Origin: Nitrososphaera sp.
Lineage (GTDB): Archaea; Thermoproteota; Nitrososphaeria; Nitrososphaerales; Nitrososphaeraceae
Direction of reading: 5' to 3'
DNA: 56,703 nt
Assembly: GCA_039938515.1 (NCBI GenBank)
Contig: JBDUUL010000016.1
Location: forward strand, 1 to 56,703
Positions within the stretch are counted from its first letter, which is position 1, and every line of letters starts with the position of its first letter. A program made the translations under genes and the position numbers. Below are positions 1 through 56,703 of the stretch, one piece after another. The notes under the pieces were generated by a model. That model was given only the letters and a program-made list of their open reading frames with translations, did not search any database and had not been told where the DNA came from.

Positions 1-1
1 A

Positions 2-178
2 AAGCGCTGCCAGATATGCGAGATATTCATAAAGTGGGATGGCCTATGGTGCCCGTGCTGCGGCTATAGACTTAGGACAAAGCCGAGGAACCTAAAGTAC
101 AAGGCAAAGCTGAGGGCAAAGAACAAGAAGCAGGAACTCAAGGTTCCACCCAAGCCCATCGCTGTCAGAACTCGCTGA
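2..178 (+). CDS. Zinc-ribbon protein, C-terminal part (partial)
   Basis: This is the end of a gene cut by the window edge. The visible 58 residues read KRCQICEIFIKWDGLWCPCC and then a strongly basic tail of repeated Lys and Arg. Two CxxC pairs 12 residues apart should bind one zinc ion. The basic tail, rich in KxK and AKxK pieces, suggests contact with nucleic acid or the ribosome. It ends 9 bases before the next reading frame, so the two are probably co-transcribed. I recognise only a small archaeal zinc-ribbon protein, not a named family. The start and any N-terminal domain lie outside the window. Confidence 0.7.
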   Translation, partial: KRCQICEIFIKWDGLWCPCCGYRLRTKPRNLKYKAKLRAKNKKQELKVPPKPIAVRTR

Positions 179-187
179 TCCTGAAAA

Positions 188-592
188 TTGGACCACGTCC
201 CGGAGCCTATGCTAACCACCAAGGTTAGCAGCGATCTTGGGAGGGAATTTCTTACCCAGTTTTTGTTCTACCCAAATGGGATTTTCGTCATGATTTCCGA
301 GGGCGAGCCCAGAATAGGCGCGCTCTCCGTCTCTATTTCCTCTTCCAACAGGGCGAACACCGCCAAGGTCATACCAAGCAAGCTTAATGCAGTGTTTGTC
401 AATACTGTCACGGAAAAGATTGCGTTGATGACAAATGGAATCTCCATTGTTTCGCTCCACTCAAAGGCGCAACTTGAACTAGAGGATATGAAAGCAATTA
501 TGGGAGAGATAATGAGGGTACTTGGTGGAAGGGCCTCGGTTGAAGGAGCGACAGAATTGGGACAGAGCAAACATAAAGACATCGAAGGATAA
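188..592 (+). CDS. LpdD-like prenylated-flavin chaperone (probable)
   Basis: This is a 134-residue protein with a TTG start; an ATG at 209 is an alternative. The N-terminal half carries a hydrophobic strand pattern ending in EPRIGALSVSI, resembling the IGAVS segment of the LpdD/PAC-type family. LpdD-like proteins assist UbiD-family decarboxylases, which need prenylated FMN. The next gene overlaps this one by about 70 bases and is a UbiD-family decarboxylase, which supports the call. The protein has no signal peptide or membrane segment, so it is cytoplasmic. The family assignment is by eye from a short motif plus context. A generic proteasome-assembly-chaperone-like fold is the main alternative. 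Confidence 0.5.
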   Translation: MDHVPEPMLTTKVSSDLGREFLTQFLFYPNGIFVMISEGEPRIGALSVSISSSNRANTAKVIPSKLNAVFVNTVTEKIALMTNGISIVSLHSKAQLELEDMKAIMGEIMRVLGGRASVEGATELGQSKHKDIEG

Positions 593-2006
593 TTCACCCT
601 CCGGTGCGGCAGCTGATCTGAGGGGTTTTCTTCAAGTCCTGCGTGAAAAGGGCGAGCTTCTCGAGACTGAGACGGAGATAAGCACCAAGTTTGAACTTGC
701 CGCCGCAGTCGCTGAGATGGAAGGTCGCGAGGCTGTCATGTTCCGGAAGGTCAAGGAAAGCAGCATGCTCGTGGCCTGTAATGGCTGCGGCACGCCTTAC
801 AGATTTCTCCTGTCAATCGACTCAAAAGGTGCGACCGAAAGTTCTATGCCGCGGACAGAAGTCAAGCGCCTGATTCATCAGAGGGTCGCTTATGCGCTTG
901 GTCATCTGTCGGCACCAACAGAGATCACGTCTGAAGCCCCTTTTGAAACCAATACTTCTAAAAATCTGGCTGACCTGCCAATTGTCACCCACTTTGAGAA
1001 AGACGCAGGGGCCTTCATTACTTCTTCTTCCGTATTCGTAAGAGATGAGGAGAGAGGAAATCAAAACTCGTCCGTACACCGGATGCTGTACCTCGACAGC
1101 AAGCACATGGCAATCAGGATGGTCGAGGGAAGGCACCTTCACAAGTGCTTCACCTACGCAAAGGAGCACGGCCAGGATCTCCGCGTTGCAGTCTGTATCG
1201 GGCTGCACCCGGCCATCACAATCGCATCGGCCTACCAGGCAAGCTACGGCACTGATGAGATGCAAATTGCCAATGCACTTCTGGACGGCCGACTTTATGC
1301 GAAAAAACTGGCCAGCTCTGGTCTCATGGTTCCGGCCAGCTCAGAGATTGTTCTTGAGGGCAGAATCCTGCACGACCAGACTCACGAGGAATGGATGGTC
1401 GAAATGCTGCGGACTTATGATTTCAAGAGACAACAGCCAGTTTTCGAGCTTGAAAGGATCCTTTACCGCGACAACGCGATTTATTACGACATCTTGCCGG
1501 GTTACTTGGAGCACCGACTGCTGATGGGGATGCCGGTCGAGTCCAAGATGTACGACCAAATCAAAGCAACGGTACCGAACACCAAGTCCGTGCATCTTAC
1601 TGACGGCGGCTGCAACTGGCTCTCGGCGGTCGTCCAGATCGAAAAGAGGCTCGAAGGCGAGCCAAAGAATGCCATCCTGGCCGCATTCTCGTCTCATCCC
1701 TCCCTCAAGATGGTCACGATCGTAGACCATGACATCGACCCTACCAGCGCAGTGGCCGTGGAGTACGCCGTTGCTACCAGATGCCAGGCCGACAGGGACA
1801 TTGTGACGGTACCCGGAGCGAAAGGTTCGAGCTTGGATCCTTCAAGCGATCAGGCCAACCTCTTGACTACCAAAATAGGCATAGACGCGACCGCAACGCT
1901 GCTCAAGCCCAAAGAGCGATTCGAGATCGCCAGGATTCCAAACCAGGCTGGGATCCGTATAGAACGATATTTCCCCGCGAGGAAAAACCACTCGACAAGA
2001 GAATAA
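522..2006 (+). CDS. UbiD-family decarboxylase, probable anhydromevalonate phosphate decarboxylase
   Basis: This 494-residue UbiD-family protein should bind prenylated FMN and decarboxylate an alpha,beta-unsaturated acid. The recognisable core begins at about residue 32 (DLRGFLQVL). It includes the HRMLYLDSKHMAIR segment, the LHPAITIASA region and SSEIVLEGRI, which fits the conserved acidic active-site stretch. In most archaea the single UbiD homologue serves the modified mevalonate pathway, converting trans-anhydromevalonate 5-phosphate to isopentenyl phosphate. That specific role is inferred from family knowledge. TTG at 522 or GTG at 525 are the only usable starts I see before the core, and both overlap the upstream gene by about 70 bases. 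Other aromatic-acid decarboxylases of the family remain possible. Confidence 0.8.
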   Translation: MVEGPRLKERQNWDRANIKTSKDNSPSGAAADLRGFLQVLREKGELLETETEISTKFELAAAVAEMEGREAVMFRKVKESSMLVACNGCGTPYRFLLSIDSKGATESSMPRTEVKRLIHQRVAYALGHLSAPTEITSEAPFETNTSKNLADLPIVTHFEKDAGAFITSSSVFVRDEERGNQNSSVHRMLYLDSKHMAIRMVEGRHLHKCFTYAKEHGQDLRVAVCIGLHPAITIASAYQASYGTDEMQIANALLDGRLYAKKLASSGLMVPASSEIVLEGRILHDQTHEEWMVEMLRTYDFKRQQPVFELERILYRDNAIYYDILPGYLEHRLLMGMPVESKMYDQIKATVPNTKSVHLTDGGCNWLSAVVQIEKRLEGEPKNAILAAFSSHPSLKMVTIVDHDIDPTSAVAVEYAVATRCQADRDIVTVPGAKGSSLDPSSDQANLLTTKIGIDATATLLKPKERFEIARIPNQAGIRIERYFPARKNHSTRE

Positions 2007-2010
2007 ATAT
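2003..2010 (+). promoter_or_regulatory. TATA box of gene at 2035
   Basis: ATAAATAT overlaps the stop codon of the decarboxylase gene and lies about 28 bases before the ATG at 2035. That spacing predicts a leaderless transcript for the two following genes. Confidence 0.5.
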
Positions 2011-2034
2011 CCTTGCTAAGTAAAGACTGGGGCT

Positions 2035-2361
2035 ATGAAGCCCAACAACTTTGCTATGAGAGACTGGCATTTGGAGCACGTTGAAAAAGTCATTCTTAGG
2101 TTTGTAAAGGGGCTTTCGCCTGACGCTTCATCTTTTGAGAAAAGGAATTACAAAAAATATAGCACAGTCTCGAGTTGCGGCAAGCAAATTGAATACGATA
2201 TCAAACATGGCGTTACTATGGAAGAAGTAATGGCAGTGGTGAGAAAAATTAGGCACGACAAGCAGTTCCGGGATTTGCAAAAGAGCCCGGAATCGCTCCA
2301 GCGTCTGGATGAACTTGAAAGGCAGATTTGTGCGCCAAAGAAAGTTGCAACGTGGTTCTAA
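2035..2361 (+). CDS. Conserved small protein of unknown function
   Basis: This is a 108-residue, mostly helical and basic protein without cysteine pairs, a signal peptide or membrane segments. It contains a central YDIKHGVTMEEVMAVVRKIRHDKQF segment (shown here as its key stretch) typical of two amphipathic helices, followed by a third helix. I do not recognise the family. The ATG at 2035 lies about 28 bases after a TATA-like ATAAATAT, so the message is probably leaderless. The stop codon abuts the ATG of the next gene directly, which indicates translational coupling with the 187-residue protein downstream and a shared role. Confidence 0.6.
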   Translation: MKPNNFAMRDWHLEHVEKVILRFVKGLSPDASSFEKRNYKKYSTVSSCGKQIEYDIKHGVTMEEVMAVVRKIRHDKQFRDLQKSPESLQRLDELERQICAPKKVATWF

Positions 2362-2925
2362 ATGTCCGAATTCAGGTTCACCGACGGAAACCTGATTATC
2401 CTCTACGCGCAGTTCAGGCCTCACTCGTCTGATGCTGGCGCCCTTCCGGAATACATCATCCGGCGGATTCAGACCTGCATCGAAACGTATACCATGGTTG
2501 TCAAGTCAAAACCGGACGCCAACAAGAGCATGGTCGTGCTGGTGGCAGACGCCAACATGGTAGAGCCCATAAAGCGAATGCTTGCAAGTGGAGGGATCGA
2601 TGAAAAAATAGTAGCTGCAGATACCGAATCGCAGAGCGTTGGACAGGCGATTGAAAACGTCCACAGCATAATCCAGTCAAAGCCCAACCCGCCTTTCATA
2701 TACTTTATAGCATCATACTGGCTCCAGGATGTCTTTAATTCTACAGTAATCTCCAAACTAAAGGGCATCAAGGTGCAGTTCTACGGGTCCCTGGACCAGA
2801 GACCTCTTCAGGAAATTGAAGCAGACAGGGCGGCTGACGCGCCGAAGAAAGGCACAGAGTACTACAAGCGCAAGGCGCAGAACAGGGCAGTTGACATGCT
2901 CCTAAACGTAATATTTCCTGACTGA
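2362..2925 (+). CDS. Conserved protein of unknown function, alpha/beta fold
   Basis: This 187-residue soluble protein begins immediately after the stop codon of its neighbour. Alternating hydrophobic strands (NLIILYAQF, SMVVLVADA, PPFIYFIASYW and IKVQFYGSL) with intervening helices suggest a Rossmann-like or DUF218-like alpha/beta fold. The stretch TESQSVGQAIENVHSII faintly recalls the ExxNTxEN part of DUF218 proteins, but I could not confirm that by eye. There are no metal-binding cysteines. The last 40 residues are charged and basic. Co-translation with the 2035 gene suggests they act together. No function can be assigned from sequence alone. Confidence 0.6.
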   Translation: MSEFRFTDGNLIILYAQFRPHSSDAGALPEYIIRRIQTCIETYTMVVKSKPDANKSMVVLVADANMVEPIKRMLASGGIDEKIVAADTESQSVGQAIENVHSIIQSKPNPPFIYFIASYWLQDVFNSTVISKLKGIKVQFYGSLDQRPLQEIEADRAADAPKKGTEYYKRKAQNRAVDMLLNVIFPD

Positions 2926-2943
2926 GCCCTCGGGCTGACAAAG

Positions 2944-2952
2944 ATTTAATAT
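2944..2952 (+). promoter_or_regulatory. TATA box for tRNA-Gly
   Basis: ATTTAATAT lies 27-35 bases before the first base of the tRNA-Gly gene, the normal place for an archaeal TATA box of a tRNA transcribed by the single RNA polymerase. Confidence 0.55.
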
Positions 2953-2978
2953 CCATAACCAGCTCGGCATATTCGAAA

Positions 2979-3069
2979 GCGGTCATCGTCTAGTTTGGTC
3001 TAGGACACTGGCCTTCCATGCGTCGTGCGAGGTCAGCCCGTAACCCGGGTTCAAATCCCGGTGACCGCA
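2979..3069 (+). tRNA. tRNA-Gly (anticodon TCC) with 16-base intron
   Basis: Acceptor arms GCGGTCA and TGACCGC pair perfectly, the T arm is CCGGG-TTCAAAT-CCCGG, and the discriminator is A3069. The anticodon loop reads C-T-TCC-A, giving glycine. An intron sits at the canonical 37/38 site, bases 3019-3034. The bulge-helix-bulge signal is visible: CTTC (3013-3016) pairs with GAGG (3029-3032), with bulges CA|T and TC|A. After removal the anticodon stem is CTGGC with GCCCG, leaving one U-C mismatch at 28/42. Only CC of the 3' CCA follows the discriminator in the genome. A TATA box precedes the gene. Confidence 0.9.
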
Positions 3070-3105
3070 CCTATGTTTAGGGTGCGGACCATTCCTGCTG
3101 TCAAA

Positions 3106-3609
3106 TCATTTCTGAAGATTCGAGCTGAAGGTCTTTGAAACGAGCGTCGTACCTGACTCGATGTCCGTGCTACCCTGGACGCTCCAGTTCAGGCTCGTAG
3201 AGTTGGCCCGGATAGCCTTGAAAAGTGCAGCGTTGGAGTCTGAATACTGCATTGTCGTCGAATCCGTGACGGGTATTGACGAATCGGTAAACAACGCAGG
3301 GCGGCCATTCAGGGGCACATCCTCGTACGAGAGGCTTCCGCTCGCCACCTTGGTTCCGTTTGCCATGATGTCATAGTCTATTTTTGAAGTTGTAAGAGTC
3401 CGGTCGTTGTGGTTGGTTACCGTAAAAGTTGGCTTCAAGATGAGGTTCTGATCGTTGTTCGGGTCAACGCTTGCCGAAATGCCTGTCAGGGTAATGTCGA
3501 ATTTGTTGACGTCAATGGGCGTTTCAACGATAAGCGGGTAAAGAACAATCGTGAGACCGACTGCCGCAATAGACGCAATCAAGGCGGCCCGCCTTGGACC
3601 TATTATCAA
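3106..3609 (-). CDS. Membrane-anchored extracytoplasmic protein, LEA14-like
   Basis: This is a 167-residue protein read from TTG at 3609, which has a GAGGT ribosome-binding sequence about 10 bases upstream. The open frame continues to 3753 but would then run through the divergent promoter. After a short basic start (IIGPRR) comes one membrane helix, about residues 9-28, and then an outward-facing domain of beta strands rich in Ser, Thr, Asp and Asn. Its pattern FDITLTGISAS ... PTFTVTNHNDRTLTTSKIDYDI is typical of LEA14/WHy-like beta sandwiches. The role is unknown. It is divergently transcribed from the CopD-like gene and both may use one palindromic TATA box. Confidence 0.65.
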   Translation of the reverse strand: MIIGPRRAALIASIAAVGLTIVLYPLIVETPIDVNKFDITLTGISASVDPNNDQNLILKPTFTVTNHNDRTLTTSKIDYDIMANGTKVASGSLSYEDVPLNGRPALFTDSSIPVTDSTTMQYSDSNAALFKAIRANSTSLNWSVQGSTDIESGTTLVSKTFSSNLQK

Positions 3610-3670
3610 ACTTCGCCTTACCTCTTCGTGCAGCGGATTAAAATGTTTCTGGAAATTAGCAGTTGCAGCA

Positions 3671-3685
3671 TCGATAATATATCGA
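3671..3685. promoter_or_regulatory. Palindromic TATA element of a divergent promoter
   Basis: TCGATA-ATA-TATCGA is a perfect 6-3-6 palindrome. It lies about 27 bases before the ATG at 3705 on the plus strand, fitting a leaderless message, and about 65 bases before the TTG at 3609 on the minus strand, fitting a leader with a Shine-Dalgarno site. Confidence 0.5.
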
Positions 3686-3704
3686 GAACGCGAAACGCGA
3701 AGAA

Positions 3705-4202
3705 ATGGCGCTTGCGGATGCACTTGTTCTCTGGGTGCATCTGATTTGCGCATCTATCTGGGTCGGAGGTTCCATTTTCATAGGAGCCGTGCTGGTGCCC
3801 GTTCTGAAGACCTACACTCGGAGCACCGAGGAGCTTGTTGCATTGATGGTAAAAGTCGGCAGGCGGTTTAACAAGATTACCATCCCCGCTTTTGCCATCC
3901 TCGTTGCGACCGGCATCTACAACTCGCGTGCGTTTATAGGCGAACCATCAGGATTGCTCGGCTCCGCATACGGTGAAATTTTGCTCGTAAAGATAGCGCT
4001 TGTACTGGCGACGATTGTCACGTACATCGTCCACATCAAGATTTTGGACGCAAAACTTGAACAAAAGATAATGTCCGGCTACGGCGGAAACGTGTACGTA
4101 CAGTCCGTCCGTTCGAAGATAATCCATCTTGGTCGCGTAATAGTAATTCTTTCCGTAGCTATCCTCCTGCTCGCAGCCATGCTGCGCAGCGGCGCGCTTT
4201 AG
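3705..4202 (+). CDS. CopD-like integral membrane protein
   Basis: This 165-residue protein has four predicted membrane helices, at about residues 5-28, 58-75, 90-115 and 140-160. The first helix carries the WVHLICASIWVGG pattern, with His followed by Trp-Val-Gly-Gly, typical of the CopD superfamily of copper-resistance and heme/copper-associated membrane proteins. A role in copper handling would suit an ammonia oxidiser with copper enzymes, but that is inference. The ATG is about 27 bases after a palindromic TATA element. The stop codon overlaps the stop codon of the convergent rtcA gene by two bases. Confidence 0.75.
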   Translation: MALADALVLWVHLICASIWVGGSIFIGAVLVPVLKTYTRSTEELVALMVKVGRRFNKITIPAFAILVATGIYNSRAFIGEPSGLLGSAYGEILLVKIALVLATIVTYIVHIKILDAKLEQKIMSGYGGNVYVQSVRSKIIHLGRVIVILSVAILLLAAMLRSGAL

Positions 4203-5266
4203 GAAATACCCTGTTGCACAGGCACAATTTCAACAACATCCCCAGGCCTGTCTGAATCGGCATGCAGTGAATATTTGCACCCCGTGAGGGCAGCGGCTAC
4301 GTGGAGATTTGTAAGCAGATGAGGAGTCCTCCGAGGAGTCCTGACAGCGGACTTGCCTGTAGCTAGTGAGAGAGGCAGGACAAGCATGTCTGCGAGGTGG
4401 GAGTCGACTGCCGCTCGGCAATCTATAGTGTCCAGAAATGCCTGCGCGGCTTCCCTTCCGACCTCCTCTGCGCGCTTGCCAAGTTCCCCGATGCAGTCTC
4501 CGCCGCAAAACACGCCGGGCTCATCTGATGAGTATACCAAGACAGACGAACCGGGCGAGCGTGCTGTTTCTATCGAGGATGTGCACGTGTGCGCGCTCAA
4601 TCCCGCTCTTTCAATTGCTGCGAGCGCAGCAGCGATCTGTCTGTCTGCCACGTGCTTTGGGAGGTCACTGCATACGCTGATGATTTTGGGTGGGGGTTGA
4701 CGGAATGCTGGAAGCTCAAAGGGCAGGACCTGCTTGCATGGAAAGATATCCACGGACACAATACCGCCGCCCTTTGGATAGTACCCCCTCCGTTCCACCT
4801 GCACGGAAAATTCCAGTCCAATCGCACGGTAGGCTGGCCGGACAACATGGCGAATGTAATCGATAGTTGGGCTGGCTCTGACATCTGTGCCTCCGATAAT
4901 ACGCAGTGATGCCCTGTTGCGCGTCAAAGCAACTGCAGGCACGATGGTCATCAGGACAAGGGGGATGCTTCCTGCGGTACCAATGTCAGCTGTATCGCCG
5001 ATGGGCTCAAAAGAAGGCGAGTCGGGAGGCTCGAAACGAATCCATTCAGAGCCCACCTGAAGATTCTCGACCTTTGCAGAAAACAGCTCTGCCAGCAGCT
5101 TGATGGCCGATAGGTGCTGGGGCCTCAGACCGGGGTTTGGCCGTCCTGATCTAATTTTTTCAACGACAAGAGGAGTCCCGAGAATTATGGAGAGGGAAAC
5201 CGACGTGCGGAGTATCTGGCCGCCGCCTTCGCCGATAGACCCGTCTACAGTGATTACTTCCCTCAA
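4199..5266 (-). CDS. rtcA: RNA 3'-terminal phosphate cyclase
   Basis: This 355-residue enzyme uses ATP to convert an RNA 3'-phosphate to a 2',3'-cyclic phosphate through a covalent adenylylated histidine. Family hallmarks are the N-terminal DGSIGEGGGQILRT, followed by RPNPGLRPQH at about residues 42-51. The C-terminal SHLADMLVLPLSLA contains the likely nucleophile, near His290. The length is normal for the family. The start is TTG at 5266. The gene is monocistronic and convergent with the CopD-like gene. In this window it belongs to the RNA-maturation theme: two tRNA genes with introns lie nearby, although splicing ligation itself uses RtcB. Confidence 0.93.
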   Translation of the reverse strand: MREVITVDGSIGEGGGQILRTSVSLSIILGTPLVVEKIRSGRPNPGLRPQHLSAIKLLAELFSAKVENLQVGSEWIRFEPPDSPSFEPIGDTADIGTAGSIPLVLMTIVPAVALTRNRASLRIIGGTDVRASPTIDYIRHVVRPAYRAIGLEFSVQVERRGYYPKGGGIVSVDIFPCKQVLPFELPAFRQPPPKIISVCSDLPKHVADRQIAAALAAIERAGLSAHTCTSSIETARSPGSSVLVYSSDEPGVFCGGDCIGELGKRAEEVGREAAQAFLDTIDCRAAVDSHLADMLVLPLSLATGKSAVRTPRRTPHLLTNLHVAAALTGCKYSLHADSDRPGDVVEIVPVQQGIS

Positions 5267-5344
5267 TATACCACCAGGCCAGTTTCACTCAAAGGCGGAC
5301 GACGTACCACTGTCTTTCTTTCAAATGACACAAAATAAATTTAA

Positions 5345-5352
5345 TTTAAATT
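5345..5352 (+). promoter_or_regulatory. TATA box of nadM
   Basis: TTTAAATT in a long A/T run lies 24-31 bases before the TTG start of nadM at 5376, which predicts a leaderless message. Confidence 0.5.
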
Positions 5353-5375
5353 ACTAGTCTGGTGCAGGCAAATCA

Positions 5376-5906
5376 TTGCGCACCGGCCTGTTTGTTGGAA
5401 GGTTCCAGCCGTTCCACAATGGTCACCTTGCCAGCGCCAGGTATTCGCTCGAAAAGGTTGACCGCTTGGTAATCGTCGTCGGAAGCGCCCAGAAGAGCCA
5501 CGAGTGGCGTAACCCCTTTACCGCTGGCGAGCGGATAAGCATGATAAAGGCTTCCCTCGATGCCGAGGAAGGATTTGACTGGCGACGGCTTTTGCTTATC
5601 CCGGTGCCCGACATCGACGTACATAACCTTTGGGTGAGCTACCTAGACCTTTTCGTGCCCAAGTATGACGTTGTTTTCACTAACGATCCGCTTACAAAAT
5701 TACTCTTCCAGGAGCGGGGCAAGCTGGTCGACGAGCCGGCTCTCATAAGCAGAAAGGACCTGTCCGCGACAGAAGTTCGGCGGCGCATTACCTCCGATGA
5801 GAGCTGGCAAGAGCTCGTTCCAGAGCAAGTAGTTGACTTTATTCGGCAGCTTGACGGTGAGCACAGAATCAAGAGTCTGAGCAATACGGGCCATATGGGC
5901 CACTAG
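5376..5906 (+). CDS. nadM: Nicotinamide-nucleotide adenylyltransferase
   Basis: This 176-residue archaeal NMN adenylyltransferase makes NAD from NMN and ATP in the cytoplasm. The nucleotidyltransferase motif GRFQPFHNGH occupies residues 8-17, with the HxGH histidines at 14 and 17. The second signature, DLSATEVRRRI, lies near residue 128. The length matches archaeal NadM. The start is TTG at 5376, placed about 27 bases after a TATA box and giving the expected N-terminus MRTGLFVGRF. The gene stands alone between the divergent rtcA and an unknown gene. Confidence 0.95.
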   Translation: MRTGLFVGRFQPFHNGHLASARYSLEKVDRLVIVVGSAQKSHEWRNPFTAGERISMIKASLDAEEGFDWRRLLLIPVPDIDVHNLWVSYLDLFVPKYDVVFTNDPLTKLLFQERGKLVDEPALISRKDLSATEVRRRITSDESWQELVPEQVVDFIRQLDGEHRIKSLSNTGHMGH

Positions 5907-6053
5907 CTGGACAGTCGCCAGCCTTTTAGTAAAGAATCCCAGTAGTCACAGGGCAGGCTGGGTGCCTGAATGGGTGGGCTCGCGGCCGAATCGGTTGGTT
6001 ATACGGCCTACAAACAACCGATCGAATGCCAAACAGGGAAAAAATATATTTCT

Positions 6054-6470
6054 ATGATGTGTTCCATAGAGAACGCAGTGTTCGGCGCAGGCAAACCCAA
6101 GAATGAGGCCACTCGAGGTGCGTTGTTTGAAGAGGCAGCATGGTATGAGGATCTCAACAAGCTGTCCAATGAGGAGCTAATGAGAATGTATACGATGCTG
6201 GCAGACGGGCAGTACAGGTTTGCAAAAAACGCATGGTACATCCCGCTTGGAAGCGATCAACGATGTCCCATTATGGTCGCTAAGGGATTCAGATCTCCGG
6301 ATACTCTCGACAAGATGGCAGAGTTTCAAGACACGGCAAAGGTCCTGGAAAAGGATTTCCGCAGTTTTATTGATGCCTGGGACTTTGGTCAAATTTCAGA
6401 GCTTGACATCGAAAAAGCAATTCTGAAAATACTTGAATCCCGCAATATCGAGATAACAAAGCCGCTCTAG
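6054..6470 (+). CDS. Conserved protein of unknown function
   Basis: This is a soluble, mostly helical acidic protein of about 138 residues. The open frame extends back to 5970. However, the AATATAT box at about 6042-6049 lies inside that extension, so the real start is more likely ATG at 6054 or 6057, or GTG at 6078 if leaderless. The central part, LSNEELMRMYTMLADGQYRF, and the C-terminal helix FGQISELDIEKAILKILESR look like ordered helices. There are no metal ligands or membrane segments. I do not recognise the family. It sits alone between nadM and gatD. Confidence 0.5.
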   Translation: MMCSIENAVFGAGKPKNEATRGALFEEAAWYEDLNKLSNEELMRMYTMLADGQYRFAKNAWYIPLGSDQRCPIMVAKGFRSPDTLDKMAEFQDTAKVLEKDFRSFIDAWDFGQISELDIEKAILKILESRNIEITKPL

Positions 6471-6557
6471 CTTGTTTCGCAGGAGCACAGTGCAGGCGAG
6501 ACTCCCAGGCCGAGCTCGTTGATAAAGATACAACGGCACGAAGGCCTAGCGCCTATC

Positions 6558-6565
6558 TTAATATA
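6558..6565 (+). promoter_or_regulatory. TATA box of gatD
   Basis: TTAATATA lies 25-32 bases before the GTG start at 6590, so gatD is probably leaderless. Confidence 0.55.
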
Positions 6566-6589
6566 CTCTGATCCATTTCCGGACTCAAC

Positions 6590-7942
6590 GTGTCATTTCG
6601 GGAGTCAGGAGGCTACAAGGGGCAGACAGCTCAGCTACTAGCCGCAGCTGGCGCAAAAGTTGGCGACAAGGTCACGATTGTCGAACAGGACGCGCGGCTC
6701 GAGGGCATCCTGATGCCCAGATACGAGTCTGCAGCCGGTGATTATGTCGTAATTAAACTCAGGAGCGGCTATAACGCGGGTGTTGAGGTGGCAAAAATAA
6801 AATCGATTATCAGGCAAGATACTGAAGATTCGCAACAGCATGCCCCCTCAGTTCAGAGGGGAGAGACAAGGTCCGGATTCGTGTCAAACGAGCTTCCAAA
6901 GATCTCGCTTCTAAGTACCGGCGGGACGATTGCGAGTAAGGTCGATTATAGGACCGGCGCGGTCAGGCCCGCGCTCAGCGCCCAAGAACTGTACGAGTCC
7001 GTGCCGGAGCTAGACAAGGTGGCACAGATAGAGCCTACGGTTCTCTTTAGCGAATACAGCGAAAACCTCACTCCAGCCCACTGGACGGGTATTGCTGGGG
7101 CAGTTACTGAAAAGGTTCGTGCGGGTAGCTTCGCTGGCATCGTGATAGCCCATGGAACGGACACCATGCATTACACGGCTTCCGCGCTTAGTTTTGCTCT
7201 GCGAGGCGTCCCCATTCCCGTTGTTCTTGTTGGCGCGCAAAGGTCATCGGACAGGCCATCCTCTGACGCGGCCCTTAACCTTCAGGGTGCGGCTACCTTT
7301 GCCGCAAAATCGAAGACGCCGGGAGTCTTTGTAGCAATGCATGCGGACCTTTCGGACCAGGTCATTGCCTGCCATATGGGAACCAGGGTGAGGAAAAATC
7401 ATACAAGCAGGCGCGACGCCTTCGAATCTATTGACGCAGAGCCTGTTGCCCTGGTGAGAGGCACAGAAATAACCGTGTCCGGCGAATGGCGGGCAAGGTT
7501 CGACAGCCAGTTCAGAATTTCTAACGTGTTTGTTGCAAACCCGCGTTTTGATCCGCGCGTCTCTCTCCTCAAGTACTATCCGGGATTTGAGCCCTCGATT
7601 ATAGAAAATCTTGTTGCTGCGGGACACAGGGCGTTGATTCTCGAAGGAACCGGCCTGGGCCATGTGAGCAGAAGTACCTTTGAATCAATTCGGCGCGCGA
7701 TAGCCGGCGGAGTGGCAGTCTTCATGACATCACAGTGCATCTGGGGAAGAGTCAGGATGACAGTTTACGACACAGGCCGGGACCTGCTTGAAATAGGAGT
7801 CATCCCGCTCTCGGATATGATTTCGGAGACCGCGCTGACAAAAGCAATGTGGGCGCTTGCAAATTCCAGCAGCCAGGACGAGTTTAAAGAGGCAATGACT
7901 CAGAACCTTGCCTTCGAGATGTCAGACACGATTGAAATCTGA
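6590..7942 (+). CDS. gatD: Glu-tRNA(Gln) amidotransferase subunit D
   Basis: This 450-residue glutaminase-like subunit of the archaeal GatDE complex releases ammonia used to convert Glu-tRNA(Gln) to Gln-tRNA(Gln). An N-terminal beta-barrel domain of about 90 residues precedes an L-asparaginase-type domain. The catalytic signature STGGTIAS gives Thr110 and Thr113, and AHGTDTMHYTASAL supplies the second Thr-Asp pair. GTG at 6590 is favoured because a TATA box lies about 28 bases upstream. Its partner gatE lies 1.5 kb downstream on the same strand, separated by a divergently oriented htrA-type gene, so the two are not one operon here. Confidence 0.95.
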   Translation: MSFRESGGYKGQTAQLLAAAGAKVGDKVTIVEQDARLEGILMPRYESAAGDYVVIKLRSGYNAGVEVAKIKSIIRQDTEDSQQHAPSVQRGETRSGFVSNELPKISLLSTGGTIASKVDYRTGAVRPALSAQELYESVPELDKVAQIEPTVLFSEYSENLTPAHWTGIAGAVTEKVRAGSFAGIVIAHGTDTMHYTASALSFALRGVPIPVVLVGAQRSSDRPSSDAALNLQGAATFAAKSKTPGVFVAMHADLSDQVIACHMGTRVRKNHTSRRDAFESIDAEPVALVRGTEITVSGEWRARFDSQFRISNVFVANPRFDPRVSLLKYYPGFEPSIIENLVAAGHRALILEGTGLGHVSRSTFESIRRAIAGGVAVFMTSQCIWGRVRMTVYDTGRDLLEIGVIPLSDMISETALTKAMWALANSSSQDEFKEAMTQNLAFEMSDTIEI

Positions 7943-7975
7943 CAAAGATACGCCCACGAGTTTTTCCCCTTGTAC

Positions 7976-9211
7976 TCACGATGCCGGAGTGACTGACGGT
8001 CGGGCGCCCAGGGTGAGCGGAATATCAACGTGTTTGCCATCGCGGAGAACATCTAGGTGGACCGTGTCGCCTACCTTCGTATGTTCTTCAAGATAAGTCA
8101 GAAGGTCATCGAGCTTGCTTACTTTTTGGTTATCGATCCCCAGGATCAGGTCGCCTCCGGTCGGAAGGCTATTGGCAGACCCGGACGCAAGCGGCTGTGA
8201 CCCGCCGGAGGCCTGTGATCCTTTGATTCCGGCGGCGGCTGCCGGACTTCCAGAGGTCACACCCTCGACAAGAAATCCGCGTGGATCCTTAAGACCAAGG
8301 GCGGCTGCTAGCTCAGGGGTCATGTCCATCCCCGATACGCCTACCCACGGGTGCTGGTAATTCCCCGTGGCAAATAGCTGCTGAACCACCCTGCTTATCG
8401 TGTTGGAGGCCAGGGCGAACCCCACACCCTGAAAGGCTCCTGAAGTGGAGTAGATTGCGGTATTCATTCCCACGACCTTACCAGTGCCGTCCAATAGAGG
8501 GCCGCCGGAATTGCCCGGGTTTATTGCCGCGTCGGTTTGAATATTGTCTGGAATCATGTAGCTTGGAGGGGATGACTGGTCAAAGAAGCTCTGGTTCTGA
8601 GCCTGCGACTGCTCCGGAATAACCCTGTGGAGTCCGCTCACTATTCCTTCAGACATCGATCCCGACAGGCCGTAAGGGTTTCCAATTGCAGCCAACGGCT
8701 CGCCTACCACAAGCTGGGAAGAGTTTGCAAGTTGCAGCGGCACCAGCTTGGAACTTGAGATGTTTTGCACCTGGAGCACTGCAATGTCTGAATACGGATC
8801 CGAGGCGGCTACCTTAGCGTTGTATACAGTCCCGTCAGTGAATGTTATATGCACAATGCCGCTCTGACCGGAAATCACGTGATAATTAGTTATGATGTGG
8901 CCTGAGGTGTCATAGACGAACCCTGACCCCAGGGAAGTCGCGAGGGGGTCGCTTGACGTCGGGCTGCTCGATGTGACCTGAACCACGGATGGCTCAGAGT
9001 TTACAAACACTTGCGCAAAACTAATCTTGGCTTCAGTCGAGGGAACCTGCGCCAATTGGGTTGCATTTGAAGACTGCTGGGCAAGCGCCATCCCGCCGTT
9101 AGGACCATGCATGCCAAGCGATGAAATGCCAATGGAGGACGAAATGATGGCCACTATCGTAAGTGAAATCAAACTTTGACGGCTGGACAAGAAGCGCAAC
9201 AGGAAGGTCAC
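7976..9211 (-). CDS. Secreted HtrA/DegP-type serine protease with PDZ domain
   Basis: This is a 411-residue trypsin-like protease acting outside the membrane. A signal peptide or anchor spans about residues 12-32, followed by a Ser/Gln-rich linker. The catalytic triad is complete: His111 in TNYHVISG, Asp142 in SDIAVLQV and Ser235 in GNSGGPLL. A PDZ domain occupies about residues 290-405, with PRGFLVEGV and the late DLILGIDNQKV. Such proteases remove misfolded surface proteins. GTG at 9211 gives a sensible signal peptide. The gene lies between gatD and gatE and is convergent with gatD. Confidence 0.93.
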   Translation of the reverse strand: MTFLLRFLSSRQSLISLTIVAIISSSIGISSLGMHGPNGGMALAQQSSNATQLAQVPSTEAKISFAQVFVNSEPSVVQVTSSSPTSSDPLATSLGSGFVYDTSGHIITNYHVISGQSGIVHITFTDGTVYNAKVAASDPYSDIAVLQVQNISSSKLVPLQLANSSQLVVGEPLAAIGNPYGLSGSMSEGIVSGLHRVIPEQSQAQNQSFFDQSSPPSYMIPDNIQTDAAINPGNSGGPLLDGTGKVVGMNTAIYSTSGAFQGVGFALASNTISRVVQQLFATGNYQHPWVGVSGMDMTPELAAALGLKDPRGFLVEGVTSGSPAAAAGIKGSQASGGSQPLASGSANSLPTGGDLILGIDNQKVSKLDDLLTYLEEHTKVGDTVHLDVLRDGKHVDIPLTLGARPSVTPAS

Positions 9212-9397
9212 TGCATCTAACGCACTTATCAGTTACACAAGGCAGTACCGGTAGGGTGTTTTATTTTGATTTACGTTGCACCTTGGCTAAACAAAATTCT
9301 GCTTCGTAAAGCCAGTTATTCGCATCCTGTCGCGAACGCTTCATCCATTCAATCGACGCCTCCGGCGAGGAATGGTTAATACGACCAACCGAGCGAT

Positions 9398-11320
9398 TTG
9401 CGGCTATTGGGAACCCTCCCGGATCCGGCTGACCTTCAGCTAAAAGTGGGATTTGAGATTCATCAGCAGCTGGCAGCTGATACCAAGCTTTTCTGCAAGT
9501 GCTCGTGCGAGGATGCGTTGAACCAATACTACGTTACATTTGACAGAAAGCTCAGGCCTTCTCGCAGCGAAATGGGAGGGTTCGACCCTGCTGCGCTCTT
9601 TGAGTCAAGCCGAATGCGCACCACAGAATATGCCGCCGCGCACAGATCAAGCTGTCTTGTCGAGGCCGATGAAGAGCCGCCATGCGAAATAAACAAGACC
9701 GCGCTAGAATCGACACTCATATTCTCACTTGCGCTTCGCTCTCGAATCATGGACGAAATTCATGTCATGAGGAAGATAGTGATTGACGGCTCGAACACTT
9801 CGGGGTTTCAGAGGACCATGCTTGTTGCGACGGGCGGAGAGCTTTTGGTCGGAGAGAAAAAGGTGGGAATACAGAGCATATGCCTTGAAGAGGACGCATC
9901 GAAGCTTATTTCCGATGACAAGACAGGCCGCAAGTACGGGCTGGATCGCCTCGGGGTGCCTCTAGTAGAAATCGCACTCGAGCCGGTCTCCGGAATGCCG
10001 GAAGAGATCAAACATGTAGCACTTACGCTTGGGAGGCTGCTGCGTGCAAGCAAAAGAGTCGGAAGGGGTCTCGGCACCATCAGGCAGGATGTCAATGTTT
10101 CGATACTCGGAGGACCTGTAGTAGAAGTGAAGGGTGTTCAACAACTCGACCAGCTCGTGCCCGTAATCGAGTTCGAAGCGCAAAGGCAATACGGGCTTGT
10201 ACTGATTGCAAACGAACTGCGCAAAAGAATTCCGGCCGGCTCTGCGGGTGATAGATATTCCGTTATTGACGTAACCAAAATCTTTGCTGACTCTGACTCG
10301 AAGATAGTCAGGAAGATTCTAGAATCCGGCAATTCGGTTTTCAAGGCGATGCGCGCTGAAGGGTTTGCAGGTATGCTTGGCTTTGAGCCGTTTCCCGGCG
10401 TCCGGTTAGGGAGGGAGCTGGGCAAGCTTGTCGGGTACTATAGATTAAGCGGAGTCTTTCACTCGGATGAGCTTCCAAATTATGGAATAGACCAGAGGCA
10501 AGTCGACGCCGTCAGAGAAGTGCTAAAACTTGGGCCAGGCGACGCATTCGTAATTGTCGGCGGACCCTCGGACAGCTTGGATCTGGCCTTATTTGCCATC
10601 AGGCAGAGGCTGGAAGCGGCGTTTTCCGGTGTGACAGCTGAAACGCGTGCTGCAACTTCCGACGGCCAGACGACGTACCTCCGTCCGCGGCCCGGCTCGG
10701 CTAGGATGTATCCGGAGACCGACATCCCGCCGGTGCGAATAAGCGACCACCTGCTGAGCGAGTTGGCAGGAAAAGTCCCCCTGCCATGGGACGAGCTTGT
10801 AAAAGCCATTTCTGCCAAGTATTCGCTCAACAGCAAGCTGTCAAATCAGCTGCTCGATTCGGATTTCATGGATTTGTTTGACAAACTCGTAGCAACAACC
10901 GGCGTCAACCCGACTTTTGCTGCATCCAAGCTGACCGAGGACCTCACCAGCTTGAGACGAAAAGGCTACGACGTCTCAGCATTGACAAACGACATGATTC
11001 TCGAGGTCTTTACAAAACTCAGCCAAGGGCAGATAGCAAAGGAGTCGGTAATTCAGATATTTGAGGTGGTTCTTGGCGGTAAGGCCAGCACAGTGCAGGA
11101 AGCCATTTCAAAAGTGGGAGCAAAATCCTTGTCCGAGAACGAACTGTCATCGGCGCTTGACAGAATCATTGACGAAAACATAGAGGTTGTAAAATCCAAG
11201 GGGCTAGGGGCCCTGAGCGCCGTCATGGGAAGGGCAATGGCAGAACTGCGCGGGAAGGCGGACGGGCAGCGCATCAACTTGATGCTAAAAGAAAAGATTT
11301 CCGGCATGGTAAGCAATTAG
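9398..11320 (+). CDS. gatE: Glu-tRNA(Gln) amidotransferase subunit E
   Basis: This 640-residue tRNA-binding and kinase/transamidase subunit of GatDE is specific to archaea. The N-terminal LKVGFEIHQQL and CKCSC segments are typical of the GatB/GatE cradle domain. LRPSRSE, EEDASKLI and IRQDVNVSI follow. A central AspRS-like insertion separates the cradle from the C-terminal YqeY-like helical tail (about residues 500-640). The TTG at 9398 lies about 25 bases after TTAATACG and gives the expected start LLGTLPDPADLQLKVGFEIHQQL in shortened form. The next gene begins two bases after its stop, so they are co-transcribed. Confidence 0.95.
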   Translation: MRLLGTLPDPADLQLKVGFEIHQQLAADTKLFCKCSCEDALNQYYVTFDRKLRPSRSEMGGFDPAALFESSRMRTTEYAAAHRSSCLVEADEEPPCEINKTALESTLIFSLALRSRIMDEIHVMRKIVIDGSNTSGFQRTMLVATGGELLVGEKKVGIQSICLEEDASKLISDDKTGRKYGLDRLGVPLVEIALEPVSGMPEEIKHVALTLGRLLRASKRVGRGLGTIRQDVNVSILGGPVVEVKGVQQLDQLVPVIEFEAQRQYGLVLIANELRKRIPAGSAGDRYSVIDVTKIFADSDSKIVRKILESGNSVFKAMRAEGFAGMLGFEPFPGVRLGRELGKLVGYYRLSGVFHSDELPNYGIDQRQVDAVREVLKLGPGDAFVIVGGPSDSLDLALFAIRQRLEAAFSGVTAETRAATSDGQTTYLRPRPGSARMYPETDIPPVRISDHLLSELAGKVPLPWDELVKAISAKYSLNSKLSNQLLDSDFMDLFDKLVATTGVNPTFAASKLTEDLTSLRRKGYDVSALTNDMILEVFTKLSQGQIAKESVIQIFEVVLGGKASTVQEAISKVGAKSLSENELSSALDRIIDENIEVVKSKGLGALSAVMGRAMAELRGKADGQRINLMLKEKISGMVSN

Positions 11321-11322
11321 CG

Positions 11323-11649
11323 ATGTCGCACAAGCCCAAGTCAATCAGAGAGATTTATGCGGACTCTATCTCTGTAAACCTGTCTACACTTGTCAGGCAG
11401 CTCGCCGAACGTGGTGTAGCAGCAGATCTAATCCGCACGATTTCTGCTGCCCTCGCAAAGGCATACGACCGAGAGGCTGAGAAAATAGCAATAGAGTGCG
11501 ACGCTGACATGATGGCAATAGAAGGCGCTCCCAGCCCCCTAGAGCTCTTTGTAAGATGCATCAGAGATTATTCGAAATCCAACTCGATACCCGAGAGTGC
11601 ATCTTCACTGCTTCGCGAATATGTGACTGCAATGAATGACTGGGGGTAG
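11323..11649 (+). CDS. Small helical protein of unknown function, gatE operon
   Basis: This 108-residue, entirely helical, soluble protein starts two bases after the gatE stop codon, so it is very likely translated from the same message. It begins SHKPKSIREIYADSISVNLSTL and has regularly spaced Leu, Ile and Ala residues in four helices. There are no cysteines beyond two scattered ones and no recognisable catalytic motif. I do not recognise the family. Its tight coupling to gatE suggests a link to aminoacyl-tRNA amidation, but nothing in the sequence demonstrates it. Confidence 0.6.
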   Translation: MSHKPKSIREIYADSISVNLSTLVRQLAERGVAADLIRTISAALAKAYDREAEKIAIECDADMMAIEGAPSPLELFVRCIRDYSKSNSIPESASSLLREYVTAMNDWG

Positions 11650-11694
11650 CCATCCGGATTGCAGCCCGATAATTTCTTGAAGGGTAGAATTTAA

Positions 11695-12363
11695 TTGCAA
11701 GTTGAATGCTCAATTCGAGCAGCTGTGGGGGGCAGATTTGAGGACGAAAAGGCCGACTTTAATCCTAAATCCTGGCTCTCGAAATACCGCAGGCGCTCAG
11801 TTGGTTACCTTTTTGAGATGCTCCTTTTCTATCACGGAATAGGCATTGCGCTCTTGATTGGTGGAAGCGCCGCTATCGAATATGCCTTCCCGAGCCACCA
11901 GGAACCGTCACTTCCGCACTCCCTGTCAGGCGTTCTGACTGCGGGACCTATAGAGGAATCGCTGTTCTTCGGGATTCCATACTACGTGGTGGGTAGCAAT
12001 TACCTTCTCTTGCTTACGGGTTCGTTCTGGGCCATACTCCATGTTTTCAACTCCAACTCATTTGACGCTGCGCACCTAGCCTTTGGCAATCTGTTGTTTG
12101 TCACACCATCGCTGTTTTTCAGCCTGCGGACCTGGGCCACGGGCAGGGGATGGTTCGCCGTAATCGTTCACTCCGCCTGGAATGTGATTTTCTTTGAGGC
12201 CGGATGCAATTCTGGCGAGTTCTCATGCACGATTTTTGATCCCACAATCGAGGCGACGGCTGGAAGCATCGCTGCTTCGGTGGGTCTGACCGCGGCTACT
12301 TATGTGTTATACAGGCTGAGGAACAGCAGGGAAAGGCAACCCCTGACTACAGAATCGACCTAG
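11695..12363 (+). CDS. CPBP/CAAX-type intramembrane protease
   Basis: This protein of up to 222 residues has about six membrane helices and the three signatures of the Rce1/CPBP intramembrane metalloprotease family: GPIEESLFFGIPY (EExxxF), FWAILHVFN (second His) and HSAWNVIFF (HxxxN/B). All predicted catalytic Glu, His and Asn residues are present. Archaeal members probably process membrane peptides, but the substrate is unknown. TTG at 11695 is the first start. GTG at 11725 is a good alternative because AATTTAATTG at 11688-11697 could be its TATA box. The C-terminal 15 residues are polar and cytoplasmic. Confidence 0.85.
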   Translation: MQVECSIRAAVGGRFEDEKADFNPKSWLSKYRRRSVGYLFEMLLFYHGIGIALLIGGSAAIEYAFPSHQEPSLPHSLSGVLTAGPIEESLFFGIPYYVVGSNYLLLLTGSFWAILHVFNSNSFDAAHLAFGNLLFVTPSLFFSLRTWATGRGWFAVIVHSAWNVIFFEAGCNSGEFSCTIFDPTIEATAGSIAASVGLTAATYVLYRLRNSRERQPLTTEST

Positions 12364-12427
12364 TCGAGTAAGGTATATTCCCAAGATAAATTGTATGATT
12401 GCGGATGTTCAAGGATGAAGTGGCCAA

Positions 12428-12985
12428 ATGACTCAGCAACACAATGACCTCGTTACGGCGTCAATAACGGTTGGCGATGTCCGCATACAATTCAATGGCG
12501 GCGCCGAGTCCGTCTTGGCCTCGATCGTCAGCTTTTTGTCAAAAGAAGTGCCCGGCCTCGACCTTGCAAGAAGAATTTCCCTCAACTACTCTGTTACAGA
12601 GCTGATTGATACTTACTCGAGCCTTGTCAAGATTACGCCGGAGGGACCGCGGGTAATAAACGACTCGGACGCAAAACTATCAGACAAGGAGGTTGTAGCT
12701 CTGCAGCTTGTAGGAGCAAAGATTGCAAAAGATCTAGGCAAAGCAGCCAGCGATGCAATGCAGGTATCGGAAATCCATTCTGCAACAGCCCTTAACCCCA
12801 AGTCCATAAGCTCCAGGATATCAGAAATGCTGAAAAGCTCTCACGTGGAGCGGGACAGCGCGGAAACCAGTAGGTACCGGATTACCACCTCGGGCATCCG
12901 CTGGCTACATTCGACGATTTCAAAAAAGGTAGGAACAAAAGCCTGGAAGAACACTCCTATGGCGGACGCTTCTGCAGGTACCTGA
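12428..12985 (+). CDS. Two-domain winged-helix DNA-binding protein
   Basis: This is a 185-residue cytoplasmic protein. The N-terminal part, about residues 9-45, forms strands and a helix (ITVGDVRIQFNGG, then ESVLASIVSFLSKEV). The C-terminal part, about residues 90-170, is a winged helix: ALQLVGAKIAK, a recognition region with NPKSISSRISEMLKSSHVERD, and a wing ending YRITTSGIRWL. The TSGIRWL ending is typical of archaeal wHTH regulators. The protein converges with, and overlaps by 29 bases, another gene with a similar layout. It is probably a transcription regulator or sensor; the ligand is unknown. Confidence 0.65.
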   Translation: MTQQHNDLVTASITVGDVRIQFNGGAESVLASIVSFLSKEVPGLDLARRISLNYSVTELIDTYSSLVKITPEGPRVINDSDAKLSDKEVVALQLVGAKIAKDLGKAASDAMQVSEIHSATALNPKSISSRISEMLKSSHVERDSAETSRYRITTSGIRWLHSTISKKVGTKAWKNTPMADASAGT

Positions 12986-13457
12986 AATTTCTCATTGTCC
13001 CAGTTCGCGTGAGAATACCCTCGCGGACCATATCAGCGAGTGAGTGAGAGACAGCAGTCTTGTCATAGTTGTAGCCTCTCCGCCCAAGCTCTTCATGAAC
13101 CTCTGATAGAGATCGCTCCTCTGAGAGATACGACTCGGTCCATAGCTGCTCTAGCAGGCCTCTGCACGTCATGCTGCTGGTTTTTGCGATCCTCTGTCGG
13201 TCGGCAGACTCGGGCACTACCCGCTGTTGCATGGCGTTCTTCTTCAGTTCGTCCATCTCTGCTCTAATCTGCCGCAGCTGCTCCTCCAGACCTTCATCGG
13301 TCCACCGTTTAGCCGATTCATCGAGAGTCGAGAGCACCTTTGAGACGACATCACGTAGCCGCGATTCCGAACATGCGATTTCGACCTCCCAGTCCCGGTG
13401 ACGCAATTTCACGCGAACCTCGTCGATGGGCTGATTACCGGCCAATCGTTGACGCAT
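12957..13457 (-). CDS. Coiled-coil winged-helix DNA-binding protein
   Basis: This is a 166-residue protein. An N-terminal strand-strand-helix unit (VRVKLRHRDWEVEIACSES, then a helix RDVVSKVLSTL) leads into a charged coiled coil (about residues 50-75, EEQLRQIRAEMDELKK). A C-terminal winged helix (about residues 95-166) has TAVSHSLADMVREGILTR as its recognition region. The ATG at 13457 follows an A/T-rich TATA-like AAATTTAT by about 22 bases. It diverges from nurA-herA, and a 23-bp palindrome lies between, so it may control itself and those repair genes. The regulator role is inferred from fold and position. Confidence 0.7.
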   Translation of the reverse strand: MRQRLAGNQPIDEVRVKLRHRDWEVEIACSESRLRDVVSKVLSTLDESAKRWTDEGLEEQLRQIRAEMDELKKNAMQQRVVPESADRQRIAKTSSMTCRGLLEQLWTESYLSEERSLSEVHEELGRRGYNYDKTAVSHSLADMVREGILTRTGTMRNFRYLQKRPP

Positions 13458-13490
13458 TACGGCTGTCTATTGATAAATTTGTTGCTGACC

Positions 13491-13513
13491 ATATTGCGCA
13501 TGTTGCACAATAT
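13491..13513. promoter_or_regulatory. 23-bp palindrome, candidate operator for nurA-herA
   Basis: The arms ATATTGCGCA and TGCACAATAT are inverted repeats with one mismatch in ten, separated by TGT. The right arm runs directly into the TTAATATA box of nurA (13513-13520). A dimeric winged-helix regulator bound here would block or assist TFB/TBP loading. The divergent gene ending its promoter here encodes such a protein. Confidence 0.55.
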
Positions 13514-13520
13514 TAATATA
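13513..13520 (+). promoter_or_regulatory. TATA box of nurA-herA
   Basis: TTAATATA lies 29-36 bases before the ATG at 13549 and touches the palindrome on its upstream side. Confidence 0.6.
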
Positions 13521-13548
13521 GTTGTGCCCGCAGTTGTTGTTGAACAAC

Positions 13549-14556
13549 ATGGCCGCTCAGATTTCATCGATTCCGTTTCTGCAGCATCCACTGCTAGGTG
13601 AGTCAGTTGCGCTCTGCATTTCAGACAAGCTTGGTGCCCTGCGAGGCAAAAAGGTGGTATTCAGTCAGGAGGACAAGAACATGGTGCCCATCGAGGGCTG
13701 GGGGATCTCGCATTTGGATTCCATCCAGCGTCCGATTGTAACGCTGCGGGCCAGAAAACAGCCAATGGCGGTCGCGGCAGTTGATTCTAGTTGCATAAAA
13801 GTCGCAGATAGCGAGGACGGTTATGTATGTGCCGTAAAATGCGGCGTAGCAATCTCCTATGCGGGCAGCTCGCTTTTGCATAAAAGGATAGGACCTTTTC
13901 TATTTTACATCAATGAGCATGCGTTGTCTGAAGCAGGCATAGAGGACAAGCTCGTGAGGCTGCTGCTCGCCGATTCGGAACGTGTCGAGCGATTTGTAAG
14001 GATAAGGACCGAGCGTTCAGTTCAGAATGAGCTATCAAAATCTCTTAGCCGGGCGATTATACTGGTGGACGGGTCGCTTAGGCCGTCTCAGTTTGAGGGT
14101 AGGCAGAATCGTCTTACTGAAATCGTTGAAAACTGCGCGCTTGCAGGAAACCTTCTCATCGGCCTGAGCAAGAGCACAAAGTTCAGGGTCCTAGAGAGAG
14201 CCTCTTCTTTGCTCTGCAGTGTACCCACAGCTGCTTGCATGGATGTCACTTCGCTGGTGAGGGCCCTGGTTAAAAGTTCCTATGGTGATAATTTCATGGT
14301 CACATTAGGAGAGGAGAGGTGCCCTGTCCTCCGGGCGGATGTTGCGAGTGGCGGGGCCGAAGCACTTTCTCTGCTACTTGGAAACGATCAGGTTCATGGG
14401 GGGTATCCCGAGTCGCTAAGACTTGCACACCATATATCGACTTTCTCGGCTAACGAAATCACCTGCCTGCGAAGCTACCTGGTGAAGAGGTTCGGCGTCG
14501 TGGAACTTGCTTCCCACGATTTGCGGGCAAGCCTTTTGGGGTCGATGCACGTTTGA
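13549..14556 (+). CDS. nurA: NurA-domain 5'-3' nuclease
   Basis: This 335-residue NurA-type nuclease works with the HerA motor in DNA end resection during double-strand break repair. Catalytic acidic residues are visible in AVAAVDSSCIKVAD (Asp of motif I, near residue 76) and in RAIILVDGSLRP (near residue 175). The late HHISTF and LRSYLV segments also fit the family. The open frame starts at 13522, but the TATA box at 13513-13520 and the ATG at 13549 favour the later start. Its stop overlaps the HerA start (TTGA), so the two subunits are translationally coupled. Confidence 0.85.
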   Translation: MAAQISSIPFLQHPLLGESVALCISDKLGALRGKKVVFSQEDKNMVPIEGWGISHLDSIQRPIVTLRARKQPMAVAAVDSSCIKVADSEDGYVCAVKCGVAISYAGSSLLHKRIGPFLFYINEHALSEAGIEDKLVRLLLADSERVERFVRIRTERSVQNELSKSLSRAIILVDGSLRPSQFEGRQNRLTEIVENCALAGNLLIGLSKSTKFRVLERASSLLCSVPTAACMDVTSLVRALVKSSYGDNFMVTLGEERCPVLRADVASGGAEALSLLLGNDQVHGGYPESLRLAHHISTFSANEITCLRSYLVKRFGVVELASHDLRASLLGSMHV

Positions 14557-15989
14557 AAATACTTTCAAAGAATGGCAACGAGGTGTTGTTTCTCGCAATG
14601 AAAGACGACGACCAGACACCCAAGGGCGAATACCTCTTGATCGAGGAGGATGGCCGGTCGATGGTGGTTCAGGCTTATGATGAAGAATACTTGTCTTCCC
14701 AGGCCCTTACTGAGGACATTGTTAAGGAAGAGATTATTCGCGCGTCTAGCACGGAGAACGTCTACGATCCACTGAACATTGGCCGCATTGCAAAACTAAT
14801 TCGTGACGCGAGGATTGTCAAGACGAAAATCAGGGGCTACATTGCGGAAGGCAAACTTTCGTCAGGTGGTTCATGGCTGCCCTCAAGGGTAGACTCGACG
14901 GTTAGAAAGCTCCGGACGCGAGAGCTTGCCCAGATTCTAGGTAGGACAGGCATCTACCCGATCCCCGTTGGCAAGTCCGGTGACGAGCCTTTCGAGGTGT
15001 TCGCGGAGGACCTAGACGGCAGGCTGACTATCATAACAGGCAAGAAGGAGTCAGGCAAATCGCACCTTTCAAAGGTGCTGGTAAAAACGCTAGTCCAGTA
15101 CGGGGCAACCGTGATTGTTTTTGACTTGAATAATGAGTATGGAGGCCTAGCATTGAACAGGGACGGAAGCCCGTCTGTCGTGCATGACAAGATAATGGTA
15201 CTTGAGCCGGGAAAGAAACTTGCTTTCTCGCTAAACTATTGCGGCAAGGCAGCGGTTTCAGGAATTCTTAGGAACTCTCTTGATACGCCTCCCGCATCTC
15301 TGAGAGAATTTTTTAGAATCTGGGACTGGCTTGAAAATAAAGGCTCGCTTGGAATCGATGCGCTGTCAAACGCGGTGAACACATGGAACCTCAACGAGCT
15401 TGTTAGAGACGCCCTAGTATCGAGGATGCACATTATTCAGGCTTCGCGTCTCTTCACCGACTCGGGTTCATTTCGCTTCGAGGACGCAATTTCCTCCGAT
15501 GGGAGGGCGCTTGTAATAAGCATGGCAGAAGCCCCGGGCGTCGTCAGAAGGATTGTTGTGGAGCTGGTTTTGGGTAAAATAGTTGACCTGCTGGAACGAA
15601 AGCTGATTAGCCCAATTTTTCTTTTCGCGGAGGAAGCGCATCTCTACATCAGGGATACCTACTGGGAGGACATTATTACTCGGATGCGCCACTTTGGAGT
15701 CTATACAACATTTGTTACAAACCAGCCGGATGCCATCAGCGATGGCATTTACAGGCAGGTCGACAATATCTTCCTCTTCAACTTTACGAATGACAATGAC
15801 CTCGACAAGGTGGCGAGGATTTCGCTGGTCGACAGCGACACGCTAAAGTCCATTGTCCGCACCCTGCCACAGAGGCAGTGCCTTGCGATAGGGAAGGCGT
15901 TTTCGGATCTCCCCATCGTCCTCAAGGTATCGCCTGTCGAGGTTATGACGCTGGGCGAAACGAAGAGGTTTTTCAGCAGGAAGAGCTGA
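14553..15989 (+). CDS. herA: HerA-type DNA-translocating ATPase
   Basis: This 478-residue hexameric ATPase of the HerA/FtsK superfamily partners NurA. An N-terminal beta-barrel (HAS) domain covers about residues 1-140. The Walker A site GKKESGKSH is at about residues 163-171, and FDLNNEYGGL follows. Walker B is ISPIFLFAEEAH near residue 352, and the sensor region TFVTNQPDAISDGIYRQVDNIF follows near 390. TTG at 14553 overlaps the nurA stop codon. Together the pair form the end-resection machine, and Mre11/Rad50 genes are not in this window. The stop codon abuts the convergent PII gene with no gap. Confidence 0.9.
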   Translation: MKILSKNGNEVLFLAMKDDDQTPKGEYLLIEEDGRSMVVQAYDEEYLSSQALTEDIVKEEIIRASSTENVYDPLNIGRIAKLIRDARIVKTKIRGYIAEGKLSSGGSWLPSRVDSTVRKLRTRELAQILGRTGIYPIPVGKSGDEPFEVFAEDLDGRLTIITGKKESGKSHLSKVLVKTLVQYGATVIVFDLNNEYGGLALNRDGSPSVVHDKIMVLEPGKKLAFSLNYCGKAAVSGILRNSLDTPPASLREFFRIWDWLENKGSLGIDALSNAVNTWNLNELVRDALVSRMHIIQASRLFTDSGSFRFEDAISSDGRALVISMAEAPGVVRRIVVELVLGKIVDLLERKLISPIFLFAEEAHLYIRDTYWEDIITRMRHFGVYTTFVTNQPDAISDGIYRQVDNIFLFNFTNDNDLDKVARISLVDSDTLKSIVRTLPQRQCLAIGKAFSDLPIVLKVSPVEVMTLGETKRFFSRKS

Positions 15990-16337
15990 CTAGACCAGTG
16001 CGACTTGTCCGCGCTTCTTTGAGCCTATGTCGATGGCCTCGGAGATCGACGACACAAATATCTTGCCATCACCAGGGGAGCCAGTGCTTATCGTGTCCAG
16101 TATTGCCTTGATAACCTTGTCAACATCCGAATCATCGACAACTGTCATAACATTGGCTCGAGCAGAAAATTCCGCCGGAACTCGCTCCGTGCCCCTCCCG
16201 CTGGCTACCCGCGGCTTTTCGCCTTTACCCCTTCCTTTAGCATCGAGTATAGTTGCGCCCCCAACCCCTGCCCTTTTGAGAGCCTCATTTACAGCGTTTG
16301 TCTTTTCGGCGGCGATGATGGCCTCAATTCGCTTCAT
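15990..16337 (-). CDS. PII-family signal protein (copy 1)
   Basis: This is a 115-residue PII protein, a trimeric sensor of ATP/ADP and 2-oxoglutarate that controls nitrogen and carbon enzymes. The start MKRIEAIIAAEK, the GRGKG piece before the T-loop, and the C-terminal GDGKIFVSSISEAIDIGS match the family. By eye, the T-loop apex position that is Tyr51 in bacterial GlnB is Val here, so uridylylation is excluded. No ammonium transporter gene is adjacent. A TATA-like CCTTATAT (minus strand) lies 24-31 bases before the ATG, so the message is leaderless. Two more copies occur near the window end. Confidence 0.92.
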   Translation of the reverse strand: MKRIEAIIAAEKTNAVNEALKRAGVGGATILDAKGRGKGEKPRVASGRGTERVPAEFSARANVMTVVDDSDVDKVIKAILDTISTGSPGDGKIFVSSISEAIDIGSKKRGQVALV

Positions 16338-16514
16338 ATTCCGTGTTCACAGAAATTACAATATAAGGTTTTCAATAAATCCGCTCTTGCTGTTCAGATT
16401 ATGTGCTATGGCTTGCTGGCATGAAATTATCATAAAATACGCTCACAAGGTAACGTAAACCCGTCAATTCTGGAAAGGGGTTTTAGAACAAAACACCGAT
16501 CTACTGATAAGGAC

Positions 16515-16880
16515 ATGGGCGTTGATTCCATGCTCATGAGTAGCATCGACCAAGACCTTCAGAGCAGGCTGAAGAACCGCAGCAAACTGGACATAATTTT
16601 CGACGTTTTAGTATCAGCAGTTGGAGGGGTAAAAAAGACCCACATAATGTCAAAGGCCAACCTTAGCTCCGAACAAATGAGTTTTTACTTCAATTCTCTT
16701 CTCTCACAAAGTCTGATCGGCGAATCCCGGGACATGGACGACAATCCGGTCTACAAGACAACAGAGAAGGGGCTCAAGTTTATCCACTGTTGCGCGCAGA
16801 TAAAGTCGCTGATCCCATCCACATCAAAAACTGCCAAGCGCGCCGGAACAGAACTACTCGATCCGCTTGTGTTCGTCTGA
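16515..16880 (+). CDS. Winged-helix DNA-binding protein
   Basis: This 121-residue single-domain winged-helix protein resembles the many small wHTH regulators of Nitrososphaera-type archaea. After an N-terminal helix (SKLDIIFDVLVSAV) comes KKTHIMSKANLSSEQMSFYF as the helix-turn-helix. NSLLSQSLIGES and the wing PVYKTTEKGLKFI follow. KTTEKGLKF is typical of the family. It has no transmembrane part. ATG at 16515 is used; ATG at 16533 or 16539 is possible. Upstream GAACAAAAC is not a convincing TATA box. The target is unknown. Confidence 0.75.
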   Translation: MGVDSMLMSSIDQDLQSRLKNRSKLDIIFDVLVSAVGGVKKTHIMSKANLSSEQMSFYFNSLLSQSLIGESRDMDDNPVYKTTEKGLKFIHCCAQIKSLIPSTSKTAKRAGTELLDPLVFV

Positions 16881-17003
16881 GCCAGAGCACAAATCCCTGT
16901 TGGCGCTGAACTCTACCGATGCTACAGCCCACGACGTTTGGGAACATTCGCTGGGCTAACTCTCTGGTCCTAGCGCGGATATTCCAGACGCAGAGGGCTT
17001 TCT

Positions 17004-18083
17004 TTAGCAGCCGGCTAACTTTGCCCAGTCCCTAGTGGCAAACTCACTAACACTGCACTGTGACTTGTCAAGAAGAGCAGAACCGGAATGAAGCAGTTGC
17101 TCATTCATGCTTAGCCCAGAACAGTAGACTGCAGCAACTATGCTGTCTCCACTGGTAGGATTGCCATCATCTTGGTCTATGAGCGCGCTGTTCCCTAGGC
17201 AATATGTCTCCAAGATTGAAACTGCGGACTCGCTCCTTCCCCCCTGATTGGGGACTGTTGAACTGGAGACGAGCGCGAGCTGAACCTTGTAGATAGTATT
17301 GTTAAGCTGCAGGTATAGCGAGTTAGGTCCGGCTACTCTGATTATCGTCCCGACAGCACATCCTGCGGAGCCGCTGCATAAGGCGGTGGAGTTTGAAGGA
17401 GGGTTTCCTGCCACAGTGGAGGGAATTGCAGGATTGCTGGAATTTGCAAGCACCGAGGGCCCATTTGATCGGCCCATTGTTTGGTTGGCAAACTCCCATT
17501 CATCTGATCCGTCAGGAACGGCCTGCCATGTTCTCGCATCATGGAACCTGTCAATCAACAGAGGTGTCTTGCTCACAATTGCACCCGAAGAATTGGAGAG
17601 CCTCATCATGTCGGCAATGTTTGAAACTTGGTTTCTTGGAATGAACTGGACATAAAAGCCTCCGGGCGCCAATGACGGGCTCTGTGCAAACAATAGGGTC
17701 GAGTTAATGGTTTGCATCGTGTAATTAGCAAGCGAAACTGTCCTTGACGTAGGGTTGTACAATTCAATCCATGGGCTACCGCTACCTGGGGGATTCAGTT
17801 CGACTTCGTTGATCCTAATGTCCTGCCCTCTTGACTGATTCGCCACGGCCACAGCAGGCCGGTCAAGGAAAGGCGCTACGGCAGGGTTGCTCGGTGAGGC
17901 TGAAAGCAGGGGCACGCCAAACTGGCTGCCTCCGAACTGGGATGAAGCGCTAGCGGTTGCTATAGGTGATATCCCCATTTGGGAGCTGGTTCCAATGGAA
18001 CCCACATTGGCAAATGTTAGCGAGAAAGTCAAGGCGGCCAGCAGCACCGCCGTTAATCCCGACCGAGCGCCATGCAGGTTCAT
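17004..18083 (-). CDS. Secreted lamin-tail-domain protein with SNase-like C-terminus
   Basis: This is a 359-residue extracellular protein. A signal peptide covers about residues 8-30 (LTAVLLAALTFSLTFANV). After a Ser/Ala-rich linker a lamin-tail (LTD) domain spans about residues 88-205: IRINEVELNPPG, SPWIELYNP, SRTVSLANYTMQ and APGGFYVQFIPR are its standard elements. The C-terminal 130 residues resemble an OB-fold staphylococcal-nuclease-like domain, with GTIIRVAGPNSLYLQLNNTIYKVQLALV and the late MNEQLLHSGSALLD ... SEFATRDWAKLAGC. The acidic catalytic DTPE of active SNases is replaced (LVSSS), so activity is doubtful. Adhesion or surface scaffolding is the inferred role. Confidence 0.7.
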   Translation of the reverse strand: MNLHGARSGLTAVLLAALTFSLTFANVGSIGTSSQMGISPIATASASSQFGGSQFGVPLLSASPSNPAVAPFLDRPAVAVANQSRGQDIRINEVELNPPGSGSPWIELYNPTSRTVSLANYTMQTINSTLLFAQSPSLAPGGFYVQFIPRNQVSNIADMMRLSNSSGAIVSKTPLLIDRFHDARTWQAVPDGSDEWEFANQTMGRSNGPSVLANSSNPAIPSTVAGNPPSNSTALCSGSAGCAVGTIIRVAGPNSLYLQLNNTIYKVQLALVSSSTVPNQGGRSESAVSILETYCLGNSALIDQDDGNPTSGDSIVAAVYCSGLSMNEQLLHSGSALLDKSQCSVSEFATRDWAKLAGC

Positions 18084-18157
18084 AACTCGTTTACATCGAT
18101 ATGTCTGCGCGTCGAATAATAACGATTATGAAGTCCGGCTCTATCAACAAGTTCAGT

Positions 18158-18394
18158 TCAATTGCGCAGCTTTATCCGAAGATACAGGCGCTTCATCCTG
18201 CTTAGAACAAGAATTGCGGCAAGAACCGCGACTACGGCTATGCCGGCCTGAATGATCGAGATTTCAAACCTACTAAAGTTTGCCTTCGTAAGCGTCCCGT
18301 CGATAGGAGTGACAAACGCCACCAGGAATGCCACGACTGCCAGAACGACAAGCCACATCCCTGTTATGAAAATGGCCAAGCTTACTAATCCCAA
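18158..18394 (-). CDS. Small two-helix membrane protein
   Basis: This is a small hydrophobic protein of about 78 residues with two membrane helices (about residues 3-29 and 50-72), joined by an outward loop TPIDGTLTKANFSRFE and ending in a basic tail KRLYLRIKLRN. The open frame extends farther upstream inside the neighbouring gene. The TTG at 18394 sits one base beyond that gene's stop codon, and TTG at 18415 is an alternative. Its close coupling to the GlcNAc-phosphate transferase suggests a helper in the same membrane pathway. I do not recognise the family. Confidence 0.5.
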   Translation of the reverse strand: MGLVSLAIFITGMWLVVLAVVAFLVAFVTPIDGTLTKANFSRFEISIIQAGIAVVAVLAAILVLSRMKRLYLRIKLRN

Positions 18395-18395
18395 T

Positions 18396-19427
18396 TCAGT
18401 TAGAAACCCCCACAAAGATGCTTTGAAGCACAATGGAAATGAACGCAAGCCCCGAGGAAAATGCGGCAAGACCAAATATTTTCCGGCCTATGGTTTTCTC
18501 GTCAAGCGGACCGTCGGCCAGAATCAACCGAACAAGGGTGGCAGGCGCATTCTTTGACTTTGTTGCAGCAAGACGGTAATCCTCAAGAAGCATTGTGGGC
18601 CTTTCAACTTCCCGATGTTCAACGACCTTCTTTACGCTTGCCAGGAAGAGAAAGGAGTTCATTACCGCAGGCAGCAAGGCAATCACGCCGATTATTTCTG
18701 ACTTACCGGCGATTGCCAGTGCACCATAAAGCACACCGAGCAGCAGGGTTCCAGAGTCGCCCGGGAATATTTTGCTCGGAAATTTATGGTACTTGTAGAA
18801 TGCGATCGACACGGCCAAAAGCGGAACAGCGGCGACCAGGACGACGGTATTTCCGAATAACGCAATGCTTACCAATAGCGGGATAGACGCAATAATCACA
18901 AAACCCGAAGCGACGCCGTTTAGGACATCTATGGAATTGATGGTGTTGCCGGTTATAGGAATTATTACGAGTATCAGGGGAATGTAGAGAAGCGGGATGA
19001 AGGCGTGGCCAAAAATGAGGTTAAGATCGTCACCGTGAGCCTGTAGTACTATCATCGGGATCGCCGCTGCCAGCAGCGCAACGGGCTTGAACCAGCCCGG
19101 CATAACCCTACGATCATCGACATAGCCGACCAGAAACGCGATAGTGGTAGAGAGGAGGATTGCCAGAACTGTGGTGTTTGATGTGACAGCGAAGATGAAT
19201 GCCTCCGACAACCCAACCGCAAGCATCAGGACAGGCCCAGCTGGCCTTGGAACGAGTGGCTTTGATTTTTTGTGATAGTCCTGAACCGTCCGCCCATGCG
19301 CGACAAGGTAGCGGATGAACCGCGGCATTACCAAGAACGTCGCCCCGAATGAAATTGCTGCTGCGATGAGGGCGTAGGCCACTACTTCTATCAAGGTCAG
19401 CGTGCCAACAGGCATCGTTTCAACCAA
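18396..19427 (-). CDS. UDP-GlcNAc:dolichyl-phosphate GlcNAc-1-phosphotransferase-like enzyme
   Basis: This 343-residue membrane enzyme of the MraY/WecA/ALG7 superfamily transfers a sugar-1-phosphate to a polyprenyl (dolichyl) phosphate, the first step of N-glycan lipid synthesis. Ten or so membrane helices are present. Family motifs are YHKKSKPLVPRPAG near residue 51, GYVDDRR near 101, GNTINSIDVLNGVASG near 160 and FPSKIFPGDSGTLLLG near 215. The VVEHREVERPT loop fits the eukaryotic/archaeal branch rather than MraY. TTG at 19427 is about 24 bases after GATTAATT; ATG at 19415 is an alternative. It probably serves surface-protein glycosylation. Confidence 0.88.
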   Translation of the reverse strand: MVETMPVGTLTLIEVVAYALIAAAISFGATFLVMPRFIRYLVAHGRTVQDYHKKSKPLVPRPAGPVLMLAVGLSEAFIFAVTSNTTVLAILLSTTIAFLVGYVDDRRVMPGWFKPVALLAAAIPMIVLQAHGDDLNLIFGHAFIPLLYIPLILVIIPITGNTINSIDVLNGVASGFVIIASIPLLVSIALFGNTVVLVAAVPLLAVSIAFYKYHKFPSKIFPGDSGTLLLGVLYGALAIAGKSEIIGVIALLPAVMNSFLFLASVKKVVEHREVERPTMLLEDYRLAATKSKNAPATLVRLILADGPLDEKTIGRKIFGLAAFSSGLAFISIVLQSIFVGVSN

Positions 19428-19446
19428 CCTATGCCTTTGACCGATT

Positions 19447-19454
19447 GATTAATT
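19447..19454 (-). promoter_or_regulatory. TATA-like box of the GlcNAc-phosphate transferase
   Basis: AATTAATC read on the minus strand lies 20-27 bases before the TTG start at 19427. The rest of the 250-base gap to 19677 shows no gene or clear RNA signal. Confidence 0.4.
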
Positions 19455-19677
19455 GATCTTTTGGGACATCAAAAGGGGCGCAAAACCCGATATTGCAAGC
19501 AGCAATTTTGGCAGTTGTTATTTCTGCATTCAAAGAAATGGAAGGACGGGGAGGATATCTCGCCTGATAGCTCACTTCTTAGGGGTTTATTCCACCGTTT
19601 CTTAGCCTTTACTGAACATTGTCAGGATTAATTGCGGCATGGCCCGGCCGTCTGAATGAAGGACTGATACCCGGGAC

Positions 19678-21828
19678 TTAACCTCCTTGGCGCTGTTTTA
19701 GCTGATCCTTTATCTTTTTCGCAACCGCTGGTCCTATCTTGTCGATGGCAGCTATTTTGGATTCTGAACTCTTTGCGAGTTTGCTCACGTCAGTATATCC
19801 GGCCCTGAAAAGCGCACGGGCTCGAACTCTTCCCACCTCTTCAAGCGATACCAGGGGCAAAAGTTCTTCACCGACACCGTACCTGATTCGCGTTCGGAGG
19901 TTCCCAATCTCTCCGAGTAAATCCTCGCGACCGCTGATTTTTGCCACTTCATAAAGGGCGGAGGACAGCCACCTGCTGACTTCGACTATCCTATGAAGGT
20001 CTCCCGGCTCAATGCCAGTCGATTCGCCAATAGCCGCTTCGCTGGCCTCGTCGAGCCACTGGGCAAGCGCCCAAAAACTCCTTGACGACTCATATTCGCT
20101 TAATGAATAAAACAGTTCGGTGCCTTTCGATTCAAGCAGCTGTGATACCATCTCGTAGTCTTTTTTCCTCAGGGCAAGTTTCGGATAAAAATCGCTGCAA
20201 TTGGAGATAAGGTGCAGAAATCCGAGAGTGTGCCTGTCACCATTGTTGCGGGGTAGTCGATCCAGAGCTTCCCTGAAATTGACTGCCGTCAGGGGGTCGA
20301 TGTAAAGCTGGGAAACTCTTTTGCCAAACTCGGTTGCGATGAACCTCTGGTTTCGCAAAAGTATCAAGCGCTCTTTTTCCAAGAATTCAAGAGCGCCGGA
20401 AAGTTTGAACTCAATGACGGAACTGCTACTCTGCTGCGCCAGGAGGGTCTTGGAGAAAAAACCGAGGATCTCGCCGTGCTTTAAGCCAGGATCTGAGGCA
20501 ATAGTAGACAGTAAGTGGAATCGTACGGCTTTTTCGCTTGAAAGCCTAGACTTTAGCGGCTCCGGCTCCCCCAGGACATAGTGATCGTACAGCTCGTCGG
20601 CACTTATTCCGCTTTGCTCCGAGACGATTATCGACTCGCCAAAAGTATCGTATTTCGGCCTGCCAGCCCTGCCGGAGAGCTGCTTGTATTCAAGGACGCT
20701 GATTGGTGTGCTTCCCCCGTACTCGGAGTCGTATCGCAGCACGCTTGCCAGAACCACTCGCCTAGCTGGAAGATTCACGCCTGCTGCCAGGGTCGGCGTC
20801 GCGGTCAAGAGCCGGACCGTGCCTGACTTGAATGCATCTTCGATCAGCTGTCTGCTATGCTGCCCGAGTCCGGCGTGATGAAATCCTACGCCCTTTCTCG
20901 CAAGTTCGGAAAGAACCTTGGTGGTTTCCGTCCCCTCGTCAGTGCGCAATATTTTCGATGAAAGCTCCCCAGCTGCTTTGCGTCCCTCATCTGACATGCT
21001 GGCAAAGACCGCATCGGAAGCCTTTACCGCGATAGAGACTGCCCTTTTTCGTGTCTCGGCAAATATGAGTGCCTGGCCGCCATCGCTTAGGGATTGCAGA
21101 GCGACGTCGATGGCTGCAGCCGCGCCGGATCTCGGAACGCGAATCGTTCTCGCTCCCTTTCCATCGTTTGTTCTTATTGAATCGTAATCGAAAACACCCT
21201 CTATCAGTTTTGTCGGGCGCCACTTGCTTTCGACAGGCTTGCAGCCCAGCCAATCAGCAATCTCGGAGCTATTTGCCACTGTCGCTGACAGAGCGATCAG
21301 CTGCGCTTGGGGGTATCTCTCGCGTATCCGAGTCAGCATCATTTCCAGAGTGGGACCGCGTTCCCTGTCTGAAATAAGATGTACCTCGTCCGAGATGAAC
21401 AGGCCAACCTGGCCCAGCCACTCAGCGCCATGGCGGAATAATGAATCCATCTTTTCGTTCGTTATCACGATAACGTCGGCTCCGGCAAGTTCCCTGCCGG
21501 TGGAGTCGTAGTCCCCTGTAGAAACTGCGGTTCTGATGCGTCCCGTGTCCCCGAGTAGGTCTTCAAGCCTTCGGAGCTCTTCAAATTTCTCAGAAGCCAG
21601 GGCCCGCAGAGGCGTAAGGTACACGCACTTTTGACGCTTTGCTAGGACGCTTGCGATAGCAAGCATTGCGACAAGTGTTTTGCCGCTGGCAGTAGGGGTG
21701 GTCAGGAGAACGTTCTGGCCAGTCATGACGCCAGCGTCGATCGCCGCTTTTTGCGGAGGGTAGAACGAATCATAGCCCAGCAGTTTGAGGAGGCGGCTAG
21801 CAAGAAGCTCAAGATGATTGGAAGACAT
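19678..21828 (-). CDS. hel308: Hel308-type Ski2-like DNA helicase
   Basis: This 716-residue superfamily-2 helicase acts at stalled replication forks. Walker A TPTASGKT is at residues 44-51, preceded by the Q-motif (YDSFYPPQKAAI). TPLRALASEKFEE is motif Ia, DEVHL is motif II, ALSATVANS is motif III, and QLSGRAGRPKYD is motif VI. The ratchet domain follows. A helix-hairpin-helix pair (LEEVGRVRARALFRAGY and IDKIGPAVAKKI) closes the protein. The open frame extends to 21930, but MSSNHLEL at 21828 matches the family N-terminus and has a TATA-like CAATAAAG about 45 bases upstream. It forms its own transcription unit. Confidence 0.9.
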   Translation of the reverse strand: MSSNHLELLASRLLKLLGYDSFYPPQKAAIDAGVMTGQNVLLTTPTASGKTLVAMLAIASVLAKRQKCVYLTPLRALASEKFEELRRLEDLLGDTGRIRTAVSTGDYDSTGRELAGADVIVITNEKMDSLFRHGAEWLGQVGLFISDEVHLISDRERGPTLEMMLTRIRERYPQAQLIALSATVANSSEIADWLGCKPVESKWRPTKLIEGVFDYDSIRTNDGKGARTIRVPRSGAAAAIDVALQSLSDGGQALIFAETRKRAVSIAVKASDAVFASMSDEGRKAAGELSSKILRTDEGTETTKVLSELARKGVGFHHAGLGQHSRQLIEDAFKSGTVRLLTATPTLAAGVNLPARRVVLASVLRYDSEYGGSTPISVLEYKQLSGRAGRPKYDTFGESIIVSEQSGISADELYDHYVLGEPEPLKSRLSSEKAVRFHLLSTIASDPGLKHGEILGFFSKTLLAQQSSSSVIEFKLSGALEFLEKERLILLRNQRFIATEFGKRVSQLYIDPLTAVNFREALDRLPRNNGDRHTLGFLHLISNCSDFYPKLALRKKDYEMVSQLLESKGTELFYSLSEYESSRSFWALAQWLDEASEAAIGESTGIEPGDLHRIVEVSRWLSSALYEVAKISGREDLLGEIGNLRTRIRYGVGEELLPLVSLEEVGRVRARALFRAGYTDVSKLAKSSESKIAAIDKIGPAVAKKIKDQLKQRQGG

Positions 21829-22004
21829 TGCGGGTAGAGAGGGTTCATGACACGCTAGCGCGGGCTTTATTGCTTTGCGTTTCAGCAAGCATGCATCAGT
21901 CCGTGTCGGAGGGCGAGCGCTGATGTCCATCCTGCCGTCATCTAGGTGTTTTTGGTGCCTTTATGCAAACGAGCCTATGATTTTCGCCGTCCACAGAATT
22001 CTCA

Positions 22005-22010
22005 TATATA
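22005..22010 (+). promoter_or_regulatory. TATA box of the response regulator
   Basis: TATATA lies 21-26 bases before the GTG at 22031, so the message is probably leaderless. Confidence 0.6.
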
Positions 22011-22030
22011 AGACCCAATGAATGTAAAGT

Positions 22031-22774
22031 GTGACCAAGTTTGGCTCTTTTTCGTTCAAGGTTATCAAGCGCATTTTAGACATCCTCTCTGAGGATGGTC
22101 CGCTCAAGAAGACAAACCTTGCAACAAAGGCGGGCCTCAACTTTGCCGTCTGCAAGCGATATCTTGAACTGCTCGATGCCCTGGGCTGGGTCGAGGTCGA
22201 CATGGATGTCATTGTCACTCAGGCAGGAAGAGTGGTCGGAGGTGTCTTGCTCGATCCAGACTCATTTAAAGAGATGCGCCTTGTGAAAAAAGCACAGGAA
22301 ACCGCTGCGCTCGAGTGGAGAAAGGGCGCTGCCAGGTCCGAGATCAATCCTGGATCCCCATCACCCTCCCAAGCCAGGACAGGCGGCTGGAGAGAGCGGG
22401 TGGGCCAGGTCATTATCGTCGACGACGAGCCGGACGTCGCATTCACTTTTCAGTCGTTTCTTAACGGGGTTTGTCCTGCGAAGGCGTTTTCAGACCCGTT
22501 CGAGGCCCTGAAGGCCTTTGCTGATCGGAATAGAGACATGGAACTGGCAGTTCTGGACATAAAGATTCCAGAAGTAAACGGACTGCAGCTCTACCAGATC
22601 TTCAGGGTGCTAAACAAGGATTGCAAGTTTCTGTTTGTGTCTTCACTTGACGGTGCGCGAGAGGTATTGAGCTTGTACCCTGAGATCGGGATGTCCCAGA
22701 TAGTCAAAAAGCCAATCAGCAGGGAAGCGTTCATTCAAGCAGTAATGGGTTCGCTGTCCAAAAGGAAAACTTAG
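22031..22774 (+). CDS. Response regulator with N-terminal winged helix and C-terminal receiver
   Basis: This 247-residue protein has the reverse of the usual domain order. Residues 5-75 form a winged helix common in this phylum (IKRILDILSEDGPLKKTNLATKAG, then KRYLELLDALGWVEV). After a Pro/Ser-rich linker, a CheY-like receiver spans about residues 125-245. Its acidic pocket is VDDE, the phosphate acceptor is the Asp of LAVLDIKIPEVNG, FVSS supplies the Ser/Thr, and IVKKPIS supplies the conserved Lys. GTG at 22031 follows TATATA by about 24 bases. No histidine kinase is adjacent, so it probably receives signals from a distant kinase. Confidence 0.88.
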   Translation: MTKFGSFSFKVIKRILDILSEDGPLKKTNLATKAGLNFAVCKRYLELLDALGWVEVDMDVIVTQAGRVVGGVLLDPDSFKEMRLVKKAQETAALEWRKGAARSEINPGSPSPSQARTGGWRERVGQVIIVDDEPDVAFTFQSFLNGVCPAKAFSDPFEALKAFADRNRDMELAVLDIKIPEVNGLQLYQIFRVLNKDCKFLFVSSLDGAREVLSLYPEIGMSQIVKKPISREAFIQAVMGSLSKRKT

Positions 22775-22834
22775 CGGCTAATCAGTAGTCCCTCAATGAG
22801 CGATACTTAATTACTATAAATTTTCAAAACGGTC

Positions 22835-23173
22835 ATGGCTACCGCGACATGGATTGACGGTCCCCCAGACTTTGATGATCACGAAACCTCACAGGACCGA
22901 CGCCTTAATCAAATCTTGACTGACGCTACCTCCAGGGCATGTGAAGAATATGGTATTTCCTTTGGGAGTATGTCACCCATCCAACGCATGTTTGCAACCC
23001 ACTACAGATGTAACTGCTGCAAGATGCTCCCGCTTTACAAGCTCGACCTCAGCAGCACCAGGAGAGCAAAATGCAGCTTGTGTGGACATCACGTGCCTTT
23101 GAAGAACTCTGGCAAATACGGAAAGGTAAGAAAGCAGGTTGCAAAAGTCTTGTCCGTAGAGCTGATTGGATGA
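22835..23173 (+). CDS. Small zinc-ribbon protein
   Basis: This 112-residue protein has an acidic N-terminus, then HYRCNCCKMLPLYKLDLSSTRR followed by KCSLCGHHVPL (given as separate parts). The two CxxC pairs about 20 residues apart form one zinc ribbon. A basic tail (KNSGKYGKVRKQVAKV) follows. Such ribbons often bind RNA, DNA or RNA polymerase. CTATAAAT at about 22813-22820 precedes the ATG by 15-22 bases, close for a leaderless message. It is convergent with mcm. I do not recognise a named family. Confidence 0.6.
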   Translation: MATATWIDGPPDFDDHETSQDRRLNQILTDATSRACEEYGISFGSMSPIQRMFATHYRCNCCKMLPLYKLDLSSTRRAKCSLCGHHVPLKNSGKYGKVRKQVAKVLSVELIG

Positions 23174-23188
23174 GCCAACGGTAAAGTT

Positions 23189-25270
23189 CTAGGCTTTGGC
23201 CCAGTACCCAGACCTTCTTTCATAAATCTGGCCCTCCCTGTTTGCCTTTTCAATATACTTCTTGGCGTCGTTGTCATCACTAAACTTGCCGCTCTTTACA
23301 AGCTCTGAGATTAGGGATTTTTCTTCAACATCATTGTTATCGCTTCCGGCAAGCCCTTTGAAGATGTCCATGAAGACCTTTGACTTGGAGACTTCGCTTA
23401 TTGGCTTTCCATACAGCACTCCCATGTCCGTCTTGCCGGTATTCACGTCTACGCCCGCGGTCTTAAGCATCTGGTCTACCAGAAACAGGGCGCGTCGCGC
23501 GTCTTCCTCATCGACCAGGTCCTTGAGCAAAAGCCTCGCCCGAGCGGTTGCAAGCCTTACGAGTCCCTCGAGCTGCCTCGGGGTTACAGTAATCATGCCC
23601 TCCGTCTCAACTTTTCGCATGTTCATGTAGTATTCCCTGATGAGATCTGTGGCTTCCTGCGTCAGCGCTGGTTCACGCTGCCGGGCATAAGAGAGGTACT
23701 TGCTGAACAAGTCAATGTCGATAGGTGGCCTTGCAGCGCGCTCAGAATCCTTGTGAATCTGAAGAATGTGGCTGGCTATCAGGCCGTCCTTTTCCTTGTC
23801 GGGGGTGTCTCGAACAATAAAGATCAGGTCAAAGCGAGTGAGAAGCGGTATCGGCAGGTTGACGTTTTCTGTAATGTTCTTGTATGCATCGTATTTGCCG
23901 TACATGGGGTTGGCTGCCGCTAGGATAGATGTTCTGGCGTTCAGAGTTGCGACTATTCCTCCCTTGGCGACTGAACAGGTCTGCTGTTCCATCACTTCGT
24001 GAAGCGCGGAGCGGTCCTCTGGCTTTATCTTGTCAAATTCGTCGATGCAGCAGAGCCCCTGGTCCCCCAGGACAACCGCGCCGGCTTCGAGCATGAAAAT
24101 GCCAGACTTGTCCCGGATTACGGCGGCAGTAAGCCCGGCGGCGGTAGAGCCACGGCCTGAAGTGTATAGTCCCCGGGGGGCGATTTTGGCGGCAAACTTG
24201 AGCATTTCAGACTTGGCCACACCTGGGTCGCCAACAAGCAACAGGTTAAGGTCACCCCTCCTCGAGGTCCCGTCGGCCAGCTTTTTTGCTACAGAGCCTA
24301 CAATCAGCAGCAGGATGGCTTCCTTCAAGATCTCGTGACCGTAGATATGCGGTGCAAAGGACCCGACCAGTTTTTCATAGGCATCGGGCTTGCTGGCGAT
24401 TGTTACTATTTGCTTTTCGTCCTCAGGGCTTATTGCTAGCCTGTCAACTGTTCTTGAATCCTTGTTGCCTGCCCTGCCTCCCAGGTACTCGATGTTGTTG
24501 CCCTCCATTCTCAGCCTGAAAAGGCTGGATCGGATCTGGGGGCCTACAGCTTCCTGTTCGATTCTTACAACCCCTGTGAGGATTATCCGGTCCCCTGGCC
24601 TGCACCTGTCCACCAGGTCAGCCATGACAGTGACCTCAACGTAATGTGGAAGCTGGCCAGCGGGAAGATCTTCGGGCAGCTCCTGCAGGCGCACCATCTG
24701 AAAATCTATGAACACGCTTGCTTCCGGATCGAGGTCCAGATCCTTCTCGCCGCACTCGGGACATTTGGTCGGCTTTTTCGCAACTAGTTTTCGCAGTTCC
24801 TCGGTTACCGTGACCCTGTCGCAGTTGAAGCACCGGTAGGCAACCCTCTTGGCAAGTGGCTTGACTTCCGAAGAGCGGACAACCATTCCGGAGACGCTTA
24901 CCATTTTGTCGATTACTTCTGCGTTTATCTCCCTCAGCCCCTTGGATACAGTATAGTTTCCTATGCGGACTGCGACATGATCGTGGACCTCTTTTTCATA
25001 ATCCGGATGAATCTCAGCCAGTATCGAAAGGACCGCGGTGTTGAAAGCCTGCAGCATGCTATCCGGCTCGTGCGTCATCCTCTTGGCAAGATCGGGGTTG
25101 AAGGTATCGAAGTCCAGGTAATCGACCGTGAGTGCAGGAGTGCCCATTGCCATCATGTTGTTCACCCTGTCAAAGTACTTGTACGAGCCATCACGGTCCC
25201 TAAAGCTTGTCAGAAAAGTCTTCAGGTCATCGACAATCGCGGCCCCGGTCTGCTGTTGCTGCTCAGCCAA
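23189..25270 (-). CDS. mcm: Replicative helicase MCM
   Basis: This 693-residue minichromosome maintenance helicase forms the hexameric motor of the archaeal replisome. The N-terminal domain has a zinc site, CFNCD and KCPECG, near residues 150-180. The AAA+ core carries Walker A VGDPGVAKSEM (about residues 342-352), Walker B CCIDEFDKI and the arginine finger LTRFDLIF. A winged helix ends the protein (SELVKSGKFSDDNDAKKYIEKA). The TTG at 25270 overlaps the stop of the GINS gene by eight bases, so the two replisome proteins are translated from one message. Confidence 0.97.
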   Translation of the reverse strand: MAEQQQQTGAAIVDDLKTFLTSFRDRDGSYKYFDRVNNMMAMGTPALTVDYLDFDTFNPDLAKRMTHEPDSMLQAFNTAVLSILAEIHPDYEKEVHDHVAVRIGNYTVSKGLREINAEVIDKMVSVSGMVVRSSEVKPLAKRVAYRCFNCDRVTVTEELRKLVAKKPTKCPECGEKDLDLDPEASVFIDFQMVRLQELPEDLPAGQLPHYVEVTVMADLVDRCRPGDRIILTGVVRIEQEAVGPQIRSSLFRLRMEGNNIEYLGGRAGNKDSRTVDRLAISPEDEKQIVTIASKPDAYEKLVGSFAPHIYGHEILKEAILLLIVGSVAKKLADGTSRRGDLNLLLVGDPGVAKSEMLKFAAKIAPRGLYTSGRGSTAAGLTAAVIRDKSGIFMLEAGAVVLGDQGLCCIDEFDKIKPEDRSALHEVMEQQTCSVAKGGIVATLNARTSILAAANPMYGKYDAYKNITENVNLPIPLLTRFDLIFIVRDTPDKEKDGLIASHILQIHKDSERAARPPIDIDLFSKYLSYARQREPALTQEATDLIREYYMNMRKVETEGMITVTPRQLEGLVRLATARARLLLKDLVDEEDARRALFLVDQMLKTAGVDVNTGKTDMGVLYGKPISEVSKSKVFMDIFKGLAGSDNNDVEEKSLISELVKSGKFSDDNDAKKYIEKANREGQIYERRSGYWAKA

Positions 25271-25799
25271 CTTTTTTCAAGACCTCTTTCTTAAACTGGA
25301 CCGCTGCGCCGTGGACCCGAAGATATAGCTCGCGCTCTTCTGCCGCCAGCTTGGAGTTAAGTTCGGCAGAAAGTGGCGTAGCTGCGGCAAGCTTTACAAT
25401 TTTTTCAAGCCTCGATGCCACAAATGTATTGAGGGCGACGGACAGGTTCTCCTTTTCTCTCTCGCGCAATCCCGCAAAATAGTCGCTTACACGGATGTAA
25501 AAGTCGATATCCAACCCAGAGAGGTCATGCGGTCTTGAAATCCGCTCGCGGTTTAACGCTCGCGACACATATGCAGCAACCTCGGTTGGCTGAATTTCAA
25601 TTGCGCCCTGCTCAAGAAGGACGTTGGCAAGCCATCGGGGGAGAGATGACATGTCGCCCTCGCGGGCGTCAAGAGTCACATCCCCAACAGTAACTTTGAC
25701 GTCTCTCTTGTAAGATATCCTCACCTCCTCGTTAAGGTAGCCTATGCCATAAGCTTCCTGGATGTCGCGGATGCGAGAATCAGACGGACTGTCTGCCAT
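25263..25799 (-). CDS. GINS complex subunit
   Basis: This 178-residue replication protein links MCM and Cdc45/RecJ in the CMG-like helicase. The layout of a beta domain (VRISYKRDVKVTVGDVTLDAREGDMSSLPRWLANVL in separate parts) followed by an alpha domain (DIDFYIRVSDYFAGLREREKEN) fits the GINS fold. Here the order is beta then alpha, as in Sld5/Psf1-type archaeal Gins51-like proteins. The exact paralogue is not certain. It lies directly upstream of mcm with an eight-base overlap, the usual archaeal arrangement. ATG at 25799 is used. Confidence 0.85.
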   Translation of the reverse strand: MADSPSDSRIRDIQEAYGIGYLNEEVRISYKRDVKVTVGDVTLDAREGDMSSLPRWLANVLLEQGAIEIQPTEVAAYVSRALNRERISRPHDLSGLDIDFYIRVSDYFAGLREREKENLSVALNTFVASRLEKIVKLAAATPLSAELNSKLAAEERELYLRVHGAAVQFKKEVLKKVG

Positions 25800-25939
25800 G
25801 GCGGCTGGTGCTGCATAGACTTTCCGGCAGTTATATCTTATCCCAAGGACGTCAGGGGATATATCCTAACCCGGCGTATGCCCTGGAGCCAGGAGCAATG
25901 TATTAATTGATTTTTGAGAGACGTAAATGCACCGATACC

Positions 25940-26968
25940 ATGTCACGCAACGATAGAAAGGAGGAAAAATCTGCAGACCAGGCCTCAGATTTGCTCGTCT
26001 CTCGCCTCATGTGGTCTGAAAAATACAGGCCACATGCTCTCGAGCAGATAGTCAACCAGAAAGAGATCATAAAGAGTATATCGAACCTGATGAAGACGCC
26101 TGACCTGCCGCACATGCTGTTCGCAGGGCCCGCAGGAGTCGGCAAGACAACTGCTGCAATTTGCATCGCCAAGGAACTGCTTGGTCCCAACTGGGAGAGC
26201 AACACGCTTCTGCTGAACGCGTCTGACGAGCGCGGAATTAAGATGGTCCGAGAGCGGGTGAAAGGTTTTGCCGCATGGTCGTCGCCCACAGGCGACGAAG
26301 CCGTTAGAAGGCTCTTCAAGTTCATAATCCTTGACGAAGCCGACGAGATGACTTTTGATGCTCAGACTGCCCTTCGCACCATTATCGAGCAGAGCGCCGC
26401 GAACACCCGATTCATAATTATCTGCAATTATCTATCCCAAATTATCGAGCCTTTGCAGAGCCGGTGTGTGGTCTTCCGGTTCTCCCGGCTTTCAAAGAAC
26501 GATGTTGTTGATCATATCAGGCAGATTTGCGAGAAAGAGGCCGTAAAGTTTGAGGAAAAAGCGTTGGCGCAGATCTATGAATCAACGGGAGGCGACCTCA
26601 GGCATTCCATTAACATACTCCAGGCCGCTGCAGGCATGGGAAGTGTGAGTCTTGATAATGTCAGCTCCGCAGTAGGGCTTTCAGGCAAGTCGAAGGTCTC
26701 CGACGTGCTGAAGCTTGCCCTGTCGGGCAAGTTTACCGAGGCTCGCATCAAGTTATTGGAACTTACTCAGGTATACGGGATGTCGGAGACTGACTTTATG
26801 AAGTATGCCAACCAGGAAGCGTATGATCTGAAACTGGACAGGCCTGACGAGTTCGCGTCGCTCATGGCAGAGTATGACTACAGATTAACGGCAGGCGCGC
26901 ACCCGGACATACAGCTGACGTCTCTGCTGGCACAGCTGGGCAAACTAGGCAGGAAGGAAAAGGGCTAA
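25940..26968 (+). CDS. rfcS: Replication factor C small subunit
   Basis: This 342-residue AAA+ clamp-loader subunit loads PCNA onto DNA with RFC-L. From ATG at 25940 there is an N-terminal extension of about 22 charged residues, then MWSEKYRP and Walker A GPAGVGKT (residues 63-70). LDEADEM is Walker B, and LQSRCVVFRF supplies the SRC motif. The collar domain closes the protein. An open frame starts at 25907, but TATTAATT at about 25900-25907 would be its promoter, so the ATG is preferred. It diverges from the gins-mcm pair, forming a replication cluster. Confidence 0.95.
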   Translation: MSRNDRKEEKSADQASDLLVSRLMWSEKYRPHALEQIVNQKEIIKSISNLMKTPDLPHMLFAGPAGVGKTTAAICIAKELLGPNWESNTLLLNASDERGIKMVRERVKGFAAWSSPTGDEAVRRLFKFIILDEADEMTFDAQTALRTIIEQSAANTRFIIICNYLSQIIEPLQSRCVVFRFSRLSKNDVVDHIRQICEKEAVKFEEKALAQIYESTGGDLRHSINILQAAAGMGSVSLDNVSSAVGLSGKSKVSDVLKLALSGKFTEARIKLLELTQVYGMSETDFMKYANQEAYDLKLDRPDEFASLMAEYDYRLTAGAHPDIQLTSLLAQLGKLGRKEKG

Positions 26969-26978
26969 CGGTTAAACG

Positions 26979-27251
26979 TTAGTATTCTTCTTCAAATTCT
27001 TCGCCGCCTTCCTCTTCTTCTACTTCCTCAAAATCTTCCTCGAGTTCGTCTCGCTCCGCCGCGCTTTTGTACGGCAAGTCCGCCTCTCCAGGAGCACCGC
27101 ATACCGGGCACCTGAACTCAATGGTCTGGCCCTCGAGATCGAGAGGGAAGTCCTTCGAGAAAACCTCGTCGCATTTTGAGCACACAAGGGTTGTCTGAAT
27201 ATTCTCTTGGCTAAACTTGTGTGCCTGCACCCTGAAGGAGGTGATTGCCAA
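26979..27251 (-). CDS. Acidic zinc-ribbon protein
   Basis: This is a 90-residue protein. After FRVQAHKFSQENIQTT comes a zinc ribbon with LVCSKCDEVF and FRCPVCGAPGE (two CxxC pairs 24 residues apart). The last third is almost entirely acidic (EEDFEEVEEEEGGEEFEEEY in part). Acidic tails on zinc ribbons often mediate protein contacts in transcription or replication. The start is TTG at 27251, and the minus-strand TATAAAAAAG is about 40 bases upstream. It converges with rfcS with ten bases between stops. The function is not known. Confidence 0.65.
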   Translation of the reverse strand: MAITSFRVQAHKFSQENIQTTLVCSKCDEVFSKDFPLDLEGQTIEFRCPVCGAPGEADLPYKSAAERDELEEDFEEVEEEEGGEEFEEEY

Positions 27252-27376
27252 ATGAATTTCTTCCTACCTATTGGAAGTGCCCTTTTTTATAAGCGTTCTT
27301 GAATTGCCGATGTAATCGCTCCGAGGCTGCAAAAAACCACCGGGTTTATGTGCGACGTGCAGGATTCCGGGAAATC

Positions 27377-29788
27377 CTAGTCCAGCTCATTCGAATTTCT
27401 ACCGGCACCCGGACCCGTGCTCTTGGGCTCGGCAGAATCAGGGGCGCGCGAGAGGTCGGCTCGAGACTTTCTTGAAGTCTCGAGGAGTCTCTTTCTCCGG
27501 GGCTGGATTAGCAATACGTATGCTGAGCCGGCCAAGTATACGCCGAGGAGTACAATCTGGGCTGCGATTGTTTCAAGCGTCGGGTGGATTCCGGTCATGG
27601 TGGCAGTATTAATGTCCAGGCGGGGCACAGTGCCAATAAGGCTGGTAGTGCTGATGTAGCCTACGTCCTGAAATTCACGAACGGCGTTGCCTATGAATGC
27701 GATTGACATGTACGCTCCAATTCCCATTGTCAGCCCAAACAGCACTCGCAGAGGCAGCCGCTTGCCCAGCTTCCGCACGACAAAGGTCAGACCTACTATA
27801 ACGGCTAGACCCGAAAGCAGGCCCACTATGACAAAAGATTCCATATGCACTGAAAACGAGATCATGGCCTGGTAAAACAATACGGTCTCAAACCCTTCGC
27901 GGTAAACAGTAAAGAACGAGAGCATAACAAAGACCGACATGCTGCCGGTCGCAGTTGCCTTCCAGACCTTTGCCTTTACGAATTCAATCCAGCGCTTGGT
28001 TTCTACCTTGTTCAAGATCCAAAAGCTGACCCAGAAGAGCACTGCAACGGCAGATATGCTGGCGATTGCCTCGATCATGTCCTTGCTTGCTCCTGCAATA
28101 TCGATAATGTACTGCGCAATGAACCAGGTGACGCCGGTCGCTCCCAGGGCGATTGCTATTCCCAAATAGACTTGTTTTTTGAACTTGATGTTTCGCGAAG
28201 CTTCAAGATAGGTCAGGATGGCGCCTATAATAAGCGCTGATTCGAGGCCTTCTCGAAATATTATGGAAAAGGAGCTCGAAAAGGCTATTGCGGGTGCAAG
28301 AATGCCCGGGCCTGATACGAGCCGCTCGGATTCGTCAAGTCCCTTCTTTATTTCTGCAACCTTGGCTTCGACGCCGGCGTAAGGGGAACCCGCCTGAATG
28401 AGGTTCCGGAGCTCTGCGAACTTGATTTCCATGTCCAGAGTAAAGTCTGGGTCAATCGGCCTCAGGGGCACCTCGATATTCTCGTAGCTGTCAAGGTAAG
28501 CCGAGCGAGAAATCTGGAGTGCGTCAGCAGACTGACCAGCCCTGTATGCAGCAAGCATTTGATCAAGCTTTATCCTAATCTGGTCGATGTTGTTTCTGAC
28601 CACGCCTTTGAGGCTTTCATCGGTCTGGCCAATCGCCTTTCTGGCGCCGGAGTAGCTGCCAAAACCCTGCTTCAAGGTCTCAATGTCTGCAAAGCCCGAC
28701 TGAACGGCAGAGTTTTGCGCCGAATCATTCTGCATCAGCTGCCTGGCTACCTGAAGTTGAGACGTTATTGTGGCAACGAGCCCCGAGATACTGCCGGGCG
28801 AGTCGTGAGCCTTGATAGAGTCACGCAATTCAACCCTCATCTCATTCTCCAGTACCTGCTTCAGAGTCGCGTTGTGGCTCTCAAGCGGAATCTCCAAGTA
28901 CTCAAAGTTGTCAAGGTATGCGGTATTTGCAGACTGCAATGCTGAATCGTAGTTGCCTGAGCGCACGTCAACCACAACGTTTGACAGACCGCTGATAACG
29001 CCGTCAAAGTACCTCTGTCTATCCGACGCCTGCGCGCCAGCAGATGCATTTAGTGCTATGAGCTGCTCCAGCGCACTGGCGCTGGACGAGACCGAGTCAG
29101 AAGGCGCCTTTGAATTAATTGACTCAACCAGACCTTGGAGGCCGCGTTTTATCTGGTCGTCCGCGGCTGCGGTTGACGCGAGCGAACCCGACAGGGCCTG
29201 ATACTTGCTCTGTGCTTTCAGGGCGAGGCCCTTTGCGCTCTCAAAGTCTACGCCGGAGTACCCTGATGAGGAGGACAGTTGGTAGGACTGCGCTGCGTCT
29301 TGAATCAGATAGGCAAGTACATGAGATTGAACCGACTTGTCGCCTGCCGGCTCCCCGAGTTGCGCTGTAATATTGCCTGCGATACTGTCAACAGTCTGGA
29401 TGTCATTAGATACCTCAATGGCAGGCAAGCCGGACTTTATCTTGAGCGGGATGTCAGTCAGAAGCGACTCGAGCTGCACCGCGTAGGGGGAATTACCGCC
29501 TGTAAGAAGCGGCTTTAGCGTGGGAAAGGTCGCAGTCCGCGGAATAAACGCGTGATCGAACGCCGACTGCGAATTGCCAGTTTCATAGCTGTCCAGTGCA
29601 AGGTGGAGCTGCACGGAAATCCTGTCAAGGTCCACGAGGATAACCATGACCGAATTATCACTTGAAGCGGCATTATCGGTCTGTGCCATTGACCGCGAAG
29701 CTGGAATTAAGGTGACGGTTAGCAGGAGCATTGCCGAGAGCAATAGACCTGCCGCAAGCGGAAGGCCTTGTTTTTTGCGAATTCTCAT
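27377..29788 (-). CDS. FTR1-family iron permease with extracytoplasmic repeat region
   Basis: This 803-residue protein is a large iron transporter. A signal peptide (about residues 13-35) is followed by a 450-residue outward domain with three related units (about 50-145, 263-355 and 395-490). The second and third share AYLDNFEYLEIPL and AYLDSYENIEVPL. The C-terminal FTR1 domain has seven membrane helices with two iron-binding motifs, REGLE near residue 512 and REGFE near 630. It imports iron, which the cell needs for its many iron-sulfur and redox enzymes. A DtxR/IdeR-like box lies in its promoter. The last 45 residues are polar and cytoplasmic. Confidence 0.92.
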   Translation of the reverse strand: MRIRKKQGLPLAAGLLLSAMLLLTVTLIPASRSMAQTDNAASSDNSVMVILVDLDRISVQLHLALDSYETGNSQSAFDHAFIPRTATFPTLKPLLTGGNSPYAVQLESLLTDIPLKIKSGLPAIEVSNDIQTVDSIAGNITAQLGEPAGDKSVQSHVLAYLIQDAAQSYQLSSSSGYSGVDFESAKGLALKAQSKYQALSGSLASTAAADDQIKRGLQGLVESINSKAPSDSVSSSASALEQLIALNASAGAQASDRQRYFDGVISGLSNVVVDVRSGNYDSALQSANTAYLDNFEYLEIPLESHNATLKQVLENEMRVELRDSIKAHDSPGSISGLVATITSQLQVARQLMQNDSAQNSAVQSGFADIETLKQGFGSYSGARKAIGQTDESLKGVVRNNIDQIRIKLDQMLAAYRAGQSADALQISRSAYLDSYENIEVPLRPIDPDFTLDMEIKFAELRNLIQAGSPYAGVEAKVAEIKKGLDESERLVSGPGILAPAIAFSSSFSIIFREGLESALIIGAILTYLEASRNIKFKKQVYLGIAIALGATGVTWFIAQYIIDIAGASKDMIEAIASISAVAVLFWVSFWILNKVETKRWIEFVKAKVWKATATGSMSVFVMLSFFTVYREGFETVLFYQAMISFSVHMESFVIVGLLSGLAVIVGLTFVVRKLGKRLPLRVLFGLTMGIGAYMSIAFIGNAVREFQDVGYISTTSLIGTVPRLDINTATMTGIHPTLETIAAQIVLLGVYLAGSAYVLLIQPRRKRLLETSRKSRADLSRAPDSAEPKSTGPGAGRNSNELD

Positions 29789-29821
29789 TTTGTGAAGACT
29801 CCGGCAGAGCCGCAGGACAAA

Positions 29822-29835
29822 TTAGGCTTACCTAA
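29822..29835. promoter_or_regulatory. DtxR/IdeR-like iron-regulator box
   Basis: TTAGG-CTTA-CCTAA is an inverted repeat that closely resembles the DtxR/IdeR/MDR1 box (TTAGGTTAACCTAA, 12 of 14 bases by eye). It lies between the TATA box at 29844-29853 and the likely transcription start of the iron permease, where a bound repressor would block transcription when iron is plentiful. Confidence 0.7.
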
Positions 29836-29843
29836 CTCAGAAT

Positions 29844-29853
29844 GTTATTTAAA
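29844..29853 (-). promoter_or_regulatory. TATA box of the iron permease gene
   Basis: TTTAAATAAC on the minus strand places transcription start at about 29820, on the DtxR-like box. The leader is then about 30 bases long. Confidence 0.55.
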
Positions 29854-29878
29854 CCATGTCAAGCGAGCGCGAGATTGT

Positions 29879-30463
29879 TTAGACTGACCGGGCCTCATGC
29901 TTGGGACTGTAAATGAGCGACAAGATGCTCTCCCGAGTATCCTTCTGATCCAGGATTCCGCGGTGCGCCATGGTAGTTATGGAGCTGTCGTTACGCACGC
30001 CCCGCATCTTCATGCAGAGGTGCTCGCCTTCAGATATGACAAGGGCTCCCTTTACGCCCATGCGAATCAGTTCGTCGGCTATCTGCTTGGTAAGCCTTTC
30101 CTGAATTTGTAGTCTTCGAGAGTACTTTTCCACAAGACGGACGAGTTTTGAAACGCCAAATACTTTTCCCGACGGCACATACGCGATGTGGACCTTGCCG
30201 AAGAAAGGCAGCATGTGGTGCTCGCACATGCTGTAGAATTGTATATCCTTTGCGATTATTGCGTCGGTCTCCTCGCTGAAACTAACGTCCAGCTCCGCAT
30301 CCATACGGTAGCCGGAAAAGATCTCCTCATACATGTCTGCGATCCGCTCAGGGGTCTGTCTGAGTCCCTCCCTCTCGGGATTCTCGCCCAGCTCGACAAG
30401 CAGCTGCCTTAGGAGCTTGGTGACGCGTTTCTTGTTGACCTGCTGGTACGGGGGTGGCGTCAT
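29879..30463 (-). CDS. folE: GTP cyclohydrolase I
   Basis: This 194-residue type IA GTP cyclohydrolase converts GTP to dihydroneopterin triphosphate. YSMCEHHMLPFFGKVHIAYVP holds the zinc ligand Cys and catalytic His in shortened form. A second zinc Cys and the substrate-binding residues lie in EGEHLCMKMRGV near residue 150. The length is normal. The ATG at 30463 is six bases after the queE stop, in the same direction. In archaea lacking classic folate synthesis this enzyme feeds preQ0 and archaeosine, which fits the neighbours queE and queC. Confidence 0.95.
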   Translation of the reverse strand: MTPPPYQQVNKKRVTKLLRQLLVELGENPEREGLRQTPERIADMYEEIFSGYRMDAELDVSFSEETDAIIAKDIQFYSMCEHHMLPFFGKVHIAYVPSGKVFGVSKLVRLVEKYSRRLQIQERLTKQIADELIRMGVKGALVISEGEHLCMKMRGVRNDSSITTMAHRGILDQKDTRESILSLIYSPKHEARSV

Positions 30464-30469
30464 TTGTCT

Positions 30470-31234
30470 CTATCTTGCTCCAAGGATCTTGTGCAGCTGC
30501 GGGATGACTCGAACGTCGGGGCAGTAGGGAAACACTGCATCATAAAACTTGACAAGCCTGTCCAATGAAGGCTCGGCGATTTTATGAGTCGGCTGTATTA
30601 TAAATCCAGCTAAAGACCCTGCGTTATCGGTTTCAAAAATCAGTTGAACCAGGCGCTCAAACTCGTCCAGGCTCGATTCAGAGCTTACGACGACTTTCAC
30701 ATAAACGACCTTCGCGGGACTCCCTGCGGAGGCACTGCGGTGATGCGACAAGGCTGCATCAAGACATTCAAGTTCGTTGCGCAAGAGGTTGCTGTAATTC
30801 TCTGGTGCCACGACGCGAGAATCACTCAGCTTGAATTCAATCTTGCAAATGTCAATAAAAGGCAAAACACTCTCAAATCTTCGCGAATCATAGCATGCGG
30901 ATTCAAGGTATGTCCTGAGCCCAAGGGAACGGACGTGTTTTGAAAGCTCTATCAGTGCCTCGTGTTGCGAGAGTGGCTCTCCTCCAGTGAAATTCACCTT
31001 GAAGGTGTTTGGAGCAAGGGAAGATTCGACGAGCTCCTTTGCCTTTTCAATAGGTACGGCATCGCCACTTTCAAACGGCAACGCATACGTTGTATCGCAC
31101 CAGTGGCACTTCAAAGGGCAGCCTGCAAAACGGACAAACATAGACTTTGTCCCAAAGTATATGCCTTCGCCCTCGATACTAGTGAATATTTCACTTAGTC
31201 TAACGCTCAAATTTTTTGCCTCAACGGTCTGCAT
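30470..31234 (-). CDS. queE: 7-carboxy-7-deazaguanine synthase (radical SAM)
   Basis: This 254-residue radical SAM enzyme converts carboxytetrahydropterin to 7-carboxy-7-deazaguanine. The iron-sulfur ligands are Cys39, Cys43 and Cys46 in GCPLKCHWCDT. SEIFTSIEGEG near residue 14 and FTGGEP (as NFTGGEPLSQ) near 95 are QueE markers. An earlier start at 31264 exists, but ATG at 31234 gives the usual N-terminus and overlaps queC by 14 bases. Step two of the preQ0 pathway: FolE, then QueD (not here), then QueE, then QueC. The end product is archaeosine in tRNA. Confidence 0.93.
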   Translation of the reverse strand: MQTVEAKNLSVRLSEIFTSIEGEGIYFGTKSMFVRFAGCPLKCHWCDTTYALPFESGDAVPIEKAKELVESSLAPNTFKVNFTGGEPLSQHEALIELSKHVRSLGLRTYLESACYDSRRFESVLPFIDICKIEFKLSDSRVVAPENYSNLLRNELECLDAALSHHRSASAGSPAKVVYVKVVVSSESSLDEFERLVQLIFETDNAGSLAGFIIQPTHKIAEPSLDRLVKFYDAVFPYCPDVRVIPQLHKILGAR

Positions 31235-31928
31235 AGCCAGTTTTGTCCTGAATGACTGCGTCAAGAAATGCTTTCTTCCTACTTATACATGATTCGCATT
31301 TACCGCAGTGAAGTAAACGATTGCCTCGCGTGACCCCGGGTGTATAACAACTCCAGGCTCTGAAGACCTTGTCTCCCAGAATCTCGTGCCCCGATACAAG
31401 CAGTCGGGTCTTGTCGAGCCCCTCGATGGCGGGCGAAACCAGCTCGAGCCTTTCTCGCCTGCCGGAGGAAATGCTGTCGGCCTCTGCAAGGTTCAATGTC
31501 TCCTGCAGGGAACTGGCGAATTCCGGCCTGCAGTCAGGATAGTGGGGCACATCTCCCAGGTGTGCACCGTAAGCGAGCTTGCTGGCACCAATGCTAATTG
31601 CCCAAGCAGCAGCAATTGTAAGAAAGACCGCATTACGAACTGGGACGACTAGTTGATTTTTGAATGCGGGTCCGATTGTGATGTCGCGAGAAGTGAGTGC
31701 GTTTGAATTTCCATAGAGCGACTTCATGAAGCTAATGTCTACGATCCTACTGGCCTGCGCTCCGATGAGTTTTGAAAAGTACCTTGCACGGCTGATCTCG
31801 GGACTGGCCTTCTGGGCGTAATCAAACGTTATTGTGAACAGCTGCGAACTACTTTTTGACAGGATGGCGGCATAGCAGACTGAGTCCAGGCCGCCGCTTA
31901 TGACGCAGACTGTCTTTGGTCTGGACAC
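31221..31928 (-). CDS. queC: 7-cyano-7-deazaguanine synthase
   Basis: This 235-residue ATP-dependent enzyme converts 7-carboxy-7-deazaguanine to preQ0. The PP-loop ATP motif SGGLDS is at residues 11-16. Four zinc cysteines appear near the end in CYTPG and CGKCESC. The length fits. GTG at 31928 is about 26 bases after GTTTAATA on the minus strand, so the operon queC-queE-folE is probably leaderless here. PreQ0 is transferred to tRNA position 15 by TGT, which is not in this window. Confidence 0.95.
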   Translation of the reverse strand: MSRPKTVCVISGGLDSVCYAAILSKSSSQLFTITFDYAQKASPEISRARYFSKLIGAQASRIVDISFMKSLYGNSNALTSRDITIGPAFKNQLVVPVRNAVFLTIAAAWAISIGASKLAYGAHLGDVPHYPDCRPEFASSLQETLNLAEADSISSGRRERLELVSPAIEGLDKTRLLVSGHEILGDKVFRAWSCYTPGVTRGNRLLHCGKCESCISRKKAFLDAVIQDKTGYADR

Positions 31929-32054
31929 AGGACAAACCTTTCAACAGAAGAGGTATTAAACGGTACTAGAATCATGTGCCTCCAGCTTGCTCTACTTGTA
32001 CAAGAAAGGTTTGAAAGACATTAATTCAGGGTAGGCGCATCCAAGCGCGCTATA

Positions 32055-33263
32055 GTGATTATCGGGCTTATCGGAAAGGCAAACGTCGGCAAGTCCACTT
32101 TTTTTAACGCCGCGACAGAGCTTGCCGTGCCCGCCGCGAACTACCCCTTTACGACCGTAAACCCTAACGTGGGAGTCGCGTTTGTACGCACGAATTGCGT
32201 TTGCAGGGAATTTGGTGTTCAGGATAACCCCGTCCATTCGCTCTGCATCGACGGCGTTAGGTTCGCTCCCGTCAAGCTGATCGATGTCGCGGGGCTTGTG
32301 CCCGGCGCGCATGCTGGCAAAGGACTGGGAAACAAGTTCCTCGACGACGCAAGGCAGGCAGACGTCTTGATTCATGTGGTTGACGCCTCGGGAAGCACTG
32401 ACGCAAACGGCAAGCCAGTCCCGCATGGGTCAGGCGACCCCATGTTTGACATTAATTTCGTGGAGGAGGAATTCGAATTGTGGCTTGCTTCCATTGTAAG
32501 CAGGGACTGGGGCAAGGCAGTGCGGGATTCTGAAAGTCAGGGTTTGAAGCTTGAGCAAATGCTCACCAAGAGGCTTTCGGGCCTGTCAATCTCCGAGCCA
32601 ACGATCGCAGCATCAGTTCATGCATCAGGACTCGCAATGAAAAAGCCGATTTTATGGGACGAACATGACATCAGGAGCTTTTGCGCAGTGCTGCGAAAGA
32701 AGGCAAAGCCGTTTATCGTCGCCGCCAACAAAGCGGATCTTCCCACTTCAGACAATAACATTGAGAAGATGCGGTCAAACGGCCTGACTGTAATTCCATG
32801 TGCTTCAGAGGCAGAGTCCCTCCTGCGGAAGGCATCGAAAAAGGGGGTTCTGCATTACCTTCCGGGGGACAGCTCATTTTCGCTCTCAAAAGAAGGCGCT
32901 TCCTCGTTAAATGAGGCCCAGAAAAGGGCTCTTGAAATTGTCATGGCAATACTGAAAAAATTCGGCTCTACCGGCGTTCAGCAGGCAATCAACTCTGCAG
33001 TCCTTGAGACCTTGAAAATGATAGCGGTTTACCCGGTCGAGGACGAAGTCAGGCTCTCGGACAAGAAAGGTAACGTGCTTCCGGACGTCCGCCTTCTTCC
33101 AGCCGGCTCGACTGCAAAGCAACTGGCCGAATCGGTTCACGCTGAACTGGCAAAGGGTTTTCTCTACGCAATCGACGCCAGGACAAAGCAGAGAGTGGGT
33201 GCCGACCATCCCTTGAAGGACAGGGATGTAATAAAGATAGTATCGGCTACTAGCAGAGGATAG
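32055..33263 (+). CDS. OBG/YchF-type GTPase with TGS domain
   Basis: This 402-residue translation-associated nucleotidase of the OBG group has its G1 motif GKANVGKST at residues 7-15. The switch region NYPFTTV is followed by LIDVAGLVPGAHAGKGLGNKFLDD (in parts), and NKAD is G4. A TGS domain forms the C-terminus, with PDVRLLPAGSTAKQLAESVH and the late KDRDVIKI. Archaeal members of this type bind ribosomes. GTG at 32055 follows CATTAATTC (32019-32027) by about 30 bases. The kae1 gene begins 17 bases after its stop, so they probably share a transcript. Confidence 0.93.
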   Translation: MIIGLIGKANVGKSTFFNAATELAVPAANYPFTTVNPNVGVAFVRTNCVCREFGVQDNPVHSLCIDGVRFAPVKLIDVAGLVPGAHAGKGLGNKFLDDARQADVLIHVVDASGSTDANGKPVPHGSGDPMFDINFVEEEFELWLASIVSRDWGKAVRDSESQGLKLEQMLTKRLSGLSISEPTIAASVHASGLAMKKPILWDEHDIRSFCAVLRKKAKPFIVAANKADLPTSDNNIEKMRSNGLTVIPCASEAESLLRKASKKGVLHYLPGDSSFSLSKEGASSLNEAQKRALEIVMAILKKFGSTGVQQAINSAVLETLKMIAVYPVEDEVRLSDKKGNVLPDVRLLPAGSTAKQLAESVHAELAKGFLYAIDARTKQRVGADHPLKDRDVIKIVSATSRG

Positions 33264-33280
33264 CAGAGGAGAACCCGTCG

Positions 33281-34297
33281 GTGCTTTGCCTTGGGATTGA
33301 AAGCACGGCCCACACATTTGGGTGCGCGGTTGTGGATAATAAAGGAAGGATTCTGTCTGACGCGCGTGATGTGTACAGGCCGCCCTCGGGAAGCGGGATA
33401 CATCCGCGTGAGGCGTCGAGGCATCACGCAGAATGTTCTTCCCGCATAGTCAGCGAAGCACTTTCGTCAGCCGGCATAGGAGCAGACGCGCTGGATATCG
33501 TGGCCTTTGCCGCGGGCCCCGGTCTTGGGCCGTGTCTGAGGGTGGGCGCAGTAACCGCTCGGGCTCTTTCCGGTTTTCATAACAAGCCCCTTGTCCCCGT
33601 CAACCACGCATTGGGCCACGTGGAACTCGGCTGTCTGCTCACGGGGGCTGAAGACCCGCTTGTTCTTCTCGTTTCCGGGGGCCACACAATGATTCTGCTT
33701 TTCTCGATGCAAAGATGGAGAGTCTTTGGAGAGACACTCGACATTACTATCGGCCAGCTGTTGGACCAGTTCGGGCGTAGCCTTGGGTATGCATCGCCGT
33801 GTGGAATGCAGATCGAGCAGCTGGCTTTTGTGGGGGAAAAGTCCAACAAGTTCCTCCACCTCCCCTATGTGGTAAAGGGGAACGACGTGTCGTTCTCTGG
33901 GATACTGACAGCTGCAAAGGAACTCCACGCCAGTGGAAGTCCCGTATCGGACGTGGCCTTTTCTCTTCAGGAAACCGCGTTTGCAATGCTTGCAGAGGTA
34001 GTCGAGCGAGCGGTGGCCTTTACATCGAAAAAGGAACTCCTGGTAGTCGGCGGGGTGGCGGCCAACAAGAGGCTTGCAACGATGCTCGAGGGAGCCTGCG
34101 CCGGACACGGCTGCAAGGTGCTCGCGTGTCCAATAAAATTTGCAGGGGATAATGGCGCCCAGATCGCCTGGACTGGAATCCAAGATTTCGCAAAGAACCA
34201 GCGAAGCGTCGAGATCAGAGACTCGGGAGTGCGCCAGTCCTGGAGGCTTGACCGCGTAAATGTCAGCTGGCGGCAGGACCGTGCTTTAGCTCGGTGA
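33281..34297 (+). CDS. kae1: tRNA N6-threonylcarbamoyladenosine synthase Kae1
   Basis: This 338-residue catalytic subunit of the KEOPS complex transfers threonylcarbamoyl to A37 of tRNAs reading ANN codons. Metal ligands are in SRHHAECS (near residue 48), with SGGHT near residue 127 and GGVAANKRL near 255 as other ASKHA-fold markers. GTG at 33281 has a GAGGAG sequence about 10 bases upstream. It overlaps the convergent PH-like gene by 35 bases. The kinase partner Bud32 lies just beyond that gene on the same strand, so the usual kae1-bud32 pairing is interrupted. Confidence 0.96.
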   Translation: MLCLGIESTAHTFGCAVVDNKGRILSDARDVYRPPSGSGIHPREASRHHAECSSRIVSEALSSAGIGADALDIVAFAAGPGLGPCLRVGAVTARALSGFHNKPLVPVNHALGHVELGCLLTGAEDPLVLLVSGGHTMILLFSMQRWRVFGETLDITIGQLLDQFGRSLGYASPCGMQIEQLAFVGEKSNKFLHLPYVVKGNDVSFSGILTAAKELHASGSPVSDVAFSLQETAFAMLAEVVERAVAFTSKKELLVVGGVAANKRLATMLEGACAGHGCKVLACPIKFAGDNGAQIAWTGIQDFAKNQRSVEIRDSGVRQSWRLDRVNVSWRQDRALAR

Positions 34298-34592
34298 TCT
34301 TTTTTTGCCACTTGCCGATGCTAAATACTCCAAACTTGTATACGACGCCATTCTTTAGGGATACGACAAGCTTTTTCACCAGAAATCCTTCGGAGGAGGC
34401 TGCCGAAATATCTGCAAGTGGAACGTCGATGAGGACGTCTCCTTCTTTCTTTGAAAAAGTGGCTATCCGCCCTTCGGTCTTTTGGAATACCAGCCGCTTG
34501 TTAGTAAGAACAAGAATCCCGCTTCGAAGTTTATCCTCCGAGCAGTCCTCTTCCATCAACATCTTTTCGTCGGCCTGTGGCTGAAAGCTCAC
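34263..34592 (-). CDS. Small PH-like (GRAM/bPH) domain protein
   Basis: This is a 109-residue, beta-rich protein. GTG at 34592 is about 26 bases after the shared TATA element and has GGAG ten bases upstream. The sequence LRSGILVLTNKRLVFQKTEGR is the diagnostic strand pattern of GRAM/PH-like bacterial domains (TNKRLVF). DISAASSEGFLVKKLVVSLKNGVVYKFGVF follows in parts. There is no membrane anchor. Proteins of this fold bind lipids or peptides. It lies antisense between kae1 and bud32 and overlaps the end of kae1. Longer frames on this strand run through the bud32 gene and are spurious. Confidence 0.65.
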   Translation of the reverse strand: MSFQPQADEKMLMEEDCSEDKLRSGILVLTNKRLVFQKTEGRIATFSKKEGDVLIDVPLADISAASSEGFLVKKLVVSLKNGVVYKFGVFSIGKWQKKITELKHGPAAS

Positions 34593-34614
34593 GTTTTTAT
34601 CTCCACATGAACCG

Positions 34615-34622
34615 TATAATAT
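34615..34622. promoter_or_regulatory. TATA element serving both directions
   Basis: TATAATAT reads as ATATTATA on the other strand. Its centre is about 26 bases from GTG 34592 on the minus strand and about 22 from GTG 34641 on the plus strand, so one box could serve both genes. Confidence 0.45.
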
Positions 34623-34625
34623 GAT

Positions 34626-35234
34626 TTGCAGCCTGTCAGTGTGGGGGCCGAGGCTCAGATATTCAGAAGCAGCTGGAACGGCCGCGAAGCTATCGTAAAG
34701 TACCGCGGACCCAAGACCTACAGGCACCCGGCGCTTGATTTTGAGATCCGCAGGCGCAGAACCGTCCACGAAGCCCAGGTAATGTCCAATGCCAAACTTG
34801 CACGCGTAAGGACACCTCTGATTTACTTTGTCGACCCGGCAAAATGCGAAATTGTAATGGAAGTTGTGAATGGCAGCACCGCAAAGCAAGTCCTGACCAC
34901 GGAGTTGTGCGTCGAGCTTGGCAGGTTCGCAGGCAGGTTACATGCGAATGGCATCATTCATGGCGACTTGACAACCTCGAACTTTATCGTCGATACAGAT
35001 ACTTCCGAGCCGGTGATTATAGACTTTGGGCTTGCGCACCATTCCGAAAGGGTGGAGGACATGGCTACTGACATCCGGCTCATAAAGGAAGTGTTCTCTA
35101 GTGCTCATGCCGGCCTGCGGGGGGCATTTGAATCGTTCATGGCGGGCTACGCCGGCGCCCATAAAAAGTCCCCCAAAGTCATGGAGACCGTCCTAGATAT
35201 AGAGCGCAGGGGCAGGTATGCCAGGGTAGAGTAA
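34626..35234 (+). CDS. bud32: KEOPS kinase/ATPase Bud32
   Basis: This 202-residue small protein kinase of the KEOPS complex regulates Kae1. GAEAQIF is the nucleotide-binding start, KYRGPKTYRHPALD is the lysine region, IIHGDLTTSNFIV is the catalytic loop, and VIIDFGLAHHSE supplies the DFG metal ligand. TTG at 34626 is the first start. GTG at 34641, giving MGAEAQIF, is equally likely because the TATA element lies about 22 bases before it. The protein is close to family length either way. The gene is followed by rdgB 39 bases later. Confidence 0.93.
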   Translation: MQPVSVGAEAQIFRSSWNGREAIVKYRGPKTYRHPALDFEIRRRRTVHEAQVMSNAKLARVRTPLIYFVDPAKCEIVMEVVNGSTAKQVLTTELCVELGRFAGRLHANGIIHGDLTTSNFIVDTDTSEPVIIDFGLAHHSERVEDMATDIRLIKEVFSSAHAGLRGAFESFMAGYAGAHKKSPKVMETVLDIERRGRYARVE

Positions 35235-35273
35235 TTCAATAGTCCCAGTTAGCTGAACAAGCATGGTTAAGAG

Positions 35274-35825
35274 TTGGCCAAAGAAATAGCTGTCGTTTCT
35301 GGCAACGAGTCCAAAGCACGTGAAATAATAGCGATACTATCCGACCGGGGCTTTTCTCCGGTCTATGTAAGGGCTGAACTCCAAGAAATCCAATCAGACT
35401 CGCTTGAGCAGATTGCTTCACGCAAGGCGATCGACGCCTATTCCAAAGTCGGCAGACCTGTTGTCGTTGAAGACGACGGGCTCTTTATTGAATCGCTAAG
35501 AGGTTTTCCGGGTGCATACTCTTCGTACGTTTTTCGGACCATTGGCTGCGAGGGAATACTCAGACTGCTCCAGGATGCTCCGGACAGGCGAGCGTACTTT
35601 CTGGCCATAGTAGCATTTTATGATGGAGAGAAATCGCCGATGCTTCATACTGGGAGGGTAAGCGGCGCCATTTCAAATGATATTTTCAAAGGCGGATGGG
35701 GGTATGATCCGATTTTCGTGCCTGAGGGGAGCGGCATGACCTTTGCCCAAATGGGCGAGACGAAAAACCGGTACTCTCACAGAAGCAGGGCGCTTGAAGA
35801 GTTTGCGAAGTCATGGAAGAGCTGA
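35274..35825 (+). CDS. rdgB: XTP/dITP pyrophosphatase (RdgB/HAM1)
   Basis: This 183-residue house-cleaning enzyme hydrolyses ITP, XTP and their deoxy forms. SGNESKAREI (near residue 9) is the phosphate-binding start, EDDGLFIES holds the metal-binding Asp, GGWGYDPIFVPEG is the specificity loop, and YSHRSRALEEF closes the active site. TTG at 35274 gives the standard start AKEIAVVSGN. It follows bud32 by 39 bases on the same strand, a common archaeal neighbourhood for this enzyme. Confidence 0.95.
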   Translation: MAKEIAVVSGNESKAREIIAILSDRGFSPVYVRAELQEIQSDSLEQIASRKAIDAYSKVGRPVVVEDDGLFIESLRGFPGAYSSYVFRTIGCEGILRLLQDAPDRRAYFLAIVAFYDGEKSPMLHTGRVSGAISNDIFKGGWGYDPIFVPEGSGMTFAQMGETKNRYSHRSRALEEFAKSWKS

Positions 35826-35870
35826 GAAGAATTTGTGAAGGCCGCCCGGCCATAATTGGGCGCTGTCCAG

Positions 35871-36908
35871 TCAGCTCTCCGCAAAATATTCTTTAATCCA
35901 CCTGTCGATGTATCTTTCTTTGTTTTGCAGAACTACTATTCTCGATATTTCGCTCTCGTCCATGACTTGAAATCGCTCCATGCTGTCGCTGAGCCGGGAT
36001 GCAAAGCGCTGTACTTCCGACATTTCAAGCATCCTATCTTCTTCGAGTCGCTGCGTGGACATGCCTATGTGCATGTAGGACTTGAGTTCTATAAAGTGGG
36101 GATTGCCGGCGGACATTAACTTTGCAAATTCATCAGTAGAAGTGGGATCGTCATTGTAACCCCGAATCAAAGTCATTCGGAGAACAGTGCGCGTGTCGGC
36201 AGTTGAAAGCCACTTGAGCGACTCGTTCCAGCGCTCCCAGGCATCCGCCCGCATTGGCCGGTTAATCCGGTGGAACATCTGCCTGTCGCAGGCGTTAGTT
36301 GAAAGGTATACCTGCGTTGGTAGGGCGTCTTCCGTTGACAGCCGATACAGCATGTCCGGTTCCTGTCCATTGGTGACGAGGAAAATTGACTTTGTCTCCT
36401 TTAGCGTCTTGAGATACTTTATCAGCTGCGGAAGCTTGGGATACATAGTAGGCTCGCCGGATAACGAAATGGCATAGTGTGCAGGAAAAAGGGCCTCGCG
36501 GAGCCTTGACTTGTCGTTCTTGGGATTGCCAAAGTACCCGTCAATGAGCTTCTTCCTCTCGGCGAGAAGATGGTTGACTATGACATCGGGCTCGTCGACA
36601 AGTTCTCTTGGCATTTCAAGGGTGTCGTAAAACTCGGTCGGTCTCCAGCAGTAAATGCATCTGTTCTCGCAATTCATTGCAGCAGGCGTCATTTCCATGC
36701 ACCTGTGAGTCGTTATTCCGTAAAACTTGTGCTTGTAGCATGACGCCCCTTCCTCTGCAAAGGACTTTTTTGTCCAGTGGCATAACTCTACGGCGGAGTG
36801 GTTGTACACCCCGTACTTTGCCTTCTTGAGTTTTGACATTACCTGAGGAGTTATCTGTATAAGATTCTCCGAGGTTTGATGAGAAAAGGTTTCACCGGAG
36901 CAGCTCAC
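35871..36908 (-). CDS. taw1: 4-demethylwyosine synthase Taw1 (radical SAM)
   Basis: This enzyme builds the tricyclic base of wyosine at G37 of tRNA-Phe using pyruvate and SAM. The radical SAM cluster is in MNCENRCIYCWRP, and extra Cys residues before it (ELCHWTKKS, GASCYKHKFYG, HRCMEMTP) match the second cluster of TYW1. FHRINRPMRADAWERW is also conserved. From GTG at 36908 the protein is 345 residues, near the family length. A minus-strand TATA-like ACTTAAAAAT lies about 37 bases upstream. ATG at 36839 would give 322 residues. The gene diverges from the NIF3-like gene. Confidence 0.93.
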   Translation of the reverse strand: MSCSGETFSHQTSENLIQITPQVMSKLKKAKYGVYNHSAVELCHWTKKSFAEEGASCYKHKFYGITTHRCMEMTPAAMNCENRCIYCWRPTEFYDTLEMPRELVDEPDVIVNHLLAERKKLIDGYFGNPKNDKSRLREALFPAHYAISLSGEPTMYPKLPQLIKYLKTLKETKSIFLVTNGQEPDMLYRLSTEDALPTQVYLSTNACDRQMFHRINRPMRADAWERWNESLKWLSTADTRTVLRMTLIRGYNDDPTSTDEFAKLMSAGNPHFIELKSYMHIGMSTQRLEEDRMLEMSEVQRFASRLSDSMERFQVMDESEISRIVVLQNKERYIDRWIKEYFAES

Positions 36909-37017
36909 AAGATATCCAGTGCGAATACGCTGCGCCCGATTTTTAAGTCTTGGCAGGATTCTAGACAATTGTTCGCAGAGAGTGAAGAGATATTACTGCA
37001 ACAGGATTAGGCAGGGT

Positions 37018-37839
37018 GTGGCAACTACAACACAGCGCATAATGCGGGTTGGGCTTGAACTAGCAGGCTGGAGCAAAAAGCCTGCCGACACTGCTGTCCA
37101 TGTTCCCGGAAGCAACATCCGCAAAGTGTTGATGGCCATAGACGTCGGCGTGGCAGAGCTCCAGTTGGCCGGCGCGCTTGGTTGCGATGCAGTAATAGCT
37201 CATCATCCGATAGGAGTTGCATCTGTCAATTTTTACAAGGTCTTTGACAGGCATGTCGAGTTTATGACCGAGCACGGAGTTCCCGCGCGGGTTGCAAGGA
37301 AGGCCGTGAAAAAACTCAAGGAGCGCGTTGAGACCAGGACTCATGCCGAGATTTACAGCCAGACCGTAAGTGCTGCAAAGGCGCTGGGGATGCCCCTTGT
37401 GAATATCCATCAGCCGTGCGACGAGTACATGCGCCAGGCCATTCTGAGCAAAATAAGGTCGGGAAAGACAGAACGCGTACGCGACCTCCTTGAGTCGGTA
37501 AACTCGATTCCGGAATTCTCTAATGCCGCGGTGCGGCCTGCAGTTCGGTGCGGTAATGCAGGTTCCAAGCTTGGCCAGTGGGCGCTTGTGATAGCTGCAG
37601 GAACAAATGGCGGTTATGGCATTGCCAAGGCTTACTTTGAATACGGAACTGACACTCTGATTTACCTGCACATCGATCACGGCGAACTTTTGAAGCTGCG
37701 CGAGGAGAAATGCACGGGCAACCTGGTAATTCTCGGTCACCTCGCAGGTGATTCTCTGGGTATGAATGCTCTTGCGGACCGCCTGGAAAAGCAGGAGGGA
37801 GTCGAGACCGTCAGGATTGGGATTCTTCCAGCCACATAG
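37018..37839 (+). CDS. NIF3/DUF34-family metal-binding protein
   Basis: This 273-residue protein of the widespread NIF3 family has a dinuclear metal site: CDAVIAHHPIG (His pair, near residue 60) and the late NLVILGHLAGD (near 243). Family members have been proposed to be nucleotide or folate-related hydrolases, but the function is unsettled. The frame is open from 36919, but AGATATTACT at about 36986-36995 lies about 27 bases before GTG at 37018, giving the start MATTTQRIMR. The tRNA-His gene follows 45 bases later. Confidence 0.85.
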   Translation: MATTTQRIMRVGLELAGWSKKPADTAVHVPGSNIRKVLMAIDVGVAELQLAGALGCDAVIAHHPIGVASVNFYKVFDRHVEFMTEHGVPARVARKAVKKLKERVETRTHAEIYSQTVSAAKALGMPLVNIHQPCDEYMRQAILSKIRSGKTERVRDLLESVNSIPEFSNAAVRPAVRCGNAGSKLGQWALVIAAGTNGGYGIAKAYFEYGTDTLIYLHIDHGELLKLREEKCTGNLVILGHLAGDSLGMNALADRLEKQEGVETVRIGILPAT

Positions 37840-37850
37840 CCGTCTAACGA

Positions 37851-37857
37851 TTATATG
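37851..37857 (+). promoter_or_regulatory. TATA box for tRNA-His
   Basis: TTATATG lies 28-34 bases before the G-1 of tRNA-His. Confidence 0.5.
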
Positions 37858-37884
37858 TGCAGTGCAAGTGGCAAAATTCTTGCT

Positions 37885-37978
37885 GGCCTTCGTAGTATAG
37901 CCTGGTTAGTATAGGCGGCTGTGGACAAGTCAAACCGGCAGTCACCGCTCGAGGAGGGTTCAAATCCCTCCGAAGGCC
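37885..37978 (+). tRNA. tRNA-His (anticodon GTG) with 19-base intron
   Basis: The extra G at 37885 pairs with discriminator C37978, the identity mark of tRNA-His. Acceptor arms GCCTTCG and CGAAGGC pair perfectly, the T arm is GAGGG-TTCAAAT-CCCTC, and the anticodon stem is GGCGG with CCGCT. The anticodon GTG is at 37921-37923. The intron at 37925-37943 follows G37. The splicing signal is clear: CTGT (37919-37922) pairs with GCAG (37938-37941), with bulges GG|A and TC|A. The 3' CCA is not encoded. Confidence 0.95.
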
Positions 37979-38019
37979 CTGTTTTTAATTCGAGAAGATT
38001 AGACTGAGGTAAGGAAAAT

Positions 38020-38036
38020 AGAAAAAGGAAAAAGAG
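38020..38036 (-). terminator. T-tract terminator of the PEFG-CTERM gene
   Basis: On the minus strand, CTCTTTTTCCTTTTTCT lies about 11 bases after the stop codon of the surface-protein gene. Archaeal transcription ends at such T-runs. The same 17 bases recur at 56568-56584 after the blue-copper gene. Confidence 0.7.
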
Positions 38037-38046
38037 TTGCTTCTTC

Positions 38047-38898
38047 CTAGAACTTTGGAAGGAAGCTAAGTTTGCTGTATCTTGTTGTGGCGACTACGAT
38101 TCCGACGATTGCGACTGCGAGTACTACCATTGCGATGGTGCCGAACTCTGGAATCATAAAGGTGCCTACAACTTCAACAGTGCCTGCACCCTGGTCGAAT
38201 GGAATTGTAATTGTTCTTGTCTGGCTGTCGCTGGAGTTGTCGGTGACTGGAGTGTCGATGTCGTCAACAAATGCTGCGAATGAATCATCACTGCCATCTG
38301 TCTTCTTTGAATCAATTACGTTGCGTGGGAGCTGTAGTGTCAACATGCCGGCGCTTTGTGTGTTGAGTGTAAAGTTCAGTGTCTGGGTGTCTGGGTTGCC
38401 GTTCACTCCGGTCACAGTGGCGCCTGTAACCTGATATTTGATGGTGTATGGATTTCCACCGAGATTAACGGTGATTGTTTTCCACTGACCAGAACCTCCT
38501 GACTGCCCACCATTGCTGGTTGACGCAGTGAATGTAAATGTTGTCGACTTTTGGTTGCCGTTGTATGTGATAATCGCAGTGTACTGGCCTGTGGGGAATA
38601 GTTTGTTAGCGCTTGCAGGGGTCTTCATAGAGTATGAATATGACCCGTCAGAGCCAACCGTTATTGGGCTGTATGCTGAAAAAGCACCCAATGGATTGGT
38701 GACTTGAATTACTGCCGAAGTCTGTCCGCCTGAAACTGTTCCAACGCTCCCGGAAATCATGACGGTTTCGCCTGCCGTGTATGAATCCTTGTCTGTTTTG
38801 ATGGTTATTGCCGTCTGAGCAAAAGCCGCAGACGATGCGCCTCCTGCGATAACTGAGGCCAGCAATATTCCTAATAGTGCATATGCCTTATAGTCCAT
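38047..38898 (-). CDS. Secreted PEFG-CTERM surface protein
   Basis: This 283-residue protein has a signal peptide (about residues 7-28), then a beta-rich domain of Ig-like or bacterial-adhesin type. ITIKTDKDSYTAGETVMISGSVG is the standard strand start of such domains and occurs near residue 31 in shortened form. The C-terminus reads FMIPEFG, then a membrane helix, then a basic tail (TTRYSKLSFLPKF). PEFG-CTERM is the sorting signal of this phylum, processed by an archaeosortase that is not in this window. It is a probable cell-surface protein. SD-like GAGGGATC precedes the ATG, and a strong TATA lies at about 38937-38948. Confidence 0.88.
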   Translation of the reverse strand: MDYKAYALLGILLASVIAGGASSAAFAQTAITIKTDKDSYTAGETVMISGSVGTVSGGQTSAVIQVTNPLGAFSAYSPITVGSDGSYSYSMKTPASANKLFPTGQYTAIITYNGNQKSTTFTFTASTSNGGQSGGSGQWKTITVNLGGNPYTIKYQVTGATVTGVNGNPDTQTLNFTLNTQSAGMLTLQLPRNVIDSKKTDGSDDSFAAFVDDIDTPVTDNSSDSQTRTITIPFDQGAGTVEVVGTFMIPEFGTIAMVVLAVAIVGIVVATTRYSKLSFLPKF

Positions 38899-39070
38899 GA
38901 TCCCTCATGCACACCTAGCACGGCTATATTTCCATTACTATTTATCTTTTTTGTGGATAATCTCTAACACATCAGCTCAATTCAGATAACTCAAGTTAAA
39001 AACGAAATCTCAAATTTTAAAATAAATGACGATTTGCACATCAATTCAAAATACATATATATACTCTTTT

Positions 39071-39079
39071 TTTATAAAT
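39071..39079 (+). promoter_or_regulatory. TATA box of the rpoH operon
   Basis: TTTATAAAT lies about 62 bases before rpoH; CATATATATA at about 39054-39063 is a second candidate. GGGGG at 39127-39131 is the ribosome-binding site. The 238-base A/T-rich gap also carries the promoter of the divergent surface-protein gene and nothing else I can recognise. Confidence 0.45.
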
Positions 39080-39136
39080 TCAGTCCGACTTTGAATTTTT
39101 CTCAACGCAGCGAATCAGCAACCCTCGGGGGAAAGT

Positions 39137-39388
39137 ATGTTGTCTGAGAAAAAAGAAATCAGGATCTCCAACCATGCGTACCAGCCAAAGCACGAGATTC
39201 TTCCTCATAATGAAGCACAGCAGATTCTCGAAAAATTTAACGCAAAGCCAAGTCAGCTGCCTTACATCATGATGAGTGATAAGGCGATAGAAGATCTGGA
39301 CGTCAGGCCCGGAGACATCATAAAAATCACAAGAAAAAGCCCGACTGCGGGTGAAAGTGTATATTACCGATATGTCGTAGAGGGTTGA
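39137..39388 (+). CDS. rpoH: RNA polymerase subunit H
   Basis: This 83-residue subunit corresponds to the C-terminal domain of eukaryotic Rpb5. The core HEILPHNEAQQILEKF, the QLPYIMMSDKAIEDLDVRPGD part and IKITRKSPTAG are conserved. A short N-terminal extension precedes it. It opens the RNA polymerase operon and sits seven bases before rpoB. The ATG has GGGGG six bases upstream. As the first gene it probably sets transcription of the operon. Confidence 0.96.
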   Translation: MLSEKKEIRISNHAYQPKHEILPHNEAQQILEKFNAKPSQLPYIMMSDKAIEDLDVRPGDIIKITRKSPTAGESVYYRYVVEG

Positions 39389-39395
39389 GTACATA

Positions 39396-42300
39396 ATGAT
39401 AGAGAACTCTATCGATATGTGGCCGATTGTAAACGACGTTTTGCGAAGAGAGGGCGTTGCACGACAGCACTTGAATTCTTATAACGAGTTTATGGAGCGC
39501 GGGCTTCAAAGTATAATTGATGAGGTCGGCGAAATTGAAGTTGAAACCGCAGAGTATCCTTACAAAATAAAGCTTGGCAAGGTAAGGCTGCAGCAGCCGA
39601 GGATAATGGAGCTTGATGGTTCCATCACCCACGTAGTCCCAATGGAGGCAAGATTGCGGAACCTCACTTATGCGTCCCCAGTGATGCTTGAATGCAGCGT
39701 CGTAGAGGACGGCAAAATTCTCGAATCCAGATTCATACACATTGGAGACATGCCCGTCATGGTAAAGTCCAATACTTGCATACTTCACAACCTGCCGGAA
39801 ACAAAACTCGTAGAGTTTGGTGAGGATCCTCGCGACCCCGGCGGCTACTTTGTCATTAACGGTTCCGAGCGCGTTATCGTCGGACTGGAAGACCTTTCTT
39901 ATAACAAGATAATTGTGGACACCGAGGAGACAACGGGCACTATACTCTACAAAGCCAAAGTGTATTCCTCGATCGTTGGCTATCGCGCAAAGCTGGAGCT
40001 TATTATGAGGCCCGATGGCTCCATCGTGACCAAAATCCCTGGTTCCCCCGTTGACATACCGCTTATCACCCTCATCCGAGCTCTGGGCCTAGAGTCGGAC
40101 AAGGATATCGCGGACTCGGTCTCACTCAACTCATCCATTCAGGACGAACTGGAGCCGTCATTTGAAAAGGCTGGCGACGTTTCTTCAAGCAGGGATGCGA
40201 TCGTCTACATTAGCAAGAGAATCGCGCCGGGTATGCTCGAAGAGTTCCAGATAAAGCGTGCCGAGACTTTGCTTGACTGGGGCCTTCTTCCACACATTGG
40301 CAAGAACCCTGACAACCGGCACGAGAAAGCTCTCTTTCTAGGAGAAGCCGCGTGCAAGCTTGTTGAGTTGAAGCTTGGCTGGATTGATGCTGACGATAAG
40401 GACCATTATGGTAACAAAGTCATAAAATTTGCCGGGCAGATGCTGGCGGATCTTTTCCGGACTGCATTTAGGAACCTCATTCGGGACATGAAATACCAGC
40501 TTGAAAGGTCAGGACAAAAGAGAGGAATCAACGCGGTAGCAGCAGCGGTCAGGCCGGGGATTGTTTCGGATAAACTCAACAACGCCATTGCGACCGGCAA
40601 CTGGGGAAGAGGCCGCGTAGGCGTGACCCAGCTCCTCGACAGGACAAACTACATGTCAACAATCAGCCACTTGCGCAGGATTCAATCGCCGCTTAGCAGG
40701 AGCCAGCCCAACTTTGAAGCCCGCGATCTGCATGCGACGCACTTTGGAAGGATATGTCCGGCGGAGACGCCTGAAGGCTCAAACTGTGGCCTAGTAAAGA
40801 ACCTCGCGCTCTCTGCGGTGATTTCAGTTAACGTGCTTTCCGCGGAAGTGACGGAGAAGCTGTATGAACTTGGCGTACAAAACGTTGACGAATCTAACGA
40901 GAACCTCAGGACTGGAGGCACAAGAGTCTTTGTAGACGGCAGGCTGATAGGCTATGTCGAGGACGGCCAGATGCTCGCAGACACGCTGCGTTCCATGAGA
41001 AGATCCGGCAAGATTCACTCCCATGTAGGCATTTATCTATACAGCTCTCAAGAGGCGAGCGCCACAAAACGCCTCTACGTCAGCTGCAACGCGGGTAGAG
41101 TCCTTCGCCCCCTCGCGGTGGTAAAGGACGGCAGGCCGCTTTTGAGCATGGAAACAATCGAGAAGGTGACCAAGAAATTCCTTTCCTGGACAGACCTTTT
41201 GTACATGGGCGTCATAGAGCTGGTGGACGCAAATGAAGAGGAGAACTGCTACGTCGCCATCGATCCGAAAAAGATCGAACCCTCTCACACTCACTTGGAA
41301 ATATTTCCGTCGGCAATCTTGGGCGTCGGAGCCTCAATCATACCGTATCCTGAGCACAACCAGTCGCCCAGAAATACGTACGAGAGTGCAATGGCCAAGC
41401 AGTCGCTCGGGTTCTCCACTCCGCTAATGAATGCAAGCACCTACGTTAGACAGCATTTCATGCTCTATCCGCAGACGCCGGTGGTAAGCACCAAGGCAAT
41501 CGGACTTTTGGGCCTGGAGGAGAGACCTACGGGTCAAAATGCGGTTGTTGCTGTGCTCCCCTTTGAAGGTTACAACATTGAAGACGCCGTAGTATTCAAC
41601 AAGTCATCCGTTGACCGCGGTCTTGGTCGGACCTTCTTTTACAGAATCTACGAAGCTGAGGCCAAACAATACCCTGGCGGGATGAAGGACAACTTTGAGC
41701 TTCCTCAGGCAGACGCAAACATTCGCGGCTATCGTGGCGAGAAGGCTTACAGGTTGCTTGAGCAGGACGGCGCCATAATGCACGAGGCGGTCGTAACAGG
41801 CGGAGACATATTGATCGGCAGAACTTCTCCCCCGAGGTTTATGGAAGAGTACAAGGAATTTGAGGTCAAGGGGCCATACAGGCGCGATACGTCAGTAGGA
41901 GTGAGGCCGTCTGAAAACGGAGTCGTTGACACTGTTATTGTGACCCAGTCCGTCGAAGGAGGCAAGATGTACAAGATAAGAGTACGCGATATGAGGATTC
42001 CGGAGATAGGCGACAAGTTTGCCTCCCGGCACGGCCAGAAGGGGGTTGTTGGAATGCTCGTCAGCCAGGAAGACCTGCCTTACACGGAAGATGGAACAGT
42101 TCCGGACATCATGATAAATCCGCACGCATTCCCATCAAGAATGACCGTGGGACAGTTCATGGAATCACTAAGTGGCAAGGCCGCATCACTTAGAGGCAAG
42201 ATTGTGGATGGTTCGGCATTTCTTGGCGAAAAGCTTGACGACATCAAAGGCGCCATGGAACAGTACGGCTTCAAGTACACTGGCAAAGAGATAATGTATG

Positions 42301-42746
42301 ACGGCAGAACGGGAAAGCGATTCCCGGCAGATGTCTACATCGGGGTCGTTTACTATCAAAAGCTCCACCACATGGTCGCTGACAAGATACACAGCAGGGC
42401 AAGGGGTCAGGTTCAAATGCTCACAAAGCAGCCCACCGAAGGCAGGGCCCGAGGCGGCGGACTTAGGTTCGGAGAAATGGAGAGGGACTGTCTTATCGCC
42501 TACGGCGCATCCATGATGCTCAAGGACAGACTGCTCGAGGAATCTGACAAGGCGGAGGTAAACGTTTGCGAACGCTGCGGACTACTTGCATACTATGACG
42601 TAAAGCAACGAAGATACGTGTGCAGGGTCTGCGGCGAAAAGGCAAAGATCTCGTCGGTCGTAATTGCCTATGCGTTCAAGCTATTGCTGCAAGAGATGAT
42701 GAGCCTTAACGTCGCTCCCAGATTGATAGCCAAGGAGAAGGTGTAG
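39396..42746 (+). CDS. rpoB: RNA polymerase subunit B
   Basis: This 1116-residue second-largest RNA polymerase subunit is unsplit, whereas some euryarchaea split it into B' and B''. CPAETPEGSNCGLVKNL is the fork region near residue 450, PFEGYNIEDAVVFNKSS is near 720, and GDKFASRHGQKGVVG (near residue 870) contacts the active site. The end has the zinc site CERCGLLAYYDV and CRVCGEK. It has SD-like GAGGG about ten bases before the ATG. rpoA begins 12 bases after its stop. Confidence 0.98.
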   Translation: MIENSIDMWPIVNDVLRREGVARQHLNSYNEFMERGLQSIIDEVGEIEVETAEYPYKIKLGKVRLQQPRIMELDGSITHVVPMEARLRNLTYASPVMLECSVVEDGKILESRFIHIGDMPVMVKSNTCILHNLPETKLVEFGEDPRDPGGYFVINGSERVIVGLEDLSYNKIIVDTEETTGTILYKAKVYSSIVGYRAKLELIMRPDGSIVTKIPGSPVDIPLITLIRALGLESDKDIADSVSLNSSIQDELEPSFEKAGDVSSSRDAIVYISKRIAPGMLEEFQIKRAETLLDWGLLPHIGKNPDNRHEKALFLGEAACKLVELKLGWIDADDKDHYGNKVIKFAGQMLADLFRTAFRNLIRDMKYQLERSGQKRGINAVAAAVRPGIVSDKLNNAIATGNWGRGRVGVTQLLDRTNYMSTISHLRRIQSPLSRSQPNFEARDLHATHFGRICPAETPEGSNCGLVKNLALSAVISVNVLSAEVTEKLYELGVQNVDESNENLRTGGTRVFVDGRLIGYVEDGQMLADTLRSMRRSGKIHSHVGIYLYSSQEASATKRLYVSCNAGRVLRPLAVVKDGRPLLSMETIEKVTKKFLSWTDLLYMGVIELVDANEEENCYVAIDPKKIEPSHTHLEIFPSAILGVGASIIPYPEHNQSPRNTYESAMAKQSLGFSTPLMNASTYVRQHFMLYPQTPVVSTKAIGLLGLEERPTGQNAVVAVLPFEGYNIEDAVVFNKSSVDRGLGRTFFYRIYEAEAKQYPGGMKDNFELPQADANIRGYRGEKAYRLLEQDGAIMHEAVVTGGDILIGRTSPPRFMEEYKEFEVKGPYRRDTSVGVRPSENGVVDTVIVTQSVEGGKMYKIRVRDMRIPEIGDKFASRHGQKGVVGMLVSQEDLPYTEDGTVPDIMINPHAFPSRMTVGQFMESLSGKAASLRGKIVDGSAFLGEKLDDIKGAMEQYGFKYTGKEIMYDGRTGKRFPADVYIGVVYYQKLHHMVADKIHSRARGQVQMLTKQPTEGRARGGGLRFGEMERDCLIAYGASMMLKDRLLEESDKAEVNVCERCGLLAYYDVKQRRYVCRVCGEKAKISSVVIAYAFKLLLQEMMSLNVAPRLIAKEKV

Positions 42747-42758
42747 GGAGGGAGCACG

Positions 42759-45700
42759 ATGGAAGAGTCTGCGAAAATTCTTGGTGGAATTCGATTCAGC
42801 GTCTGGTCGCCTACCGAGGTTCGAAAATTTAGCGTTGCCGAAATCACAGCCCCCGAGACCTATGACGAGGACGGAATGCCGGTTCAGGGCGGCCTCATGG
42901 ACAACAGGCTTGGCACACTTGAGCCAGGTCAAAAGTGTGCCACATGCGGCAACACTTCTGCCCGATGTCCGGGGCACTTTGGACACATTGAACTGGCCGA
43001 GCCTGTGCTGCACATTGCGTTCGTCGACGATGTACACAAGCTGCTTCTCATAACGTGCAGGTCATGCAACAGAATAAAGCTCGACCCTGAGGAGCTGGCT
43101 CACTACAAGTCAATCCGCGATGCCAAAGCTGCATATGCGGTTATTACGCTAGAGAATATCCGCGACGACATTATAGAGCGGGCAAAGAAGGTCAAGGTAT
43201 GCCCTCATTGCGGGAAGGACCAGTACGACCTTATCTTCACAAAGCCGACGATTTTTGTCGAGCGGACGGACGCGGGCGAGAACAGGCTGCTTCCTATAAC
43301 CATTCGCGAAAGGCTCAGCCACGTACCTGACGAAGACCTTGTGCTGCTTGGCTACGACCCCAAGACGGCGCGTCCGGAGTGGTTCGTTCTGCAGGTCCTG
43401 CCTGTGCCACCGGTCACTGTCAGGCCATCGATTATCCTGGAGACAGGAATCAGGTCTGAAGACGACCTTACGCACAAGCTCGTAGACATTATACGGGTTA
43501 ACCAGCGCCTCAAGGAAAGCAAGGAGGCAGGCACTCCACCGCTTATCGTTCAAGACCTTGTAGACCTTCTCCAGTACCACGTTACGACCTACTTTGATAA
43601 CGAGGTTTCAGGCATACCGCAGGCCCACCACCGCTCCGGCAGGCCTCTCAAGACGCTCACGCAAAGGCTCAAGGGGAAAGAAGGAAGGTTCAGAGGGTCT
43701 TTGTCCGGCAAGAGGGTCGACTTTTCAAGCAGGACCGTAATTTCTCCCGACCCCAACCTTGCGATTTCAAACGTCGGGGTGCCGGTCGACGTTGCCAAGA
43801 AGCTCACCATTCCAGAAACGGTATCGCAGTGGAACATTGAACGCCTAAAGTCGCTAATCGTTAACGGTCCAAACGCCTATCCAGGCGCAAACTACATCAT
43901 CCGCCCCGACGGCGTAAAGATAAGGCTTGACTATGTCACAGACAGAAAGACGATAGCAGATTCAGTTGCAGCCGGATACATCATTGAGCGGCACCTTTCC
44001 AACGGCGACATTGTCATCTTTAACAGGCAGCCTTCCCTTCACAGGATGTCTATAATGGCCCATAGCGTGGTCGTCCTCCCTTACAGGACATTCAGACTGC
44101 ATCCGGCGGTATGTCCTCCTTACAACGCGGACTTTGACGGCGACGAAATGAACCTTCATGTCCCCCAGAGCGAAGAGGCGCGGGCCGAAGCAACACTGCT
44201 CATGAGAGTACAGGATCAGCTTATCTCGCCGAGGTATGGGGGCCCTATCATAGGCGGAATCAGGGACTTTATCACCGGAGCCTTCATGCTTACTAGGGAC
44301 GGAACCGTCCTGACAAGAGAAGAATTTGCAAACCTCGCCATGATTGGCGGGTATACCGGTGTCCTGCCGGAGCCTTCCGTAACTGCAAAGGACGGCACCA
44401 AGCTCTACTCTGGAAAGCAGCTGTTCTCGCTGTTTTTGCCAAAGGACTTTAACTTTGTCATCACCTCAAAGTGGAACAAAGCCGCAAAGGGCGAAGGCAA
44501 GGACGTCGTAATAAAGAACGGCGAGCTTATCAGCGGAGTTATAGACAAGGCCTCGATTGGGGCAGAGGAGCCTGACAGCGTACTCCACAGGATTGCAAAG
44601 GACTATGGCACAGACGCTGCAAGAAAGTTCCTCGATTCCATCCTGACTATGCTCAAGACATACATCACTCACAGGGGCTTTACCTACGGGTATTCCGACC
44701 TCTGGCTCACTCCAGAGACTCGCCAAGAGATTACAGATGTAATCATGAAGACTTATGAGAAGGTCTACGAGCTCATCCAGCAGTACAATGACGGCACGCT
44801 TCCCCTCACGAGGGGTCTTGCTGCCGAAGAAGCCCTGGAGCTTTACGTCGTGAACGAGCTTTCACGCGCCCGTGACAGGGCCGGGAGGACCGCAGACAGG
44901 GCGTTTCCCGACGAGAACTCGGGAGTAATCATGGCATCGACGGGAGCAAGAGGCTCGACGCTTAACATCGGCCAAATGACTGCAGCGCTTGGCCAGCAGT
45001 CTATCAGGGGCAAGAGAATCCAGAAGGGATACCATAACAGGGCACTCTCGCACTATAAGCCCCGCGACAACAACCCCGATGCGCGCGGCTTTGTCAAGTC
45101 AAACTACCGGGACGGCTTGTCTCCCCTTGAGTTCTTCTTCCACGCCATGGGCGGAAGGGAGGGTCTTGTGGACACGGCAGTTAGAACGCAGCAGTCAGGC
45201 TACATGCAGCGCAGGCTTATCAACGCGCTTGAGCACCTAAAGATAGAATACGACCAGACGGTGCGCGACCCGCACGGTAATATCATACAGTACGTTTACG
45301 GTGAGGACGGCATCGACCCTGCCAAGTCTGACCACGGTGAGGCAGTCAACATTGCAAGGCTCATAGAGTCTGAGGCAATTGTAGACGATGGCCGCAAGGC
45401 GACCGAGGACGTCATTAAAAAGATAATTTCAGAACATGCGCAGAACCTGAATCCAAGGATGAAGTCTACGCTTGAGGCGGCGCTGCTTGAAAACAGGCTT
45501 TCAAAGGAAGGCACGGAGAAACTCATCAAAAGAGTGCTCGATCTTACCGACAGGGCGCTTGCCGAGCCAGGCGAGGCTGTGGGGGTAGTGACCGCTCAGT
45601 CGATAGGCGAACCGGGCACGCAGATGACGCTCAGAACTTTCCACTTTGCAGGCGTAAAGGAGCGAAACGTCACACTGGGTCTTCCAAGGCTCATCGAGCT

Positions 45701-46577
45701 AGTAGATGCCCGAAAGAAGCCGGTTACTCCCACTATGGATATCTACCTAGACGAGGCGCACCGCGTATCTAGAGAAAAGGCTCTGGAAGTTGCCCGTGAA
45801 GTGCTTTACACCCAGATTGGAGACCTTGTTGAAAAGTCCGATACTGACTATAGCGGCATACTGACCTTCTACCTTTCCGAGGCAAAGCTGGCCGAGCGAG
45901 GCTGTACTCTGCAGGAAGTAGTCGATGTCCTGGAAAGCGCGAAAAAGAAGTACACGATAAAGGTAAACGAGAGCAAGCGCTCGATCAAGGTGACCGTGCC
46001 CGACGAGCCTGACGCACAGACCCTGCTTACGCTAAAGAACAAACTCCAGAACACCAGGGTAAAAGGCGTTCCGGACATTGAGCGTGTAACAATTGTAAAG
46101 CAGGACGATGAGTGGGTAATACAGACCGCTGGCTCTAACCTTGCAAAGGTAGTGGCAATTGACGGAATAGACACCACCCGCACTACAACCAACAACGTCT
46201 ACGAGATCTGGCAGGTTCTCGGCATCGAGGCTGCGCGTACCGCGCTTGTCCGCGAAATAACAAACACGCTGGAAGAGCAGGGCCTTGAAGTGGACGTGAG
46301 GCACATCATGCTTGTGGCCGATCTCATGACCTCAAAGGGATACTTGCAACAAATCGGAAGGCACGGAATTGCAGGAACAAAGACTTCTGTCCTTGCCAGG
46401 GCAGCGTTTGAAATCACTGTCCCCACGATTGCCAGAGCATCCCTTGAAGGGCAGGTCGAGACGCTGAAAGGAGTGACAGAAAACGTTATAGTGGGAGCAA
46501 CCGTACCAGTCGGCACTGGAATGGTTGACCTTTACATGAAGGTTGGCGACGGAGATCAAGATAATGAAGGCAATTGA
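42759..46577 (+). CDS. rpoA: RNA polymerase subunit A (A' and A'' in one gene)
   Basis: This is a 1272-residue largest subunit. Zinc site residues are in CATCGNTSARCPGHFGH near residue 61, with CRSCN and CPHCG following. The catalytic loop NADFDGDEMNLHVP gives Asp458, Asp460 and Asp462. The A'' part (EPGEAVGVVTAQSIGEPGTQMT in parts, near residue 940) continues in the same frame. In most archaea A' and A'' are separate genes, and the fused form is a signature of this phylum. GGGAGGGAG precedes the ATG. The stop overlaps rpl30e by 14 bases. Confidence 0.98.
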   Translation: MEESAKILGGIRFSVWSPTEVRKFSVAEITAPETYDEDGMPVQGGLMDNRLGTLEPGQKCATCGNTSARCPGHFGHIELAEPVLHIAFVDDVHKLLLITCRSCNRIKLDPEELAHYKSIRDAKAAYAVITLENIRDDIIERAKKVKVCPHCGKDQYDLIFTKPTIFVERTDAGENRLLPITIRERLSHVPDEDLVLLGYDPKTARPEWFVLQVLPVPPVTVRPSIILETGIRSEDDLTHKLVDIIRVNQRLKESKEAGTPPLIVQDLVDLLQYHVTTYFDNEVSGIPQAHHRSGRPLKTLTQRLKGKEGRFRGSLSGKRVDFSSRTVISPDPNLAISNVGVPVDVAKKLTIPETVSQWNIERLKSLIVNGPNAYPGANYIIRPDGVKIRLDYVTDRKTIADSVAAGYIIERHLSNGDIVIFNRQPSLHRMSIMAHSVVVLPYRTFRLHPAVCPPYNADFDGDEMNLHVPQSEEARAEATLLMRVQDQLISPRYGGPIIGGIRDFITGAFMLTRDGTVLTREEFANLAMIGGYTGVLPEPSVTAKDGTKLYSGKQLFSLFLPKDFNFVITSKWNKAAKGEGKDVVIKNGELISGVIDKASIGAEEPDSVLHRIAKDYGTDAARKFLDSILTMLKTYITHRGFTYGYSDLWLTPETRQEITDVIMKTYEKVYELIQQYNDGTLPLTRGLAAEEALELYVVNELSRARDRAGRTADRAFPDENSGVIMASTGARGSTLNIGQMTAALGQQSIRGKRIQKGYHNRALSHYKPRDNNPDARGFVKSNYRDGLSPLEFFFHAMGGREGLVDTAVRTQQSGYMQRRLINALEHLKIEYDQTVRDPHGNIIQYVYGEDGIDPAKSDHGEAVNIARLIESEAIVDDGRKATEDVIKKIISEHAQNLNPRMKSTLEAALLENRLSKEGTEKLIKRVLDLTDRALAEPGEAVGVVTAQSIGEPGTQMTLRTFHFAGVKERNVTLGLPRLIELVDARKKPVTPTMDIYLDEAHRVSREKALEVAREVLYTQIGDLVEKSDTDYSGILTFYLSEAKLAERGCTLQEVVDVLESAKKKYTIKVNESKRSIKVTVPDEPDAQTLLTLKNKLQNTRVKGVPDIERVTIVKQDDEWVIQTAGSNLAKVVAIDGIDTTRTTTNNVYEIWQVLGIEAARTALVREITNTLEEQGLEVDVRHIMLVADLMTSKGYLQQIGRHGIAGTKTSVLARAAFEITVPTIARASLEGQVETLKGVTENVIVGATVPVGTGMVDLYMKVGDGDQDNEGN

Positions 46578-46893
46578 GAAGGTAATCAAGGAAGCAATCA
46601 CCACAAATAAGTACAAGAGCGGAGTCAAGGAAGTTTCAGGCTCGGTAAAGGGATCGAAGCTTCTCATAATATCAAGGTCAATCGATGCAAAGGACAGGAC
46701 AAAGATAGAGGACCAGGCCAAGGCCTCAAACATCCCGATTTACCAGTTCGCAGGCAACTCTATAGAGCTTGGAAAGCTGTGCAACAGGCCCTTCCGCGTG
46801 ACTGCAATTGCGATAAAGACCGGAACCAACGAAGAGATTCAGTCAATACTTGCGGACGTCGCAAGCAAGAACCCAACCCAGGCCAAAGGCTAG
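46564..46893 (+). CDS. rpl30e: Ribosomal protein L30e-like
   Basis: This is a 109-residue L7Ae/L30e-fold protein. From ATG at 46564 it begins MKAIEKVIKEAITTNKYKSG. KLLIISRSIDAK, the PIYQFAGNSIELGKLCNRPF part and VTAIAI follow, matching the family. It binds ribosomal RNA and sits in the usual archaeal place after rpoA, overlapping that gene by 14 bases. A longer frame opens at 46543 but lies inside rpoA. A T-run (46898-46904) after its stop may end some transcripts. Confidence 0.94.
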   Translation: MKAIEKVIKEAITTNKYKSGVKEVSGSVKGSKLLIISRSIDAKDRTKIEDQAKASNIPIYQFAGNSIELGKLCNRPFRVTAIAIKTGTNEEIQSILADVASKNPTQAKG

Positions 46894-46897
46894 GCCT

Positions 46898-46904
46898 GAT
46901 TTTT
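46898..46904 (+). terminator. T-tract after rpl30e
   Basis: TTTTTTT lies five bases after the rpl30e stop. It is followed by a TATA-like AACTTAAAT at about 46923-46931, so nusA-rps12-rps7 may also have their own promoter. Confidence 0.45.
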
Positions 46905-46959
46905 TTGCCTCCAATTCGTCAAAACTTAAATTGAACCTTACAGCTGTGGTTGTGTTGTG

Positions 46960-47034
46960 ATGCCTGCTATCGTTGCCACGACATCGACTAGTGGCGGTGT
47001 CGCGCTACTTTCAGAGGGACTACGTAAAGTTTGA
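46960..47034 (+). CDS. Possible 24-residue leader ORF upstream of nusA
   Basis: An ATG at 46960 opens a 24-codon frame that reads MPAIVATTSTSGGVALLSEG plus four residues and ends with TGA overlapping the nusA start codon (TTGA). A TATA-like AACTTAAAT is about 30 bases upstream of the ATG, fitting a leaderless start. The frame may simply couple translation into nusA. I cannot tell from one sequence whether the peptide itself matters. Confidence 0.4.
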   Translation: MPAIVATTSTSGGVALLSEGLRKV

Positions 47035-47510
47035 CGGAGATAAAGCTCACCTCTGACGAACTTAGGCTAATGTCTCTTTTCCAGAGCGTCACCACCGCGA
47101 CCGCAAGGGACTGCATCGTTGATGAGCGAATGGACCGCGTCATTTTTGTCGTAAACAAAGGCCAGATGGGCCTTGCAATCGGCAAAGGTGGTGCCACAAT
47201 CAAACAGTTGCAGAATGTTGTAGGGCGCAAGGTAGAGCTGGTTGAGTTTTCAGAGGACGCGGCCGAGTTTATCCGCAACATGCTCAATGCGGAACTCATA
47301 AACGAAATTAGGCTTTCAGACAGGATTGACGGCACAAAGCAAGCAGTGGTCGTTGTTGACGCCAAAAAGAAGGGAGCTGTAGTCGGCAGGGAGGGCAGAA
47401 ACGCCGAGAAGGCAAGGCTCCTTGCAAAGCGATACTTCCAAATAACCAGTCTACTGATAGTAAGCCCCGAGCAACAGCTAGCAGGTAATAGCAACAGGAT
47501 GGAAATGTGA
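47031..47510 (+). CDS. nusA: Transcription factor NusA-like, KH domains
   Basis: This 159-residue archaeal NusA consists of KH RNA-binding domains without the bacterial N-terminal and S1 parts. [22 protein letters not shown] (GxxG loop near residue 53) is in the first KH domain, and [26 protein letters not shown] is in the second, each given here as the key loop. The start is TTG at 47031, which overlaps the stop of a short upstream frame. It lies between rpl30e and rps12 as in other archaea. Confidence 0.94.
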
Positions 47511-47514
47511 AAAA

Positions 47515-47952
47515 ATGGGTAAATCACCTTTAGGATTGTTTGCAGGCAGGGTTCTGCGCGCAAAGAAAAGCCGCGGACGCTGGGCTGACAAGTATTACAA
47601 GAGAAGAATGCTCATGCTTGACAAGAAGGCGAACCCTCTGGAGGGTGCACCTCAGGCAAGGGGCATAGTGCTGGAAAAAGTCGGCATCGAATCAAAGCAG
47701 CCAAACTCTGCGGTGCGCAAGTGTGTCAGAGTGCAGCTGATAAAGAACGGCAAGTCGGTCACTGCATTTTTGCCCCGAGACGGCGCACTTAACTTTGTCG
47801 ACGAGCACGACGAAGTGATCATTGGCGGAATCGGAGGGTCGATGGGAGGAGCAATGGGCGATATTCCGGGAGTCAGATGGCAGGTATTCAAGGTCAACGG
47901 AGTGTCGTTGAATGAACTTGTACATGGAAGAAAGGAGAAGCCGAGAAGATGA
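47515..47952 (+). CDS. rps12: Ribosomal protein S12 (uS12)
   Basis: This 145-residue ribosomal protein of the decoding centre has the archaeal/eukaryotic-type core: [34 protein letters not shown] and the downstream [27 protein letters not shown] is the conserved loop facing A-site tRNA. ATG at 47515 begins four bases after the nusA stop. The stop overlaps the rps7 start (ATGA). Confidence 0.97.
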
Positions 47953-48557
47953 GCGGGAAGGAACAGATCAACATTCTACTTTTTAACAAGTGGGACACGA
48001 CAACCATTGGCGTCAACGACATCGGCCTCAAGCGAGTCATCAAGCTGGATCCGGCCGCGGCAATTCCCAATACCTTTGGGAGGCATGAGCACCAACGGCT
48101 CAAAAAGGCCGAAGTCCACATCGTGGAACGGCTCGCAAACAAACTGATGCACTTCGGCAAAAAATATGCAAAGAACACGGGCAGAATGGGAGGCAAGAAG
48201 GCAAAGTCGCTCAACATTGTCAGGTCGGCATTTGAAATCATTCACCTCGAAACTGGCAAGAATCCGGTCGAGCTTTTGGTCAGGGCAATCGAGAACTCTT
48301 CGCCGAACGAGGACACCACTAGGATTGTCTACGGTGGTGTGGTTTACCACGTATCGGTCGATGTCGCGCCGCTTCGGAGGATAGACTTGGCCCTACGGTT
48401 TATCGCAGAGGGCGTCCGCGAATCCACTTATTCAAGCCCACAGACAATAGAAGAGGCCCTTGCCAAGGAAATCATTCTGGCGTCAAACAACGACATGGCC
48501 AGTCACGCCGTCAAGAAGAAGAACGAGCAAGAAAGAATCTCGATGGCATCGAGATAA
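47949..48557 (+). CDS. rps7: Ribosomal protein S7 (uS7)
   Basis: This is a 202-residue small-subunit head protein. [21 protein letters not shown] begins the archaeal-type N-terminus (in shortened form). [22 protein letters not shown] is the RNA-binding core, and [19 protein letters not shown] follows. ATGA overlap links it to rps12. In many archaea elongation factor 1A and S10 follow, but here a T-rich stretch ends the operon and an unrelated gene begins. Confidence 0.97.
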
Positions 48558-48563
48558 CCATAC

Positions 48564-48592
48564 TTTCTTACTTTTTCCCCTTTAGCAATCTA
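48564..48592 (+). terminator. T-rich terminator after rps7
   Basis: The stretch has repeated T-runs (CTTTCTTACTTTTTCCCC and TTTAG) right after the rps7 stop. It fits a factor-independent archaeal terminator that closes the rpoH-rps7 operon. Confidence 0.6.
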
Positions 48593-48605
48593 CGATTCTC
48601 AATAA

Positions 48606-48617
48606 TTAAATAATATT
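48606..48617 (+). promoter_or_regulatory. TATA box of the rfcL operon
   Basis: TTAAATAATATT lies 20-31 bases before the ATG at 48637, which predicts a leaderless message. Confidence 0.6.
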
Positions 48618-48636
48618 CCCGTCGCATCAAGAGCGC

Positions 48637-49770
48637 ATGAGCGGCAAGGACAAGTCGGTGTTCTCAAAGGAGGCTCTGATGAGCACTCAGTCAGGGAAGG
48701 ACATTCTAAAGCAGGGCCTGCTTCGCAGCAAGGGCTACAAGCAATTCAACCAGTACAAGGAGAAGACTGAGCGCGAATTCGGCGCCTTTTCGTCGCGCTT
48801 TGCTTTGTCGCTGCACAAGCTAATTGAAAGCGACGCATCCGTTTCCAAGACAATGGACAACTTTGCGTCAGAGGTCGGGTCTGCTCTTCTTGTTCCCCGC
48901 GAGAGCGAATATGTCGCCCTCAGGGAGCGACTTTCGTCACTCCCGGTGCTGCAGGACAGGGTTGCGAGGATACTAGATTCAAACTTTGTTAAAATGACAT
49001 TTCCGGTTTTCCACGCCCTTTTTGACTCGTCCGCTGCGTTCTTTGGCGATTCCGTCGCAGAGGATAAGAAAAACGCGGTGATCGATGGCCACATTATTGC
49101 CATCGACCTGTCCGAGCCGATGGACCGAATTGTCGACCGCGACGAGGACCTGGAATACCTGGAAGAATACAAGTTCATGTGCCCGTACATACTCGCGCTG
49201 GCAAGGGAGAAAATCGCAATCGGCGGTGACAGGGTACTTGCGGCATTTGAGGAAGGCTTCAAGGACGCTCGAAAAGGCCAGGCAATAGATGTCGGCCTCA
49301 AGCAGCGACCCCTGAGCATATCTGACGAGAAGATGGCAGATTGCTACAAAAAATACAGGGCAGTCATGGGCACGGCTGGCCGGAACATGGCGCTTGATAG
49401 GAGGCCACTTGGCGACATCTTTTACCTAGGAATGGCCAAAGCTGCAGAGTCCGTCGGTTGCGGAAACGAGATAGAGGATGCCATAAAGAACGGGTACGTG
49501 AAGATTCCATCATGGCCGCTTTATTTTGCTCTGAACTCTAACGATGTCAAGAGGGGCTTTGAGTTGTGCATGCAAAAGGCCGACCTGTACCTGCAGGAGG
49601 CAAAGCTTGCGCTTGACATGCTGCCGGAAAAATTTGAATACCGGCCGTTCTTGGAGTTTCTGTTTCTCACGGTGAGGCACTACAACGAATACTGGTATCT
49701 CGAGCTTTTGAGACGGTCACCGTTTAGGGAATTTAGGGAAAGAATCGAAGGGCTAGGGCAAATACATTGA
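48637..49770 (+). CDS. Conserved protein of unknown function in the rfcL operon
   Basis: This is a 377-residue, largely helical soluble protein. Residues 1-70 are basic and charged (SKEALMSTQSGKDILKQGLL, then KEKTEREFGAF). The core has LEEYKFMCPYILALAREKIAI, YKKYRAVMGTAGRNMALDRRP and the late YRPFLEFLFLTVRHYNEYWYLELLRRSPF in parts. There is no Walker motif, metal-Cys cluster or membrane segment, so it is not primase large subunit or another RFC subunit. It ends one base before rfcL. The position suggests a partner of clamp loading or replication. I do not recognise the family. Confidence 0.65.
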   Translation: MSGKDKSVFSKEALMSTQSGKDILKQGLLRSKGYKQFNQYKEKTEREFGAFSSRFALSLHKLIESDASVSKTMDNFASEVGSALLVPRESEYVALRERLSSLPVLQDRVARILDSNFVKMTFPVFHALFDSSAAFFGDSVAEDKKNAVIDGHIIAIDLSEPMDRIVDRDEDLEYLEEYKFMCPYILALAREKIAIGGDRVLAAFEEGFKDARKGQAIDVGLKQRPLSISDEKMADCYKKYRAVMGTAGRNMALDRRPLGDIFYLGMAKAAESVGCGNEIEDAIKNGYVKIPSWPLYFALNSNDVKRGFELCMQKADLYLQEAKLALDMLPEKFEYRPFLEFLFLTVRHYNEYWYLELLRRSPFREFRERIEGLGQIH

Positions 49771-49771
49771 C

Positions 49772-51037
49772 ATGATGTGGTCCGAAAAACATCGGCCAAG
49801 CAAAGTCGAACAAATGATTGGAAATGAGCAGGAAAGACTGGCAGCTGTACGCTGGATTGCGAGCTGGGCTAGAGGCACGAAGCCACTGCTGCTTGTCGGT
49901 CCTCCTGGCATCGGCAAGACCACCCTTGCAAGAATTCTGGCTGCGCAGTTTGATTATGACCTGGTTGACATGAATGCCAGCGACACGAGGAACAAGGCCT
50001 CGCTTCGGGAAAGGATACTTCCCGTGCTGTCAAATACGAGCAACCTTCTCGGCCGGCGGATACTGCTCTTCCTGGACGAGGTTGACGGAATCGCCGGAAG
50101 GGAGGATAGCGGAGGGCTTGAGGCTCTGACGGAGATGATGAAGGAGCCGACAGTGCCCGTAATAATGGCTGCAAACGAAAAGAGCGCGAAAATTAAGGAT
50201 CTTGCCAAGGTGTGCAAGACAATCGAGTTTTCACGGATTCCACCGCGCGAACTTCAGATGTTCTTGGATCATGTCCTAATAGTCGAGGGCAGGAGTCTGG
50301 GGCCGGGCGACAAGAGGGCGGCAATCACTACGAGCGGCGGGGATGTCCGGGCTCTTCTGAACAATGCACAGTCGAGGGCTGCCGGTTACGCCACCGGATC
50401 AAAAAGCGCCCCCGAGCTCGAGATTTCCCACGCCCTCAACAGATATTTTTCCTCCACTTCAAGGGAGGAAGCTATCGGCGCCTTTCTGGCCGCCGATGCA
50501 TCATACCCGGATCCCAGATTCGAAGGTATGAGCCCAGAACTTAGAAGAAAAGACATGATTGCGGCCCTTTTTTCAAGTATAGTATCCTCGCTAGCTAGCA
50601 GGGAGAAGGACCGAGATGGCAAAACTGACGATATGGCACCCATGCTGGACATCATTTCAAAGGCGGACATGGTGGTAGGCAGGGCCGGCAGCAACAGGGA
50701 ATGGGCATTGCTCAAGTACGTCGCCCCAATGCTCTCCCAGGGGCTGTACGAGCTTACGAGAAATAAAGGGATCAAGTATTCGCAGTATTCGCTCCCCTGG
50801 CCGTTGATGGGCCCGCTGTATGCGCGCGGCCAGACCACGAGGAAATTGGCAGCCGCGCTGGCGCCTGCCACCATCACCTCTAGGAGGACATGCAGCGCTG
50901 CAATGCTTCCCTATCTTCTGCAAATCCTTGCCAGGCATGAGCCAAAAGTTGACATAGAGCGCTTCGCGCTAGAGAACTTTGGCGACGAGTCGGTTGCAGA
51001 GTCGCTCGTGAAGGTCTTGGAGAGGAAATTGACATGA
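49772..51037 (+). CDS. rfcL: Replication factor C large subunit
   Basis: This 421-residue AAA+ large subunit of the clamp loader has Walker A GPPGIGKT at residues 43-50 and Walker B LFLDEVDG with Asp102-Glu103. The sensor region MAANEKSAKIK lies near residue 130. RFC-L opens PCNA at primer ends together with RFC-S, encoded at 25.9 kb in this window. It is shorter than euryarchaeal RFC-L and has no C-terminal PIP box that I can see. Its stop overlaps the next gene (ATGA). Confidence 0.95.
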   Translation: MMWSEKHRPSKVEQMIGNEQERLAAVRWIASWARGTKPLLLVGPPGIGKTTLARILAAQFDYDLVDMNASDTRNKASLRERILPVLSNTSNLLGRRILLFLDEVDGIAGREDSGGLEALTEMMKEPTVPVIMAANEKSAKIKDLAKVCKTIEFSRIPPRELQMFLDHVLIVEGRSLGPGDKRAAITTSGGDVRALLNNAQSRAAGYATGSKSAPELEISHALNRYFSSTSREEAIGAFLAADASYPDPRFEGMSPELRRKDMIAALFSSIVSSLASREKDRDGKTDDMAPMLDIISKADMVVGRAGSNREWALLKYVAPMLSQGLYELTRNKGIKYSQYSLPWPLMGPLYARGQTTRKLAAALAPATITSRRTCSAAMLPYLLQILARHEPKVDIERFALENFGDESVAESLVKVLERKLT

Positions 51038-51420
51038 GCGCATCTCCCAAAGACTGGCTCAAAATTCCGCTCAAGTTCCGCGGCAGGTGCTCGGCCTGTG
51101 GCCGCGAAATCCCGTCCGGCGAGGTTGCTTTGTGGTCCAAGGCTTCAAAGACGGTCAGGCATGTCTCCTGCGAGCCACCGCAATCCGCCAACGAAACTCC
51201 AATTCCCGAGGCCCCTGCACCGGTGATGGAGCTTGACTGCTTTATCTGCGGCAAGCCTTCGGGCTGCGGAAAATGCAGTCTGGCCCTTGACTGCGACAGG
51301 ACCATGGTGTCACAGGGGTGTATTTGCGAGGAATGCTTTGCCGGAGACGGAGATCCGTATATTGCCTATCAGCGCGAGTTTCTAAAGAAGGCAAGGAAGA
51401 TTCCAAAAGTTAAAATTTGA
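51034..51420 (+). CDS. Two-zinc-site protein in the rfcL operon
   Basis: This 128-residue protein has two cysteine-rich units. The first, GRCSACGREIPSGEVALW with a later VRHVSC, is a treble-clef-like zinc site. The second, CFICGKPSGCGKCSLALDC then CICEECF, has seven cysteines. The pattern CxxC...GE.A.W...VRH..C recalls small zinc domains attached to nucleases and repair proteins. The ATG overlaps the rfcL stop codon, so translation is coupled. Nucleic-acid or protein binding is inferred only from that pattern and from context. Confidence 0.65.
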   Translation: MSASPKDWLKIPLKFRGRCSACGREIPSGEVALWSKASKTVRHVSCEPPQSANETPIPEAPAPVMELDCFICGKPSGCGKCSLALDCDRTMVSQGCICEECFAGDGDPYIAYQREFLKKARKIPKVKI

Positions 51421-51441
51421 ACATGATGACCTGATGTCTGA

Positions 51442-51654
51442 ATGTCAAGCGACTACGAGCAGAACGTGGGAAAACTGCTGGCCGAAAAGAAGGCGGCGCT
51501 TGAAAAACTCCAAAGCGACCCTGTTCGCAACAGGCTTGAAATCGCATCGCTTACCACCGAAATCGAGACTCTTCAATCTCTTTACGAGAACTATAACCTG
51601 GGAATGAACGTTTTTCGCAGAGCGCAGGGCGGCCGAGCGGGCCTGCGAGAATAG
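51442..51654 (+). CDS. Small coiled-coil protein
   Basis: This is a 70-residue helical protein. Residues 5-50 have the heptad pattern of a coiled coil (VGKLLAEKKAALEKLQ, then NRLEIASLTTEIETLQSLY). The tail RRAQGGRAGLRE is basic. It begins 21 bases after the zinc-protein stop on the same strand and is probably the last gene of the 48637-51654 operon. It could be a dimerisation partner of the zinc protein or of the unknown first gene. The family is not recognised. Confidence 0.55.
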   Translation: MSSDYEQNVGKLLAEKKAALEKLQSDPVRNRLEIASLTTEIETLQSLYENYNLGMNVFRRAQGGRAGLRE

Positions 51655-51767
51655 ATTTTCCGCGTTATGCACACCGGACGTGAAATATCCGCCTAATCGG
51701 CGAATAAACATCAATCTTTACGCCACATGTTTCGACTTGAACAAGAATCTTTAACGCTAATAATGAA

Positions 51768-51775
51768 TTTATATT
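51768..51775 (+). promoter_or_regulatory. TATA box of the carboxylase operon
   Basis: TTTATATT lies 28-35 bases before the ATG at 51803. Transcription would start about at 51796-51800, giving a very short leader. Confidence 0.6.
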
Positions 51776-51802
51776 GCCAAAAGCTGGCTAATTTCACGTT
51801 CT

Positions 51803-53344
51803 ATGCATGAGGATAAAATCAAGCGACTTGCTACTTTAAAAAAATCTGCCGAAGGCGGAGGGGGAAAGGAACGGGTTGAAGCCCAGCACTCTAAAGGCAA
51901 ACTGACGGCAAGGGAAAGGATCAACCTGTTGCTTGATGAAAACTCGTTCATTGAAATTGACAAGTACGTCACGCACCGGAGCGACGACCCATCAGTTGGC
52001 AAGTCCTTCGGCGACGGCGCGGTAACAGGTTTTGGGACGGTCGGCGGACGGCAGATCTTTGTTTTTGCGTACGACTTTACCGTCCTTGGAGGATCGCTCG
52101 GGGAAATGACTGGCAAAAAGATTGCGAAGGTAATGGATCATGCGACAAAAGTCGGCTGCCCGATTATTGGGATAATTGACTCTGGCGGGGCAAGGATACA
52201 GGAGGGCGTCCTCAGCCTCGACGGGTACGGCGACATTTTCTTTAGAAACACAATGGCTTCCGGCGTGATACCCCAGATTACCGCGAGCATCGGCCCATGT
52301 GCCGGCGGGGCCGTGTATTCGCCTGCAATGACTGACTTTGTTATAATGGTCGAAAACATTGGCCAGATGTTTGTCACTGGCCCGGAAGTCGTAAAGGAAG
52401 TCCTCAGCCAGGAAGTCTCCTTTGAAGAGCTGGGAGGCGCAAAGGCGCACGGATCCAAGTCAGGCGTTGCGCACTTTGTCGCCAAAAACGAGTATGAATG
52501 CATTGACAGGATAAAGAAGCTGATTTCATTCCTGCCCCAGAATAACACAGAAGAGCCGGCCATCATTGAAACGGGTGACGACCCCAACAGAATAGACGCC
52601 AAACTGGTTGACATCCTTCCAGAGAACCCCTACCAGCAGTACGACATGAAGGAGATCATAAAGTCAATAGTGGACAACGGCGACTTTTTCGAGGTCCACG
52701 AGCTTTTTGCCGAAAACATAGTGGTCGGGTTTGCAAGAATGGCCGGCAGGACCGTAGGAATAGTCGCGAACCAGCCCATGTACCTTGCAGGCGCACTTGA
52801 CATCAACTCGTCCAACAAGGCTTCAAGATTCATACGCTTTTGCGACGCGTTCAACATCCCGATAGTCACGCTAGTTGACACGCCAGGCTATCTGCCAGGC
52901 ACCGAACAGGAGCACAACGGCATTATCAGGCACGGAAGCAAACTTTTGTTCGCCTACTGCGAAGCGACAGTGCCAAAGATAACCTGCATTGTAGGCAAGG
53001 CTTACGGGGGGGCTTACATCGCCATGGGAAGCAAGAACCTGAGAGCGGATATTAACTACGCATGGCCCACTGCAGAGATTGCCGTGCTCGGACCGGAAGC
53101 AGCCATCACCATAATACACAGGAAGGACCTGAAAGGCTCGCCGGATGCTGTGGCAACAAAGAAGAAGCTGGCCAAAGAATACAGGGACAAGTTTGCAAAC
53201 CCATACATCGCAGCCGAAAAGGGGACAATCGACGTTGTGATCGACCCCGCAGAGACCAGGCCGATGATAATCAGGGCTCTCGAAGCACTTGCGAACAAGC
53301 GTGAGGCCCGGCCATGGAAAAAGCACGGGAACATCAACCTCTAA
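51803..53344 (+). CDS. pccB: Acetyl/propionyl-CoA carboxylase carboxyltransferase subunit
   Basis: This is a 513-residue carboxyltransferase. Two crotonase-like halves carry the carboxyltransferase signatures: GGSLGEMTGKKIAKVMDHA, CAGGAVYSPAMTDF and GPEVVKEVLSQEVSFEELGG in the first half, and VDTPGYLPGTEQEHNGIIRHG and AYGGAYIAMGSK in the second. With the next two genes it forms a biotin-dependent enzyme that carboxylates acetyl-CoA and propionyl-CoA. That enzyme is the entry point of the hydroxypropionate/hydroxybutyrate carbon cycle in ammonia-oxidising archaea. The substrate range is inferred from that knowledge. Confidence 0.94.
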   Translation: MHEDKIKRLATLKKSAEGGGGKERVEAQHSKGKLTARERINLLLDENSFIEIDKYVTHRSDDPSVGKSFGDGAVTGFGTVGGRQIFVFAYDFTVLGGSLGEMTGKKIAKVMDHATKVGCPIIGIIDSGGARIQEGVLSLDGYGDIFFRNTMASGVIPQITASIGPCAGGAVYSPAMTDFVIMVENIGQMFVTGPEVVKEVLSQEVSFEELGGAKAHGSKSGVAHFVAKNEYECIDRIKKLISFLPQNNTEEPAIIETGDDPNRIDAKLVDILPENPYQQYDMKEIIKSIVDNGDFFEVHELFAENIVVGFARMAGRTVGIVANQPMYLAGALDINSSNKASRFIRFCDAFNIPIVTLVDTPGYLPGTEQEHNGIIRHGSKLLFAYCEATVPKITCIVGKAYGGAYIAMGSKNLRADINYAWPTAEIAVLGPEAAITIIHRKDLKGSPDAVATKKKLAKEYRDKFANPYIAAEKGTIDVVIDPAETRPMIIRALEALANKREARPWKKHGNINL

Positions 53345-53369
53345 AGGTGGATAGAATGGCAGGAAAGGA

Positions 53370-54917
53370 ATGGTTGAGAAAATGAGCAGGAAAATATCAA
53401 GCATTTTGATCGCAAACAGGGGCGAAATAGCCCTGCGAATAATCAGGGCCTGCAGCGAGCTTGGCATAAAATCCATGGCGATTTATTCCGACGAGGACGT
53501 CAGAGCAGTCCACGTCAAGCGCGCTGACGAAGCGTTCCACATCGGACCGGCGGCCCCGGCAGCAAGTTATCTCAACATGCAAAAGATAGTCGAGACCGCC
53601 AAGGCGGCGGGTGCCGACGCAATCCATCCCGGCTATGGCTTTCTGTCGGAAAACGAGAACTTTCCGGAAATGTGCGAAAGAAACGGCATTGTGTTCATCG
53701 GTCCAAAAGCGAAAGCCATGGAAGTAACGGGCGACAAGATGAAATGCAAAGAGGTGATGAAAAACGCAAAGGTTCCAACCGTTCCGGGCAGCGACGGGAT
53801 AATCGAAGACGTGGAAAAGGCCGCAGATATCGCTCACAACGCCGGTTACCCTGTGCTTCTGAAGTCTGCGTTTGGAGGCGGGGGAAGGGGCATCAGGCTT
53901 GCTAGGGACGAAAAACAGTTGCGGCAGGAATTCGAGATGGCCTCCGCTGAGTCGAGAGCTGCCTTTGGAAAAGCAGCCCTTTTCGTTGAAAAGTACCTAC
54001 AAAAAATCAGGCACATCGAATTCCAATTGATAAGAGACTCCCACGGCAATGGCAGGCATCTTTTCGAGCGCGAATGCTCCATACAGCGAAGGCACCAGAA
54101 ACTCATTGAAATGTCCCCGTCCCCGGTAGTTGATCAAAAGACCCGGGACAGGATAGGCGAGATCGCGGTGAGGGCTGCCCATGCAGTTGACTACCTCAAT
54201 GCAGGCACGGCCGAGTTTCTGCGCGACCCCGAAGGCAACTTTTACTTTATAGAAATAAACTCCAGGCTTCAGGTAGAGCACCCTGTCACCGAGCTTGTCA
54301 CAGGTCTTGACCTTGTCAAGCTGCAAATTGCTGTCGCAGAAGGAGAGGAAATTCCCTTCGAGCAGGAGGACTTGAAAATGAATGGCTGTGCAATGGAGTG
54401 CAGGATCAACGCGGAAGACCCGTTCTATGACTTTGCGCCGTCGGTGGGACCCGTGCCGAATTGCAACATTCCATACGGGCCCGGCATCAGAGTTGACACC
54501 TATCTCTACCCAGGATGCACGGTATCAGGCTACTACGATTCGCTTGTTGCAAAGCTACTTGCATGGGGGCGCAACTTTGACGAGTCGCGTGTCAGGATGA
54601 GAAACGCCTTGTCTGAATTTACAATTGAGGGTATCAACACTACCATCCCCTTGTACAAGACTATCATGGAGGAGCCAAATTTCATCAAGGGGGAGCTTTC
54701 GACGGACTATTTGGAGAGGTACAAGGTTTTCGACAGGATGGCCGAGGACCAGAAGGCTGAGACGTCCAAGTCTTCTGTTGCAGCTGTGGCCGCGGCATTG
54801 CTTTACTCAGAGTTTGTAAAGGGAAGTAGTGTGGCTCCGGTAACTGAGCAGGCCAAGTCTGTCACCAAGAGCCCTAGCTCTTCGGCGCGCTGGAAGTCCA
54901 GGGTGGGGAACAACTAG
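53370..54917 (+). CDS. accC: Biotin carboxylase subunit
   Basis: This 515-residue ATP-grasp enzyme carboxylates biotin. ILIANRGEIALRIIRAC is the N-terminal domain, HPGYGFLSENENF is conserved, SAFGGGGRGIRLARD is the ATP-grasp glycine loop, and EINSRLQVEHPVTE holds the catalytic residues. The protein has a C-terminal tail of about 50 residues rich in Ser, Ala and Val beyond the usual end. GGAAAGGA precedes ATG 53370; ATG 53382 is an alternative. Its stop codon shares one base with the GTG start of the carrier gene. Confidence 0.95.
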   Translation: MVEKMSRKISSILIANRGEIALRIIRACSELGIKSMAIYSDEDVRAVHVKRADEAFHIGPAAPAASYLNMQKIVETAKAAGADAIHPGYGFLSENENFPEMCERNGIVFIGPKAKAMEVTGDKMKCKEVMKNAKVPTVPGSDGIIEDVEKAADIAHNAGYPVLLKSAFGGGGRGIRLARDEKQLRQEFEMASAESRAAFGKAALFVEKYLQKIRHIEFQLIRDSHGNGRHLFERECSIQRRHQKLIEMSPSPVVDQKTRDRIGEIAVRAAHAVDYLNAGTAEFLRDPEGNFYFIEINSRLQVEHPVTELVTGLDLVKLQIAVAEGEEIPFEQEDLKMNGCAMECRINAEDPFYDFAPSVGPVPNCNIPYGPGIRVDTYLYPGCTVSGYYDSLVAKLLAWGRNFDESRVRMRNALSEFTIEGINTTIPLYKTIMEEPNFIKGELSTDYLERYKVFDRMAEDQKAETSKSSVAAVAAALLYSEFVKGSSVAPVTEQAKSVTKSPSSSARWKSRVGNN

Positions 54918-55429
54918 TGGAGTTCAAAATAGGCGACCTGGCGCAGCTGCTGGGAGGTGAGATTGTCCGGACTGCAGACAATTCTTCGGTTATCTTGAAC
55001 ATCGGTGGAAAGGAAAGGACACTGAGGCTCCTAAAATCTACCAGCAACGACTTTGAGTTCATACTCGACAACTCATACCACCACGCAAAGATTCTGCAGT
55101 CCAGCAGTGCAGAAGTCAGGCTAGTAGTCGACGGAGTCCCAGTTACCCTGAGAAAGCACTCAAAGCTTACAGAGGTCCTCGAAAAGTCCTCTGCTGCGGC
55201 GGGGCTTTCGGGCGGAGACAGGAACCTTGCCAGCCAGATACCTGGCAGGGTTGTAAGCATCAACGCCAAAGCCGGCGAGGAGGTAAAGAAGGGCGACGTG
55301 GTCGTAGTCTTGGAATCCATGAAGATGCAGGTAGCCGTCAAAGCACACAAAGACGGGACTCTCAAGGAGATCAGGGTGAAGCAGGGCGCTAGTGTTGCGC
55401 GCCATGACGTTCTGGCGGTAATCGAGTAA
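54917..55429 (+). CDS. Biotin carboxyl carrier protein
   Basis: This is a 170-residue carrier. The biotin site is Lys136 in VLESMKMQVAVKA. The swinging domain is SQIPGRVVSINAKAGEEVKKGD and the later KEIRVKQGASVARHD, in the usual order. The N-terminal half (about residues 1-90) is a separate beta-rich region with LNIGGKERTLRLLKST and NSYHHAKIL, matching the interaction domain of archaeal carriers. GTG at 54917 overlaps the biotin carboxylase stop by one base. Confidence 0.94.
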   Translation: MEFKIGDLAQLLGGEIVRTADNSSVILNIGGKERTLRLLKSTSNDFEFILDNSYHHAKILQSSSAEVRLVVDGVPVTLRKHSKLTEVLEKSSAAAGLSGGDRNLASQIPGRVVSINAKAGEEVKKGDVVVVLESMKMQVAVKAHKDGTLKEIRVKQGASVARHDVLAVIE

Positions 55430-55524
55430 TCGCCTGTCACTGAACTCCCTGCAATGTATTTCGCATCCCGAGCAATGTTGCTCGAGATCAGCGGATAGCA
55501 ACATGAAATTCTTCTTTTGCTATA

Positions 55525-55534
55525 TTTTTATAAT
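55525..55534 (+). promoter_or_regulatory. TATA box of PII copy 2
   Basis: TTTTTATAAT lies 25-34 bases before ATG 55559, predicting a leaderless message. Confidence 0.6.
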
Positions 55535-55558
55535 CCGAGCATTTACAGGCAATTATCC

Positions 55559-55903
55559 ATGAAGAGACTGGACCTGATAATCCCGCACGAGCGCCTTACC
55601 GAAGTTAATGAGCTCCTCCACAGACACAAGGTTGGTGGCATGACGTTTTACGATGTCAAGGGAAGGGGAAGGGCAAAGAGAGAACCCGTCTCAGTCGGCA
55701 GGGGCGTCATGCGATACGTGCCAGAATTCAGCTTTCGAACCAAGATAGAGGTGCTAGTCCAGGACTCTGTCGCACAGGAAATTATCAAAGATGTCCTCAA
55801 AGTAATTACAACCGGTTCTGCGTCAGACGGCAAGATTTTCGTCTACGATGTAGCAGAAGCGTACGACATCGGGAGCGGAGAAACCGGGGACGTGGCCCTC
55901 TAG
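55559..55903 (+). CDS. PII-family signal protein (copy 2)
   Basis: This is a 114-residue PII protein. MKRLDLIIPHERLTEVNELL is the first helix, FYDVKGRGRAKRE precedes the T-loop, and SDGKIFVYDVAEAYDIGSGE is the C-terminal signature. By eye alignment the T-loop apex keeps Tyr (MRYVPEF), unlike the other two copies here. The frame is open from 55517, but ATG at 55559 fits the family and the TATA box. Its position after the carboxylase operon would suit a link between carbon fixation and nitrogen state, but that is inference. Confidence 0.94.
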   Translation: MKRLDLIIPHERLTEVNELLHRHKVGGMTFYDVKGRGRAKREPVSVGRGVMRYVPEFSFRTKIEVLVQDSVAQEIIKDVLKVITTGSASDGKIFVYDVAEAYDIGSGETGDVAL

Positions 55904-55929
55904 TCACTGGCGACTAATCCAAAGAAAAA

Positions 55930-55937
55930 GTTATAAT
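55930..55937 (+). promoter_or_regulatory. TATA box of the 49-residue gene
   Basis: GTTATAAT lies 25-32 bases before ATG 55962, which supports expression of the short gene. Confidence 0.55.
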
Positions 55938-55961
55938 CTTGTGTGCGCGCAAGAGTGTGTA

Positions 55962-56111
55962 ATGCAAAACCAGTCTGAAGCGCAAGAGAGAAGGACTATG
56001 CCGGTTTGCCTCAGCCCGGATCAGTTGAAGGTAATCGAGTTGTACGCAAAGAGCAAAGGAATGCTCAATGCCAGCCAAGCTATTGAGGACGTGGCAGGCA
56101 ACGCAAACTAG
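55962..56111 (+). CDS. 49-residue ribbon-helix-helix-like protein
   Basis: This 49-residue gene is easily missed. It reads MQNQSEAQERRTMPVCLSPD and continues QLKVIELYAKSKGMLNASQA and IEDVAGNAN. The pattern of a short strand (MPVCLS), a helix (PDQLKVIELYAKSKG), a turn and a helix (NASQAIEDVAG) fits the ribbon-helix-helix class of DNA-binding proteins. These dimerise and insert the strand in the major groove. It has its own TATA box and converges with PII copy 3 ten bases away. Regulation of the flanking PII genes is a possibility only. Confidence 0.55.
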   Translation: MQNQSEAQERRTMPVCLSPDQLKVIELYAKSKGMLNASQAIEDVAGNAN

Positions 56112-56120
56112 CCTGCGCGG

Positions 56121-56465
56121 CTAGATCGCTTTTTCTCCCCTCACTTTTGATCCGATATCCACGGCATCGTCGATATCAGAGACAAAGATTTTGCCCTCTC
56201 CCTTTATTCCGGTGCTAGTACTTGAAAGCAGTTTTTCAACCACCTTGTCTACCATCGCTTCATTGACAACTATAACAATCGTCGAATTCATGTTAAACGC
56301 TGGCCGGAACGTTGTGGTGCCTCTGCTTCCGTGAACCTCGGGCCGAGGTATTTCACCGCGCCCCTTGGTATCATAATAAGTCAGTCCGCCAAGGTTCAAC
56401 TCCTTGAGAGCTGTGAATGCCTTATCGAGCCTGGCGGTAGGGATTACTGCCTCGATCTTTTTCAT
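56121..56465 (-). CDS. PII-family signal protein (copy 3)
   Basis: This is a 114-residue PII protein. MKKIEAVIPTARLDKAFTAL is the first helix, LTYYDTKGRGEIPRPEV precedes the T-loop, and GEGKIFVSDIDDAVDIGSKV is the signature of the C-terminus. By eye alignment the T-loop apex is Phe (TTTFRPAF), so it cannot be uridylylated. ATG at 56465 is followed by a normal N-terminus. A minus-strand TATA-like GATTAATAAA lies about 35-45 bases upstream. It converges with the small ribbon-helix-helix-like gene. Confidence 0.93.
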   Translation of the reverse strand: MKKIEAVIPTARLDKAFTALKELNLGGLTYYDTKGRGEIPRPEVHGSRGTTTFRPAFNMNSTIVIVVNEAMVDKVVEKLLSSTSTGIKGEGKIFVSDIDDAVDIGSKVRGEKAI

Positions 56466-56567
56466 GTTTAAATGACCGCTGGGAATTCCAGCATGTTTTA
56501 TTAATCTTTTATTGTGCCTGCGGAGCTCTTTTGCGCGATATTGCCTGTCGTAGAAAGGACTGCTTTT

Positions 56568-56602
56568 AGAAAAAGGAAAAAGAGGGAGTCGGCTTTATCC
56601 GA
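56568..56602 (-). terminator. Hairpin and T-tract terminator after the blue-copper gene
   Basis: On the minus strand GTCGG-ATAAAG-CCGAC forms a hairpin (56588-56602 region), followed by CTCTTTTTCCTTTTTCT (56568-56584). It ends the blue-copper gene message. Confidence 0.6.
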
Positions 56603-56605
56603 CCC

Positions 56606-56701
56606 TTAAGATACGTTAACGGTGCCTAGCATCGTCGGGTGCAGCTGGCAGAAGTACTTGTACGTGCCTGCCTTTGTGAAGGTAAAGCTGTAGCTTGACT
56701 T
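56606..56701 (-). CDS. Blue-copper (plastocyanin-like) protein, C-terminal end (partial)
   Basis: Only the last 31 residues are in the window, reading SYSFTFTKAGTYKYFCQLHP and then TMLGTVNV before the stop. Cys, His and Met in YFCQLHPTM are the type 1 copper ligands at the C-terminus of cupredoxins, the remaining His lying upstream out of view. Such proteins carry electrons in the copper-based respiratory chain of ammonia oxidisers. The N-terminus and any signal peptide or fusion are outside the window. Confidence 0.85.
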   Translation of the reverse strand, partial: KSSYSFTFTKAGTYKYFCQLHPTMLGTVNVS

Positions 56702-56703
56702 TG

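Follow-up and report, generated by a model that had tools for sequence, protein, structure and literature searches.

An archaeal RFC-L/P3 gene pair and P1, a candidate replacement DGGGP synthase encoded upstream of it in ammonia-oxidizing archaea

Gene organization of the locus

The window, i.e. the whole stretch of DNA analysed, is the 56,703-nt contig JBDUUL010000016.1 of a Nitrososphaera sp. (assembly GCA_039938515.1). The source genome carries amoA and is that of an ammonia-oxidizing archaeon (AOA). Four consecutive genes, encoding P1, RFC-L, P3 and P4 (377, 421, 128 and 70 aa, respectively), are located on the plus strand (Table 1). P1 and RFC-L are separated by a single base, RFC-L and P3 overlap by four bases (ATGA) and P3 and P4 are 21 bases apart; coordinates, gaps and overlap given in the initial annotation all agree with the ORF list. 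The single TATA-like box described there was found as the AT-rich run AATAATTAAATAATATT, which spans positions about 20–36 bases before P1, its start being 36 bases ahead of the start codon. This run is one of 17 A/T runs of at least 10 bases in the 56.7 kb. The gene that follows P4 starts at 51803 and has its own TTTATAT at −35; therefore, the transcription unit plausibly ends at P4.

Table 1. Genes and sequence features of the locus
Feature	Position	Strand	Basis
AT-rich, TATA-box-like run (17-base A/T run)	48601..48617	+	Sequence match only
P1, 377-aa all-helical AOA-specific protein, predicted trans-isoprenyl diphosphate synthase fold; candidate replacement DGGGP synthase	48637..49770	+	AF2, Foldseek, distribution, slot
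P1 S159-E160-P-M-D163, at position of first aspartate-rich motif (DDxxD)	49111..49125	+	Invariant in 90/90 P1 sequences
P1 G214-Q215-x-x-D218 and K239, counterparts of GQ and KT motifs	49276..49353	+	Spacing
P1 N277-E278-I-E-D281, at position of second aspartate-rich motif (FQxxDD)	49465..49479	+	Spacing; phmmer/hhalign register
RFC-L, replication factor C large subunit (AAA+), no C-terminal PIP box	49772..51037	+	NCBIfam RFC-L models, Pfam AAA
P3, RFC-L-linked metal protein (putative sites): N-terminal zinc-ribbon-like site, outer zinc ribbon, inner four-cysteine site	51034..51420	+	Linkage, fusion, cysteine pattern
P4, 70-aa coiled-coil protein, conserved tail ENYNLGMNVFRRAQGGRAGLRE	51442..51654	+	Conserved in AOA; neighbourhood link only

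RFC-L and its companion P3

The second gene encodes the large subunit of replication factor C, as had been annotated. Its product matched the NCBIfam RFC-L models with an E-value of 2e-63 (214.5 bits, under the curated cut-off of 280) and Pfam AAA with an E-value of 1.2e-15; the AAA+ core contains GPPGIGKT as Walker A motif and LFLDEVDG as Walker B motif. A C-terminal PCNA-binding PIP box is absent from its tail (...VAESLVKVLERKLT), and none was seen in the tails of the sampled relatives. We consider this RFC-L an ordinary clamp-loader subunit.

The metal-site ligands of P3, initially described as a two-zinc-site protein, fall into three sets: C19/C22/H43/C46, C69/C72/C98/C101 and C78/C81/C87/C96. 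The third, inner set (spacing C-x2-C-x5-C-x8-C) lies within the outer zinc-ribbon set in the C-terminal part. All C-terminal cysteines are present in 100 of 111 P3 sequences; in the remaining 11, which come from about seven lineages, all four inner cysteines are lost while the outer four are kept, and no partial set was observed. Since they are lost only as a complete set, the inner cysteines appear, from this sequence pattern, to behave as one removable metal (Fe–S or Zn) site. The C-x2-C-x-Y-x3-C spacing of the inner site in relatives is one that we take to resemble the Cas4/AddB-type iron–sulphur motif.

P3 exists in two forms. Older-type proteins (in non-AOA genomes and in AOA families f2 and f3) have an N-terminal domain with predicted beta-alpha-beta-beta-alpha-beta topology; in Nitrososphaeraceae and Nitrosopumilaceae this domain is replaced by a CxxC...HxxC ribbon. 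The model of an older-form protein had a pLDDT of 93, and no fold relative of it was found in PDB (best E-value 1.6). One P3 relative ends in a PIP-like sequence, QGTLDLFG.

That P3 is a genuine companion of RFC-L, and an undescribed companion of the clamp loader, is supported by a constant genetic link. P3 is located directly downstream of RFC-L in 104 of 106 loci (a count in which some loci are one genome entered twice); in the sister class it directly follows RFC-L in all 17 genomes, within an operon RFC-S, RFC-L, P3; and in one genome P3 is fused in front of RFC-L (550 aa). Recoding of in-frame TAG codons in sister-class P3 matches was also considered and rejected, as the ORFs end normally and TAG is an ordinary stop codon.

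Predicted fold and conserved residues of P1

Searches of Pfam, NCBIfam and PDB with the sequences of P1, P3 and P4 gave no usable match. For P1, no Pfam family was detected at E-values up to 10 and no NCBIfam model matched, those of UbiA included. No literature naming Nmar_0267–0271 was found.

The AF2 model of P1, built from an alignment of P1 and 24 relatives (25 sequences), is all-helical, with pLDDT 91.4 and pTM 0.88. In a Foldseek search of this model against PDB the top 50 matches were all trans-isoprenyl diphosphate synthases, heteromeric prenyl synthases among them (probability 1.00; modest E-values of 6e-4 to 8e-3; TM about 0.5–0.6 of target). P1 is predicted, by this model alone, to have an isoprenoid-synthase fold.

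Kinship of P1 to prenyl synthases, as judged from sequence, is suggestive only. A single-sequence (phmmer) search gave a match to a geranyltranstransferase (E-value 0.068, not significant); the profile–profile (hhalign) score against prenyl synthases was not above those of column-shuffled controls, and neither Pfam nor hhalign placed P1 in PF00348. Both alignments, neither of them significant, put the P1 motifs in the same register. With a template of 20 motif residues P1 scored 9/20, a level also attained in 1% of shuffles and by 6% of the control ORFs; with a template of 11 anchors, picked after inspecting P1, it scored 10/11, and 0 of 5000 shuffles scored 9 or more. We did not retain kinship by sequence as a result: hhalign stayed at the shuffled level, the unbiased template was weak and the favourable one was post hoc.

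Invariant in 90 P1 sequences are His152, the S-E-x-x-D residues 159–163, G214-Q215-x-x-D218, K239 and D281. Their arrangement was compared with prenyl synthases of the same organisms as the canonical reference. His152 precedes the first motif by 7 residues, as in canonical enzymes; the distance from G214 to K239 is 25 (canonical 25–26) and from K239 to D281 is 42 (canonical 41–42). The motifs themselves deviate. All 90 sequences have SExxD in place of DDxxD. The second aspartate-rich motif is represented by N277-E278-x-x-D281-A282 (DAxxN), with a single Asp at canonical spacing and no preceding FQ. The GQ and KT motifs are represented by the canonically spaced GQxxD and K239, the Thr being absent (the 20-anchor template is weak), and P1 lacks the GGKRxRP Arg residues. 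Because the two aspartate-rich motifs read SExxD and DAxxN, catalysis by P1 is uncertain. By its defining motifs P1 falls outside PF00348; it may still work like a member of this family, with another acceptor.

Could the likeness be coincidental, P1 being an all-helical protein whose function is unrelated to isoprenoids? The sequence comparison, not significant in itself, and a model built on 25 related sequences would allow this; however, the fold matches are uniform and come from one superfamily, phmmer, hhalign and spacing agree on the motif register, and P1 occupies the slot of a prenyltransferase gene (see below). We find coincidence improbable.

Distribution of P1 and conservation of gene order

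Of the 300 class genomes, which represent 69 genera, 217 have P1; these belong to 34 genera, and the amoA-carrying genera of this sample are the identical 34. Among the other genomes sampled from the phylum (250-odd) there was none with P1. At least two AOA-family genomes, G076 and G167, had no P1 match, possibly due to assembly gaps; G076 is without P3 as well. The source genome, like most of its relatives, encodes two canonical prenyl synthases besides P1; P1 is thus an addition to these enzymes, not a substitute for them.

In all 88 loci having both genes (some of which are one genome entered twice) P1 is located directly upstream of RFC-L. Given this adjacency and that of RFC-L and P3 in 104 of 106 loci, the P1-RFC-L-P3 arrangement is not due to chance. 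For both gene pairs the commonest spacing is a 4-base overlap. The four-gene operon is not universal: RFC-L and P3 have relocated, separately, in several genera of Nitrososphaeraceae, leaving P1 behind the gene of ribosomal protein S7 and P4 before carboxylase genes. This separation indicates that RFC-L and P3 make one unit, P1 another, and that P4 is tied to neither.

P4 was found in AOA, and two other genomes gave weak matches. On separation it went with the neighbouring carboxylase in six cases and stayed beside P3 in five; in Nitrosopumilus and Nitrosarchaeum a longer form is encoded about 3–4 kb upstream of P1. A partnership of P4 with either the carboxylase or RFC was considered and dropped, as P4 follows the carboxylase in some loci and P3 in others, and stands apart in Nitrosopumilus. 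P4 is a neighbour in the locus, an AOA protein with loose linkage.

The four genes had been proposed to stay together in relatives and to form an undescribed replication or repair module. The expectation of joint conservation is borne out for RFC-L with P3 and fails for the whole set of four, which is scattered. Likewise, the idea of a module survives for P3, which is next to RFC-L in two classes and fused to it once, but fails for the other two proteins: P4 keeps no constant partner, RFC-L included, while P1 has the predicted fold of an isoprenoid-chain synthase and sits in a slot that formerly held a lipid gene. The four genes do not form one replication module. Tight packing and translational coupling, together with the P3 linkage, could still be read as a sign that P1, P3 and P4 are all accessory parts of a clamp loader or repair module with RFC-L. 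Against this reading, which we regard as very improbable, P1 has the predicted fold of a lipid enzyme, keeps its place beside S7 where RFC-L and P3 have left and is lacking in genomes whose RFC-L functions without it, and P4 is not tied to RFC-L.

The slot upstream of RFC-L

The gene that fills the slot immediately before RFC-L in non-AOA Nitrososphaeria encodes a UbiA prenyltransferase. Its product comes closest to geranylgeranylglycerol-phosphate geranylgeranyltransferase, known as DGGGP synthase (DGGGPS), which makes the second ether bond of archaeal lipids; as the scores are below curated cut-offs, the strict wording is 'DGGGPS-like'. The UbiA gene is directly upstream of RFC-L in most of the 14 non-AOA order-mates. 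Twenty more non-AOA genomes, drawn from several families across the class, were examined: in 17 the gene abuts RFC-L, often with a 4-base overlap, and in the remaining three RFC-L lies beyond the stretch examined.

Of the 300 class genomes, 68 have the DGGGPS-like orthologue; their 31 genera include no AOA and no genus with P1. As the switch between UbiA and P1 is a single evolutionary event, this complementary distribution counts as one data point. In AOA there was no DGGGPS-like orthologue, the single-sequence search giving only remote paralogues. The UbiA genes of one complete Nitrosopumilaceae-type genome number only three, two for heme O synthases (both above the curated cut-off) and one MenA-like. 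Since the slot holds UbiA in non-AOA and P1 in AOA, the ancestral order was DGGGPS, RFC-L, P3, and it became P1, RFC-L, P3 in AOA.

This absence has been noticed before. Thaumarchaeota are described as having no DGGGPS orthologue, with a paralogue or another, unrelated enzyme possible instead (PMC6431249); PMC4244643, citing Villanueva 2014, likewise states that no DGGGPS could be identified in this group. Our search of the openly searchable literature (subscription papers lay outside it) found no published candidate for the AOA replacement. Because AOA are without the UbiA gene, P1 stands in its place and a published replacement is lacking, P1 is a strong candidate for this enzyme.

A possible role of P1 in the second ether bond

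We propose, tentatively and at somewhat below even confidence, that P1 is the missing DGGGP synthase of AOA, a new type unrelated to UbiA, with an isoprenyl-diphosphate-synthase fold and swapped in within its own operon at the origin of AOA. An old gene pair, RFC-L then P3, would have had a slot for an isoprenoid-lipid gene ahead of it; in the ancestor of ammonia oxidizers the UbiA-type DGGGP synthase in this slot would have been replaced in place by P1. P1 would most likely be a soluble or peripheral prenyltransferase; the chemistry of DGGGPS is expected to be that of soluble prenyltransferases as well (PMC9385802). We infer that geranylgeranyl diphosphate (GGPP) would most likely be bound between helices D and H via E160/D163, E278/D281 and Mg2+ and be ionized there; the free hydroxyl of geranylgeranylglyceryl phosphate (GGGP) would then attack, and the C20 chain would be transferred. 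The product, DGGGP, would carry the second ether bond of crenarchaeol-type membranes.

P1 might instead be an isoprenoid-synthase-fold protein with another AOA-specific job, either as a chain-length-setting partner subunit of a canonical synthase or in the cyclohexane-ring step of crenarchaeol, while a UbiA paralogue, e.g. a heme-O-synthase-like one, makes the second ether bond. Both Asp motifs of P1 are degenerate, as they are in non-catalytic subunits of heteromeric prenyl synthases; heteromeric synthases are among its fold matches, and two canonical prenyl synthases accompany it in the source genome. Crenarchaeol is AOA-specific and the enzyme for its cyclohexyl ring has not been identified (PMC12909067), and the use of a UbiA paralogue has already been proposed (PMC6431249). 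This alternative, however, leaves the presence of P1 in the DGGGPS slot unexplained. Furthermore, two strong UbiA matches of the heme-O-synthase kind (not classified singly) occur also in five non-AOA genomes that keep DGGGPS; a second copy of this kind therefore does not look like an AOA trait. On balance we judge another job for P1 to be possible and rather doubtful. A crenarchaeol ring enzyme was considered as the first choice for P1 and set aside: the distribution fits, but the ring does not obviously need a diphosphate-ionizing enzyme and the slot favours DGGGPS.

The account as a whole, with an old RFC-L/P3 pair, a slot for isoprenoid-lipid genes, P1 replacing the UbiA DGGGPS, an ordinary RFC-L, P3 as companion and P4 as neighbour, is one to which we give just under an even chance.

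The TEX86 palaeothermometer is based on the membrane lipids of AOA, which rank among the most abundant archaea. The second ether bond of these lipids has been an acknowledged gap since 2014–2019, for which P1 offers a single named candidate gene. If the assignment is true, a core step in making archaeal membranes would have undergone non-orthologous displacement, which is rare. P3 is, independently of this, a conserved and previously unnamed archaeal clamp-loader companion with a removable four-cysteine site.

Comparison with known systems

Like the archaeal RFC large subunit, the RFC-L described here has an AAA+ core, matches RFC-L models best and is found in a clamp-loader gene context; it differs in scoring under the curated cut-offs, in having no PIP box and in being paired with P3. 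P3, in turn, differs from Cas4/AddB in that it has no nuclease domain and its cysteine site is set inside a zinc ribbon.

P1 shares with trans-isoprenyl diphosphate synthases (FPPS, GGPPS and polyprenyl synthases; PF00348) a predicted all-helical fold, the order and spacing of GQxxD, the Lys and the second-motif Asp, and the His 7 residues before the first motif. Unlike these enzymes, it gives no family match at the sequence level, has SExxD for DDxxD and one Asp in the second motif, and has lost the Arg of GGKRxRP. With the UbiA DGGGP synthase P1 has in common the identical slot upstream of RFC-L, a distribution complementary to it and, as proposed, the same reaction; UbiA is an integral membrane family, whereas P1 does not match UbiA and is predicted to fold differently. 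The moenomycin-biosynthesis enzyme MoeN5 has a trans-prenyl-synthase-like fold and acts on a prenylated phosphoglycolipid (PMC7839719), which makes it a precedent for the role proposed for P1. P1 resembles it in predicted fold and in the prenylated nature of its proposed acceptor; in contrast to the ether formation proposed for P1, MoeN5 carries out a C–C head-to-middle coupling with GPP in a bacterial natural-product pathway.

Conserved gene order in non-AOA relatives

Upstream of the UbiA-type gene (DGGGPS-like) that directly precedes the clamp-loader large subunit gene (RFC-L) in relatives other than ammonia-oxidising archaea (AOA), a tRNA-intron endonuclease gene (EndA) was found in loci L053, L051, L049 and L045; in L051 its identity was confirmed by Pfam. 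EndA, the DGGGPS-like gene, RFC-L and P3, the RFC-L-linked metal protein, form a conserved gene order in non-AOA relatives. L053 contains a natural fusion, with older-type P3 (the form with an N-terminal beta-alpha domain) joined to the RFC-L N-terminus. Stop codons occurred within the P3 matches of four sister-class loci (L187, L188, L189 and L200); recoding was rejected here, the stops being ordinary gene ends.

Variant and anomalous loci

In Nitrosopumilus and Nitrosarchaeum the coiled-coil protein P4 is extended at its N-terminus by an Ala/Glu/Lys-rich stretch and measures 225-255 aa. The AOA P1-RFC-L-P3 locus also turned up, at 61% identity, on L096, a contig that bears the name Chitinophagaceae bacterium and is almost certainly mis-binned. 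Matches to P1, the AOA-specific helical protein, were absent from two AOA-family genomes, G076 and G167; because G076 lacks a P3 match as well, an assembly gap at its locus is suggested.

Other genes of the window

A group of genes with putative replication roles, RFC small subunit among them, lies ∼23 kb upstream of RFC-L. Names of window proteins in the table, RFC small subunit excepted, were assigned from translations by eye. ARAGORN reported one tRNA with an unusual anticodon, possibly an intron-bearing or otherwise unusual gene.

Features in relatives and in the window
Location	Feature	Remark
L053:4465-6117 (G028)	P3-RFC-L fusion	one 550-aa frame
L120:4976-5653	long P4	
L112:5069-5836	long P4	adjoins glutamyl-tRNA reductase
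window 19678-21930	putative Hel308-type helicase	
window 23189-26968	RFC small subunit, putative MCM helicase, putative GINS-like protein	
window 37886-37979	tRNA	four-base anticodon gtgg
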